A stretch of DNA of 45,275 nucleotides from a virus, in the IMG/VR virus record IMGVR_UViG_3300027996_000061, positions 1 through 45,275 of that record; one strand, written 5' to 3'. Below the pieces are notes generated by a model. That model was given only the letters and a program-made list of their open reading frames with translations, did not search any database and was not told where the DNA came from. Below, piece by piece: positions 1 through 45,275 of this stretch; position 1 is the first letter of the stretch; each line of letters starts with the position of its first letter. Both the position numbers and the translations under genes were made by a program.

Positions 1-1510
1 AGGCGATGGGAATGGCATACACGAAGCCGTCCACAGTGCCTAGAGCGGTAGCCGCCTGTTGAGTGCCGTCACCTGCGATGAAGAGGCCGTTGTCCAGCGT
101 GTCGTAGGACACAGCCGAGTTGACTGCGGTGCTTACCGAGGTCGCTGTCGTCAGCGTCGTAGTGATGGTGACGTTGTTCCCTGCCGTGGCCGGGACCACC
201 TGGGAGTAGTCACCGAACGTCGTAGCGTTGGCCGTCGCTACGTTGCCTGTGATGGCTGCCGTGATGCTGACTGCGATGGTCGCCGGAACACCAGAGGACA
301 CATCGAACTGCGCTCCAACCGGAGCACCTGCGACCGCTGTGAGAACGATCCCGTCCACGGTGATGAGATCACCGGGAGCGATGACGCCAACGCCCGTGAC
401 TAAGATGTAGCCCTCGACTGTGGTGCCGTCTGCTGGAACGAAGCGGTACTGCGACACCGGGAGGGTCTGCGTACCTTGCGCCTCAACCTCACCGTTGGAG
501 AAGCCGTTTTCGGTCTTGAAGTTGACCGCATCAGCTTGGCCGGTACGCCGGATACGGTACTGCACCTGCACACGCTTGGTGCTTTCCGTACCGATGGTGG
601 GATCAGCGATGTCGTCTACAAGGTTGACGGCGGGAGGTGCATCGACATTACCTTGTCGGTAGATCGTCGCCTGCGAAGGCTTGTTTGGAGTGTCCACGCC
701 CCCTGTGAGAAACCCACCCAGCGGGCTGAGTGCGAAGTCTGCCGGAACGGTGGTGGTGAAGGTGATGGCGTTGCCAGCGGCCCCGGCAAAGGCGTCAGTG
801 GCGATCAGGTTGACCTGCCCTGCCATTGAAATGTCGATGGCTGCCGTCACCGCTACAGCAAAGCTGTTGGCTGGATCGTTCACCGCGTCCCGAATGTCCG
901 CAGCGATAGCGGCAACGGAACCCAATGTGTTGTCGTAGTCGTCGAAGCCAGACGTGCGTACCCCACCTGCGGGGGTCAGAGGCGTACCGCCGATGTTAAA
1001 AGCTCCCGTGGTAGGGAAAGCGAGGACTGTAATCGTGCCGCTGGCATGAGGGGAACTGCTTACCTGCGCTCGGAACACCTCAAGAAACACGAAGTCAGTG
1101 CGCTTCACGTCAGGAGGGGTGCCGCCGTTGACCGGAGCGGAATCCAACTGGATTAAGCTCTGCCCTGTGATTGAGGTGTTGGAATACTCGACCACGACTG
1201 GCATGTTCGCCACAAGGGCCGTGCGCTTCCGCATGTAGAAGGCGTTTGCCACAAACGAAGGCGCACCTACAGCCGGGAAGGCGTAGTCAGCCAACACGTT
1301 GATCGGTGACGGCCCCCGAAGAAATCCAGAGGGTGTCTCATTGTTCTGGACCAGACGCTTGATCTCACGCCCAACCTCTTGCGAGAGGTTGAGTTCAGCG
1401 TCCAGAACGGGCTTCCCGCTCTGATAAACGGCCTCGTCCCACGAATGCTCCCCTGGGGGGAGGTATCGAGAGACGGTTGAACCAGGAAAATACTTATCAT
1501 GGATCGCCAT
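1..1510 (-). CDS. Virion structural protein, C-terminus beyond window (partial)
   Basis: The minus-strand frame from the ATG at 1510 is open to the left edge (503 codons seen, no stop), so only the N-terminal part is present. GGAG lies nine bases before the ATG. The N-terminus contains a segment reading SGKPVLDAELNL, a pattern I associate with phage baseplate or fibre-proximal proteins that bind early in tail assembly. From about residue 170 there are at least two copies of a domain with the pattern 'LTxVAG...FDVSSG...AADIxxAINDxxN...GN.ITI'. The same domain occurs near the N-terminus of the 2,820-residue fibre. This supports a secreted or virion beta-sandwich architecture. It follows the 48-residue peptide and a micro-ORF at very short spacing. 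Function beyond virion component is inference. Confidence 0.8.
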   Translation of the reverse strand, partial: MAIHDKYFPGSTVSRYLPPGEHSWDEAVYQSGKPVLDAELNLSQEVGREIKRLVQNNETPSGFLRGPSPINVLADYAFPAVGAPSFVANAFYMRKRTALVANMPVVVEYSNTSITGQSLIQLDSAPVNGGTPPDVKRTDFVFLEVFRAQVSSSPHASGTITVLAFPTTGAFNIGGTPLTPAGGVRTSGFDDYDNTLGSVAAIAADIRDAVNDPANSFAVAVTAAIDISMAGQVNLIATDAFAGAAGNAITFTTTVPADFALSPLGGFLTGGVDTPNKPSQATIYRQGNVDAPPAVNLVDDIADPTIGTESTKRVQVQYRIRRTGQADAVNFKTENGFSNGEVEAQGTQTLPVSQYRFVPADGTTVEGYILVTGVGVIAPGDLITVDGIVLTAVAGAPVGAQFDVSSGVPATIAVSITAAITGNVATANATTFGDYSQVVPATAGNNVTITTTLTTATSVSTAVNSAVSYDTLDNGLFIAGDGTQQAATALGTVDGFVYAIPIA

Positions 1511-1513
1511 CGC

Positions 1514-1561
1514 CTACATCTCCGTCGAGGGGCACGATACCCGGTAGAAGGTCCGCTTCAT
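1514..1561 (-). CDS. Possible 15-residue coupling micro-ORF
   Basis: A 15-codon reading frame (MKRTFYRVSCPSTEM) starts within the stop of the 48-residue peptide (ATGA overlap) and ends four bases before the ATG of the virion gene. It may be a translational-coupling leader. It could also be the tail of the upstream peptide in another frame, reached by frameshifting. There is no independent evidence that it is expressed. Confidence 0.3.
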   Translation of the reverse strand: MKRTFYRVSCPSTEM

Positions 1562-1704
1562 TGGCGCACCCGAGTCCCTTGAAGGAGACGCTTGGTTACA
1601 GGCACACGAGGAACCGCACGACCTACCTTGATCTGGGAGGCAGATTTCTTGGTCTGTGGTGAGGTCATTTTCGCCCCTGCTTTTTTCCGACAAGCGCATC
1701 CCAT
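1558..1704 (-). CDS. Small basic Cys-containing protein, 48 aa
   Basis: This short frame encodes 48 residues. Its start is supported by a strong GGAGG eight bases upstream and by an intergenic motif at 1733-1746 just before it. The protein begins MGCACRKKAGAK and is Lys/Arg-rich with no hydrophobic core. Small phage proteins beginning with Met-Gly-Cys-x-Cys are familiar between structural genes, but I know no function for them. The stop overlaps the ATG of a 15-codon frame (ATGA), and that frame's peptide reads naturally as a continuation, so a sequencing or programmed frameshift is possible. The paired cysteines could bind metal or form a disulfide; this is inference. Confidence 0.6.
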   Translation of the reverse strand: MGCACRKKAGAKMTSPQTKKSASQIKVGRAVPRVPVTKRLLQGTRVRQ

Positions 1705-1732
1705 GTGTGGAACCTCCGACTACCGTGGGGCG

Positions 1733-1746
1733 ATAGGGAGGCTACC
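1733..1746 (-). promoter_or_regulatory. Intergenic GGTAG-N5-CTAT motif (copy a)
   Basis: On the minus strand the sequence is GGTAGCCTCCCTAT followed by CGCC. The TAG is the stop codon of the 251-residue gene, and the motif lies 29 bases before the 48-residue peptide. It is one of about a dozen similar sites in this window. It may be a phage promoter element or a dimeric regulator site, because TAG and CTA form a dyad. Confidence 0.5.
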
Positions 1747-2497
1747 GACCAGAAACCAGATTGGCGATCTCCATGTAAGTAGAACGTGGCAGATGCGCGA
1801 TGAGCCTGCCGTCTGCGTCCAACGCTTTGTAGACGTTCTGCTCTGGGAGGTAGACCACCTCTCGGATATTGCTAAAGGGTTCGGGCAAGTGTGACACTCC
1901 CGCTGCCGGAACATCGGCACGACGATCATCCACGAAAGTGGGGGGTGTCATGGCCAGCGCAGGAACCGCAACCACTTGCGGAACATAGACGCTGAAGGGG
2001 CCACCAGCCCCCGGCGTGCAATAGGTGACTTCATTGGCACACGCCCACAGGCCCTTTTTCCCCCCGTCTGGCCCTGGTGGCGTGCCCCGTGGGCGCATAA
2101 GCACTTGCTCCCCATAGCCAAGGCGAGTGCCCTCGGCCCAAAAGACCCTGCCCTCCGTGCCGTTGGTCAGGTGTCGGACAAAATGCCCCTTTTGAGGCAA
2201 GACCCGTTGTGCCTGCTGCCGGTGCCAGAGAGCAAGCCACCCTTCCTCCGGGTCATCTCCGGGAGGAATACCCGGCCACACGCCCTCAATGTTCTTGAGA
2301 GCGGTGTAGGTCAACTCTGTTGATCCCTCCACCGAGAGGCCAGCGCGAGCACCATACTGTCCATCGCCCTGCCACCGCAAAGTGCCGCGAGTGCCGAGTG
2401 GCACTTTGCGACCTCGTATTACGACGACCTCGCACCCCCGCTCCACCGTTAGTAAGAGCGCACGGGCTTCGTCTTCAGTGGTGGGTGTGGGTGTCAT
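1742..2497 (-). CDS. KOW/SH3-like protein of unknown function, 251 aa
   Basis: The start is the ATG at 2497, seven bases after GGAGGAG, so the upstream in-frame extension is not used. After a short helical N-terminus, residues about 20-60 read as a small beta-barrel of the 'VVVxRGRKVPxGTRGxLRWxGxGxYGxRxGL' type, seen in uncharacterised bacterial and phage proteins and reminiscent of KOW/SH3-like folds. A second, more diverged copy lies near residues 105-140 (VRHLTNGTEGRVFW). The C-terminal third has no recognisable motif and contains a Pro-rich stretch. The gene is divergent from the plus-strand cassette and shares a large palindromic control region with it. A role in the virion or in the infected cell cannot be decided. 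Confidence 0.75.
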   Translation of the reverse strand: MTPTPTTEDEARALLLTVERGCEVVVIRGRKVPLGTRGTLRWQGDGQYGARAGLSVEGSTELTYTALKNIEGVWPGIPPGDDPEEGWLALWHRQQAQRVLPQKGHFVRHLTNGTEGRVFWAEGTRLGYGEQVLMRPRGTPPGPDGGKKGLWACANEVTYCTPGAGGPFSVYVPQVVAVPALAMTPPTFVDDRRADVPAAGVSHLPEPFSNIREVVYLPEQNVYKALDADGRLIAHLPRSTYMEIANLVSGR

Positions 2498-2506
2498 GGT
2501 AAATCT

Positions 2507-2612
2507 CCTCCTACTTGTAGACAGCGTTTCAACCCCTAAGTGAAACCCCTTCTTAAAAGTTTCGATCAAGGGGTTTCACTGAACCCCTCTACCGCTGTCT
2601 ACAAGTAGGAGG
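2507..2612. promoter_or_regulatory. 106-bp near-palindromic divergent control region
   Basis: A perfect 20-bp inverted repeat (CCTCCTACTTGTAGACAGCG at 2507-2526, complement at 2593-2612) encloses a second perfect 13-bp inverted repeat (AGTGAAACCCCTT at 2539-2551, complement at 2568-2580). Both share one dyad axis at 2559.5. The outer arms contain the GGAGG ribosome-binding sites of the two divergent genes, at 2497 (minus) and 2620 (plus). The 12-base segments between the arms break the symmetry: each carries AACCCCT in the same orientation. I read it as a mirrored divergent promoter/operator; no clear sigma-70 boxes are visible. Confidence 0.75.
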
Positions 2613-2619
2613 CATCAAC

Positions 2620-2988
2620 ATGAACGACATCATCACCATCGGCGGGCACGAGTTTACCCTGGACACAGAGGTGTCCGTGCGTGGCCTCGATTGCCGAGTG
2701 GTTGACACCCTTGATCTACGGATCGCAGCGGAGTACCCAGCGGACGGCCTTCACGCGGAGGGTGCGTTCATGCGGCTTGCCGTTGCCGGTGTCGAAGACC
2801 CTTCCGAGTGGGAAGGGGTCGGCCACCATCACGAAGACCTCTCGGGCTACTGTGAGGTTGAGGGGAAGTTTGAGTACCACCACCGCGATCTGACCCTGTT
2901 GGTCCGCAAGTCGGACCTGAAGGCTCAGGAAGTGCCTTTCACCTATGAAGAAGTAGCCGCTGGCTGTGGCTTTGGAGACTACGCATGA
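2620..2988 (+). CDS. Hypothetical protein, first gene of plus-strand cassette
   Basis: A 122-residue acidic protein whose ATG follows GGAGG by seven bases, the ribosome-binding site being in the outer arm of the divergent palindrome. The sequence has alternating hydrophobic and charged residues and a His-rich segment (VGHHHEDL near residue 70), but no motif I recognise. It overlaps the next gene by the four-base ATGA junction, so the two are probably translated together. Its plus orientation inside a minus-strand structural operon, its own control region and the terminator after the third gene mark it as part of an autonomous moron-like cassette. The function is unknown. Confidence 0.75.
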   Translation: MNDIITIGGHEFTLDTEVSVRGLDCRVVDTLDLRIAAEYPADGLHAEGAFMRLAVAGVEDPSEWEGVGHHHEDLSGYCEVEGKFEYHHRDLTLLVRKSDLKAQEVPFTYEEVAAGCGFGDYA

Positions 2989-3224
2989 GCAACGCAACTT
3001 TCTATGTCAACCCTCCGGGGTACGAACCCTCCGCAACCGTGACCATTCAGCGCAGCACACTAGAGGGCGTCATCGACATTACCGTGTCCTTCGCCAAACG
3101 CGGCGGTCAGTGGTTCTTCACCCACATTCTCAATGAGGACGGCAACGAAGCCTACCTCACCGAGACGGAACAACTCCTCGCCCGCTCGTTTGTGGAAGCT
3201 GGCGTGGACGAGACTGGTCGATAG
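2985..3224 (+). CDS. Hypothetical protein, second gene of plus-strand cassette
   Basis: A 79-residue protein translationally coupled to the previous gene (ATGA overlap), with GGAG seven bases before its ATG inside the upstream coding sequence. It is predicted to be mostly beta with a short C-terminal helix. No signal peptide, membrane segment or known motif is visible. The context is a three-gene plus-strand cassette with its own promoter region and terminator; the function is unknown. Confidence 0.7.
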   Translation: MSNATFYVNPPGYEPSATVTIQRSTLEGVIDITVSFAKRGGQWFFTHILNEDGNEAYLTETEQLLARSFVEAGVDETGR

Positions 3225-3257
3225 ACCCCACACTCAACCTTCAACAGGAGTAATGCT

Positions 3258-3512
3258 ATGGCCCCCACCCACCTCGACTACACAGTGACACTGACTCGCC
3301 CCGATGGGTCCGTGGTCACGAACCTCGTCATCCCGGTGCTTCAGGAAAGCGCCACGGCTGACGGCAACGCCAGTAGCCGTCTCGACTTCGGCATCGAGAT
3401 CGAGGACTTCTACGCCGAGCGTAACCTTCGGTCCGACCTATCGGGTCTGGAGCACGTCGCCTGCATGGACGCCAACGACCGTGCCATCGAGACCGCCCGC
3501 AACCTCGATTGA
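3258..3512 (+). CDS. Hypothetical protein, third gene of plus-strand cassette
   Basis: An 84-residue acidic protein with GGAG seven bases before its ATG, lying 33 bases after the preceding gene and directly before a strong terminator. The N-terminus (VTLTRPDGSVVTNLVIPV) reads as a beta hairpin and the C-terminal half is acidic and helical. No family is recognised. It ends the plus-strand cassette and is convergent with the WGR gene. Confidence 0.7.
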   Translation: MAPTHLDYTVTLTRPDGSVVTNLVIPVLQESATADGNASSRLDFGIEIEDFYAERNLRSDLSGLEHVACMDANDRAIETARNLD

Positions 3513-3514
3513 TC

Positions 3515-3557
3515 GAAAAACGCCCCCACTGACCTTCGGGTCGGCGGGGGCGCTTTT
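3515..3557. terminator. Bidirectional Rho-independent terminator
   Basis: A GC-rich stem (CGCCCCC and TGACC pairing with GGTC and GGGGGCG around a TTCG tetraloop) is flanked by a run of A on the left and of T on the right. It sits between convergent genes, three bases after the plus-strand cassette and 30 bases beyond the stop of the WGR gene. It can therefore end transcription from both sides. Confidence 0.9.
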
Positions 3558-3586
3558 GTCGTTCTGGCTCGTGGATTCCTACGAGA

Positions 3587-4294
3587 TCAGATATTGCACT
3601 CTTTGGTCTGACGGTCGATGTAGTTTTTGAGCGTCTTCAGTTCCTTTTGCGTCCGGCTGGGATCGTCAATGAACCGAGGGTTCTTCTTCATGCGCGCAAG
3701 GGGTGCCCGCAGACGAGTAGCGACCTGCTTGCTCATGTCGCTACTGGGGAAGTCAGACAGCAACGCGGCCATACCTTCCAGAGCCAAGAGGAGGTCCGGT
3801 GCATCATCAGCACGAATCTCAGCCAATGCGGTGTCGATCAGGGTGGCCATGTCCCGCAGCGCGGGCACACACCCAACGATTTCTTGCGTGCCCCAACCGA
3901 AACCAACTTCACGGTCCAGGCCGACCGGGTACTGACCGACCGGCTGGGTCTTGAATGCGTCTTTGTAGCCCTTGCGGAGCTTGGATTGGCCGTGCTTCGC
4001 AAGCAGTCGGAGCGCCTGATCATAGTCGAGGCCATCTTGGTTCTTGCTCTGCTGCCGTCCTTGACCCATCGCTCCCCACAGCTTCTTCAGCGTGTGGGTG
4101 CCCATGCGGTCAGGGACAACTGCCATCTCGTAGAACTTGGAGTGGTTCTTGGCTTGATCAATGTAGTACGCCATGAAGGCTTCGCCCTCACGGTACTTCT
4201 GTCGAGTGACTTCCGGCATGTAGGGCTTGCCAGCGGCGGTCTTGGTTAGCCCCTCTTGGGCGAGAATGCGACGTAGGCGTTTGGCCATGTTCAT
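3587..4294 (-). CDS. WGR-domain protein with shared N-terminal leader
   Basis: A 235-residue protein whose ATG lies six bases after GGAG. Residues 5-20 (KRLRRILAQEGLTKTA) are identical to residues 6-21 of the next gene upstream, although the rest of the two proteins is unrelated. Residues about 52-114 fit the WGR domain: SKFYEM beta strand, L-WG (residues 72-74, with Ala for the usual Arg), and a C-terminal KxxKGYKD block. WGR domains in PARP2/PARP3 bind DNA ends and nicks and signal damage; no ADP-ribosyltransferase domain follows here. The C-terminal part is helical. The leader resembles, in concept, the capsid-targeting sequences of T4 internal proteins, so I infer that this protein may be packaged and injected. 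The WGR call is by eye. Confidence 0.75.
   Translation of the reverse strand: MNMAKRLRRILAQEGLTKTAAGKPYMPEVTRQKYREGEAFMAYYIDQAKNHSKFYEMAVVPDRMGTHTLKKLWGAMGQGRQQSKNQDGLDYDQALRLLAKHGQSKLRKGYKDAFKTQPVGQYPVGLDREVGFGWGTQEIVGCVPALRDMATLIDTALAEIRADDAPDLLLALEGMAALLSDFPSSDMSKQVATRLRAPLARMKKNPRFIDDPSRTQKELKTLKNYIDRQTKECNI
4235..4282 (-). repeat. Shared leader-coding repeat, copy 2 (other copy at 4982-5029)
   Basis: These 48 bases encode the same 16 residues as 4982-5029. The two DNA copies differ at five positions (43 of 48 identical). All five are third-codon-position changes that leave Ala, Leu, Gly, Leu and Arg unchanged. Identity falls away immediately downstream, where the proteins diverge. Confidence 0.9.
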
Positions 4295-4332
4295 AAGAGA
4301 CTCCAGAATGTCTTGGGGGTTGAGTACGTCAT
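4291..4332 (-). CDS. Possible 13-residue coupling micro-ORF
   Basis: A 13-codon frame ending in TFWSLL overlaps the ATG of the WGR gene by ATGA. The 38-residue gene before the sister leader protein ends in the same way (TFWSQI, ATGA overlap). Its own ribosome-binding site is weak. It may be a coupling leader or a by-product of the shared TTCTGGAG ribosome-binding segment. Confidence 0.25.
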   Translation of the reverse strand: MTYSTPKTFWSLL

Positions 4333-4353
4333 CCCGTGTACTCTCACAGGGCG

Positions 4354-4367
4354 ATAGGCACGCTAAC
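4354..4367 (-). promoter_or_regulatory. Intergenic GTTAG-N5-CTAT motif (copy b)
   Basis: On the minus strand the sequence is GTTAGCGTGCCTAT followed by CGCCC. It lies ten bases after the stop of the 222-residue gene and 60 bases before the WGR gene. A short inverted repeat (GAGTAC...GTACTC, 4322-4343) follows it. Confidence 0.5.
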
Positions 4368-4375
4368 GAACGAGA

Positions 4376-5044
4376 TCAGCCCGACCCGTCCCGAGCGTGG
4401 ATGCGAGTGATTTCCAAGGCCATTTCTTTCGCCATCTTTTTGGGGTTGTGTTCGTCCTCGAACTCTTGATCGTCAGCGTTCTGGTAGTCCCACCACTTCG
4501 CGTTCCACAGAGCGTAGAAGTATTGAACCCTGTCGGCAAGGTCACCGTTCCGGTCTTCTTCCAGATAGGTCACTACCTCCACGGTGATCTTGTCTCGACC
4601 CTTTTGGCCTTTGATCTCCCCAAAGAACCGATTCCCGTCCTCAAACTCGGGATCTTTCGACTGTGTTCGCCAACCACTTGATTCCAGGGCGGTCTCCATA
4701 TCCGATAGGGCTTCCTCCGCAGACTCGTAGGCGCTGGCATAGACATCGCCGGGGTCGCTGTCGTAAGAGGCGAACCGCTTCCCCTTCATGTCGCGGAGCA
4801 CCTGCACCGCCATGCTGCGGGTTGGAATGTACTCGTACAGGGCTTCTGCGTCCTTGTCCGTCACTTCCTCCTCGATCTCGCTGATGGACACACCGTAGTG
4901 ATTCGCCACAGCCTTGAGGATCTTGGCCTTCATCGGAGCGGGGATGCTGGCGAGGTACTTCGCGTTGAGATCACCGCTACCAGCGGTCTTGGTCAGACCC
5001 TCTTGGGCCAGAATACGACGTAGGCGTTTGATGTCGATGCTCAT
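4376..5044 (-). CDS. Acidic protein with shared leader, candidate internal head protein
   Basis: A 222-residue protein with GGAG six bases before its ATG. Residues 6-21 (KRLRRILAQEGLTKTA) are identical to the leader of the adjacent WGR protein; the leader is basic and potentially amphipathic, whereas the mature part is strongly acidic. Residues about 26-75 form a helical domain with the pattern 'KILKAVANHYGVSISEIEEEVTDKDAEALYEYI', which reads like a compact helix-turn-helix-like bundle. Residues 80-220 are mixed alpha/beta (VEVVTYLEEDRNG) and end in an acidic helix. No enzymatic motif was found. The shared leader and position after the tail-fibre module suggest packaging in the head; this is inference. 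It could equally be a virion protein with a common docking helix. Confidence 0.75.
   Translation of the reverse strand: MSIDIKRLRRILAQEGLTKTAGSGDLNAKYLASIPAPMKAKILKAVANHYGVSISEIEEEVTDKDAEALYEYIPTRSMAVQVLRDMKGKRFASYDSDPGDVYASAYESAEEALSDMETALESSGWRTQSKDPEFEDGNRFFGEIKGQKGRDKITVEVVTYLEEDRNGDLADRVQYFYALWNAKWWDYQNADDQEFEDEHNPKKMAKEMALEITRIHARDGSG
4982..5029 (-). repeat. Shared leader-coding repeat, copy 1
   Basis: This is the partner of 4235-4282; it encodes residues 6-21 of the 222-residue protein. The only differences between the copies are five synonymous third-position changes. Confidence 0.9.
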
Positions 5045-5157
5045 ATCTGGCTCCAGAAGGTGTCCGAGTCGCAGTCGGTAATTGACTCGTCGAACCCATG
5101 TTCACCGAAAACCCAGATTTCGGGACGGCTTGTGATGAGAGGAAAAGGGATCAGCAT
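5041..5157 (-). CDS. Small protein of 38 aa coupled to leader gene
   Basis: A 38-codon frame with GGAG six bases before its ATG and a stop that overlaps the ATG of the 222-residue gene (ATGA). The product begins MLIPFPLITSRPEIWVFGEH, with a short hydrophobic N-terminus and an acidic C-terminus ending TFWSQI. It lies 27 bases downstream of intergenic motif copy c. It may be a real small protein or a translational leader coupling the 222-residue gene to the promoter. No family is recognised. Confidence 0.5.
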   Translation of the reverse strand: MLIPFPLITSRPEIWVFGEHGFDESITDCDSDTFWSQI

Positions 5158-5183
5158 GGCAGGCTCCGTGCCTTATCGGGGCT

Positions 5184-5197
5184 ATAGGCGCACTAAC
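5184..5197 (-). promoter_or_regulatory. Intergenic GTTAG-N5-CTAT motif (copy c)
   Basis: On the minus strand the sequence is GTTAGTGCGCCTAT followed by AGCCCC. It starts five bases after the stop of the 1,810-residue gene and precedes the 38-residue gene by 27 bases. Confidence 0.5.
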
Positions 5198-5201
5198 GTC
5201 A

Positions 5202-8200
5202 TCAGTTCGCAGCCCGAATGAACCCGGTCGTTACGGTGGGAGCCACGATCTGCTGTCCGCCTTCCAAGATGAACTCGGTGCCGTCCAACTGACTGCCTCC
5301 CGCCAACAATGAATGGGCTTGCAGGGCCGTCAGACCACCCCACGGACCCAACCGTGAAGCCGTGACCGCTGCGTAGTCCACCAACTCGTATGCCGCGCCT
5401 CCGTTGCCGTTGATCGTAGCAGCCGCGTCCGGGTTCGGATCGACGGTAGGATCCGCAGAGGTCGGAGGCACGTTGTCGGACAACACACTCTGAATGTCGA
5501 ACGTGTCTGCCCGTGGAGTCACGTCATCCAACCGGAAAGCGAAGTCCTGGTTGATACCCATGCCACCTTCGGGCACTTCGCCAGACGGTCCACGTTGGTT
5601 CGGGTACAGAATTGCGGTGCCTGGGCCGAGATTGCCTCCAAGAATGAAGCCGCCGCTGGCTGTCAGGATCTTGGATTGGTTGAAGTGGCTCGCGGATCCC
5701 TTGATGGTAGGGGATCCTCGCCACGGTCCAGCGGGGCCTCCAGCAACAGTGTGTACATCCGTCGTGAAGTGACCGTCGATCTCAAGCGCGGCAAGACCTT
5801 GGCCGGGTCCGGGGCCGTCGCAAATCGTGGTGATGTGAACGCTGTCGCCGTCCTCTGTCTCACAGAACTGAAGGTCCGCGTAGAGGGAGTCCTCGTCATC
5901 CGTGAAGGTGACGACCCGAAGGGGATCGTTGAGGACCAATGACTCTGCATCGTCCAACACATCGTTCGGGTCATTGATCTTACTGCCTGCTACGACGGTG
6001 CGTTCGGCAGGCTGGCCCAAGTCCGAGGGGATGGGTGGTGTGCCCTCGTTGAGAACAGTGACCGTCTCCTCAAGCGGCTGATTGCACAGGTACTCCTGTG
6101 TGACGGGCTTCCCGACCGCAAACGTGACCGTGACCGGATGCTGATCCGAAGGCAACGGGGAGGACACGTCGAATTTGAGATCCTGCGTGATCTTGTCGAA
6201 GCTGTAGAGCAACGGCGAAACCACGGCTCCGTCCACCTGCACCACGAACACCCGGTCAGCGAAGATCGCGGAGTCAGGGACGTACACCAGATAAGGTGTG
6301 CGCGAAGTGATGGTCGCTACTTCAGGCGTTGTGTCTAGGTTGTACTCACCACTGGACAGCGTGAAGGCCCGGTTGAGGACCATGTTCTGCGGAGCGAGGC
6401 CGAAGCCGTCCGGTGCCCCTCTGATCCGATACCGAACCGAGTCCCACCGGGTTTGAGAAATCGCCCGAGAGTCGAGTGCGCCAAAGGCAACGGAACCCCG
6501 TCGGCTCTCGTAGGCAGGGAGATCCCCGTACTCGACATTGATCCACGCCGCTGCCGGGTCCGTTGTCTCCGAGGGGAGCGCCGTGCCAGGAGCGCCCGGA
6601 GGCAGCGGGAGATCGGGCCGGTAAACGGACAGCCCCCAGTTGGGGTCGAGGTACATTCGCACACGGCAAAAGGCCGTCCAGTCCATAGGCACCGCAGTGG
6701 CGAACAGGCTGGAGTTGAGTGCGTTCGTGCCATCTAGCCGAGGGATTCGGTATGAGTTGATGTCATCAACGCTAGGATCACCGCCCGTGGGCGTGCGGCG
6801 CAGGTAAACACCAAAGGTCCGATCAATGACTTGAGGGATGCCTCCGATTATCCGAGCAACAACCCGCAACGGAGTCGCACTCATGGAATCCAGCGTGACC
6901 GCACACGCTCCGTCTCCCGTCAACTCAAGAGCCGCCGTGAGGTAGGTCGTCGTCGCGTCGGGAGCGAAGCCTGCAAACGGGGTGGATCCAACGATGGCGT
7001 CATCAATGACGAGCACCACGATGTCGGCAACGGGATCACAGAGCAGACGGTAGGCATGAAACCCACCATCGTCCCATGCGAAAGCAAAGGACTGCACCAC
7101 TGCGTAGGCACTGTCTCGTAAATCAACGGTCCCGGTGCCTAGAGTCAGGTAGACGATGCGACGGAAGCCCGTAGAAGCCAAGGCACAAGAGCCACCAATG
7201 GCAATGCCGATGCCTCGCGTTCCATTGGTGTGCGACTGTACCGAGAAGCGAGACTCCAGAATCAGGCCCTCGTCATCCACCAACGTGCCGAAATCAGCGT
7301 TTTGACTCCATTGGGCGGTCTGTGTGGATGTCTTGGACAGTTCCAGCGTTTGCCCGCGTACAAAGGGAGCGGCTGTGGTGTTGCCTGGGTTCGCGGTCCA
7401 CCCCGCACCCACTGGCGACTGCAAGCCTGACAGCGACACATTGGGGCGCGTCGGGATCAACTGACGTTGGGTGGTGTTCGCAACGTAATGAAGCGTCGTC
7501 AATAACGATTGACGGGTCGTGTCCCGCAAGCGGTACGAAGCGTTGCCCGCTCCGAGGATCCCTGACTCCACAAGCAAAGTGGCCTCAGCGTCCGTGCGGA
7601 CCTTTGGCGTCAGGTACGGCTCTACTCGTTCATATGTGAACTCAACCGGGATGGTGGAATCACCCGAAGTGGCCTTGAGGAGTAGCTGATCCCCTGTGAT
7701 GTCCACCTGCGAGGTGCCGAAGTTGCCGACTCGATACCAAGGATCGTTCGGGTCGTCCTCTGGCAGCGTGTTCATCTCGGTCAACGCCGTGACGCCCTGC
7801 ACCGTGTTCGTGATCTGAACTGGGTCTGCAAGGTACTGCGTCAGATCCCAGACCGAGGTGGATTGGGCACGCCGGGACAAGCTGCCCCAGAACATGACGC
7901 CCTTCTCGGTGGCTGGGAGAAGCAGCGCCGTTTGCGCCGGGTACGGGGCGACCTCCGCAAGATCCGCGACCAGCCCTGAAATGCTGCCACCCAAGTAGAC
8001 CGCTGCCGATCCTGTGGGGAAGCTGGAGTAGACCCGGAACGAGATCAAGCCTACATTCCACAGTGTCTCAAAGAGAAGCGTGACTGCCCCCGCTCCAAAG
8101 GTGGCCGGGTCCGTTGGCAGCGCGGGTGAGAATGTGATTCCGACTTCGGTGCCATCCTCCGTGAGAGAGAGGCCACACGTTTCGATTGTGTAGACGCCCG

Positions 8201-10634
8201 CTTGAGGTCCGACAGCGATACGGAAGCGACCCCCCGGCTCGATGCCTGAAGGCAGGTCCGAAAAAGCCACTGTGATGGTCGTCGTCGAGGTGGCCGTGCC
8301 CGCTACAGAAGGGCCGATCTGCCAGCCTTCCTCCAAGTGGGTCTTGGTGCCGTCGAGGAGAACACCGACGTGCTGCACGCCGTCTACGAGAAGCGCACCG
8401 ACTACTACAAGATGCGCTCCGTCATGGAAGCCGAAGCCAACCCCCGTGTACACACCGTCTGCGGTGTACGACTCCACCCGGAACCGGGAGATGTCTGTGA
8501 CCTGAATGTCGAGCGACAGGTCCAGGTCACGCTTGTAGATGGCTGCCGTGCCCACCCCGTAAGGCCCCGTGGAAGCATCAATGACCCGATAGGTGCCGTC
8601 GCCAACCACGTTGCCGTCGTCTACACCGTCGAGGGTCCACGGAGTTTCAGCATTGGGGGGCGTGGTTTGGCCGTTAAAGACCCCACTTGCACGCAGAGCA
8701 TCCGCACTCAGCCCGCCTACGCCGATTGCATGGGGGTTCTGATTGAGAAGTAAGGTCGTTGGCTGATTGAGGAGTGCAGAGTAACCGCCCTTCTGCCAGC
8801 CGATGTACTTGTGTCCGATCTGCTTGGGGGATTCACGGCGATAAGGTCCGAGAGCCACACCCATCGGGAAACGGTTGGTCTTGACTGTCCCTGTGGCTCC
8901 GTCAGGCAGCGGAGACGGAACCCCAGCGGTGTGGCCTTGGCTTCGATCCCATGTGTTGAGCGTCAACCCCTGTGTGTTCAGGCCCACCAACTCCATCGCG
9001 GGATTCATAAACCAGATGTAGTCCACATCGACCGTGATGGTTCCCGCTACGGCAAGAGGGATCGGAATGGCGGGGTAGATTTCTCCGATGTAGGGGTTCA
9101 CTCCAGCGAGATCAATGGCCCCGCCGTCTAGTCGGACTTCCACGTCTTCTTTCGTGGCCGGGGTGTTGTCTCCCCACCCGCGCACCAGAGGTCCATAGCG
9201 GGTAACGATCTTGTCCCGAGTCAGGACCGCTGATCCCGTAAAGGGAGCGGTGAGTCCGTGAATGAAGTTCCAGGCGCTCGTAAACAGCGTTGAGGAAGCG
9301 GTGTTCTTGATCTCTTTCAGCTTGAACACGCTGACCGTGTGTGCGGTGCCGAGAACAAACGCCGCACCGGGGCCGAAAACAGCCGCACCGGTTGCACTGG
9401 CGACCGCGAACGTGTTCAACGGTTCCCCGTCGAACAGAACCGTGTAGAACACTCCCTTCTGGTTGCGAGCCAGAGAGACTGTGTGCTCTCCCAGCGTGTC
9501 CCATGCGGCCAGGACCGTCGCAGAGTAGGCACCCGAGGTGATGGTGATGGTCTTGATCCCAGCGGAATCAGAGAGCGTCAAGTCAACTTGGATCGCTCCG
9601 TCTGACACGGACATCGTGGCCAACGTGCTGTTAAACACAGCCGGTACGATGGAGGTTCCGGTCAGATCAAACTTAAAATCCATCCGGTAAGTGGTGCCGG
9701 GGATCATCCGGCCCGTGGTGTCTCCAAACGACCACCCGTACTGAACCCCCACCGCTTTGGTGAGCAGGAGTCCGTCGCTCATCGTCGCTACACTGGTTCC
9801 CGTGCCCACCACCACACCTGTCAGCGTGGGATCATCGTCGGGAAGGAGAACACCGCTGTAGTCGAACGCAAGCGACGGCCCTAGTGTCAAGTCGTAGACC
9901 GCACTCGTCATCGGATGTACGTCGAGGTCTACCCGAGAAGGCAGGGCCAGTTCTTGTGTAGCCGACCCAATGACGGGGGCTACTGGATACGTCGTGCTGA
10001 TCACATAGGAGGTAAGACTGTCCACCCCCGGTGAGAAATCAGCTTCGGGGAGCATGGCCTGGGCACCCCCAAGGCTGTTTTGGAAGTCGAGTTGGACTGA
10101 TCGCCCGTCGTCAGGCAAGGGGAGGCTGGCCGTCGCCGTCGCCGTGTCTCCTAAAGCGTAAAACACCACCATATTCGCAGGAGGGGGTCCAATCGGATTG
10201 CCTGCTACGTCCGTCAGACCGGTGATCGTCAGCGTGTGTTGACCTCCGAGTGTTGATCCCGTGTGAGTGACGATGACAGAGGAGTAGCCCAACCCGGAGG
10301 CTGTGCCCCTCGCCACCGAGACCGTCGAGATTGAAACGCCATAGGTGGTTGCGAAAGCATAAGAGGCCGGATTTATGAGGCCCGCGTCGTCAGCCATCGC
10401 CTCGGAGAAGAAAACTTCGACCCGATACCCGTCAAGAGCGTTGGCCCCTGTGGCTTGGGGAGGGGTGATGTCCACGGACCCGTAAGAGGCGTATCCATAA
10501 GGAGCACCACCATAGCCACCTTCGACGGGTACGGGCAGACGAGGGGAAACGCCCGACCCATACGGGGAATAGCCGTATGAGGCCCCTCCGTAGCCAAGGC
10601 CACCAAAGGTCAGTCCGGGAAGGTAGACGGGCAA
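5202..10634 (-). CDS. Giant virion protein (fibre/baseplate-associated), 1810 aa
   Basis: The start is a TTG at 10634, five bases after GGAG, giving MPVYLPGLTFGG. No better in-frame ATG exists near the ribosome-binding site. Residues 1-53 are Gly/Tyr-rich with repeats of 'YGGAxYGYxxYGS'. Residues about 55-165 match a bacterial Ig-like (SbsA/Big_5) pattern: VEVFFSEAM, then NPASYAF, then LTITGLTDVAGNPI. The middle and C-terminus are all-beta, with jelly-roll-like segments resembling concanavalin-type folds (YTVLFDGEPLNTF, HAYRLLCDPVADIVVLVIDD). No catalytic motif, signal peptide or membrane segment is evident. It is the last large gene of the adhesin module, so a role as a long fibre or baseplate-attached host-recognition protein is likely but not proven. 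Confidence 0.85.
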   Translation of the reverse strand: MPVYLPGLTFGGLGYGGASYGYSPYGSGVSPRLPVPVEGGYGGAPYGYASYGSVDITPPQATGANALDGYRVEVFFSEAMADDAGLINPASYAFATTYGVSISTVSVARGTASGLGYSSVIVTHTGSTLGGQHTLTITGLTDVAGNPIGPPPANMVVFYALGDTATATASLPLPDDGRSVQLDFQNSLGGAQAMLPEADFSPGVDSLTSYVISTTYPVAPVIGSATQELALPSRVDLDVHPMTSAVYDLTLGPSLAFDYSGVLLPDDDPTLTGVVVGTGTSVATMSDGLLLTKAVGVQYGWSFGDTTGRMIPGTTYRMDFKFDLTGTSIVPAVFNSTLATMSVSDGAIQVDLTLSDSAGIKTITITSGAYSATVLAAWDTLGEHTVSLARNQKGVFYTVLFDGEPLNTFAVASATGAAVFGPGAAFVLGTAHTVSVFKLKEIKNTASSTLFTSAWNFIHGLTAPFTGSAVLTRDKIVTRYGPLVRGWGDNTPATKEDVEVRLDGGAIDLAGVNPYIGEIYPAIPIPLAVAGTITVDVDYIWFMNPAMELVGLNTQGLTLNTWDRSQGHTAGVPSPLPDGATGTVKTNRFPMGVALGPYRRESPKQIGHKYIGWQKGGYSALLNQPTTLLLNQNPHAIGVGGLSADALRASGVFNGQTTPPNAETPWTLDGVDDGNVVGDGTYRVIDASTGPYGVGTAAIYKRDLDLSLDIQVTDISRFRVESYTADGVYTGVGFGFHDGAHLVVVGALLVDGVQHVGVLLDGTKTHLEEGWQIGPSVAGTATSTTTITVAFSDLPSGIEPGGRFRIAVGPQAGVYTIETCGLSLTEDGTEVGITFSPALPTDPATFGAGAVTLLFETLWNVGLISFRVYSSFPTGSAAVYLGGSISGLVADLAEVAPYPAQTALLLPATEKGVMFWGSLSRRAQSTSVWDLTQYLADPVQITNTVQGVTALTEMNTLPEDDPNDPWYRVGNFGTSQVDITGDQLLLKATSGDSTIPVEFTYERVEPYLTPKVRTDAEATLLVESGILGAGNASYRLRDTTRQSLLTTLHYVANTTQRQLIPTRPNVSLSGLQSPVGAGWTANPGNTTAAPFVRGQTLELSKTSTQTAQWSQNADFGTLVDDEGLILESRFSVQSHTNGTRGIGIAIGGSCALASTGFRRIVYLTLGTGTVDLRDSAYAVVQSFAFAWDDGGFHAYRLLCDPVADIVVLVIDDAIVGSTPFAGFAPDATTTYLTAALELTGDGACAVTLDSMSATPLRVVARIIGGIPQVIDRTFGVYLRRTPTGGDPSVDDINSYRIPRLDGTNALNSSLFATAVPMDWTAFCRVRMYLDPNWGLSVYRPDLPLPPGAPGTALPSETTDPAAAWINVEYGDLPAYESRRGSVAFGALDSRAISQTRWDSVRYRIRGAPDGFGLAPQNMVLNRAFTLSSGEYNLDTTPEVATITSRTPYLVYVPDSAIFADRVFVVQVDGAVVSPLLYSFDKITQDLKFDVSSPLPSDQHPVTVTFAVGKPVTQEYLCNQPLEETVTVLNEGTPPIPSDLGQPAERTVVAGSKINDPNDVLDDAESLVLNDPLRVVTFTDDEDSLYADLQFCETEDGDSVHITTICDGPGPGQGLAALEIDGHFTTDVHTVAGGPAGPWRGSPTIKGSASHFNQSKILTASGGFILGGNLGPGTAILYPNQRGPSGEVPEGGMGINQDFAFRLDDVTPRADTFDIQSVLSDNVPPTSADPTVDPNPDAAATINGNGGAAYELVDYAAVTASRLGPWGGLTALQAHSLLAGGSQLDGTEFILEGGQQIVAPTVTTGFIRAAN

Positions 10635-10665
10635 GCAAGCTCCTTATGCTTCACCTTACCGAGAG

Positions 10666-10679
10666 ATAGAGTGGATACC
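10666..10679 (-). promoter_or_regulatory. Intergenic motif, one-mismatch copy (d)
   Basis: On the minus strand GGTATCCACTCTAT lies between the LamG gene and the 1,810-residue gene, 32 bases before the latter's TTG. It differs from GGTAG-N5-CTAT at one position. Confidence 0.35.
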
Positions 10680-10682
10680 GCG

Positions 10683-11957
10683 TCACTCGTCCTCGGCGGG
10701 ATCATAGGCCGTAAGGGAAGGCAGGAACACACCGATCAAATCAAGCTGAAAAAGAGCCGTACCGCTGAAATACTCACGCCCGGCACCGGGCGTCGGGGCC
10801 GCGCTGATGACTGCATCGGCTGTGGTCGTGTCGCTGGTGAAACCCCCAAAGGAGTCTTGGTACGCAGCCAACTGGATCGTGTATGTCCCGGCCACGTCGC
10901 CTGTGAACGTGCCGAGGTCTCCGCCGTCTACTGCTCCGCTTCCGATCTCATACGCAGCCTTGACCTCTGCATCTGACAATGCGCGACTCCAGATTGCCAC
11001 CTCATCGAGTAGGCCCTTGAAGTCCCGCAAGCCGGGGAAAGAAGGGTCGGCACCAATGTGTAGGTCTGCCGTGGAACTTCCAGGCCCAGAACCAGCGGCT
11101 TGAGTGTCCACCACCGCCCCGTCCACATAGACTCTGGCCGAGGTTCCATCCCATGTGCCGACAACGTGGTGCCAAGTGCTTGCCGTGATCAATCCTGTAG
11201 CCGCGCCAGTCGTCTGGGTGCCTCCGAAGGCCACCCGAGGCTGCCCGTTCGTGTTGACGTAGAGAGCGTAACCGCCAGCGCCGCTACCTCCGGTGGCCTT
11301 AGCCGCGATGCGCTGGAAACCATCGCCAGTTAACTCCATGTTCACCCACGCCGAGATCGACATGGATCCTGTGATGGTGATCGCTGGATCATTGGCGACA
11401 GAGGCATATTGGCCTGTTGTTCCGTCGAGGCTAATGGCCTGACCGATCTGCCCTGCTGCGTAGGTCGGAGCGCCAACCTCCGTGCCATTTAGCCCGTTCC
11501 CCGACGTGTCATTCGCGTTGCCGTTCAGATGGTACAGCACAGCGTTGTTCGTCATGTCGAAGGGACTAGCCCCTCCGCTGTCAGGGAAAGCTAGAGGCGT
11601 GTCTACGAGGGCGGACCCACCAGGCACCGCACTCCAGTTCCACACCAACGCTGTCGCCGTGGAACCAGATCCATCAAAGCTGGCGGGAGTGCCTGCTGTC
11701 CCAACGATGTTTCCCGCGATGACTGCAACGGCATTTGTGGGGCCGGGGGGAGCTTCCAGCGTCTCAATGACTACGCTGTTGACAACGGTACCTACCGGAA
11801 GCGGGGCTTCGAGTGTCTCGATGACTACGCTGTTGACAACGGTACCCACCGGAAGCGGGGCTTCGAGTGTCTCAATGACTACGCTGTTGACAGCGGTACC
11901 CACTGGAAGCGGAGCTTCAAGCGTCTCGATGAATACGCTGTGTACGTCGGTAGCCAA
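10683..11957 (-). CDS. LamG-domain virion protein with N-terminal tandem repeats
   Basis: A 424-residue protein. The start must be the TTG at 11957, since a stop lies two codons upstream in frame and no ATG or GTG is available; a GGGG tract lies six bases before it. Residues 1-70 are nearly four copies of an 18-residue unit (NSVVIETLEAPLPVGTVV). Residues about 72-130 resemble a PKD/Ig-like domain (AGTPASFDGSGSTATAL). Residues about 140-345 are a LamG/concanavalin A-like domain: YHLNGNANDTSGNGLNG, SISAWVNM, WHHVVGTWDG, ARVYVDG, LLDEVAIWSRALSDAEV. This fold commonly binds glycans, so host-surface binding is the likely role. The C-terminal 80 residues are beta-rich and unassigned. Confidence 0.85.
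   Translation of the reverse strand: MATDVHSVFIETLEAPLPVGTAVNSVVIETLEAPLPVGTVVNSVVIETLEAPLPVGTVVNSVVIETLEAPPGPTNAVAVIAGNIVGTAGTPASFDGSGSTATALVWNWSAVPGGSALVDTPLAFPDSGGASPFDMTNNAVLYHLNGNANDTSGNGLNGTEVGAPTYAAGQIGQAISLDGTTGQYASVANDPAITITGSMSISAWVNMELTGDGFQRIAAKATGGSGAGGYALYVNTNGQPRVAFGGTQTTGAATGLITASTWHHVVGTWDGTSARVYVDGAVVDTQAAGSGPGSSTADLHIGADPSFPGLRDFKGLLDEVAIWSRALSDAEVKAAYEIGSGAVDGGDLGTFTGDVAGTYTIQLAAYQDSFGGFTSDTTTADAVISAAPTPGAGREYFSGTALFQLDLIGVFLPSLTAYDPAEDE
11761..11946 (-). repeat. 54-bp tandem repeat, about 3.5 copies
   Basis: Units begin at 11761, 11815, 11869 and 11923 (the last partial). Each has 54 bases and encodes 18 residues in frame. Copies differ by a few bases, so the array is not a recent slippage product, but it could expand or contract by recombination. 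Confidence 0.9.
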
Positions 11958-11966
11958 GCTCTACCC

Positions 11967-13067
11967 CTATGCGACCGAGATGATCTTGATGTCCGAGGCA
12001 TCGTAGATAGCCGGGGTCCAATCAACCGCGCCCGGTGCCACGTCATACACATTGGTCACATAGCCCGCCGCAGGAACCAAGCTGTCCTTCTGCACTGGCG
12101 CTACTCCGTCGTCGAAGCCCAGGCCGATCTTGGTTCCCGCTGTAACGTCCGACTGCGTGACATTGGCATACACCTTGACCGCTCCGATGCGCTCTGCGCT
12201 GCCAGCGACAGCGCCTTTCGATACCTCCGAGACGGTCCCTGCCGCGCCCGTGGAGATAAAATCAGCGTCAGTGATCAGATCAATGTCATCGAATGTCGTG
12301 CCGCCTGTCGATGGCGTCCAGTTTGTAGGCGTGCCGTCGCCTGTTGCCACCTGTCCGCGAATGCCCGAGTCGCGGTAGAGCGAGGGATCAGTCGCGCCCA
12401 CGCCGTCGAGGTGGTCCATCGCCCACAGGTCGTCGAGGAGAGGGCCGTTCCGTCCGATGACGTAAAACCCGTTCGCCTTCCCGGTGCCTACCGCCGCGAG
12501 AGAGAAGGCGTCCCCTGCGATCAGGGAATAGGTTATAATCGGGGTTACAAGGTCGCCATTGACGTACACGTTCACCGTGTCCCCTGTGTCGAAACCGGAC
12601 ACTTCGACCATGTAGCGGGTATAGGCCACAATGCCGGAAGCATAGGACGACGTAGCCCTTACAACGCCAGCTATCCGCAGAGTGACATTCGATGTGCTGT
12701 TCTCCCACGATAGTGCGATATATTCGGCATCGTCGCTGCTGATACCCCATATCGTTCCGTCATTATTAGTGCTATTCGACGTCAGTCTAGCTTGTCCGTG
12801 AAACCAGAATGCACCGCCCGCATCGGAAGGTTCGTTGCGGGTTATCGGCGTAGTGGAATCGTCCCACCAGGGGAGCGATACAATGTCCTGGACTCCCGGA
12901 GCCAGCGCCCACAGGGAAGGGCTGCCCGGTGGCACAGTTGCGGAGCGATCGAAGTCCCCGCTGAGGACAAGGAACCTCTCCATGAGATCCGCCGCGTCCT
13001 CCCTGGCCCCAGTGGTTCCGCTTGTGAACTCGTAGCTTTCAAAGCCGTTCATACCTAGGATACTCAT
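11967..13067 (-). CDS. Concanavalin-like virion/fibre accessory protein, 366 aa
   Basis: The start is the ATG at 13067, eight bases after GGAG; the longer in-frame extension is rejected because it has no ribosome-binding site and overlaps the upstream gene. The N-terminus reads MSILGMNGFESYEF. Residues about 75-230 show an all-beta pattern (GGAFWFHGQARL, TRYMVEVSGFDTGDTVNVYVNGDLV) suggesting a concanavalin A-like sandwich. The C-terminal part (VSKGAVAGSAERIGAVKVYANV) resembles phage distal-tail or fibre proteins that wrap displayed particulars of the ligand. It belongs to the run of overlapping fibre genes and probably forms part of the adhesion apparatus. Confidence 0.75.
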   Translation of the reverse strand: MSILGMNGFESYEFTSGTTGAREDAADLMERFLVLSGDFDRSATVPPGSPSLWALAPGVQDIVSLPWWDDSTTPITRNEPSDAGGAFWFHGQARLTSNSTNNDGTIWGISSDDAEYIALSWENSTSNVTLRIAGVVRATSSYASGIVAYTRYMVEVSGFDTGDTVNVYVNGDLVTPIITYSLIAGDAFSLAAVGTGKANGFYVIGRNGPLLDDLWAMDHLDGVGATDPSLYRDSGIRGQVATGDGTPTNWTPSTGGTTFDDIDLITDADFISTGAAGTVSEVSKGAVAGSAERIGAVKVYANVTQSDVTAGTKIGLGFDDGVAPVQKDSLVPAAGYVTNVYDVAPGAVDWTPAIYDASDIKIISVA

Positions 13068-13111
13068 GCCTTTCTCCAAGCGCGGACATATACGGTCATC
13101 GTGGTTGCCAT
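13064..13111 (-). CDS. Possible 15-residue coupling micro-ORF
   Basis: A 15-codon frame (MATTMTVYVRAWRKA) starts at the TAATG junction with the upstream gene, has GGAGG nine bases before it, and stops in an ATGA overlap with the next gene. It exactly bridges the 43-base gap and is probably a coupling device or a tiny protein. Confidence 0.4.
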   Translation of the reverse strand: MATTMTVYVRAWRKA

Positions 13112-13554
13112 TAGATTGGTCCTCCTGATGCAGAATAGCGAACATAGACTTGGGGAGTACCTGCGTCCGCTTTAAGCCGGATCCTCCAGTATCGGAACCC
13201 CCGGACGGGGATGGAGAAAGCAATCAGCCCTGTGGTTGTGATGGCTTTCTGAATCTCGTAGTCACTTTGAGTGGACACCCCAGAAGTCACACCCTCCGTT
13301 TGGAGAGGACTCCAAGTCGCAAAGGCTCCGAGGCCGTCATCCTCAGTCGTCTCAAACTGAACGTCAATCCGCGCCGCGCCACCGACAGCGGTGACGAAAA
13401 CATAGTACATCCCGTACTTATGCCCTTGTAGCTCGTATGTGGCGGACGAGTTGGGAGCGGTGTAGGCAGCACCCAGTGTTACGGGCGCTGCTTGCGTGCC
13501 GAGGAGATCAGCGATTTCTTGAGGCGTCCGCCACGCTGAGATGTAGTTCACCAT
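13111..13554 (-). CDS. Small beta-rich virion accessory protein, 147 aa
   Basis: The ATG follows the stop of the upstream gene with no spacing, and GGAG lies six bases before it. After a short helical N-terminus (ISAWRTPQEIADLLG) the sequence is all-beta (YYVFVTAVGGAARIDVQFETTED, FRYWRIRLKA, VYVRYSASG), typical of a small jelly-roll. No motif for enzymatic activity is seen. Its place between fibre genes suggests a fibre cap, adaptor or chaperone; this is inference. Confidence 0.7.
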   Translation of the reverse strand: MVNYISAWRTPQEIADLLGTQAAPVTLGAAYTAPNSSATYELQGHKYGMYYVFVTAVGGAARIDVQFETTEDDGLGAFATWSPLQTEGVTSGVSTQSDYEIQKAITTTGLIAFSIPVRGFRYWRIRLKADAGTPQVYVRYSASGGPI

Positions 13555-14145
13555 TTAAGACTCCAAGTAAGGCGCTGACGCCGCTTTCGCTGCATCGACA
13601 CCTGTGGACGCAAGGACCGCTGAGATGTACGAGGAGGCCGAAGCCCTCTCAGTCTCTACTGCGGTTGCGATAGCCAAAGTAGCGGCTTGCCGGTCTGCCG
13701 TGTCGATCAAGGCGTAGCTGCCCCGCTCGTCATACGTCGTCACGGTGTACGGGTATGTGACGCCCCCTTGCCCGTCCAAGGTCGCCAACTTGCTCCAGTT
13801 GTCCTGTGACGCTGCGGAGCACCCGAACATGTTCCCGGATGCAGCGGGGTACTCGGCATGAATCACGGACGCCAGCCGGTAATCATCCCGGTGGGATTTG
13901 ATCTGCGCGACCAGGCTGTCCTGCACCGCTGGCAGGCTGGTGTGCGCCGCCACCAAGGCATCACATTGTGTCTGCTCCGGTGCAGTCGGCACCGTGGCGA
14001 ACAGTAGAGTGAAGCTGTCGCTCTGTTGCGTGATGCCACTGAATGCTGTGGTGATGGCAGAGTCGGCTTCGATCTGCTGGCCTAACAGCGGGGTGGAGAG
14101 CGTACCGTCCGAGGTGTCGGCTACCGTGTAGTCGGGAAAAGCCAT
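13555..14145 (-). CDS. DUF4376-like fibre-associated protein, 196 aa
   Basis: The ATG overlaps the upstream stop (TAATG). Residues about 85-185 fit the pattern I know from DUF4376, often found in phage tail-fibre or fibre-assembly proteins: an Arg-rich start (HRDDYRLASVIHAEYPAA), then a nucleus of W-x-K-L-A-T-L-D-G, then an aromatic strand and an Ala-rich helix (ATAVETERASASSYISAVL). The N-terminal 80 residues are helical. A fibre subunit or assembly factor is the likely role; the family call is by eye. Confidence 0.65.
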   Translation of the reverse strand: MAFPDYTVADTSDGTLSTPLLGQQIEADSAITTAFSGITQQSDSFTLLFATVPTAPEQTQCDALVAAHTSLPAVQDSLVAQIKSHRDDYRLASVIHAEYPAASGNMFGCSAASQDNWSKLATLDGQGGVTYPYTVTTYDERGSYALIDTADRQAATLAIATAVETERASASSYISAVLASTGVDAAKAASAPYLES

Positions 14146-15239
14146 TATGCAACCCTGTATATAGCGATGGTGGACCTGTGGATCGATGCGTCGATGCCGC
14201 TCTGGGATGATGCGATGTCAATGTCGATCTCATGCGTGCCCGATGCAGCGAACGTCACGTCTGCCCAGTACGAGGTGACGTGCCTCTGGTCAGTGCCGCC
14301 ATCGCCGTTTCCATCCCTGTCTTTCGGCTCTTGCTGGTGGAGGTCGTAGCTGCCACCGCCCCCGTCTGTCTGAGCGTATAGCTGCGTTGTATCGTCCACC
14401 GTCACGCGGCACTCGAAGTTCGTCGAGGAGTTGTTGAGCGACCAGATGTAGTTCCACTCGATTCGGTAGGTTCCTGCGGGCTTGCTTGCCGTTGTGAACT
14501 TCTGTGCCTCGAAAAAGGTCGATGACGTGGTACTGCGGAACGTCGTGTCTAGCTCCGACTCGTACTCGGTGCCGTACACGCTACCACCACCGCCACCTGC
14601 GGCCCACTTAACGCCGCTCGCCTCTGCGCTGTCAGCCGTCAGGACGTGCGTGTCTGTGCCCACGGGCAAGCGTATGACTGTATCGTTTGCCGTCGCCACC
14701 AGAACGTCGCCCTTGGCGTCTGCAAGGGAGGTCATCAAAGCCCCGGCTGTGGCGACGTTAGCGGCGTCTGTCACGTCTGCGCTAGGCTCGACCCCGGTGA
14801 GCTTGGTCCGCTCTGCGCTGCTTATGATCGCCCCGCTGCCTGCGCTGCTTACGTCGCTGTGCGTAGTGACTAGACCATCTGCTGACACCTTGGCGTTGTT
14901 GGCGGTCACATTGGTGGCCAGAGTGGACCCTGCCAGGGACGAAGGCACCACCGCCTTGCTTCCATCAGTCCCGGTGTTGACCTCCGCCACCGTAGCGGCA
15001 CTTAGAGGGGTGGCATAGGACGCCGAATCGCCTGCTGAGAGGTCTGCGCCATCGACGTTCAAGATCACATCACCCGCAGCTATGTACGCGGTCAACTGTG
15101 GGTCTTCTTGGATTTCCGTCATGTTCGCGTAATCCGACAACGTGGCCTGGCCCGAAGCGGGGATCTCATTGTCGGGTATGGGGATCTGCCCAATACTCAG
15201 AGCCGAAGTCGTTTGGTTCTTGGCTATGACAACACTCAT
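14145..15239 (-). CDS. Tail-fibre-like protein, 364 aa
   Basis: The start is the ATG at 15239, five bases after GAGGTGG and in a four-base ATGA overlap with the upstream gene; a GTG three codons earlier is less well placed. The middle has the phage fibre repeat style 'DAKGDVLVATANDTVIRLPVGTD...VLTADSAEASGVKWA' (about residues 175-215), common in trimeric fibres. The C-terminal 140 residues form a beta domain (TYRIEWNYIWSLNNSSTNFECRV, THEIDIDIASSQSG), probably a receptor-binding head. It sits within the adhesin module. Confidence 0.8.
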   Translation of the reverse strand: MSVVIAKNQTTSALSIGQIPIPDNEIPASGQATLSDYANMTEIQEDPQLTAYIAAGDVILNVDGADLSAGDSASYATPLSAATVAEVNTGTDGSKAVVPSSLAGSTLATNVTANNAKVSADGLVTTHSDVSSAGSGAIISSAERTKLTGVEPSADVTDAANVATAGALMTSLADAKGDVLVATANDTVIRLPVGTDTHVLTADSAEASGVKWAAGGGGGSVYGTEYESELDTTFRSTTSSTFFEAQKFTTASKPAGTYRIEWNYIWSLNNSSTNFECRVTVDDTTQLYAQTDGGGGSYDLHQQEPKDRDGNGDGGTDQRHVTSYWADVTFAASGTHEIDIDIASSQSGIDASIHRSTIAIYRVA

Positions 15240-16510
15240 GCTCGCCACCTCATTACGATCCAGCCTTGGACGTTGTTTGTGACGTTCCCACCGGTCTGAT
15301 TTCTTGCCCCGAGAACCTGATCTGCGGTGAAGTCTCCGTCTAATGTGAGATCCTTTCCACCGAGGGCAGAGCTTGCCACCGTTCCGATAGCCACTCCGTC
15401 CGCCACGGCTTCAAAAGTGGCGGCGTCAGTGTCGGCTCTGGTGTACGTCAGTGACACCACTGTACCGTTGTACTCCGCGTTCCGGCCTCGTGTGGCGGAG
15501 AATGAGCCGTTTCCAGTGCCTCGGTAGTACGCTCCGTCACCCGTGTTCCCGCTCCGTCCAAACGCGAGTTCTGAGGTGTTCACCGACAGCCACTTGGAAC
15601 GCCCCCCGTCGTAGCACATCTGCATCTTGAGAACGGAGTTCCAATAGGAGTCACCATCCGCAGGCGTGGGACTCGTGGGATCAGTCGCACTTGACCCGTA
15701 GTCCCGTAAACCTACGTCAGCGACAGCGGTTCCCCCCGTACCATTCCAAGTGACGCGGCCTTTATCCACCGAAGTTCCCGGCCCCGTGATCCCACCGCCA
15801 CCGGGCGCAACCCAGGAACCATCGGCCCTCAAGAAGTTGGCAGTCCCACCGCCGCTAAGAGGCACGGCCCCTTGGAGTACATCGGTGAAGGTGTCGAGAA
15901 GTGTTGTGACCTGTGTTCCGGTGAGGTCTTCGGGATCCCCCGTTCCCGCCGTGGCTCTCCCCTTGATCCTTGCGGTGGCCATATTGGCGAGTTTCGCGTT
16001 CGTTACTACGCCTACCGCTATGGTTAGGGCGACCGATCCAGTGACATCTCCACTGTGGGTGGCGTTGGTGACCTTCGCGGTATTCAGTGCCACGGCTGCG
16101 TTGTTCCCCACCTCGGCGTCGAAGTCCGAGATGGTCGCCGCAAGCTGGGTGCCCGTCTGGTTCGCTCTGGCGAAAGCGTCTGCCTCGATCGCGGTGGGGT
16201 CGTACACGTCCGCAGTCATGGCAGCGCCGCCCGATAGCACCGCTGTATTCTCGGGGCTGGGGATCGACTCGAAAACGAAATCGGTGTCCACGAAGACGAC
16301 GATCCCCGACTGCTGACTGGTGAGCGTGATCACCGTGCCGCGCCTGGGATTTGCAGGGTCCGGTGCGACCGATTCGATCAGGTCATTCCGCGCCACGTCA
16401 CCGATTCTGACCAGCACGCCAATCTGCAACCGGTCGAGGTTATGCGTCACCGTGAACGTGGTTTGGTTGGTGAATGTCGCTTGCGCTAGGACTGTGAAGT
16501 TGCCTGCCAT
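15236..16510 (-). CDS. Tail-fibre-like protein sharing a module with the 2,820-aa fibre
   Basis: A 424-residue protein with GGAGGG eight bases before its ATG and a one-base TAATG overlap with the upstream gene. The N-terminal 85 residues form a beta domain (TFTVTHNLDRLQIGVLV). Residues about 150-235 ('KVTNATHSGDVTG', 'KGRATAGTGDPEDLTGTQ', 'FLRADGSWVAP') closely match a segment of the 2,820-residue fibre near 20.5-20.8 kb, showing module exchange or duplication. The C-terminal part contains a WNGTGGTAVADVG region and a beta tip. It is a probable secondary fibre or fibre segment. Confidence 0.8.
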   Translation of the reverse strand: MAGNFTVLAQATFTNQTTFTVTHNLDRLQIGVLVRIGDVARNDLIESVAPDPANPRRGTVITLTSQQSGIVVFVDTDFVFESIPSPENTAVLSGGAAMTADVYDPTAIEADAFARANQTGTQLAATISDFDAEVGNNAAVALNTAKVTNATHSGDVTGSVALTIAVGVVTNAKLANMATARIKGRATAGTGDPEDLTGTQVTTLLDTFTDVLQGAVPLSGGGTANFLRADGSWVAPGGGGITGPGTSVDKGRVTWNGTGGTAVADVGLRDYGSSATDPTSPTPADGDSYWNSVLKMQMCYDGGRSKWLSVNTSELAFGRSGNTGDGAYYRGTGNGSFSATRGRNAEYNGTVVSLTYTRADTDAATFEAVADGVAIGTVASSALGGKDLTLDGDFTADQVLGARNQTGGNVTNNVQGWIVMRWRA

Positions 16511-18813
16511 TAGAGCGGCCCTCCTTCGCTGAATGCTACCCCAGATATGATCATCGAGAATACCTCTACGTCCTGCGCTGGCGTGCCCTCGGCGTCCATT
16601 TCAAAACGGACGAAAAACAGATCGCCCTCGTAATATCCCTGAATCGAGAATGGCCCGAACTCGGTACGAAGCGCCTTGTCTTCCAGGTTTGCTGGCAGGG
16701 TGGCCCCGCCGTCGAGATTCTCCGTGTCCGTCTGCGCTGGCTTGGCGATCAGCGTCTCGGTGGCTGTGTAGGCCCTGGCCACCGTAGCCAATCCGCCGGA
16801 CGGGTCTGCAACCTGCGTACCGCTCACCTGGACCGGGATCAGACTCAAGATTCCGACGGGTGCTGTGGTCACAGTGCCGCCACCCGCTCGCATGGTGTAG
16901 ACCATCGCCACTTGTAGCGGGTACGCGGTGCAGATTCCCTCTGGGATGCCTTGCTGGAAATAGATCGCGTTGCCCGGATTATCGATCCGTGAGTTCGGCA
17001 TACTGTGGTTCCAACCTGTGGTTCCACCACCGCTGCCCACCGGCTTGCTCGCATTGCCAACGCCGCCCGACTCGCCGAAGACATTGCCGCCCGCTGCGAT
17101 GGTCTTGCGCCACATTGCAAGCCCGTGTGCGACCCGCTCACCGTCGCCATTAAACATCGAATGCGACGGGGTTATCGCCAGCCTCTCCCATGTAGGAAAA
17201 GCCGTCGGCGCTACCGTGATTCGGATTCGGGCGAAGCGCCCTGTCCCGATAGCTCCGATCGTCGTCGGTGGCCATGCTGTGCCGTCAGGCAGTAGCGGAT
17301 CGGGGTCGCCACCGTACACGCCCATCCGTAGGTTTTCCGTCGAGGCTGGACGAAGGAACACGTCGGAAGAATACCGCGCGTCTAGCTCAACTGCGACCGC
17401 CTGGAAGTCCACCTCGACCCAGGTGTTTGCCGCTGTCCGCACCTCGACAACGAACGCACCGCCAACGGTCGCCACTGCCTGCTTGAGCAGCACGCCCCAG
17501 AACGGCAGGGCGACTCCCGCAGCGTCTACACGCAGCGTGGTGAAAATGATGCTTGTCCCCACCGAAGCCGCAGGCAACCCCTGGAACGTGAAGGTGCTGC
17601 CCGATAGGCTCGCCGCTGTCGCGGATACGTCGGTGAGTGTGGCCCCGTCGCTGGCAGGCAGAGCCGTGTTGTCAGTAGTCCATACTGCCATCCCGCCCAC
17701 ATACGCCTTGCCTCGCCCGATATGCGTGATCCCGCCCTTTTCGGGGAAGCCGAAACTGACGCCCTGACCGAGCACCGAAAACGACGCCTTCTGTGTGGGG
17801 GTCTTTTCTTGGAAGAACGCCAGTTCAAACTCGACATTAACGCCTGTCGGTGGAAACGAATAGTTGGCCTGGTGCGCTGCCGTCACTTGCACCGTCGTTG
17901 CGCTCGTCCAAGTGACAGCCGGGTCAAGCAGGAAGTCAACCGTGCCCTCCATCTTGCCGCCATATAGGCCGATGAAGGTGCCGTCTGCGGTCATGTGGGC
18001 AATGTTCTGCGCGTTGAAGACGTTGACCCCGTAGACTAGCAGGGTGCCACCGCCCACCTCGAAAGTGTCCACGATATTCGGGTTGCCTACGTTGAAATCG
18101 GCAAGCTGGAGCCGACCCGTGCCGGTCACCTTTGCCGCTGTCGCGAAAGTGCCCGCCCCTGGTGGGTAGTGGATGCCCTCCAGCGCGATGGCCCCGCCCG
18201 ACGACTGCATCCCTATACCGATGCCGCCATTGTCGTAGCGGATCTCAGCGCCGATGATCTTGCCTATCCCGGTCTTGCTGATGCCGATGCCTACGCCTGT
18301 CAGTCCGTCGCCGAGAAAACGAATCTCGTACATCGCCGCAGTGTTGCTCCCGCCGCCGCCCGAATACGCCACCGCCGCGAATGACGCTGACGCTGAGACG
18401 TACAGGGTGAACCCCTGGATCGACACCTCGTCGTCGAGGGTGATCAGGTCCGCAGTACGTCCTGCGGTGAACCCGATGAACGTCGTCTGCCAACCGCCCT
18501 GACTCCGCAGAGATACACCGCCAGGCGGGGCAAGCCCCTCCTCCGCATAGGTGCCGGGTCGAACCATGATCGTGTCACCGCTCACCGCCGCCGCTATGGC
18601 CCCGGCGATGGTCAGATAGGGCAGGTCTTGCCGGTCGCTGGTGCCGGTGCCGTCGTTGCCAAAGACTGCATCCACCCACAGCGTATTACCGGTGAAAACA
18701 GAAGCACTCCCGCCACTCGGAGCTTGAAACGTCGGACCCGTACCCGCAGCGTTCTCTGTCAGTACGTTGCCGGGGGTGCCCGACGTAGGAAAGGAGCTTG
18801 TGTAATCAGCCAT
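16510..18813 (-). CDS. Beta-helix tailspike-like protein, 767 aa
   Basis: The ATG directly abuts the stop of the 2,820-residue gene. Residues about 45-260 show the pectate-lyase-like right-handed beta-helix signature seen in phage tailspikes: WVDAVFGNDGTG, PYLTIAGAIAAAVSGDTIMVRPGTY, then short strand/turn repeats with Gly. Residues 300-767 are beta-sandwich segments (VEVDFQAVAVELD, RIRITVAPTAFPTWERLAI). No catalytic triad can be assigned by eye. Beta-helix spikes often bind or cleave surface polysaccharide, so this is a candidate depolymerase or adhesin. Confidence 0.8.
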   Translation of the reverse strand: MADYTSSFPTSGTPGNVLTENAAGTGPTFQAPSGGSASVFTGNTLWVDAVFGNDGTGTSDRQDLPYLTIAGAIAAAVSGDTIMVRPGTYAEEGLAPPGGVSLRSQGGWQTTFIGFTAGRTADLITLDDEVSIQGFTLYVSASASFAAVAYSGGGGSNTAAMYEIRFLGDGLTGVGIGISKTGIGKIIGAEIRYDNGGIGIGMQSSGGAIALEGIHYPPGAGTFATAAKVTGTGRLQLADFNVGNPNIVDTFEVGGGTLLVYGVNVFNAQNIAHMTADGTFIGLYGGKMEGTVDFLLDPAVTWTSATTVQVTAAHQANYSFPPTGVNVEFELAFFQEKTPTQKASFSVLGQGVSFGFPEKGGITHIGRGKAYVGGMAVWTTDNTALPASDGATLTDVSATAASLSGSTFTFQGLPAASVGTSIIFTTLRVDAAGVALPFWGVLLKQAVATVGGAFVVEVRTAANTWVEVDFQAVAVELDARYSSDVFLRPASTENLRMGVYGGDPDPLLPDGTAWPPTTIGAIGTGRFARIRITVAPTAFPTWERLAITPSHSMFNGDGERVAHGLAMWRKTIAAGGNVFGESGGVGNASKPVGSGGGTTGWNHSMPNSRIDNPGNAIYFQQGIPEGICTAYPLQVAMVYTMRAGGGTVTTAPVGILSLIPVQVSGTQVADPSGGLATVARAYTATETLIAKPAQTDTENLDGGATLPANLEDKALRTEFGPFSIQGYYEGDLFFVRFEMDAEGTPAQDVEVFSMIISGVAFSEGGPL

Positions 18814-21800
18814 TTAGTTCACCGTCCAAGTGCCGACGATAGATCGTGCAATCCACTCGGTTGCGTTTATTGCGATTAGCTCCACTACATCTCCGATTGC
18901 GGTAGACTCGATATTACCTGCTACCCCTGACACAGTGCTACCCAGGCGGATCGTATCACCCGCCGCCGCTACAATGCGTAGGAGATCGGCGTCTTGAGTG
19001 AGGAACGTGAAGCTCGCCCCCGCTACAGCCGTTGGCAGATTGAAAGGCCGTAGGTTTGCAGCGCCCGTTGATCCCTCATTCGTGAAGGCACGGCCTTGGT
19101 CAGCATCTACGACGACGTTGTACGTCGCTGTCTTGGCTTCGACACTAAGCTGTACGACGATCCGGTCCCAGGTCGTACCAGAACCACCAGTTGAGGTGTT
19201 GAGGTACGCCTCGCCACCCGTTCCCGTGTCTCGGAAAAACGTCGAACCTGCATCCGCGCTCGCTGTAGGCGCGTTGCTCCCGCCATAGATGGAGAAAGCC
19301 TCACCACTGGCACCCAAGGCGCTCAAGGCCAGGATCGCAGAGTCATTGCCCGCAGCCGTCGAAACTTTCACCGCACCCGACTGGGCACCGCCCACCGTAA
19401 TCGCGCCTGCTAAAGAGGTGCCGATGGTGATTGCACCGTCAGGGCCAAGTCCGCCACCACCGTCAGCCCCACCGTTACCGGCGTCTAAGCTAACTAAACC
19501 GCCAGCACCACCCGGTGTAAGCGCGGTGCCCGCGCCACCGTTACCGCCGTTCAGGTCAAGGTCACCGCCCGCCCCCGCTGTACCTGCACCCGCGCCAGCA
19601 CCGCCGCGTCCAGTAGTTAGGCGAATAACGCCACCCCTTGCCGCGTTTTCGGGTCCGGTTGCATCGGCAGCACCGCCGATACCCGGAACCACTACAATAT
19701 CGCCACCCCGTCCCGAGTTGCCTGTACCGGCCCCGGCGTCCCCTCCGTCGCCGGTATTGAGATTAAGTGCCCCACCCACACCCGCGTTCGTTGCACCCGT
19801 TGCAGCACCACCCGGCTGGGAAATGAGGGCGATGTTGTTTCCGTTACCTCCCCCCGCACCTAATACCGAAGACTCCTCAATGTAGATGCCCGCAACGCCG
19901 GCCCCTGTCTTGTAGCGGATCTGCATATCCCCGGCAGTCTGCGCTGTATTCCCACCATTGCCGAAAAGGAGCCTACTAGAATCCGAAAGCCACATGCTTG
20001 CGGTGTTCGGTAGCTGGATACCCATGTCCCAGCCCTGATCGACGATCAGGCCCGTTGTTTGTGCGGGAGCCGTGCCTGCATTTCCTTGGAGGTACACGCC
20101 ATAAATGAAGGTCGAGTTACCAATGGTCGTCGAAGCCATATCCAAGGTCAATCCGACAGGAAAGGCCGTGCTGGAGAGGTCGGACGTGCCGTAATCAATG
20201 TGGATGCCGTCAGGGCCAGCCGTTCCAGAGGTAAACGTGCCTTGAATGTCCACTTGGACCTGTGCGCCCGCTTGTGCTGCCCCTGTAGTGCTGATGCTAA
20301 GAGCCTTGCCCGTACCTGGATTGGCAATGGCCTGCACGTCGCCCGTCTGCTCTGCGTCACCTGTGAGGCTGACCAGCGTTTGTGCCGTGGCTACCGTGTG
20401 ATTTCCCGCCGTGACCGATAGGCCCGCGTTCGTCTCGTCTACAGTCGTCGTAATCGCAACAGGGCCGCCCTCTGCCGCGCTGGAGAGGATGGTGTTGAGG
20501 CCCGCGTAGGCCGTCTGAAGGGTCGCTGTGCCCGCTGGAACACTCCAAGTACCGTCTGCGCTCAAGAAGTCCGTGGCGACCCCTCCACTAGCCGGAACCA
20601 CGCCTTGCAGGGCGGTCGTGAAGGTATCAAGCAGCGTGGTGGCCTGTGTGCCGGTCAGGTCCTCGGGGTCGCCTGTCGCCGCCGTCACTCGACCCTTGAA
20701 GGTTGCCGTAGCCACGTCGGCCAGCATGGTGTTCAGGACTTTGTTGGCGTCAATGGTCAGGACGGTGGCCCCGATCACATCACCCGTATGAGTGGCATTC
20801 GTGATCTTGGCGTTGTTCGCAGTTACGTCGCCCGCAAGAACAGACCCCGCGAGGGTCGAGGGCACAATGGCCCGCGTAGTGTCCGTGCCTGTGTCCACCT
20901 CGACCTGCGTGGCAAGCTCAATGGCTCCCGCTTGCGTAAGCGAAGCATCGGCCACGTCAATATCGATCTCATTATTGCCTGCATCGAGGACAACCGTGGC
21001 CTTCGCGGAGGCGGCATTGATTCCCCGGAACTCTAGGTCAACCCCTGTCTTTTGCTTGAAGACGCCTACGCCTCCGACGTTGACGTTGCTTGCGGTATTC
21101 GCTTCCCCGCCACCACCTGTGGGGAGTGTGCCCACGGTGATTCGCTTCTTGGCGTTGCCCGCAGCGGAGTCTTCGATCAGGATGAAGTCACCACTGGCCG
21201 GAGTGAGCTTCACTGCGACGGCAGAGATTTCACTGGCCACGTTGTCGTGAATAGCGGTGGCGTCTGCTCCGTCGTTCACGGTTGGATTTGGATACGTCCC
21301 GCCTAGCTCGCCGCCCGCTGCGCCCGTAGGAACCCGAGCGTCGGAGAGTCTCGCGTCATTGCCTTCTGTGACCGTGCTCGCCGTCGTGCCATAAGTAGGC
21401 GCAAGGTCTGCATCGGTGTTCGTGCCGACATTCGTAATCCCAAGGCTGCCGACTACGGTATTCGTCTGCCCGCCTCCGCCACCTCCGCCACCGCCCGTGC
21501 CACTGAACTTCGACTGTTGGATGATCGACGCCGTTGACAGGTCTGTGGTGCCGTCTACATGGATGAGAACGGCGGCGATGTATGCGCCTTTCGGGATCAC
21601 CGAGGGGAGGGTGAAGTCCTCGTTAGGGAATCCCTCGACCGCTGCTGCTTCGTTCGCATAGGTGAACTGCGCGCACTGGTAGATCAGGATGTTCCGCACC
21701 GGGTTGTGCCAGATTCTAGCCGTCACCCATGACCCTCCGCCGGGGATAGTCACGGGGTTCGGCCCGATCCCGTCGTCATATACGTCGGTCGGTGGCTCAG

Positions 21801-24800
21801 TAATGCCGCCAGAGTTGCCTATCGTGCCGGGAGCGAACACGTTGAACTGCGTTGCTACGCCGATAGTCGAGGGTGTGGCCGCTGGTGTCTGGACGATGCT
21901 CGGATTCTTGCTGTCGGGTGCCTGCGAGCCATAGCAGAACGCCACACCATCGGTGCGAGCTAGGGTCTGCGTGACGCCGACCGGGTCGATATGGTTGCCG
22001 CCCATGCTGAACGGCCCGATGGCGTCGGCCAAATCCTCCAGCAGATTGCCCACCGAGACGGCAGGCTGACGGGTGCCGAAGCTCGACTGGATGATTGTGT
22101 TGCCAGGGTGTCCAATGATGCCGACGAAGATATTGTCGCGCTTATACTCGGGGGCCACATCGGTCGGGTCTGCGATGTCTAGCTGGAGCACCGCTCCCGC
22201 AGAAGTGATGAAGACATAGTTGCCCTCGGTAGTGCCGATATTTAGTGCAGCCGTTGGGCCGAGAGCACCCCACGTCACGATCTGCGCCGTTGGGTTCGCC
22301 GGGTCGGTATAGGCATCGACGATTCGTCCGGTGCCTGCGGCGATGTTGAAGTTCGCTGTCGCCGCGACTGGCGTGAGAACGCCACCCGTCAATGCCCCCG
22401 TAGCTCCACCTGATATGCGGGGGTAGTTCGCCAGGGTTGCCGAGGTGACCGCCCTAGTGGTGTCCGTCAGGCCGTCCACTTCCGCCTGGGTAGCAATCTC
22501 GATAGCTCCAGCTTGCGTGGTGCTGGCATCGGCTACGTCCACGTCTACTTCATCGTTGCCCACATCGTCTGTGATCGTGACCTTGGTAGACCCCGCGTTG
22601 ATCTTCTTGAACTCTAGGTCGATTCCTGTCTTCTGCTTGAAGACTCCGACACCTGCCGTACCTACGTTGGAGGCTGTGTTGGCCTCACCACCACCGCCTG
22701 TGGGAAGGGTGCCTACCGTGATCCGCTTCTTGTTGTTAGCGTCTGCGGAGTCCTCGATCAACAGCACGTCGGCGCTGACCGGTGTGAGCTTGACGGCGAC
22801 CGCTAGAATCTCACCAGCCACGTTGTCGTGGATGGCCGTACCGTCTGCGCCGTCTGCGACACCAGGATTCGGATAGGTGCCGGTTAGCGACCCACCCGCT
22901 GCTCCCGTTGGAACCCGAGCGTCGGACAGCCGCGCATCGTTTCCTTCCGTGACGGTACTTGCGATAGCACCGTAGGTAGGAGTCAGATCAGCGTCCGTAT
23001 TCGTGCCTACATTCGTAATGCCTAACGAGCCGACGACCGTATTCGTGACCCCACCACCGCTGCTTGTCACCCACTGTGGATTGGCCCCGGCCCCCTGCGT
23101 CTGGAGAAGCTGGCCGTTGGTGCCCACTGGCAACACCACCCAGTTTGTGCCGCTGAAGTATGCGAGTGTGCCTTGGGCTTCACTCGTGAGCGTGAGATCA
23201 GTGACCGTGGGGTTGGGGAGGGTTCCGCTAAGGTCACCCCCTGCGGCGTCACCGCTGACAAGGACGTTGGAACCCACATCAAGAGTCGGGTTGCCTGCAA
23301 CGCCGTCTCCATTCGTGACCGTGATTCGGTTGAGCGTGCCTGTGAGGGTCCGCTCCGCCCAAGTATTTGCAGCCGTTCGTACTGCGATGCCTGTACCTGC
23401 AAGGGCTTCCAGAGCAGCGAGATCATCAGCAAGAGCCAATGTGGGATCACCTGCTACACCGTTCGCATTCGTGACGGTGATACCTGCCGCTGGTTGAACG
23501 ATGCTTCGGGTCGTTGCGGTTCCGGCTCCTGTGCGAACAAGAAGTCCGGTAGTTGCGAGGGCCGCAAGAGCATCAAGGTCTGTGTCCCACGCCTGTACAT
23601 CCACTCCCACTTGGACGTAGGACGCGGCTCCACCACCATCGAAGGCTGCGATGCGTGACGCTGTGCCTGTATGAGCCGAAGCCGTCCAAAGGATATTGCT
23701 CAGGGTCGCATGATCAGAAGACCCCGCACCACCCGCTGCCCAGAGGGGGTTTGCGCCTACCCCTTGGGTTTGAAGCACTTGACCCGCTACGCCGGGGGAA
23801 AGCTGTGACCAGTTGACACCATTAAAGTAGAGGACGCTGCCCTGCGACTCCCCTGCAATGGTGAAATCGGTGACCATCGGATTGGGATACGTTCCACCGA
23901 GGTCGCCTGTCGGAGCATCTCCTGGCTTGATTACTGTGGTAGCCGAGGCAAGTGCCGCTGGAGTCACCGCCCGTGTGGTGTCCGCGCCCCCGTCTACCTC
24001 TGCTTGGGTCGCGATCTCGATCAGCCCTTGACCCGCCGTGGAAGCGGTGGACACGTCCAACCGTAGGTCTTCGTCCGCTCCGTTATTGATCTCGGTCCAG
24101 GCGACTCCAGTGGTGGCTGTAATGAGCTTGTCGAGGAGATAGCCAGGGGTCGTGTCATTCGCGGTGACTTTCACCAGTTCATCAGTGCCGACACCCGCTG
24201 CCCAAATCGGATCCGCGCCTATGCCTTGGGTTTGGAGAAGTTGACCCGCCGCACCCGGAGCGAGACGTGTCCAGTCGGTCCCGTCGAAATAGGCCAGATC
24301 GCCTTGCGCGACACCTGTAAGCAGGGTCGCGGCTCCTGTGGCTCCGTCAAAGGTCGCAAGGGAGCCATTGGCACCGATGTGTGCCGAGAGTAGCCAAGAG
24401 AGGTTGGTAAGGGCTGCATGATTCGTCACGCCCGCCGCTGCCGCAGAGAGGTTGACCAGCGCCCCTGCCTGATCCGTGTAGTAGAGGTCGTTTTGGACTC
24501 CAACCGAGCCATCTGAAACGAAGACCGCTCCCTTGGCGGCTCCCGTGGCAGGCTGTCCCGCCTCGTCGAATATGACGCCTGTGGGATCAATCAGACCAGG
24601 GACGGTGAGTTTGCCTGTGGCTGTGTCGTACAGCATCGGGTTCGCAGCGTTCACGCCAACGATAAAAGTCCCCGGCGCGGAAGCTCCAAGCTCTACGGTA
24701 TCCGGCCAAGTGCCTGATACCATCGCTTGCCCGGAGAAGGTGCCGAGAGCGGCGTCCACTCCTGCCGGGGTTTCATTCAGAAAGAATGCTTCGGCTGTGC

Positions 24801-27276
24801 CACCCTTCATCACCGTCGTGAGGACGATGGGATCACCGGCTGCCGTGACGATGCCTGTCGCGTCAAACAGTGCATGGACCGCTGCCAGAACTTCGCCGCC
24901 AACAAAGGTGACGGTGATAGCACCTGTCTCTGTGCCTAGAGTGAGCGTGCCTGCGACCGCCGCACCCGAGAAGGCTCCCGCCGCCGTCAATGTGGCGGAC
25001 GTTGCCGTAAGAGGATTGGCCAGGACCATTGCCCGTGCGCCACCCGCCGCTGTCTCACCAGGAACCACGATGATGTCACCGCCTACACCACCGCCTGCAT
25101 CTGTAGCCGTGCCACCTTGGAGGTACACCGCACCTGCGTCGATGGCGGTAAGCGAATCACCCGCCCGAACAAAGACCGAGCCGACCTGATTGCCACCGCT
25201 TGCTTCCTTAGTTCCAACCCGGAGATTGTAGTTGTGGAAGGTCGGGTTGCCAGAAGTGTCACCCAGGATCAGAGCCGTGCTGCCGTAAGGCGCATCGTTG
25301 GCCCAGATTTCTTTGCCCAGCAGGATCGCAGGGCCGTTGTCGAAGGGGTTGGGATCGATCGTGATTTCGGCTTTGGTCAAAGCCCCCAGCTTCACGGAGC
25401 CGACAACCTCCAAGTTACCATTCGTGTTGCCCGGAGGAACCGGGTCAGAGGGTGCCAGCGCGTCTACGATCTGGACGGCCCCCTGGTCTGCGATGATGGT
25501 TCGCCCTGATCCTGTACCGACGATTCCGCCGTCATACGCATTGTCCAACGTGCGGACTAGCTGTGCGTAGGCGTACACCTCGTCAATGGCGTCCTGTACG
25601 TTGATCGCCGCAAGGCCAGAGGTTGTGTTGTCGTACAGGATGGTGTCGGCAGGAACCGTGGCGAAGACCAGCGCGCCATTGATAGGGGTAAGCGTGCCAT
25701 GAGTGGTAGCGCCAAGATCAGCCTTGGCCGTCCCGACCACATTCAAACCATCAATGGCCAGGATCTCGATCCCACACCACTTGATCGTGAATACCAGATC
25801 GCCCGCTGTTCCCGTTCCCGCAGGGTTTCCGGCAATGACGCCAATGACAGTGCAATAGTCAAGCGAAGTCGAAACACCGAGACTGTTGATTGCGTAGGTT
25901 CCGCTGGCGGTAAGCCGTGAATCCTTCGCGTAGACCGAGGCACCCGCCTCTACGATCAGACAAGACTGACCCAAGACCGTGGTGTGGTCCAAGACCGTGA
26001 AGGAACCAGTAGAGACTCGGAGGGCATAGTCAGTCGGATTGACTCCGTTGCCGTTGATCGTACAGAGCGTGAAGGTGGTAGGGCTTGAAGTCGCCCAGAC
26101 CTCGCCTGTGTTGCCCTGTGCTTCCACGGTACAGCGAATTACCTGCACGTCACCTGCGCCCGTCTGGAGAAACGCGGGGTTAGGGGAGACAACCGGCTGT
26201 TCAAACCAGATATCGCAGAGCACCAGGGAGGTGCCTGCACCCGGCAACGCGATGCTGTGCGATGCCACTGTGGCGTTCCGCACCTTGACGAGCGGCGTCG
26301 TCTCACCACCAGGCCAACCGAACAAGTGGACCCACGGGTAGAAGGTCAAGTCCTCGACGTAGATGCCAGGTCGTACCAACACGACCCACTGTTGAGCCAG
26401 CGTCGGTGTTTGCGCGGTCGCGTAATCCATCGCAGCTTGGATGGTCTGGAAGTCACCGTTGATCGGGTCAACGTAGACCACCCCCGTCGAAGGATCAGTG
26501 GAGCTAATAAGGGAGAGAAGCTGGTTGAGGTTGTAATTCTGGTTGTCGGCCCAACCGTCAGGCTCCGCGTCTACTGGAACACGAAGCGTGTCGTACCGCT
26601 CACCGGCTGCGACCAGCTTGAGATCACCGAAGGCCGTCAAGGCACGGAGTCGGACGTACTGCTCTGTGACGAGATCCCCGATAGTCACATCTGAGGCGGT
26701 TCCTGAATAAAAGATGCCAATCGTCTCGCCCGTAGGAACGGTCGCCAGCGTCGGGCTGATGACCACGCTGGGAGAAGAATCCGTTCCTGCGAGGTTCGCG
26801 GCAACAAAACTATTGAGCGGGTCGTTGATCGCAGCCACGATGTCCGCGACGATGCCCGCAGCGGTTCCGCTGGCAACGGAGAAATCATCGCTACCTGGAG
26901 TCCGAGCGCCCGCCACCGCCGTCAGGAGGATCCCATTGATGGTGAACGTGACGCCCGCCGTGAGGACCGTGTTCAGCGTGATCTGGGGAGTCGTGTAAGC
27001 CAACCGAAGCAGGTAAGGCCCATCAAGGTCAACAGTGAACGTGCCGGGGTTCTGGATGATCGCCTGTTCTGTGCCCGTCGAGGTGAACACCGCCGTTGAA
27101 GGGGTGCCTAACTGGTCCTCGGGCTTGAAAGCGATATTCCACTGATAAGCCGTGCCGACGTTTACCGACTCAAGTTCGACAACATCGTTGATCGTAAGAT
27201 CATCACGGCTGATCCCGATGCGGTCGATCTTGACAACAGGTGCGGTGACCCGACTGAGAATACTTGCCGTCGCCAT
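18814..27276 (-). CDS. Giant modular tail fibre, 2820 aa
   Basis: The ATG is preceded by GGGAG and overlaps a micro-ORF stop (TGATG). Residues 1-260 match the N-terminal domain of the 268-residue protein upstream (SRDDLxxxDVV, DGPYLLRL, QYVRLRALTA, LVAAGERYDT, GWADNQNYNL), interrupted by an inserted copy of the domain also seen in the protein at the left edge. Residues about 265-520 are a right-handed beta-helix (FQTIQAAMDYATAQ, VVLVRPGIY). Further on there are shaft repeats: LLQTQGxGAxPxW (three copies), GTYPNPxVxDG, QAGAIEIATQAEVD, and a roughly 200-residue duplication. Residues about 2470-2610 are Gly-rich. The C-terminus has no visible catalytic motif. It is probably the main long tail fibre that recognises the host. 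Confidence 0.9.
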   Translation of the reverse strand: MATASILSRVTAPVVKIDRIGISRDDLTINDVVELESVNVGTAYQWNIAFKPEDQLGTPSTAVFTSTGTEQAIIQNPGTFTVDLDGPYLLRLAYTTPQITLNTVLTAGVTFTINGILLTAVAGARTPGSDDFSVASGTAAGIVADIVAAINDPLNSFVAANLAGTDSSPSVVISPTLATVPTGETIGIFYSGTASDVTIGDLVTEQYVRLRALTAFGDLKLVAAGERYDTLRVPVDAEPDGWADNQNYNLNQLLSLISSTDPSTGVVYVDPINGDFQTIQAAMDYATAQTPTLAQQWVVLVRPGIYVEDLTFYPWVHLFGWPGGETTPLVKVRNATVASHSIALPGAGTSLVLCDIWFEQPVVSPNPAFLQTGAGDVQVIRCTVEAQGNTGEVWATSSPTTFTLCTINGNGVNPTDYALRVSTGSFTVLDHTTVLGQSCLIVEAGASVYAKDSRLTASGTYAINSLGVSTSLDYCTVIGVIAGNPAGTGTAGDLVFTIKWCGIEILAIDGLNVVGTAKADLGATTHGTLTPINGALVFATVPADTILYDNTTSGLAAINVQDAIDEVYAYAQLVRTLDNAYDGGIVGTGSGRTIIADQGAVQIVDALAPSDPVPPGNTNGNLEVVGSVKLGALTKAEITIDPNPFDNGPAILLGKEIWANDAPYGSTALILGDTSGNPTFHNYNLRVGTKEASGGNQVGSVFVRAGDSLTAIDAGAVYLQGGTATDAGGGVGGDIIVVPGETAAGGARAMVLANPLTATSATLTAAGAFSGAAVAGTLTLGTETGAITVTFVGGEVLAAVHALFDATGIVTAAGDPIVLTTVMKGGTAEAFFLNETPAGVDAALGTFSGQAMVSGTWPDTVELGASAPGTFIVGVNAANPMLYDTATGKLTVPGLIDPTGVIFDEAGQPATGAAKGAVFVSDGSVGVQNDLYYTDQAGALVNLSAAAAGVTNHAALTNLSWLLSAHIGANGSLATFDGATGAATLLTGVAQGDLAYFDGTDWTRLAPGAAGQLLQTQGIGADPIWAAGVGTDELVKVTANDTTPGYLLDKLITATTGVAWTEINNGADEDLRLDVSTASTAGQGLIEIATQAEVDGGADTTRAVTPAALASATTVIKPGDAPTGDLGGTYPNPMVTDFTIAGESQGSVLYFNGVNWSQLSPGVAGQVLQTQGVGANPLWAAGGAGSSDHATLSNILWTASAHTGTASRIAAFDGGGAASYVQVGVDVQAWDTDLDALAALATTGLLVRTGAGTATTRSIVQPAAGITVTNANGVAGDPTLALADDLAALEALAGTGIAVRTAANTWAERTLTGTLNRITVTNGDGVAGNPTLDVGSNVLVSGDAAGGDLSGTLPNPTVTDLTLTSEAQGTLAYFSGTNWVVLPVGTNGQLLQTQGAGANPQWVTSSGGGVTNTVVGSLGITNVGTNTDADLTPTYGAIASTVTEGNDARLSDARVPTGAAGGSLTGTYPNPGVADGADGTAIHDNVAGEILAVAVKLTPVSADVLLIEDSADANNKKRITVGTLPTGGGGEANTASNVGTAGVGVFKQKTGIDLEFKKINAGSTKVTITDDVGNDEVDVDVADASTTQAGAIEIATQAEVDGLTDTTRAVTSATLANYPRISGGATGALTGGVLTPVAATANFNIAAGTGRIVDAYTDPANPTAQIVTWGALGPTAALNIGTTEGNYVFITSAGAVLQLDIADPTDVAPEYKRDNIFVGIIGHPGNTIIQSSFGTRQPAVSVGNLLEDLADAIGPFSMGGNHIDPVGVTQTLARTDGVAFCYGSQAPDSKNPSIVQTPAATPSTIGVATQFNVFAPGTIGNSGGITEPPTDVYDDGIGPNPVTIPGGGSWVTARIWHNPVRNILIYQCAQFTYANEAAAVEGFPNEDFTLPSVIPKGAYIAAVLIHVDGTTDLSTASIIQQSKFSGTGGGGGGGGGQTNTVVGSLGITNVGTNTDADLAPTYGTTASTVTEGNDARLSDARVPTGAAGGELGGTYPNPTVNDGADATAIHDNVASEISAVAVKLTPASGDFILIEDSAAGNAKKRITVGTLPTGGGGEANTASNVNVGGVGVFKQKTGVDLEFRGINAASAKATVVLDAGNNEIDIDVADASLTQAGAIELATQVEVDTGTDTTRAIVPSTLAGSVLAGDVTANNAKITNATHTGDVIGATVLTIDANKVLNTMLADVATATFKGRVTAATGDPEDLTGTQATTLLDTFTTALQGVVPASGGVATDFLSADGTWSVPAGTATLQTAYAGLNTILSSAAEGGPVAITTTVDETNAGLSVTAGNHTVATAQTLVSLTGDAEQTGDVQAIANPGTGKALSISTTGAAQAGAQVQVDIQGTFTSGTAGPDGIHIDYGTSDLSSTAFPVGLTLDMASTTIGNSTFIYGVYLQGNAGTAPAQTTGLIVDQGWDMGIQLPNTASMWLSDSSRLLFGNGGNTAQTAGDMQIRYKTGAGVAGIYIEESSVLGAGGGNGNNIALISQPGGAATGATNAGVGGALNLNTGDGGDAGAGTGNSGRGGDIVVVPGIGGAADATGPENAARGGVIRLTTGRGGAGAGAGTAGAGGDLDLNGGNGGAGTALTPGGAGGLVSLDAGNGGADGGGGLGPDGAITIGTSLAGAITVGGAQSGAVKVSTAAGNDSAILALSALGASGEAFSIYGGSNAPTASADAGSTFFRDTGTGGEAYLNTSTGGSGTTWDRIVVQLSVEAKTATYNVVVDADQGRAFTNEGSTGAANLRPFNLPTAVAGASFTFLTQDADLLRIVAAAGDTIRLGSTVSGVAGNIESTAIGDVVELIAINATEWIARSIVGTWTVN
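20850..23050 (-). repeat. Two-copy 600-bp duplication inside the giant fibre gene
   Basis: About 200 residues beginning TNTVVGSLGITNVGTNTDAD and running through LSDARVPTGAAGG, KRITVGTLPTGGGGEANTAS and VFKQKTG to TTRAV/TTRAI occur twice, at about 22430-23050 and 20850-21473. The copies have diverged at many positions, so the duplication is old, but it could still recombine. Confidence 0.8.
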
Positions 27277-27392
27277 CAGTTAGACTCCCACCTAAAAGGC
27301 CGGATAGGCAAAGTAAGGCCGTCCGTAGCGTAGAACATCAGAAAATCTCCTCGGGGGCTGACCCTTCGGGATTGAATGCTTGCGACCGCCAT
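27276..27392 (-). CDS. Possible small protein of 38 aa before the giant fibre
   Basis: A 38-codon frame starts six bases after GGGAG and ends in a TGATG overlap with the fibre ATG. An internal ATG at 27338 (20 codons) has a better ribosome-binding site (GAGGAG, eight bases), so the product may be only MFYATDGLTLPIRPFRWESN. It fills an otherwise gene-free gap. A coupling leader is the conservative reading. Confidence 0.4.
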   Translation of the reverse strand: MAVASIQSRRVSPRGDFLMFYATDGLTLPIRPFRWESN

Positions 27393-27394
27393 CC

Positions 27395-27463
27395 CTATGC
27401 TCCCGCTGTGAGGCCATAGCTGAAGACAGCCACAGTTACGTTATTACCGGTGTGGAACTCCAT
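27395..27463 (-). CDS. Possible 22-residue coupling micro-ORF
   Basis: A 22-codon frame starts at the TAATG junction with the 268-residue gene and ends two codons before the next small frame. There is no independent ribosome-binding site. It probably reflects translational coupling rather than a functional protein. Confidence 0.25.
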   Translation of the reverse strand: MEFHTGNNVTVAVFSYGLTAGA

Positions 27464-28269
27464 TATGGGGTTACGCTCCAACGGATCCCTTCAAGGGAGA
27501 TGAAGTCGCCTGTGGCCGGGACGCCAGTTGCGCCTGTTGCACCTGGCTGGACGTTGGCCGTCACGCTAAGCACCCCAGGAAAAAACGTCGCTCCTGTGTC
27601 ATTGCTGAACACCATAGGGAACACCGAGGGTTGTTGCGCTGGTTGCAGTGCCACAGGAGGCCAAGACGAATAAATCGCGCCTGCTGCAAGGTTGATCAAA
27701 CCAGCGGTGGCCAACACGAACCCGCGCATCTCGACCATGTCGCCTACGACGCGGTAAGCACCTGTGTTGGCGGCATTGGTCCAGTTGGCGACTTCCGACC
27801 CGTTGAGGCTGATCCAAGGGCCGGGCGTGACAGCGGATTCAACGGCTTGGAGATTGAAGTTCTGTTCGTTGGCCCAGCCCTCGATGTCTACATCGACAGG
27901 AACCGTGCCCGTGGAGTCACGACGTTCACCGGCTGCAACCAAAAGCAGGCCCAACGAGGCAGTCGGTGCCCGGAGCCTGACGTATTGAGTGCTCTCGGTA
28001 GGAAGGCCCGCGTCTACTACAAGTCGAACGAGGTACGGCCCAACGAGGTCAGCGGTAAAAGTCAGGGGGCCAGCCGTCGTCGCGTTCGCTGGGGGCGTCA
28101 GGACTGCCGTACTGCCTTCGGGCACGAAAGCCAGGGTCCAGGCCCAAGTCGTGCCGGGGGCGGGAGGCACAGCCACAAGGGTGACCACATCCCCAACCGC
28201 AAGATCATCACGGCTGGCATTATCCACCGTTGGTTTAGCGGGGATACTGCTTCGGATCTGTGCTGCCAT
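27463..28269 (-). CDS. Fibre-adaptor-like protein with duplicated N-terminal domain
   Basis: The start is the ATG at 28269, seven bases after GGAGGAG; the 17-codon upstream extension lacks a ribosome-binding site. This 268-residue protein shares its first 160 residues (SRDDLAVGDVVTL, LAFVPEGSTAVL, LVGPYLVRLVVD, YVRLRAPTASL, LVAAGERRDS, GWANEQNFNLQ) with the N-terminus of the giant fibre. I infer a common virion-attachment domain. Residues about 170-268 form a separate beta tip (WTNAANTGAYRVVGDMVEMRGFVLA) like distal domains of short fibres. It is the first gene of the adhesin module and has its own upstream motif. Confidence 0.8.
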   Translation of the reverse strand: MAAQIRSSIPAKPTVDNASRDDLAVGDVVTLVAVPPAPGTTWAWTLAFVPEGSTAVLTPPANATTAGPLTFTADLVGPYLVRLVVDAGLPTESTQYVRLRAPTASLGLLLVAAGERRDSTGTVPVDVDIEGWANEQNFNLQAVESAVTPGPWISLNGSEVANWTNAANTGAYRVVGDMVEMRGFVLATAGLINLAAGAIYSSWPPVALQPAQQPSVFPMVFSNDTGATFFPGVLSVTANVQPGATGATGVPATGDFISLEGIRWSVTP

Positions 28270-28318
28270 GCGAAGGCTCCTCCGAGGGTGCGGGTACGAG
28301 TCTACCCCTCCGAAGCTC

Positions 28319-28332
28319 ATAGACTCCCTACC
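28319..28332 (-). promoter_or_regulatory. Intergenic GGTAG-N5-CTAT motif (copy e)
   Basis: On the minus strand the sequence is GGTAGGGAGTCTAT followed by GAGC, 50 bases before the 268-residue gene. A 7-bp inverted repeat (GAGTCTA...TAGACTC) overlaps and follows it. Confidence 0.5.
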
Positions 28333-28374
28333 GGCTTATGTGAGTTGATCCTCTCAGAAGAAACCGAGGGTAGG

Positions 28375-28386
28375 GTGTGGCCACAC
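28375..28386. promoter_or_regulatory. 12-bp perfect palindrome upstream of plus-strand cassette
   Basis: GTGTGGCCACAC is a perfect palindrome, followed by CACACC-type repeats up to the GGAGG of the gene at 28412. It may be an operator for the plus-strand gene. No clear sigma-70 pair is visible around it. Confidence 0.4.
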
Positions 28387-28411
28387 ACACCACACCACAC
28401 AGGAGGCCCAC

Positions 28412-28624
28412 ATGGCCAAATCTAACGAATCCTCCCCCTTTGCACTTCGGATGGAGTGCCTTCACATGGCGCAGAGCTTACTTTCGGAGAAGATGCACAT
28501 GTCGAAGGATGTCGAGGGCAACAGCGGGGTCGTCTACTACAGCACAGAGGACGTGCTCAAAGAGGCTGCGAAGTTCAACGCCTTCGTCTGTGACAGAAAC
28601 GCAGCCCAACACGTCAAGAAGTAA
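28412..28624 (+). CDS. Small helical protein, plus-strand cassette
   Basis: A 70-residue protein with GGAGG five bases before its ATG. It is nearly all helical: FALRMECLHMAQSLLSEKMHM, then YYSTEDVLKEAAKFNAFVCD. Similar short proteins (PFALRM...MA..LL...) occur in many large myoviruses without an assigned function. It is divergent from the adhesin module and followed by a further plus-strand frame and a strong terminator. It may be a regulatory or host-takeover protein; this is inference. Confidence 0.75.
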   Translation: MAKSNESSPFALRMECLHMAQSLLSEKMHMSKDVEGNSGVVYYSTEDVLKEAAKFNAFVCDRNAAQHVKK

Positions 28625-28632
28625 GCTCCAAA

Positions 28633-29070
28633 ATGGCTTCCAATCGCTACATCACCATTGTTGCAATGCTCGACGACCCGCTCAATAGGGCGGTGATCGA
28701 GCGTGAGTTACTCCGACGTAGCAGAAAGGGAGCTTTCAAATGGCTCCCGCCTCCGACCCCCGTGGTCGGAGGCGGTTTTGTATTCCCCACCCTCCGGGAA
28801 TGGCAAAAGACCCCTCGTGAAATCTCCTCTCTGGAAGAAGCCGAGGCCACTGACTCCCTTGCGCTCGTCTTCAACGGGAGCGGGGAGCACAGTGAATCAT
28901 ACACGCTGCCGCTTTGGCACGTCCTGCTGCCGGACGGGACAGAGATTGGCCCTTTTGATCAGGCCCAGGAAGCGAAGCAGCAAGCCATCGCGTTGCTCGT
29001 CGAACAAGGGTGGAGATTCTTTGAAACCGCCCCGTGGGACGAGCAAGACACGACGGACTACCCGCTGTAG
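28633..29070 (+). CDS. Hypothetical protein with internal terminator-like hairpin
   Basis: A 145-residue frame starting eight bases after the previous stop, with only a weak ribosome-binding site. The C-terminal half (LPLWHVLLPDGTEIGPFD followed by QAQEAKQQAIALLVEQGW) reads like a real protein with a strand-turn-strand-helix pattern. A perfect 12-bp stem with TTTTG (28747-28781) lies within codons 39-48, encoding PPTPVVGGG. So either the gene is expressed past a leaky terminator, or only the downstream part is ancestral coding. It ends tail-to-tail with the SWIM gene (13-base overlap). Confidence 0.55.
   Translation: MASNRYITIVAMLDDPLNRAVIERELLRRSRKGAFKWLPPPTPVVGGGFVFPTLREWQKTPREISSLEEAEATDSLALVFNGSGEHSESYTLPLWHVLLPDGTEIGPFDQAQEAKQQAIALLVEQGWRFFETAPWDEQDTTDYPL
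28747..28781 (+). terminator. Rho-independent terminator inside an open reading frame
   Basis: A perfect 12-bp stem (CCGCCTCCGACC / GGTCGGAGGCGG), a five-base loop and TTTTG. A second smaller hairpin (GGGAGC / GCTCCC) directly precedes it. It would terminate transcripts from the 70-residue gene. Its location inside the 145-residue frame is unusual. Confidence 0.75.
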
Positions 29071-30002
29071 TCGGGTACGCATGGCCCACTGAAGCGCCAC
29101 TCGCCAGAGGCAAAGCGCATGTTCTTGCGGTCCTCCAAAACAGCGTAGACGTGCTTACAAGCCCAGTGTTGACCCTTCGGGTCTTTCGTTGTAGGACGTG
29201 ACGCGGTTCCCACGGGCCGTCCGTAGAGATAACCGTTGGCCTTGGCCCAATGCTCTGGCCCCTGCCAACGGAAGTAGGGACAGCTACATGAAATGCGGAC
29301 AGGCATCTTTGCGAGGGCCTTGACGCGCTTGTCCTTACGGACCCCTTTGATGCGAACCTTGTAGGTGTCACCGCTTGACCCGCGCACATCGTAGGTGATC
29401 ATGCCCTTCTCGGGTAGAATTCGGGTGCGCCGGAACTGAATGCCTTTGGACCGCTGCTGAATCTCGGGACCACAGTTGCCCAAGATCCCTTCAATGCGAG
29501 CGGAAGCAACCTTCTTGGCGCTGGTCTTACGCCGCACGGACAAATGCACCTGTCCCGCGCCCGTCTCGTGTCCTCCAACCAAGGCTTCCCGTTGATCGCC
29601 TGCGCTTGTGCGGTAGGAAACCAACCACTCGTTGCCAACGGCACGGACTACCTTGGCCGATCCATGTTCGATGTCACGGATGTTATCGTACACCTTGGCT
29701 TGGACGACCCACTTACTCACTCCCGGACGGCGGCCTGCCACGATGTAGTTGTCCTCCAACGTCTGTGTCATCGCATCTGGGATCACCCGTGACGAACCTG
29801 GAGGTGAATCTCTCAACTGACGGCTTGGCGGTTGATCTCCTGGGGTGGTCGCCTTCTCCTCATCGAGCCTGTAGTACGCATCGTTTCCGGGCTGCAAGAC
29901 CTCATTGTTCGCCGGGTTGTCCTGGTCGTACAGCATCACGTCACCCGCCGTTTGCCGGGAAGCGAACCGAAGGGCAACCCAAGAAGCACTACCTCTCGAC
30001 AT
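29058..30002 (-). CDS. SWIM zinc-finger protein
   Basis: The start is the ATG at 30002 (MSRGSASW), preceded by GGGGAAG and overlapping the upstream gene by 14 bases; the longer in-frame extension lies inside that gene and is rejected. The protein has 314 residues. Residues about 95-140 form a small beta region (KWVVQAKVYDNI, RAVGNEWLVSYRTS). The C-terminal third carries a SWIM-type finger: CSCPYF (Cys 239 and 241) and ACKHV (Cys 282, His 284), separated by about 40 residues. SWIM fingers bind DNA or proteins, as in MuDR transposases and bacterial helicase-associated proteins. Here the neighbours are structural, so a nucleic-acid-binding virion or maturation role is possible. Confidence 0.75.
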   Translation of the reverse strand: MSRGSASWVALRFASRQTAGDVMLYDQDNPANNEVLQPGNDAYYRLDEEKATTPGDQPPSRQLRDSPPGSSRVIPDAMTQTLEDNYIVAGRRPGVSKWVVQAKVYDNIRDIEHGSAKVVRAVGNEWLVSYRTSAGDQREALVGGHETGAGQVHLSVRRKTSAKKVASARIEGILGNCGPEIQQRSKGIQFRRTRILPEKGMITYDVRGSSGDTYKVRIKGVRKDKRVKALAKMPVRISCSCPYFRWQGPEHWAKANGYLYGRPVGTASRPTTKDPKGQHWACKHVYAVLEDRKNMRFASGEWRFSGPCVPDYSG

Positions 30003-31893
30003 TGACTTCCCCATAGAACAGCTTGGGATCATAGACTTCGGAGATGTCCTTGTTGTCGGCATCCTCAAGGCTGCGCTCGTCTGCGTCAAAGGTGGACCGC
30101 CCAACACCGCCGCCCAATGCCTCTTGCACCACAGAGGTAGAGATGACCTCCAACTGATCAGCACTCATGGCAGACAGGTCGTGCTCACCCGTCAGATCGA
30201 AGCAGTCATCCTTAAAAGCGTCTGATTCAGGGTCCAGGTCGTATCGACGGGCGCATTCACGCACCAGCCCGTCATCCAACTCCTCGTATGCTTTCGGGCC
30301 GATCTCCACGTCCACAAGAGCAAAGAAAGCATCGGAGTCCTTCTCGGTCAGGAAGCCCGCCATTCGCATGAACAGCCCCACCGGCAACGAATCCAACTGG
30401 CTGATATTGAAGCCTTCCATCTCAATGGTCACCATGCCGCTCATGGGTGAGATCGAATGGACATAGCCGAGGCGTTGGTCGGGTCCGACTACGAACGCGA
30501 TATCAGGCACCGTCAACACGGATGCTTGTCTGGTCTGGTAGGCGAGGCTCACTCTGATGGCACTGGCTACACGGCGGCGGCGGTTCATGGTACGGCGCTT
30601 CTTGCTCCACTGTTTGTAAGCAGGCTTGTTCTTGTTCTTGGTACGCCACCGCTTCTGGTTCATCTTGATCTTCGCTTTGTTCTTCCGGTAATACTGCTGA
30701 CGCTTGTGCTTGGCCCGCCCCCGGCTCTTGCGCTGGTACTTACCCTGTTGCCATTTGCGTCGATACGCGGATTTCTCCATGCCCTCGTCATCGTCGCCGT
30801 CATCGTCGCCACGGGGGAGGGCCGCAGAGGACTCACCGTAACCAGGCATTGAGATCAAAGGGCTGTCTGCCGTCAGTGACCGCCGAGTGACCGTGTTGTA
30901 ATCGAACTTGGTTGGGTGGCCGTACTCCTCACCCGGAATCCCCAGCGTTCGGGGCTTGAGATCGGTACCAGAGTCAGGGCCGCTGAATGAAAACTGTGGG
31001 ATCAACCGACCCGCACCACCTGGAGTTGCGGATCCCGGCAAAGGAAGCACCACCTCCTTTTCGCGGTCGATGTCCGTGGGCAACCCCTCCACCGATTTCT
31101 GGGAGACGTAGGTTTGGACTCCAGGGATCACTGGAGTTTTGATCTTGGCGTAACGGAACGCCACTCGCTTCGGGAACAATCGGTCAAAGCCCGATTCGGG
31201 GTACTCCTTTGCGTAGCCTTCCCACACGTCACCCGTGAAGTGTGGGCACTCGTCTTCGGGCATGGGGTCTGGGTTTTGTCCACCGCGCCAGAAAGCTGAC
31301 TCCACCCGAATCTTGAGCTTGTCCACCATGAGAGGCTTCCCGCGCTTGTCCTTCTTACGGCCCCGCTCCTGACGCTCACGAAGCAACCGCAAGTAAAGCT
31401 GCACGCCGTTCTTAGCGGTGTACTTGGCACCACCAGGGTTTTGACGGCTCTCGTGAAAGAAGCGGAGAGTCGGAGGGATCACATCCCTAGCTGACAAGTC
31501 CCCCGTGTCGAGTCGCTTTTGAAGCTGTCTGCGTTCGGAGGATAGGTTGTTGCCTAGATCACGCAAGGCTTCCTTGATGTCCTGAACCTTGACGCGGCGA
31601 ACATCCATACGGTGTTGTGCATGGGGGCGTAGAAGCACCTGCTCAAAGTGCTTCCCCGCGTGTCCAATGTCCCGCTCATCGCGCCCATAGATGGCTTCTT
31701 CATCGGAGTCTTTGAACTTTTGCTCGTTCTGGTGCAGATCGATCAGGTAGTCCTGCACCTTCGTATTCGAGACTTCATCACGGATGCGCTCCTGCAACTG
31801 GCAAGAGCCACCGGGATACCCGAGAGCGGGGGTGAGATCCCCCTGCGTTGCGTATCGCAACAGAATGCGGAAACTATCCGGTCGATCGCTCAT
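29989..31893 (-). CDS. Large protein with very basic domain, 634 aa
   Basis: A 634-residue protein preceded by GGAGGAG. Residues 1-240 are mixed helix with many Arg/Lys/Asp pairs (RRVKVQDIKEALRDLGNNL). An acidic tract DDDGDDDEG (about 362-370) is followed by an extremely basic segment (about 376-440) of the type RRKWQQGKYQRKSRGRAKHK, with almost no acidic residues. The remaining 190 residues look globular (VTVPDIAFVVGPDQ-like strand, then VGLFMRMAGFLTEKD, then an acidic tail). The basic segment is DNA-binding-like. Candidate roles are genome packaging, ejection or DNA condensation. I do not recognise a family. Confidence 0.75.
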   Translation of the reverse strand: MSDRPDSFRILLRYATQGDLTPALGYPGGSCQLQERIRDEVSNTKVQDYLIDLHQNEQKFKDSDEEAIYGRDERDIGHAGKHFEQVLLRPHAQHRMDVRRVKVQDIKEALRDLGNNLSSERRQLQKRLDTGDLSARDVIPPTLRFFHESRQNPGGAKYTAKNGVQLYLRLLRERQERGRKKDKRGKPLMVDKLKIRVESAFWRGGQNPDPMPEDECPHFTGDVWEGYAKEYPESGFDRLFPKRVAFRYAKIKTPVIPGVQTYVSQKSVEGLPTDIDREKEVVLPLPGSATPGGAGRLIPQFSFSGPDSGTDLKPRTLGIPGEEYGHPTKFDYNTVTRRSLTADSPLISMPGYGESSAALPRGDDDGDDDEGMEKSAYRRKWQQGKYQRKSRGRAKHKRQQYYRKNKAKIKMNQKRWRTKNKNKPAYKQWSKKRRTMNRRRRVASAIRVSLAYQTRQASVLTVPDIAFVVGPDQRLGYVHSISPMSGMVTIEMEGFNISQLDSLPVGLFMRMAGFLTEKDSDAFFALVDVEIGPKAYEELDDGLVRECARRYDLDPESDAFKDDCFDLTGEHDLSAMSADQLEVISTSVVQEALGGGVGRSTFDADERSLEDADNKDISEVYDPKLFYGEVNVER

Positions 31894-31917
31894 GGCTCTC
31901 CTCCCTTCACGGAAGGC

Positions 31918-31931
31918 ATAGGGAAGCTACC
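31918..31931 (-). promoter_or_regulatory. Intergenic GGTAG-N5-CTAT motif (copy f)
   Basis: On the minus strand GGTAGCTTCCCTAT is followed by GCC. It starts directly after the stop of the 212-residue gene and lies 25 bases before the 634-residue gene. Confidence 0.5.
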
Positions 31932-31934
31932 GGA

Positions 31935-32573
31935 TCAAAAGGTGATCCGCCATGTCACCGTCAGCCGAGCAGTATTCGGCTTTGAAATTACTTTCAACGA
32001 AATGTAATTTCCAAGTACATCCAGCGCACTCAGGTCCACCGTCAAGTCCCGTGTGGGGAACGTGTTGGGGTTCTGGTTGAGGGTGGCCGGGTTGGCTGAA
32101 ATGGTGCTCTGGATGCCCATCTCGTTCAACGGACCCACAGCCTCACCCTCGTCGAAGGTGCAGGTAAAGTCCACGATGTTCGTGGGAATCGCTACTGCAT
32201 TCCCACTCGCATCTCGGAACGTAGTGCTTGACCACGGCTTGCGTGCAATCTCAGCGTTCAACTTGCGTTGCCGTGGGTCCGGGGCGTCAGGAGACAGAAG
32301 TGCCCCTGTTGCCCCGGTGCCCACGGAAAGCATGTTGAAGCCGTTTGTCCGCGAAGCGGGATCACGAATCAAGATGGCAGCGAGAATACCAGCATCAAGC
32401 GTGATGACGTTCTTACGATGCTCCTTATGGAGCACCTCCCCAGTGGATGCGTCCACCATCTCGATAAACAACTCTCCCTTCGCAGGGGTCGTCAGGACCG
32501 TAGCGTGGGGAAGGTGCATTCCGAAGGTGGCTGACTCACCGGGCCGTTTGAACTGATCTTGCTTGATGCTCAT
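31935..32573 (-). CDS. Probable virion protein, 212 aa
   Basis: A 212-residue protein starting MSIKQDQFKRPGESATFGMH, lying 15 bases after the holin-like gene. The sequence is beta-rich (GELFIEMVDASTGEVL) with a central 'LSVGTGATGALLSPDAPDPRQRKLNAEI' segment that I associate with fibre- or baseplate-type structural proteins, and a C-terminal strand pattern (LTVTWRITF). No catalytic residues are apparent. Attachment to tail or head-tail joint is plausible but not shown. Confidence 0.7.
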   Translation of the reverse strand: MSIKQDQFKRPGESATFGMHLPHATVLTTPAKGELFIEMVDASTGEVLHKEHRKNVITLDAGILAAILIRDPASRTNGFNMLSVGTGATGALLSPDAPDPRQRKLNAEIARKPWSSTTFRDASGNAVAIPTNIVDFTCTFDEGEAVGPLNEMGIQSTISANPATLNQNPNTFPTRDLTVDLSALDVLGNYISLKVISKPNTARLTVTWRITF

Positions 32574-32588
32574 TTGAATGTACTCCGA

Positions 32589-33113
32589 CTACGCGGTCTT
32601 AGGTTCGGGGTCTGCTTCGACCTTCTTGGCGGCAAGAAAGTGCTTGAGAATCATCTCCCAACCACCGATTGCAGCCACACCTGCCAGTAGACCCTGTGGC
32701 AGAGCCTCCATGACAGGGATGCCAGCCAGAAGGGCGGCTCCAACAGCGCCAGCCACAGCCAGGCCAGAAGTCACCCAAGGAAGGGCTTTGCTGCCCACCT
32801 TGGCCTTCAGGCCGAACTTGTTGGCGACGGATACCATCAGAGCGAGCAAGAGGCCGAACACAAGTGCCCAGTTCTTGTTCTGCACAGCATCGATCAACAT
32901 CGAAGCGTCGTCTACAGCGGCGTCAATATCCTCTGGGGTGGGCGTCTCTGCGACTTTCTCGGTGGCCTCGGTTGTCTCGGTGGCCTTCTCGGTTGCTTCA
33001 GCGGCGTCAGTGACTTCGGGGGCAGCTTCCTCAGTGGAAGGTGCCTCGGGAGCGTCCTGCGCCATTACGGGGGAAGCAAAGGTCAAACACAGGGCGAATA
33101 GGAAGTAGTGCAT
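32589..33113 (-). CDS. Putative holin-like membrane protein
   Basis: The start is the ATG at 33113, nine bases after GGAG; the longer in-frame extension is not supported. The protein has 174 residues. Residues 1-18 look like a signal peptide ending ASPVMAQDA. An Ala/Glu/Thr-rich linker (about 20-75, many AxEATEK repeats) follows. Two or three hydrophobic segments come next: ALVFGLLLALMVSVA, TSGLAVAGAVGAALLAGI and GLLAGVAAIGGWEMI. The end is a charged tail. This layout matches a class of putative phage holins, but no lysin or spanin was recognised in the window, so a different membrane role is possible. Confidence 0.6.
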   Translation of the reverse strand: MHYFLFALCLTFASPVMAQDAPEAPSTEEAAPEVTDAAEATEKATETTEATEKVAETPTPEDIDAAVDDASMLIDAVQNKNWALVFGLLLALMVSVANKFGLKAKVGSKALPWVTSGLAVAGAVGAALLAGIPVMEALPQGLLAGVAAIGGWEMILKHFLAAKKVEADPEPKTA

Positions 33114-33142
33114 AGTCTTTTTCTCCTTGACCCTCATGGTCC

Positions 33143-33156
33143 ATAGGCAGACTACC
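33143..33156 (-). promoter_or_regulatory. Intergenic GGTAG-N5-CTAT motif (copy g)
   Basis: On the minus strand GGTAGTCTGCCTAT is followed by GGACC. It is 30 bases before the holin-like gene and follows the 281-residue gene's stop by 15 bases. Confidence 0.5.
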
Positions 33157-33170
33157 GCCAACCGTTGTCG

Positions 33171-34016
33171 CTAGACATCAATGCGCTTGTTGATCTCGCG
33201 TTTGACTGCATCCGTCTCGACGGAGAGGATGTAGTTGAGTACGACAGGAATATGGCCGTACTTGTCCACAGCGAACTTTGCACGCTTGGCCCACTGGATG
33301 CTGGTGTCCCACCCAAAGTCGGGAATGAACTGCTGAATCGTGGCGAGATCAGAGGACGCTGCGGTCTTGACGCGCTCACCATCAAGCAACACACCGGCTT
33401 CTGGGCGTCCGGTCGAGGCGGCATGGGGAAGCAACTCCTCCAACGACTCGCCACCAACGGCTTCCTCAACATCGCCTGTTGCGACGGCACGGGCGATCTT
33501 CTCGACCTCTACCGCTGACTGGTTGTCGAGTGCCTTGACCACCTGACGATCATCCTTACCCACCGTCACAGTGCCTTGTTTTGCGGAGGTCTTGAAGCGG
33601 GCAACCACTTGACCCTCGGACGCATTGGCGGACATGTGCTGCTCACCCGCCTTTGTGGCCTTGTGGGTGAGTGGGGCGTTGTCAGGACGCACCTCCTGCA
33701 AGGTGCCGAGATTCACGTCATCCTGGTCCACATCCATATTCAGATCAATCACGCTGTCATCCAACCCGTTGGCCCTGTGGACCACCACCCCTGCGGGTTG
33801 CGAGACATACTTCGCAGTTGTGTTGGCTTGTGACACCAACCAGCCAGCCTGGACGGCTCCGCGAAGCGAGTGCATCGAATGGGTTTCCCCACCTCGCCGT
33901 AGGGTGAAACCATCGAACTCGATCTCCTCCCCTTCCATCAAGTTCTCGGAAATGGCTCCGAGATGAATCTTGGTGATGGTTCGGAAGGTGCGAAACTCGC
34001 CTTTTTTGTACTGCAT
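33171..34016 (-). CDS. Hypothetical virion-associated protein, 281 aa
   Basis: A 281-residue protein with GGAG nine bases before its ATG. The N-terminal segment (EEIEFDGFTLRRGGETHSMHSLRGAVQAGWLV) is a compact pattern I associate with conserved phage genes near the head module. Residues about 100-200 are polar and low-complexity. The C-terminus (FIPDFGWDTSIQWAKRAKFAVD) is a mixed helix. It lies in a row of small structural or virion-associated genes, each preceded by its own motif. The function is unknown. Confidence 0.7.
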   Translation of the reverse strand: MQYKKGEFRTFRTITKIHLGAISENLMEGEEIEFDGFTLRRGGETHSMHSLRGAVQAGWLVSQANTTAKYVSQPAGVVVHRANGLDDSVIDLNMDVDQDDVNLGTLQEVRPDNAPLTHKATKAGEQHMSANASEGQVVARFKTSAKQGTVTVGKDDRQVVKALDNQSAVEVEKIARAVATGDVEEAVGGESLEELLPHAASTGRPEAGVLLDGERVKTAASSDLATIQQFIPDFGWDTSIQWAKRAKFAVDKYGHIPVVLNYILSVETDAVKREINKRIDV

Positions 34017-34038
34017 GGGGGTCTCCAGAAGGGATGTT

Positions 34039-34052
34039 AGAGGGACTCTACC
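34039..34052 (-). promoter_or_regulatory. Intergenic motif, diverged copy (h)
   Basis: On the minus strand GGTAGAGTCCCTCT lies 23 bases before the 281-residue gene. The last four bases are CTCT rather than CTAT. An upstream hairpin (GGGTAC...GTACCC, 34057-34074) is present. Confidence 0.35.
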
Positions 34053-34056
34053 CGTG

Positions 34057-34074
34057 GGGTACTTCTTTGTACCC
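34057..34074. other. Short inverted repeat
   Basis: GGGTAC and GTACCC flank a six-base loop between the 92-residue gene and the motif copy h. There is no T-run, so it is not a clear terminator; it may be a 3'-end stabiliser or operator. Confidence 0.35.
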
Positions 34075-34097
34075 GGACGGGATGTGGACGTTAGGGC

Positions 34098-34376
34098 CTA
34101 GTTCAAGCCTCTAACGTCCGGCATGACGTACAGCTTTCCAACACCTTCGGGGTCGGAGATTTCAACGGTGGCCTGAAGCCGCAACAAGATCACGCCAAGG
34201 AAAGAGGGAGGGACGCGGACCCTGCTTACCGTCTTCGCAGCGTTGTCTTGTTCCGAGTAGAGGCAGAAGTCGAGCACGGCGTCGGAGCCGTCTTGCATCA
34301 CTCGGAAGGCATTGGCGTAAACACCGAAGTCACCTTGGGTGTCCACAGGACAAGCGATTGTCTTAGTAGGTGGCAT
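34098..34376 (-). CDS. DUF3467-like small protein
   Basis: A 92-residue protein starting three bases after the stop of the membrane-protein gene, so translation is probably coupled. The pattern VYANAFRVMQDGSDAVLDFCLYS, followed by AKTVSRVRVPPSFLGVILLRLQATVE, resembles the DUF3467 family of small alpha/beta proteins of unknown function found in bacteria and phages. The family call is by eye. It shows no signal peptide or enzymatic motif. Confidence 0.65.
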   Translation of the reverse strand: MPPTKTIACPVDTQGDFGVYANAFRVMQDGSDAVLDFCLYSEQDNAAKTVSRVRVPPSFLGVILLRLQATVEISDPEGVGKLYVMPDVRGLN

Positions 34377-34379
34377 GTC

Positions 34380-34706
34380 TTACCGCTCTAACCATTGAAG
34401 GAGGGTGTCCAACGAATAGCAGAATACGCTGGAAGCAAAGGCAAAAAGCATCAGATCGGCTCCCCTTTCCCACAGTGAGAGATCCATGCCGAGGGTGTGG
34501 GACAACCCTCCGACACACCAGACTACCCAACCGGCGTGGAAACCTGTGCAGTAGGCACAATCGAACATGCGGCTAAACAGGTTGGTGCCCAGTGCTTCAT
34601 CTTTCTGGATGGGTAGCCTGTACAGGAACCGATTGATAACGGGTGCCTTCTCGTTCATCAATCCGAAGCATATTCCGTAGGATGCCATAAGAAGTAGAAA
34701 GTTCAC
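34380..34706 (-). CDS. DUF1360-like membrane protein with CxxC
   Basis: A 108-residue protein with a GTG start six bases after GGAGG. Hydrophobic segments lie at about residues 2-18, 55-72 and 82-98. The central CAYCTGFHAGW pattern is typical of the DUF1360 family of small bacterial and phage membrane proteins (consensus C-x-x-C-x-G-F). The cysteine pair lies at a membrane boundary and may bind metal or form a disulfide. Function is unknown; it could alter the host envelope. Confidence 0.75.
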   Translation of the reverse strand: MNFLLLMASYGICFGLMNEKAPVINRFLYRLPIQKDEALGTNLFSRMFDCAYCTGFHAGWVVWCVGGLSHTLGMDLSLWERGADLMLFAFASSVFCYSLDTLLQWLER

Positions 34707-34753
34707 GTTGGCCTCCGAGGGTCGATAGATGGATCGATCATACCCGCGCGGTC

Positions 34754-34767
34754 GGTGAACCCCCTAT
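34754..34767 (+). promoter_or_regulatory. Intergenic motif in plus orientation (copy l)
   Basis: GGTGAACCCCCTAT followed by CGCC lies 26 bases before the plus-strand gene at 34793. Compared with copy a (minus strand), the flanks GGTCGGT and CCCTATCGCC are the same, with a five-base difference between. Its orientation follows the gene, which supports a promoter-like role. Confidence 0.45.
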
Positions 34768-34792
34768 CGCCAAACACAAACAGGAGACTCCA

Positions 34793-34957
34793 ATGGCTTT
34801 CTCAAAAACCAGTGTCAGCGTGACCACCCCTCAACCTGTAGACGTGCCCGTGCAACGCGGTGACATGCGAGAAGGGAAGGTATGGGATGGCCTCAAGTGG
34901 ATCACCGAAGCGGAATGGGTAGCCGCACAAAAGAAGGTCAACGGTGGGGACTCCTGA
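34793..34957 (+). CDS. Small hypothetical protein, 54 aa
   Basis: A 54-residue protein (starts MAFSKTSVSVTTPQPVDVPV, ends KKVNGGDS) with GGAG six bases before its ATG and an upstream motif in the same orientation. It is the first gene of a two-gene plus-strand cassette, and the next gene's GTG lies inside its last codons. The sequence is polar, with no membrane segment, and resembles small morons; the function is unknown. Confidence 0.6.
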   Translation: MAFSKTSVSVTTPQPVDVPVQRGDMREGKVWDGLKWITEAEWVAAQKKVNGGDS

Positions 34958-35285
34958 CGACACCGTAGGTGCGATAATCCCCCCGAACGATTTGCCACGC
35001 ATCCTCGGGATACGATTCCTGTCAGCCAGCCAGTTGTTTGAAAAGGCTGGTATCACACGAGATCAGGCTCTCGCGGTCGCCCATGTGATGGTTCAGCACG
35101 GGATTCTTGAAGACTGGCTGGCACCGGAGTGCCCAAACTGCCTGTTCATCTGGCCTCAACACCAGAGCGTCGATGACTTCAACTCCAAGCTGTTCTGCCC
35201 CATGTGCAACGAGACTACGCCCATGAAGCAGGTGAGGCTCTACACGGTCTTCAAGATCATCAAGGAGCCACCGTGGATGGATTGA
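34944..35285 (+). CDS. Zinc-ribbon protein, plus-strand cassette
   Basis: A 113-residue protein with a GTG start, GAAGG six bases upstream, overlapping the previous gene by 14 bases. Residues about 28-58 look like a helix-turn-helix or winged helix (SASQLFEKAGITRDQALAVAHVMVQHGIL). Two CxxC pairs (CPNC and CPMC, about 20 residues apart) form a zinc ribbon. This combination suggests a DNA-binding or adaptor regulator. It is convergent with the deoxynucleoside kinase gene (26-base tail overlap). Function is inferred from layout only. Confidence 0.7.
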   Translation: MGTPDDTVGAIIPPNDLPRILGIRFLSASQLFEKAGITRDQALAVAHVMVQHGILEDWLAPECPNCLFIWPQHQSVDDFNSKLFCPMCNETTPMKQVRLYTVFKIIKEPPWMD

Positions 35286-35877
35286 TCTCGTACTTTAGGC
35301 AAGAAAGAACTCCGGGCCAGCCAGGGGTGTCAAAATCATCCCATTGGAAGATCATGACCTTGGCCTGACGCGCCATGTTGTCCGACCACCGATCATACGC
35401 ATCGTGCAGCCGATTCAGGTAAGCCCAAGAAATGTCTCGTTCCGAGGCCCGCCCTCGTTGCTTGATCCGAAGCATGGCGACCTCTGGACTCGTTCGCAGG
35501 TAGATCACGACTTCGGGTGGCGGGGCGATCTGGCAGAACGATTCATAGAGGTGCAGGTAGGTCTGCCAGTCGCGGTCACTGATGTGACCTAGTTCGTGGT
35601 TGACCTCAGCGAACACACGGTCCTCATGGAAACAACGGTCCAACAAGAAACCTTGTCCCTCGGCGGAGTGTGCGGCCTCCATCTGGCGTCGGAACCGGTG
35701 TGAGATCATGAACACCTGTGCATCAAAGGCCCAGCGTTCGGGGTCCGCATAGAAATCGTCGAGGTACGGGTTCTCCGTGACGGGTTCCGCGAACACAGAG
35801 AAGCCAATGGCATCAGAAAGCTGACGACAAAGCGTTGACTTCCCCGCCCCAATGGTCCCGGACACAGCTACTCGCAT
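35260..35877 (-). CDS. Deoxynucleoside kinase
   Basis: The start is the ATG at 35877 (MRVAVSGTIGAGKST), close after GAGGT; the upstream in-frame extension is not needed. The 205-residue protein shows the dNK family layout: P-loop GTIGAGKST (residues about 7-15), an acidic EPVTENPYLDDFY segment typical of the substrate site, a DRCFHEDRVFA block (about 80-90) and a lid region rich in Arg (RGRASERD, about 140-147). It should phosphorylate deoxynucleosides to monophosphates with ATP, supplying precursors for phage DNA; the base preference cannot be read. It lies just downstream of the mobile gene and is convergent with a plus-strand cassette. Confidence 0.9.
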   Translation of the reverse strand: MRVAVSGTIGAGKSTLCRQLSDAIGFSVFAEPVTENPYLDDFYADPERWAFDAQVFMISHRFRRQMEAAHSAEGQGFLLDRCFHEDRVFAEVNHELGHISDRDWQTYLHLYESFCQIAPPPEVVIYLRTSPEVAMLRIKQRGRASERDISWAYLNRLHDAYDRWSDNMARQAKVMIFQWDDFDTPGWPGVLSCLKYEINPSTVAP

Positions 35878-35891
35878 ATCTACCTCTGTAC

Positions 35892-35905
35892 AGAGGGACT
35901 GTACC
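35892..35905 (-). promoter_or_regulatory. Intergenic motif, diverged copy (i)
   Basis: On the minus strand GGTACAGTCCCTCT lies 15 bases before the kinase gene. It matches copy h at 13 of 14 positions. It overlaps a perfect 6-bp inverted repeat (GTACAG...CTGTAC). Confidence 0.35.
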
Positions 35906-35927
35906 CGACCCATAGCCATGCCGGTGC

Positions 35928-37886
35928 CTATGGCTCCCGGTCAAACACCAGCATCGGCTCCCGCGCCTTCTCGGGAGAACGATTCAAACGAGCGAGAGGC
36001 ATCCACACACGCCCACGGAAGCTGAAACCCTCCTCCAAAGCCGTCTGAATCGTCCGAGCCACCAACGGGATCGTCTCACTCCCCCTACGAATGTCAGCCA
36101 CGTTGAGTACCAGAGTGGGAGCACGCTTGTACGCGGTAGCGATGACCGGACGCAGGAAACCCTCTACCCAAGCATCGAAGTCCGACCCGTGAGACACCCA
36201 TGACTGATCACCCCGGTCGGAATACTGCTCCCGATCAAAGTACGGGGGAGAGGTGAACACGAGATCAACAGGGCCGGGGTCAAACCGCTCCGCAGGGCAC
36301 TTGTGAACCTCGGATGGCCGGGAGCACCCTAAACGCTCTGCCAAGGCTCTGTTGCCCTCCACTGTCTCTGGTTCCACGTCTGTGGCGACGTACCGAACAC
36401 CAGCGACGAAAGCCCCGAGAAGACGCCCGCCGTACCCGGAACAAGGATCCCACACCGAACCTCCGGGCGGGCAATACGTCTCGTAGACCCACCGCGCCAC
36501 CGTAGGCCGGAACACGCCGGGCGTGCGGTGGCGCATAGTCACCGCACGCAGTACCCGGTGAGGAAGCACAGGGTCGCCTGCGTCCAACTGGAAGCGAACT
36601 GCCCACCGAAGCACCTTGTCGTCGTGCCATGCCTCGTAGGCCGTCCTCTTCCCACGAGAGGCCGCCTTGTATCTGTTGGGAAAGTAAGGCAGACACGCTC
36701 GATTACCCGACACCGACCACGGGTACAGAGTCTCGTTCTCCACCCGGTACGAGGTCAACCGAACCAACTCCACTTCCCGGTTGAACTTTTTGTCTTCCAA
36801 TGGAAGGGGTGCGGGGAACCCTGTGCCTCTCAGCACGGCAAACGCCTCCTCTACTTGCTTGTCTTTGGCGGTTTCGGAAAGAGTCGCCCACACCTTCGGG
36901 GAATATGCAGCCAACACCTCATCTGCGGCCTCCCTTGAATACGTCCGTGATCTCCTGCCTTGACTCCGAAGGGTCGCACCTCCTGCCAGCACCCGCCTCT
37001 TGGCTGTCGATCTGCCTACCCCATACAAGGAAGCAAGGTCATCAAGAGATAGACCCCCTTCATACAGCACCCGTGCCCGTTCGGGGATCAACTGCTTGGC
37101 GTTTAGATCCACCTTGCGGCGTGGTGTGTCCTCCGAGGGCAGCTTGTAGGACATGCAATCAGGGACATGCGGGGAAACCAAGCTGTAGAACTCTCGGTCT
37201 TGACCGGGGAACGTGATTGTGTGCGTGCCACACTTGTCAGGCTGTGCTTTGGGTGTCAGACCAAGCCGACGAATCGCCCTGATTGCTCTCTTTAGGCTCA
37301 ACGGGTCAAGGCCAAACGTGATTCGGGGATGGTAATGAGCCATCAAACCTCCATCGTCCATGAGCCACACAGCCAACGCAAGTGGAGTCAGACGCTTGTA
37401 GAGGTCCGAGGGAAATACCCGTTTCCTTTCAGGGGCCGGATAAAACAAGTCGTACCACTCCCGCATGTGAGTGCTGGCAACGCCTGTCAAGCGTTCCCCG
37501 TGGTACACCTTGTCTCCGTCCCGCTTGATTGTGGGAGAATACGAGGACACATGAGGACCGAGAATATCCCCCTTCCAATGGAGGTAGGCGGACTGCTTGA
37601 TCGAATGAGACTCACAGAAGGCTGCGGTAGCTGCGCTCGGGGCGACCATGTACCCGTCGCCCAAGAGAGATCCCAACACCAGTTCACGCTGCCGGTCAGT
37701 CAGGGCTGGAAGGGCCGCCGTGCGACGACCCGTCTTTCCGACGGTCGGGATCCCCCACTTATTCCGAAGCCGGTTGATCTTGACTTGGTACGTCCCGTAC
37801 CTCTCCGCAATGACGTTCTCTGGGAGAAGGTCATTGACATAGAGGCGTCGGAGGGTTTCGGGCGTGAGGTCAGAGAGGTCAAGCAT
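35928..37886 (-). CDS. LAGLIDADG homing endonuclease fused to DNA methyltransferase
   Basis: The best start is the ATG at 37886 (652 residues), since the longer form would begin inside a terminator. Residues about 8-50 resemble a helix-turn-helix. Residues about 62-250 form a two-motif LAGLIDADG endonuclease of the intron-encoded type: LVLGSLLGDGY (69-79) and LALAVWLMDDGG (169-180), both with the acidic catalytic position. Residues about 270-305 hold a second helix-turn-helix. Residues about 375-652 are a methyltransferase: YFPNRYK, DPCSGYGGRLLGA (motif I, AdoMet binding), TDVEPETVEGN, and FTSPPY (motif IV, the amino-methyltransferase type, N4-cytosine or N6-adenine). The fusion could cleave, and methylate to protect, its own site. 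It sits after the capsid terminator with its own promoter. Confidence 0.9.
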   Translation of the reverse strand: MLDLSDLTPETLRRLYVNDLLPENVIAERYGTYQVKINRLRNKWGIPTVGKTGRRTAALPALTDRQRELVLGSLLGDGYMVAPSAATAAFCESHSIKQSAYLHWKGDILGPHVSSYSPTIKRDGDKVYHGERLTGVASTHMREWYDLFYPAPERKRVFPSDLYKRLTPLALAVWLMDDGGLMAHYHPRITFGLDPLSLKRAIRAIRRLGLTPKAQPDKCGTHTITFPGQDREFYSLVSPHVPDCMSYKLPSEDTPRRKVDLNAKQLIPERARVLYEGGLSLDDLASLYGVGRSTAKRRVLAGGATLRSQGRRSRTYSREAADEVLAAYSPKVWATLSETAKDKQVEEAFAVLRGTGFPAPLPLEDKKFNREVELVRLTSYRVENETLYPWSVSGNRACLPYFPNRYKAASRGKRTAYEAWHDDKVLRWAVRFQLDAGDPVLPHRVLRAVTMRHRTPGVFRPTVARWVYETYCPPGGSVWDPCSGYGGRLLGAFVAGVRYVATDVEPETVEGNRALAERLGCSRPSEVHKCPAERFDPGPVDLVFTSPPYFDREQYSDRGDQSWVSHGSDFDAWVEGFLRPVIATAYKRAPTLVLNVADIRRGSETIPLVARTIQTALEEGFSFRGRVWMPLARLNRSPEKAREPMLVFDREP

Positions 37887-37892
37887 GGGCGT

Positions 37893-37921
37893 ATTGTACC
37901 ACCTCCAGAATATGACCACAA
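37893..37921 (-). promoter_or_regulatory. Sigma-70-like promoter of the endonuclease-methyltransferase gene
   Basis: On the minus strand TTGTGG, 17 bases, then TACAAT (37916-37921 and 37893-37898). Only six bases separate TACAAT from the ATG, so the transcript may be leaderless or nearly so. GGAGG lies further upstream inside the spacer. It does not resemble the GGTAG-N5-CTAT motif used elsewhere. Confidence 0.5.
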
Positions 37922-38004
37922 ACGTAAACACTCTCCCGTCACAAAACCAACTCGACCAAGCCAAGTCGCTGGGTTGTCGGCACCGCTTCGATACACACAC
38001 CTAA

Positions 38005-38044
38005 ACGAAAAAACCCCGACAGGTTGCCCTGCCGGGGTTTTGAG
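38005..38044 (-). terminator. Strong terminator after the major capsid gene
   Basis: On the minus strand AAAACCCCGGCAGG, a short loop and CCTGTCGGGGTTTTTTCG form a GC-rich stem with one mismatch and a T-run. It lies 40 bases beyond the capsid stop and before the promoter of the mobile gene. Confidence 0.9.
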
Positions 38045-38084
38045 GTCTGACCCTACTAGGTAGGATCTACCTGCTGTATTCGCT

Positions 38085-38957
38085 CTACGGGCGAGTGATG
38101 ATCAGGCGAGTCAAACCACGGGGGTTGAAACAGCCGATGCCAATGTTCTCGAAGACCGAGAAGCCAATGGTACGGGCCTTGGGATCATCAGCCGAGAGCA
38201 CGGTCAACTCGGTACGGACAGGCATCCGACCAAAGTTCTCAGGCTCGCAGGCCACATACACCGTACCGACCGGAACCAGACGAGACACGATGATCTGAGC
38301 GCCCCAGAGGGTCGCCATCAGGCCGGTCTTGAGCAGGTCACGCTGGGATTCGATGTCGAGAATGTCACGACCGAACTTCCGCAAGTCAGCGTAGTCACGA
38401 GCATTCATAAACACGCGAGCAACTCGCAGGTCATGGCGCTCGATCAGGCTGAACGCATCAGCGAGAACATCACCAGAGATCGGAGCGACCACAGGGATGT
38501 CAGCGTTGACGTTGCCGAGGCTGTCAAAGCCGTTGACGGCAACAGCGTCGAGGGTTGCGAACACGCGCTCATCTTCAGCAGCCTGAATCTGGGCACGAGC
38601 GAGATCCTGTGCCCGTTCAATGAGGTCGAAACGACGCTCTTTGATCTGGGTCAGGGGGATCTCGGGGTTCGACGCAATCTCGAACAGTGGGAAGATCACA
38701 CGACGAGGCTTGGTGACGGCGATGATGTTCTCGCCTTCCTCGCCAACCACGAACGCGGTCACGTCCGGGTCTTTGTCGTAGATCGGCAGGGCACCATCGG
38801 GCAACTGCTCGACAAGGAAGGTCTTACGACCGACTGCCATGTAGTCGCGACGGAGGCGCAGGGGTTGAGTCATTGAGGCGGCGAGCTTTGCACGACCAGA
38901 AGCACTACTGATGTAGTCGCTGATCAGCTTCGCCTTCACTGCATTTGTTACAGACAT
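38085..38957 (-). CDS. Major capsid protein (HK97 fold)
   Basis: A 290-residue protein with GGAG seven bases before its ATG. The N-terminal arm (residues 1-35, LISDYISSASGRAKLAASM) precedes a core opening RLRRDYMAVGRKTFLVEQLP, then DGALPIYDKDPDVTAF and VGEEGENI. Other features are a long spine-like helix (RFDLIERAQDLARAQIQAAEDERVFATLDAV), a P-domain-like FMNARDYADLRKFG segment and a C-terminal YVACEPENFGRMPVRTELTVL region. This is the usual pattern of HK97-fold capsid proteins from phages with small coats plus decoration proteins. Position directly after the protease, scaffold and decoration genes supports the call. The N-terminus may be cleaved by the prohead protease. Confidence 0.85.
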   Translation of the reverse strand: MSVTNAVKAKLISDYISSASGRAKLAASMTQPLRLRRDYMAVGRKTFLVEQLPDGALPIYDKDPDVTAFVVGEEGENIIAVTKPRRVIFPLFEIASNPEIPLTQIKERRFDLIERAQDLARAQIQAAEDERVFATLDAVAVNGFDSLGNVNADIPVVAPISGDVLADAFSLIERHDLRVARVFMNARDYADLRKFGRDILDIESQRDLLKTGLMATLWGAQIIVSRLVPVGTVYVACEPENFGRMPVRTELTVLSADDPKARTIGFSVFENIGIGCFNPRGLTRLIITRP

Positions 38958-38993
38958 TGGATTTCTCCGAAGGTTTTGAAGGTTGAAGGTTGA

Positions 38994-39626
38994 TCAGACG
39001 CGCTGGTCGAAGACGATTTCAGGCTGCACGGCATCAGCGGGCATCTTGAGGATGCCCATGATGTAGCTTTCGGCACCAGCCGGAAGCGCAGCGGTGTACT
39101 CATCAGCCGCGAGGTTGGTGAGATACCCATTGCAGGAGGCAAACAGAATGTCGCCCGTGGTGTACACCAGAGCGGCGTTCGACGTGAGATTCTGCGTCTC
39201 AAAGAGACTGCTCGCATAAGTGCCTTGACCCGAGACGTAAGGCCCCTTGTCAGAAGCAATACCGGGCTGGTTCTCAAAGTCGTTGCCGACAGCGGTGTTG
39301 ATGAACACGCCCAAGGGGCGGACACCATTGACACCGACAAGTGCTGCGGGGTTGGCAGCAGCCGCCGTGTTGGAAGGCCCACCGATTTCATTCGAGCCAC
39401 CATCGGGGCGAGTGAACGCCACGGACCCGGAGAGAACTCCGAGAGTCGCTGTGTTCATACCGTTGGAGGTAGAAACGGCAGCGGCGGTGGAAATGCCGGG
39501 GGGGTTGGTCTGGGTGAAGGCATCCAATGTGAGGGTACCGACACTATTGCGAATTCCGACGTGGAGTAGTCGTAGAGCACTGCTGCTCTCGGTCCATCCA
39601 CCACTCGCCTGTCCAAGCAAAGGCAT
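38994..39626 (-). CDS. Probable capsid decoration/stabilisation protein
   Basis: A 210-residue protein with GGAG seven bases before its ATG, lying 36 bases upstream of the capsid gene in the same transcript. It is Ala/Gly/Thr/Asn-rich and predicted to be all-beta: SSSALRLLHVGIRNSVGTLTLDAF, VFINTAVGNDFENQPG and YIMGILKMPADAVQPEIVFDQRV. No homologous motif is certain. Abundance and position suggest a head decoration or cement protein, produced in high amount with the capsid. Another possible role is a fibre on the head. Confidence 0.65.
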   Translation of the reverse strand: MPLLGQASGGWTESSSALRLLHVGIRNSVGTLTLDAFTQTNPPGISTAAAVSTSNGMNTATLGVLSGSVAFTRPDGGSNEIGGPSNTAAAANPAALVGVNGVRPLGVFINTAVGNDFENQPGIASDKGPYVSGQGTYASSLFETQNLTSNAALVYTTGDILFASCNGYLTNLAADEYTAALPAGAESYIMGILKMPADAVQPEIVFDQRV

Positions 39627-39649
39627 GATATTTCTCCTACCTTGTTGCT

Positions 39650-39663
39650 CCCTGTTTACAGGG
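39650..39663 (-). other. Small hairpin in the capsid-operon leader
   Basis: CCCTGT and ACAGGG flank TT, and a second small inverted repeat (GCGG...CCGC) lies just upstream of it in the transcript. Both are in the 91-base leader between the motif copy j and the decoration gene. They may stabilise the mRNA 5' end. Confidence 0.4.
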
Positions 39664-39716
39664 GCGGTTGTTTACTGTGTGTGAGCGGACAACCCGCCTA
39701 CACATTAGGGGCGCGT

Positions 39717-39730
39717 ATAGAGACACTATC
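39717..39730 (-). promoter_or_regulatory. Intergenic GATAG-N5-CTAT motif (copy j)
   Basis: On the minus strand GATAGTGTCTCTAT lies between the scaffold terminator and the decoration/capsid pair, 91 bases before the decoration gene. ATAG and CTAT form a perfect inverted repeat in this copy. Confidence 0.5.
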
Positions 39731-39774
39731 GAAACAAGGGCCGGGAAAACCGAAACTCAGCCCCTCAACGCAGA

Positions 39775-39806
39775 AACCCCCCACCGGATCACTCCAGTGG
39801 GGGGTT
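39775..39806 (-). terminator. Hairpin after the scaffold gene
   Basis: AACCCCCCAC and GTGGGGGGTT pair around a 12-base loop, 22 bases beyond the scaffold stop. The T-run is weak (TTTCTG), but the stem is strong. It would separate the scaffold from the decoration/capsid transcript. Confidence 0.7.
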
Positions 39807-39828
39807 CTTGCTTCCGTGATCAGTTGAC

Positions 39829-41067
39829 TTAGAAGAACTTGCTCACGTCGGGAGCCGATTCCCAGAGCTTGCTCAGGTCATTGACTTCGGACGAAGCCGC
39901 CTTGGAAACACCACCGAGTCGGGTAGCGCCAGTGCTGGCCTTCTTGGGACGGGGGCGAAGGGAAGCCTTCTTATCCTCCGCCTCATGTTCGGCGTCCTCT
40001 TGGATGGTCTTGGCTGCTTCAGCCTCGGCATCCTCTTCCTTCTCATCGGCGGCACCGCGTTCGTTGAACAGCTTGGCGAGGACCATCATTTCGTCGCCTT
40101 CGACATCCATGACACCCATAGGATCACCCATAGGATCACCCATCAACTCCTCGTCGTGGTCCATCAACTCCTCGTCGTGGTCCATCATTTCCCCGTCGTC
40201 CATCGACAAGTCGCCTTCCTCGGCCATCATCTCCTCAAGGAGCATTTCGTCGAGCATTGCGTCATCGTCGCCCATAGAGGGGTCCATGATCGGGGCGTCC
40301 AGCATCCCTTCTTCAAGGAGCATTTCGTCCATCATCTCCTCGTAGTTGGCCTTCTTGGAGTCTTCCGCTTCATGCTCGGCGTCCTCTTGGATGGTCTTGG
40401 CGGCCTCGGCCTCAGCGTCCTCTTCCTTCTCATCACCAGCGAGGCGAGTCAGGACACGTTCAATGCGAGCGATACGACGCTCAAGAGGGGAAGCACTCTT
40501 GGACTTGGCTTCTTCTTCGTCGTCATCGTCGTCATCGTCGTCGTCATCGTCGTCACCGGGGTCTTCGCTCTCGGCCAACTTGGTTAGGACGCGCTCAAGA
40601 CGGGAAATGCGTCGGGAAGCACTCTTGGACTTGGACTCCTCGACATCCTCGTCCTCGTCTGCGTCCTCGTCCTCGTCTGCAACGCGAGCAAGGCTGGCCT
40701 TGACCGCACGGTCAGAGAGGTCCATAAGGGAGAGGGCCTGGTCCTCAATAAGAGCAACCGAAGCGCCCTTGGGGAGCATCGCAGTAGCGATACGGATGCA
40801 CTTGGCAGCCTTGCGTTCCAGCGCGGCAGCCTTGTACGCCGGGGAGGCGGGGCCTTCGTCGGGGTACGCGGGGTGCTCGCTGTTGGCGTAGGGACCGGGG
40901 TGGGGATCCTCGGCCCAGGACGAGGTGTCGCCATTCTCGTAAGCATTTGCAGCCGGATCAGGGCCGCCGTAAGCGGGGGAAGCCGCGCCCTCGTCAGGGG
41001 TTGCGGGGTGTTCTGAGGCTCGACGCTGCCGAACCTCACTGTCGTTCCAAGTCATACGCTTTCGCAT
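39829..41067 (-). CDS. Acidic repeat-rich scaffold protein
   Basis: The start is the ATG at 41067 (MRKRMTWNDSEV), six bases after GGAG. The 412-residue protein is extremely acidic, with a run of 12 Asp encoded by GAC/GAT tandem codons. Several segments are duplicated: SEHPAxPDEGxASPAY (near residues 15-70), SASxxxxRxERVLTKLA (two copies), a 22-residue block containing AKTIQEDAEHE, DEMLLEE and HDEELM. Such composition suits an internal scaffold that must be expelled or proteolysed. The C-terminus (NDLSKLWESAPDVSKFF) may bind the capsid protein. It follows the prohead protease. Some blocks show the R-L-x-R-x-L pattern found in the shared leader of the two candidate internal proteins. Confidence 0.8.
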   Translation of the reverse strand: MRKRMTWNDSEVRQRRASEHPATPDEGAASPAYGGPDPAANAYENGDTSSWAEDPHPGPYANSEHPAYPDEGPASPAYKAAALERKAAKCIRIATAMLPKGASVALIEDQALSLMDLSDRAVKASLARVADEDEDADEDEDVEESKSKSASRRISRLERVLTKLAESEDPGDDDDDDDDDDDDEEEAKSKSASPLERRIARIERVLTRLAGDEKEEDAEAEAAKTIQEDAEHEAEDSKKANYEEMMDEMLLEEGMLDAPIMDPSMGDDDAMLDEMLLEEMMAEEGDLSMDDGEMMDHDEELMDHDEELMGDPMGDPMGVMDVEGDEMMVLAKLFNERGAADEKEEDAEAEAAKTIQEDAEHEAEDKKASLRPRPKKASTGATRLGGVSKAASSEVNDLSKLWESAPDVSKFF

Positions 41068-41084
41068 GATGTTCTCCAAAGGTT

Positions 41085-42536
41085 CTAGGTGAGTGGGTTG
41101 TTAGTACCGGCCCATTGAGCCAGTAGGGTGCCGACCCGGACAACAACCCGGATTTCGGCAGAACTGAGTTCCCGGCCCGCTGCCTTACGGCAAGCGAACA
41201 GATAACGGTCAGATGATGAATAATCGGTCGGGATCCCAGCAGCCAAGGCAGTCCGATAGACTTCCCGGCTGGCGTGGACACCATAAGAAGCATTGATTCG
41301 GGCCGCTCCCTCCACCACCGCAGCGGGAGAGGATGCAACGTGAACCAATGTAGCAAGGGTCGTAGCGTACCGACGCTGTGAAGCGCGCTTGGAAGCGGCC
41401 TCTTTGACCAAGTTGTCATTTGGCTCCATCGCCGGTTCTGGCTCGGCCAGTTCCTCGATGTTCTCTTGGGCCAGTTCCTTTTCAATGCGTTCGCGTACAC
41501 GGCTTTTCAGCGACTCATATACGGCGTCTTCGACATCTTGGAAGGGAATCTTCTCGTCTTCGGAGGGGGTATCGCCGCCCTCGTCATCACCATCCTCTCC
41601 AAAATCAAACGCGGTACGGGTGTACGCCTGTGAGGGGACAGATAGATTCGCGGCCTTGGCGATGGCGCTGTCTGACCACTGAGGGGGAGGTGAAGCAAGC
41701 ACCTTACGGATCTGTTCCCCTGAAACCTCTCCCGGTGAGAGGATATTACGCATCACCGCACCGGGAAACGCTGGAACAGCGACCCATGACGCCTCGATGA
41801 ACTTGACTCCACCGGGAGCTTCGGGATTCTCATCGAAGGTCTGGTGACCACAAAGCTCTGCGATGACTCGCTTCTGCCCTGTCTCGTCCATGAACGTATT
41901 GAGCTTCGCGTACTTGATATGGTCGCAAAGCTGCGTCTCATCCACGGCGAAGTGCCCACACTGGGAGCACACCGTGAAATCGGTCGTGCAACCCATCGAG
42001 AGGGTCGCCAGCTTCCCTGCTTCAATGTCCTGCACAAGTCCAGCGTGTTTACGGTCGGTGGCAACGAGGATGTCGATGTAGAGGGAGTCACCGATGTCGC
42101 GTGCTGCGGCGTCGATGATCCGGCCCTTCGACTGGTCCTCGATCTGAACGTGCTCACGGAAGTTGTGCGCTCCAATGAACGTGGGGTACGCCATCCGAAG
42201 CACGGAACGGCTCCAGGAGTCTCCGTTGTTGTTCACATACTGGGAGCATTGGGGCTTGATATGGTAATCAGCCCACCTCCGATTGACCGTCGTGGACCCG
42301 ACCTTGATGTTTCCTAGCTTCACGCCAGACACGTCATCCACGTCTACCGAGGCGACGATGGTGCAGTGAGTGACGAGATGCGTGTCCGAATTAAGGTTGG
42401 TGCCGAGAATCTCACGGGCTTGATCAGTCAAGTTCCGACTGGACCCTGACGAGGCAATCTTCCGAATGCCTCCCCATCCCTGATACGAGATCCGAGGGTG
42501 GACCACCATCGCATTGGCTCGTTTGAGGAATGCCAT
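41085..42536 (-). CDS. Prohead protease with embedded zinc finger
   Basis: A 483-residue protein overlapping the upstream gene by one base (TGATG). Residues about 113-185 fit the phage prohead-protease pattern: AYPTFIGAHNFREHVQIEDQ (His 124 candidate) followed by a strand-rich DSLYIDILVATDRKH and the nucleophile block LATLSMGC (Ser 180). Residues 190-206 add a zinc-finger-like C-x2-C-x10-C-x-H motif (CSQCGHFAVDETQLCDH). The C-terminal 190 residues are acidic and helical, and may act as a scaffold-like tail. It should mature the prohead by cutting scaffold, capsid N-terminus and possibly leader peptides. The family call is by eye. Confidence 0.8.
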   Translation of the reverse strand: MAFLKRANAMVVHPRISYQGWGGIRKIASSGSSRNLTDQAREILGTNLNSDTHLVTHCTIVASVDVDDVSGVKLGNIKVGSTTVNRRWADYHIKPQCSQYVNNNGDSWSRSVLRMAYPTFIGAHNFREHVQIEDQSKGRIIDAAARDIGDSLYIDILVATDRKHAGLVQDIEAGKLATLSMGCTTDFTVCSQCGHFAVDETQLCDHIKYAKLNTFMDETGQKRVIAELCGHQTFDENPEAPGGVKFIEASWVAVPAFPGAVMRNILSPGEVSGEQIRKVLASPPPQWSDSAIAKAANLSVPSQAYTRTAFDFGEDGDDEGGDTPSEDEKIPFQDVEDAVYESLKSRVRERIEKELAQENIEELAEPEPAMEPNDNLVKEAASKRASQRRYATTLATLVHVASSPAAVVEGAARINASYGVHASREVYRTALAAGIPTDYSSSDRYLFACRKAAGRELSSAEIRVVVRVGTLLAQWAGTNNPLT

Positions 42537-43084
42537 CAGACCTCAACCTTTACTTCAGCAATGGGTCCGAAATTCACGATGTCAGAGTCCTTGATCAAAA
42601 ACATGCACCCAGGACAGCCCATCAGACGTTCGCTGGAGCCATCTCGTCGTTTGTAGATGGCCCTTTGAAGGGAATGGTCCTCATCACACTTGGGGCATTT
42701 TGGGTGCCCCAACGCCGTTTCCGGTCCTGTCATTCGGTACTTCCGATCACGGGCCGCCCAGTAGAGGGCCTTTTTCTCAAAGGCTACGGCAACACGAGAA
42801 CCGCTAGGGCCTCCCGGCACCTGCACGGTCGGCTGACCCCCAGGCACCGAGTTGGTGTTTGGAGGGTCTGCGTTTCCGTTGGCGTCAATCTGCTGCAAGT
42901 CCTCGACAGGGTAGCGTCGATTGCCAGTGCTGAACTCAACGTCAACCATGCCAATGGCAGGCCAAACAGCGGTCACACGACCGCCTTGGGCATCCCAACC
43001 ACCGAACGGGGTCACAACAGCCCCGACAGCGAACTCTTGGGCACGCTCTTGATAGTTTACGTTGTTTTCGGCTTTTCGGCGCAC
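42536..43084 (-). CDS. Zinc-ribbon structural protein, 182 aa
   Basis: A GTG start with GGAGG five bases upstream. Residues about 20-65 form a small KOW-like beta barrel (GGRVTAVWPAIGMVDVEFSTGNRRYPVEDL). A Pro/Gly/Gln linker (NTNSVPGGQPTVQVPGG) follows. The C-terminus contains CPKC and CPGC, separated by about 25 residues, a zinc ribbon. It overlaps the protease by one base. A role as a head completion or regulatory factor is possible; I do not know the family. Confidence 0.7.
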   Translation of the reverse strand: MRRKAENNVNYQERAQEFAVGAVVTPFGGWDAQGGRVTAVWPAIGMVDVEFSTGNRRYPVEDLQQIDANGNADPPNTNSVPGGQPTVQVPGGPSGSRVAVAFEKKALYWAARDRKYRMTGPETALGHPKCPKCDEDHSLQRAIYKRRDGSSERLMGCPGCMFLIKDSDIVNFGPIAEVKVEV

Positions 43085-43097
43085 GAAGCCCTCCAGA

Positions 43098-43496
43098 TCA
43101 CTTGATCAGACCGAAACCGTAGTCAGCGACAGGCTTGCGGCTGCGGCTGGTGAAAACGGAAGCGGCCTTCGCCAGCTTCTCTGCCACCTCGGTCAACTGG
43201 GCGAACTCCTTCTGGGTGAACTGGCCCCCGAGATCCTTCGTGACCTCACCATCAACCAATGGGCCGGGAACTTCCTTGCCGATTTCTTCAGCAATCTCCT
43301 CGGCAACGACGGATTTAGGGTAATTCGCCACAGCGGTTGTCTCCACGGCGTCTGAAACCAGATCACAGCGGTACGCGAAGTCCTTGGCGATCTTGGAGTC
43401 GATGCCTAGAAGGGCAGCGTTCTCCTGAATAGCCGAAGCAATGCGATCAATAGTTGTGGTCAGGTTGCGTGCGCCCTCGCGGGTGAGCTTACTCAT
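43098..43496 (-). CDS. Small helical head-module protein, 132 aa
   Basis: The start is the ATG at 43496 (MSKLTREGARNLTTTID), with GGAG nine bases upstream; the longer in-frame extension is rejected. It is nearly all helix: IASAIQENAALLGIDSKIAKDFAYR, then SVVAEEIAEEIGKEV, then FTQKEFAQLTEVAEKLAKAA, with a VPGPLVDGEVTKDLGG loop. Similar proteins occur in head modules of large phages without assigned function. A chaperone or internal protein is plausible. Confidence 0.7.
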   Translation of the reverse strand: MSKLTREGARNLTTTIDRIASAIQENAALLGIDSKIAKDFAYRCDLVSDAVETTAVANYPKSVVAEEIAEEIGKEVPGPLVDGEVTKDLGGQFTQKEFAQLTEVAEKLAKAASVFTSRSRKPVADYGFGLIK

Positions 43497-43550
43497 AATG
43501 TTGTCTCCAGTGAAAGTGGTTCCCGATGGAAGGCATACACCCGTAGCCCT

Positions 43551-43567
43551 ACTCATAGGGAATGAGT
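43551..43567. other. Inverted repeat adjoining motif copy k
   Basis: ACTCAT and ATGAGT flank a five-base loop (AGGGA), directly next to the motif copy at 43568-43581. It may form a small hairpin at the transcript start or serve as an operator. Confidence 0.4.
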
Positions 43568-43581
43568 ATAGAAAGTCTACC
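43568..43581 (-). promoter_or_regulatory. Intergenic GGTAG-N5-CTAT motif (copy k)
   Basis: On the minus strand GGTAGACTTTCTAT includes the stop codon of the upstream gene and lies 72 bases before the 132-residue gene. Confidence 0.5.
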
Positions 43582-45275
43582 GGGACAGATTTACAAAGTT
43601 CGGGGAAAGTAGGCCCCCCCAAGGCTTGAAGTCGTAGTCACCTGTGGGCATTGCGACCTTCTTGGGCGTTCTCTTGGATTGGTGGTCAGACACTACGTCC
43701 CTGATCCCAACGGGTTCGCCCTTCAAAAGAGCCGCTTTCAGTGAAGAGAGGAAGGCACCGATGTCCACTCCCTTTGAAGGGCCTTGTTTCACCCGCTTCC
43801 GCTGCGTATTGCGTTTGCCTTTGCCTGTCAGGTCCGAGTCAGTAACCATGACTCCAGAGAGGATCATGTCCTCAATGTCCTCACGGATCATGTCGCGGCC
43901 TTCCTGGCCGATAACGGAGGAGTAGTCCGCGTCACCCAACTCGCGCTTGACGCTTCTCGGGTCTATCAGATCAAGGACTTTTTTCACGTCATCTTTGGAG
44001 GGGTGATCATCAGGCAAGAAGTCGGCTAGATCCTCTACGTCTACATCTGCCACTAGGCGGCGGTACTGCGCTTGCATCGGGATGTCGTCCCCGGCGTCAC
44101 CTGTGAAATTGAGCTTGGCGAACTCATTGAAGCGCCCCTGCGTCTCCGCTGCCTTCAAGAGAGCACGGAACGTCGGGTTCACATCAGAGTCTTCGTCCTC
44201 CATTGCGGAGGCAAGTTCAACGGCACGTTGCTGTGCGATGGCCAACTCTTGTTGCTCGGAGCCTTTCGCTCCTGTGTGCTCCAGCGTCTTGATTAGATCA
44301 AGCAAGCCTTTACGGTGTGCTTCCCGGTCCTCCTTGTCCATCCCCCTGTACTTGCGTGTCTGCTCAAGGGTGAGGTCAGCCATATCGCTCTTGTGCTTCT
44401 TGCTTTTAAGCACATCAGAGCCAAGGGGTTCGGTGCTGGCCTTGGTCAATGGTTTGGTGGGATCTAGGAAACTCGGGTCATCAATGAGTTCAGCGGATCG
44501 TTTGGCGAGCATGGCGGAAACGAGGTCAGGAGCATCCGGGCGCTTGCTCTCATCCTTGTCCGCAACACTTTCGAGTACCTTGGCGGCGGCTGTGGCCCGT
44601 GTTCGGACACCCTTACGCCGACCCAGTGTCACAAGATCCTCTGCGACCTCTCCTTTGCGTTCCTTTAGTTCCAGAGCCACGTTGGCCAGGAAGGTTGCGT
44701 CTACATCCCCCAGCGACCGTGTAAGCGTGCTGCCGACAATGGATTCAATCTCACCCATCATTTCCTTGCGTTGATCACGGGTGTTCTTAGCGAACATCTT
44801 GATGGCTTTCCCATTGGGTCCGGCGTTCAACTTCTTGACCAGTGCTGTGATGAACGTCTCTTTAGGATCACGACCGCGACCGCCATCGTCGCCCTCGCCT
44901 TCCTTGTACTCCGCTGCCTTCAGAATCTCTTTTACGGCCTTGGCATCAATGCCGGGGATGGCACCGTACTCCTTTCCCAAGGCTTCTTTCAGTTCATCGA
45001 TCTTCCAGAGAGAGGGGTCATCCTCCTTTAGTTTCTTGATTTCGGCGCGAGCCGAGGCGACTGCATCAGCGGAGGCGGCGCTCTCCTTTCGCTTTTCAGC
45101 GGGGGAGCTTTCGGGCGGAGCCGTCTCGGCGGGAGCCGTCTCGGCGGGGGGAGTCGTCTCGGCGGGAGCCGTCTCGGCCTCCTGGTGAGCCTTCAACTGG
45201 TCTTCTGAAGGTGTCTTGTACTTGGAAGGTTCCGCCTGGGCCGTGTCGGGGGACACCATGACCACTTGGTCGGCT
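43577..45275 (-). CDS. Large acidic/helical head-module protein, N-terminus beyond window (partial)
   Basis: The frame is open to the right edge. Possible starts at 45265 (GTG) and 45259 (ATG) have no ribosome-binding site, so the true start is probably outside. About 565 residues are visible. The first 60 are an Ala/Pro/Glu/Thr-rich linker. The rest is helical and charged, with blocks such as DPSLWKIDELKEALGKEYG, KLNAGPNGKAIKMFAKNTRD and RGMDKEDREAHRKGLLDLIKTLEH. The end is globular (GDYDFKPWGGLLSPNFVNLSR). It precedes the head-module genes and could be a portal-associated, scaffold or tail component; no family is recognised. Confidence 0.7.
   Translation of the reverse strand, partial: ADQVVMVSPDTAQAEPSKYKTPSEDQLKAHQEAETAPAETTPPAETAPAETAPPESSPAEKRKESAASADAVASARAEIKKLKEDDPSLWKIDELKEALGKEYGAIPGIDAKAVKEILKAAEYKEGEGDDGGRGRDPKETFITALVKKLNAGPNGKAIKMFAKNTRDQRKEMMGEIESIVGSTLTRSLGDVDATFLANVALELKERKGEVAEDLVTLGRRKGVRTRATAAAKVLESVADKDESKRPDAPDLVSAMLAKRSAELIDDPSFLDPTKPLTKASTEPLGSDVLKSKKHKSDMADLTLEQTRKYRGMDKEDREAHRKGLLDLIKTLEHTGAKGSEQQELAIAQQRAVELASAMEDEDSDVNPTFRALLKAAETQGRFNEFAKLNFTGDAGDDIPMQAQYRRLVADVDVEDLADFLPDDHPSKDDVKKVLDLIDPRSVKRELGDADYSSVIGQEGRDMIREDIEDMILSGVMVTDSDLTGKGKRNTQRKRVKQGPSKGVDIGAFLSSLKAALLKGEPVGIRDVVSDHQSKRTPKKVAMPTGDYDFKPWGGLLSPNFVNLSR
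45118..45178 (-). repeat. 15-bp in-frame tandem repeat
   Basis: Four imperfect copies of GAGCCGTCTCGGCGG-type units encode the Ala/Pro/Glu/Thr linker. They are coding-sequence repeats with no spacers. Confidence 0.7.

Follow-up and report, generated by a model that had tools for sequence, protein, structure and literature searches.

Why would two neighbouring phage genes start with the same leader peptide when the proteins behind it show no likeness to each other? The stretch of DNA in question (the window) is a 45,275-base IMG/VR record of a tailed phage, probably a fragment, and both open reading frames possess an ATG start codon, a GGAG ribosome-binding site and homologues in relatives. 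As the preliminary description had stated, the leader, KRLRRILAQEGLTKTA, is present in both proteins after the first few residues; it was put forward as a candidate for a system working like the capsid-targeting sequence (CTS) of T4 internal proteins, in a phage equipped with a prohead protease and a scaffold. Both head components were recovered, the protease by a PHROG match and the scaffold by position and composition, and the capsid, decoration, scaffold and protease genes share one strand in an order kept across relatives (Table 1). The tagged genes lie in the same run as a long tail-fibre-like gene (5202-10634) that precedes them. Pfam assigned the WGR domain of the 235-aa protein to PF05406 (E=7e-8, 32.9 bits vs. 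a cut-off of 22), and AlphaFold predictions for the two window proteins were of low confidence (mean pLDDT 48 and 53) and too weak for use. Next to the capsid gene, a further gene (35928-38000, minus strand) encodes a LAGLIDADG endonuclease domain (Pfam E=1e-18), its product also giving weak methyltransferase-like matches.

Table 1. Leader copies, tagged proteins and head genes in the window.
Feature	Position	Strand	Remarks
Leader copy A (tag 1), KRLRRILAQEGLTKTA	4982..5029	-	residues 6-21 of the 222-aa protein
Leader copy A, predicted cut after KTA	4982-4990	-	
Leader copy B (tag 1), KRLRRILAQEGLTKTA	4235..4282	-	residues 5-20 of the WGR protein
Leader copy B, predicted cut after KTA	4235-4243	-	
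222-aa tagged protein	4376..5044	-	conserved domain at ~residues 22-93
235-aa tagged protein, WGR domain	3587..4294	-	
Head maturation (prohead) protease	41085..42536	-	PHROG 18299, E=6e-12
Scaffold (presumed), acidic, repetitive, between protease and capsid genes	39829..41079	-	position and composition
Major capsid protein	38085..38957	-	PHROG 2522, E=3e-53; clade marker
Probable capsid decoration protein	38994..39626	-	conserved beside the capsid gene

The two leader copies differ at five of 48 nt, and a recount agreed with the earlier statement that all five are synonymous third-position changes; with 29% of single changes expected to be synonymous, the probability of finding five out of five is about 0.002. 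Outside the leader, similarity at the DNA level is gone (15/60 nt upstream, 18/60 nt downstream). Between the proteins there is an 18-residue match (E=3e-6 within the window record) and, as the leader also recurs in relatives, chance is excluded as its source. The two proteins had been called unrelated, which holds insofar as no likeness extends past the leader, but in two relatives they are fused into one: L003 (429 aa) and L004 (316 aa) each join the conserved domain of the 222-aa protein to the WGR protein, with a single leader. A leader on each of the separate genes in the window is what would be expected if every sorted polypeptide needs a tag. Searching directly by pattern for relatives of the 222-aa protein returned none.

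A profile built from both window leaders and their relatives (tag 1; consensus LRxILAxEGL) was used to look in relatives for other proteins starting with this peptide, which the preliminary description had envisaged, and detected it on many unrelated proteins. At the extreme N-terminus it was found in 10 proteins of IMGVR 2788500025_000001 (G1), three of 3300012953_000012 (G2) and four of 3300033182_000487 (G4); the fifth of the five copies in G4 is a second one at the C-terminus of an N-tagged protein. Orthologous tagged cargo in the window, G1, G2 and G4 retained the tag. Codons vary between copies and the peptide stays constant, and this persistence on many proteins, together with the purely synonymous changes in the window, bears out the earlier view that the peptide itself is under selection. 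Judged by eye, the product of G1 52086-53774 (L009 12086-13774) appears to have a Dps/ferritin-like N-terminal part, fused to another domain, which in G4 (38718-39563) has a tag at either end. Separately, an intergenic element like GGTAGCGTGCCTATC occurs in the window at 4367 and 5197 (both minus strand) and at many sites in G1 and G4, ~10-120 nt upstream of many genes, tagged and untagged alike, and may represent a phage promoter.

In IMG/VR, no fewer than 498 contig stretches encode a relative of the window capsid protein, the best 80 of these matches having at least 85% identity over the matched segment, on contigs of up to 618 kb. Among isolated phages, capsid relatives are remote (identity about 50% in Tunturi_5 and about 38% in Bacillus phage G), and LR745208, a metagenome assembly of 485 kb, shows 85% capsid identity. 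The phages with tag 1 also contain a longer tag 2 (TAxDRSALIRLASTLPVGSxERRAILAGL), mostly N-terminal and sometimes C-terminal, but also internal, with three or four copies within proteins of 750-1,010 aa. Tag 3 (LRSKLIRLAHxNPELRPHLLPLL) occurs in LR745208, G26 and G28, and tag 4 (MRRSASEIIRNLEMRIARLERQA and variants) in G22 and G23. De novo all-against-all comparison yielded a terminal tag as the largest group of short protein-protein matches in G8, LR745208, G26, G28, G22 and G23, in the last of which this group also includes a pentapeptide-repeat-like family. By profile counts, seven of the eight contigs of at least 200 kb (G008, G021-G027) harbored 11-31 copies of at least one tag and G021 (618 kb) a single weak match; seven contigs had been picked by their capsid gene, G008 being no independent sample, since it was first found via its tag 2. 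Within the clade, taken as phages sharing this major capsid protein at 85% identity or more, other members bear sequence-different tags on about 10-30 proteins each.

The earlier placement of the leader at N-termini applies to many of these proteins, but tags are also C-terminal or inside long proteins. Several internal tags beside [KR]xA (see below) were seen in long proteins of 756-1,238 aa (G1 20717, G2 189641, G4 36262, L100 2678-5701 and G28 28184), some with ParB-like parts, that look like multi-cargo precursors. Tagged genes occur within head clusters as well, e.g. between the decoration and scaffold genes (LR 398171) or right behind the capsid gene (G10 32870).

Beyond the clade, tag searches detected no such tag in Tunturi_5, and phage G had no N-terminal tag in a de novo comparison over 400 kb and none in its whole record with tags 1 and 4; the tags are therefore not needed to build such heads. 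Consensus searches of 50,697 sequenced phage records gave no match to tags 1 and 4, retrieved tag 3 from LR745208 only, and returned for tag 2 weak matches, almost all within DNA polymerase genes. No description of these tags was found in the literature searched, from which most subscription journals and preprints were absent.

Masking the tags and then comparing the cargo revealed homologous proteins under different tags. The WGR cargo follows tag 1 in the window, in both G1 and G2 and in the homologues L003 and L004, tag 3 in G10_96843 (MNLRIACIKLAYEKPELRAHLLPLLKEA), and in G22_78106 an internal tag 4 that precedes the WGR part. The domain of the 222-aa protein is joined to tag 2 in G8_285824 (TSDDRKILVRYASTLPSGSPERKAVLAGL). 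Likewise, the cargo of G1_57487 has tag 1 in G1, tag 3 in G26 and G28, and tag 4 in G22, while G1_58189 carries tag 2 and its homologue G22_185067 tag 4. Some cargo homologues had no recognised tag, e.g. G1_52086 and G10_32241. The preliminary description had named as a point that could count against it the occurrence of leaderless homologues in relatives possessing the same protease; such homologues were found, but mostly with that phage's own tag in place of the leader. Cargo thus does not bring its leader along by descent and in most cases bears the tag of the phage concerned, and such swaps between homologues favour a sorting function. As for the cargo itself, Pfam recognised 10 families among 100 tagged proteins, mostly as weak single matches, including WGR (four members), YunG (two), the phage L5 gp82 family and a ParB-like nuclease domain. 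Mostly unrecognised cargo would be expected from rapidly changing host-interaction proteins and is by itself no proof of such a role.

What distinguishes the cargo side of the tags is the motif [KR]xA. It was present within 15 aa past the tag in 75 of 88 N-terminal tags as compared to 12.8% of untagged N-terminus windows (Fisher p~1e-49, related tags being counted as independent and the motif having been noticed before it was tested); the reversed motif, used as a control, was present in 29/88. No nearby [KR]xA was found for 13 of the 88. Its distance is nearly fixed for tags 3 and 4 but variable (0-11 aa) for tags 1 and 2, where the motif is thus more than a mere portion of the conserved tag. 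C-terminal tags were preceded by [KR]xA in 8/9 cases against a background of 29%, although numbers are small and one of the eight is weak, and the motif thus tends toward the cargo side of the tag. The residue after the A was G, S or A in 50 of 75 sites.

The same motif marks the scaffold and the protease. When all residue pairs were enumerated, without recourse to the tags in the case of scaffolds and proteases, [KR]xA came first past the tags (z 14.9) and led the non-acidic motifs of the scaffolds (z 10.5); in the proteases it ranked second (z 8.1), behind a Cys-x-His motif. Across nine genomes (34-506 genes each), the scaffold ranked 1-3 and the protease 2-10 by [KR]xA excess (first and second, respectively, among the 34 genes of the window), these enrichments not being independent because the proteins are homologous across genomes. 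Capsid and decoration proteins, the latter serving as negative control, showed no [KR]xA excess. The simplest reading would be that [KR]xA reflects the specificity of the clade's prohead protease, which would cut the scaffold, itself and the tags. A phiKZ-type AxE cut inside the leader, between the E and G of ILAQEG, was plausible at first and was rejected, as the motif is not enriched in scaffold or protease: each scaffold or protease had 0-7 [AGS]xE[GAS] sites, in no case significantly more than its shuffled versions. This count, together with the absence of any pair ending in an acidic residue from the top motifs past the tags, likewise spoke against a T4-like cut motif ending in E. The phage G capsid protein in PDB 6wkk is essentially full length in sequence and uninformative on the mature N-terminus.

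Inspection of individual proteins yielded several further observations on the protease and [KR]xA. In Tunturi_5, where tags were undetected, the two most [KR]xA-rich proteins are the presumed scaffold and one other (278679-280265 and 302827-304518), which suggests that the protease specificity predates the tags. A conserved-looking family (..GSNYMMDGF..; LR 414655, G22 8726, G26 144144, G23 257191, G1 81683) ranks with the proteins richest in [KR]xA in each genome and is a candidate for a further head protein cut by the protease. Near their C-termini, the proteases LR 399989-401413 and G26 158327-159844 carry a segment (EARTLIRLASLL and EARTMIRLASLL, respectively) that resembles the start of tags 2 and 3; with such a tag-like segment, the protease may reach the head much as the cargo would. 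In G4, the prohead protease gene (101640-104435; L044 1640-4435) has an apparent intein, encoding 931 aa vs. about 480.

The tag, in short, is a peptide under selection that occurs on many unrelated proteins and is exchanged among cargo homologues; at its end it bears a motif enriched in scaffold and protease. We consider it likely that the leaders are removable head-targeting peptides for cargo, comparable to the T4 CTS but with a different apparent protease specificity. Under this proposal, the leader would be a two-part sorting peptide composed of a short amphipathic helix, KRLRRILAQEGL, and a [KR]-x-A site (KTA). The helical part would draw the fresh protein into the assembling head, probably via the inner core or scaffold. 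As the motif suggests, the phage's prohead protease would cut at KTA when the head matures, whereupon the tag would be lost, and the cargo (the WGR protein and its neighbour) would, by analogy, stay inside the particle and exit with the DNA into the next host. Relatives would use the sequence-different tags 1-4 for the same job, exchanging them between homologous cargo.

Docking to a partner other than the head, such as a replication or transcription complex, the membrane or an intracellular compartment, would be an alternative role for the tags, with [KR]xA forming part of the docking helix. We regard it as unlikely: tags do occur N-terminally, C-terminally or inside long proteins, which is also true of docking motifs, tags 2 and 3 have the look of small helical hairpins, and tagged genes are scattered over the genomes instead of being confined to head genes, but [KR]xA sits on the cargo side, at variable spacing for tags 1 and 2 and before eight of the nine C-terminal tags, and a docking helix would hardly be shared by a scaffold and a protease, both of which are enriched in it. 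Less probable still is that head targeting holds but the tags stay uncut, the [KR]xA-rich segments binding the scaffold or acting as linkers. Composition-preserving shuffles failed to yield the observed [KR]xA excess, even though scaffolds are low-complexity proteins containing lysine and alanine; and while sequence cannot show cleavage, the preference for G/S/A after the A is what a protease site would be expected to show, and both T4 and SPN3US couple head targeting or propeptides to the prohead protease. We give almost no credence to a recent local duplication (by recombination or as a gene-start cassette) devoid of sorting function, for although DNA identity between the window copies is 90% and related leaders elsewhere are more diverged, likeness stops at the leader, all changes are synonymous, and recurrence of tag 1 on many proteins in relatives with diverse codons, retained or swapped between homologous cargo and conserved at the peptide level, rules out an isolated duplication.

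The reading of the leaders as T4-CTS-like head-targeting peptides that would be cut after LTKTA survived the available tests and drew strong indirect support from the many tagged proteins per genome, the swaps and the [KR]xA at the tag end. What did not stand is a likeness to the scaffold: the leader scored z=1.1 against its own scaffold, and similarity of tags 1, 2 and 3 to their own scaffolds was rejected (z -0.2 to 1.5). For tag 4, matches to scaffold helices were obtained in the window, G1, G4 and G8 as well as in its own G22 (z 3.3-6.4); these may reflect a generic coiled coil.

Head targeting by short peptides has precedents. In T4, the internal proteins IPI-IPIII have a CTS that is removed by the prohead protease gp21, and for IPIII ten N-terminal residues, which the protease removes, are enough for packaging (PMC9026906). 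The parallels comprise a short N-terminal peptide on otherwise different proteins, its division into a targeting part and an apparent protease site, the presence of scaffold and prohead protease in the phage, and varied, poorly conserved cargo (PMC9026906). In contrast to T4, whose site ends in E, the apparent site here is [KR]xA, tags are also C-terminal or internal, several interchangeable tag families exist in one clade, and cargo numbers reach about 30 per genome; moreover, targeting and cleavage are experimental in T4 and inferred here. The tags also look unlike the T4 CTS. Encapsulin cargo-loading peptides are likewise short and modular and load unrelated cargo into an HK97-fold shell, but, unlike the tags, they are C-terminal, attach straight to the shell and are not known to be cleaved off by a maturation protease.

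SPN3US, a phiKZ-like phage, is another huge phage whose head and ejected proteins have N-terminal propeptides; these are mostly long (111-254 aa, with two of 20 and 24 aa), and its gp245 protease cuts after A-x-E and removes its own propeptide (PMC10052503). There the propeptides are not described as a shared tag (PMC10052503), and in the present phages neither scaffold nor protease is enriched in A-x-E. Phage P1 offers a further N-terminal packaging signal, since the first 30 residues of DarB suffice to route a reporter into the capsid; in the part of the source consulted, the signal is described for DarB and no multi-protein tag family is reported (PMC9024508). The likeness to the T4, phiKZ-like and P1 systems would lie in the way of working, and we do not claim kinship by descent.

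The preliminary interpretation was probably right in kind and would extend to clade-wide exchangeable tags with a common cut site. On balance, we lean towards the broader view that this environmental clade of huge phages has an open loading code, in which lineage-specific, interchangeable tags, placed at either terminus or separating the domains of long multi-cargo proteins and most with a cargo-side [KR]xA, would load tens of unrelated proteins per phage into the head, to be released by a prohead protease of neither T4 nor phiKZ specificity, the injected set being readable from the genome. Little is known about which proteins huge phages bring into cells. Should the tags prove to be head-loading leaders, sequence would be enough to list what is injected by a large, uncultured group of phages (at least 498 IMG/VR capsid-gene matches), and, as most tagged proteins have no known function, they would be candidates for host-takeover or anti-defence factors. 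The same reading, if true, would add a new prohead-protease specificity and provide ready-made peptides to load foreign proteins into large phage heads.
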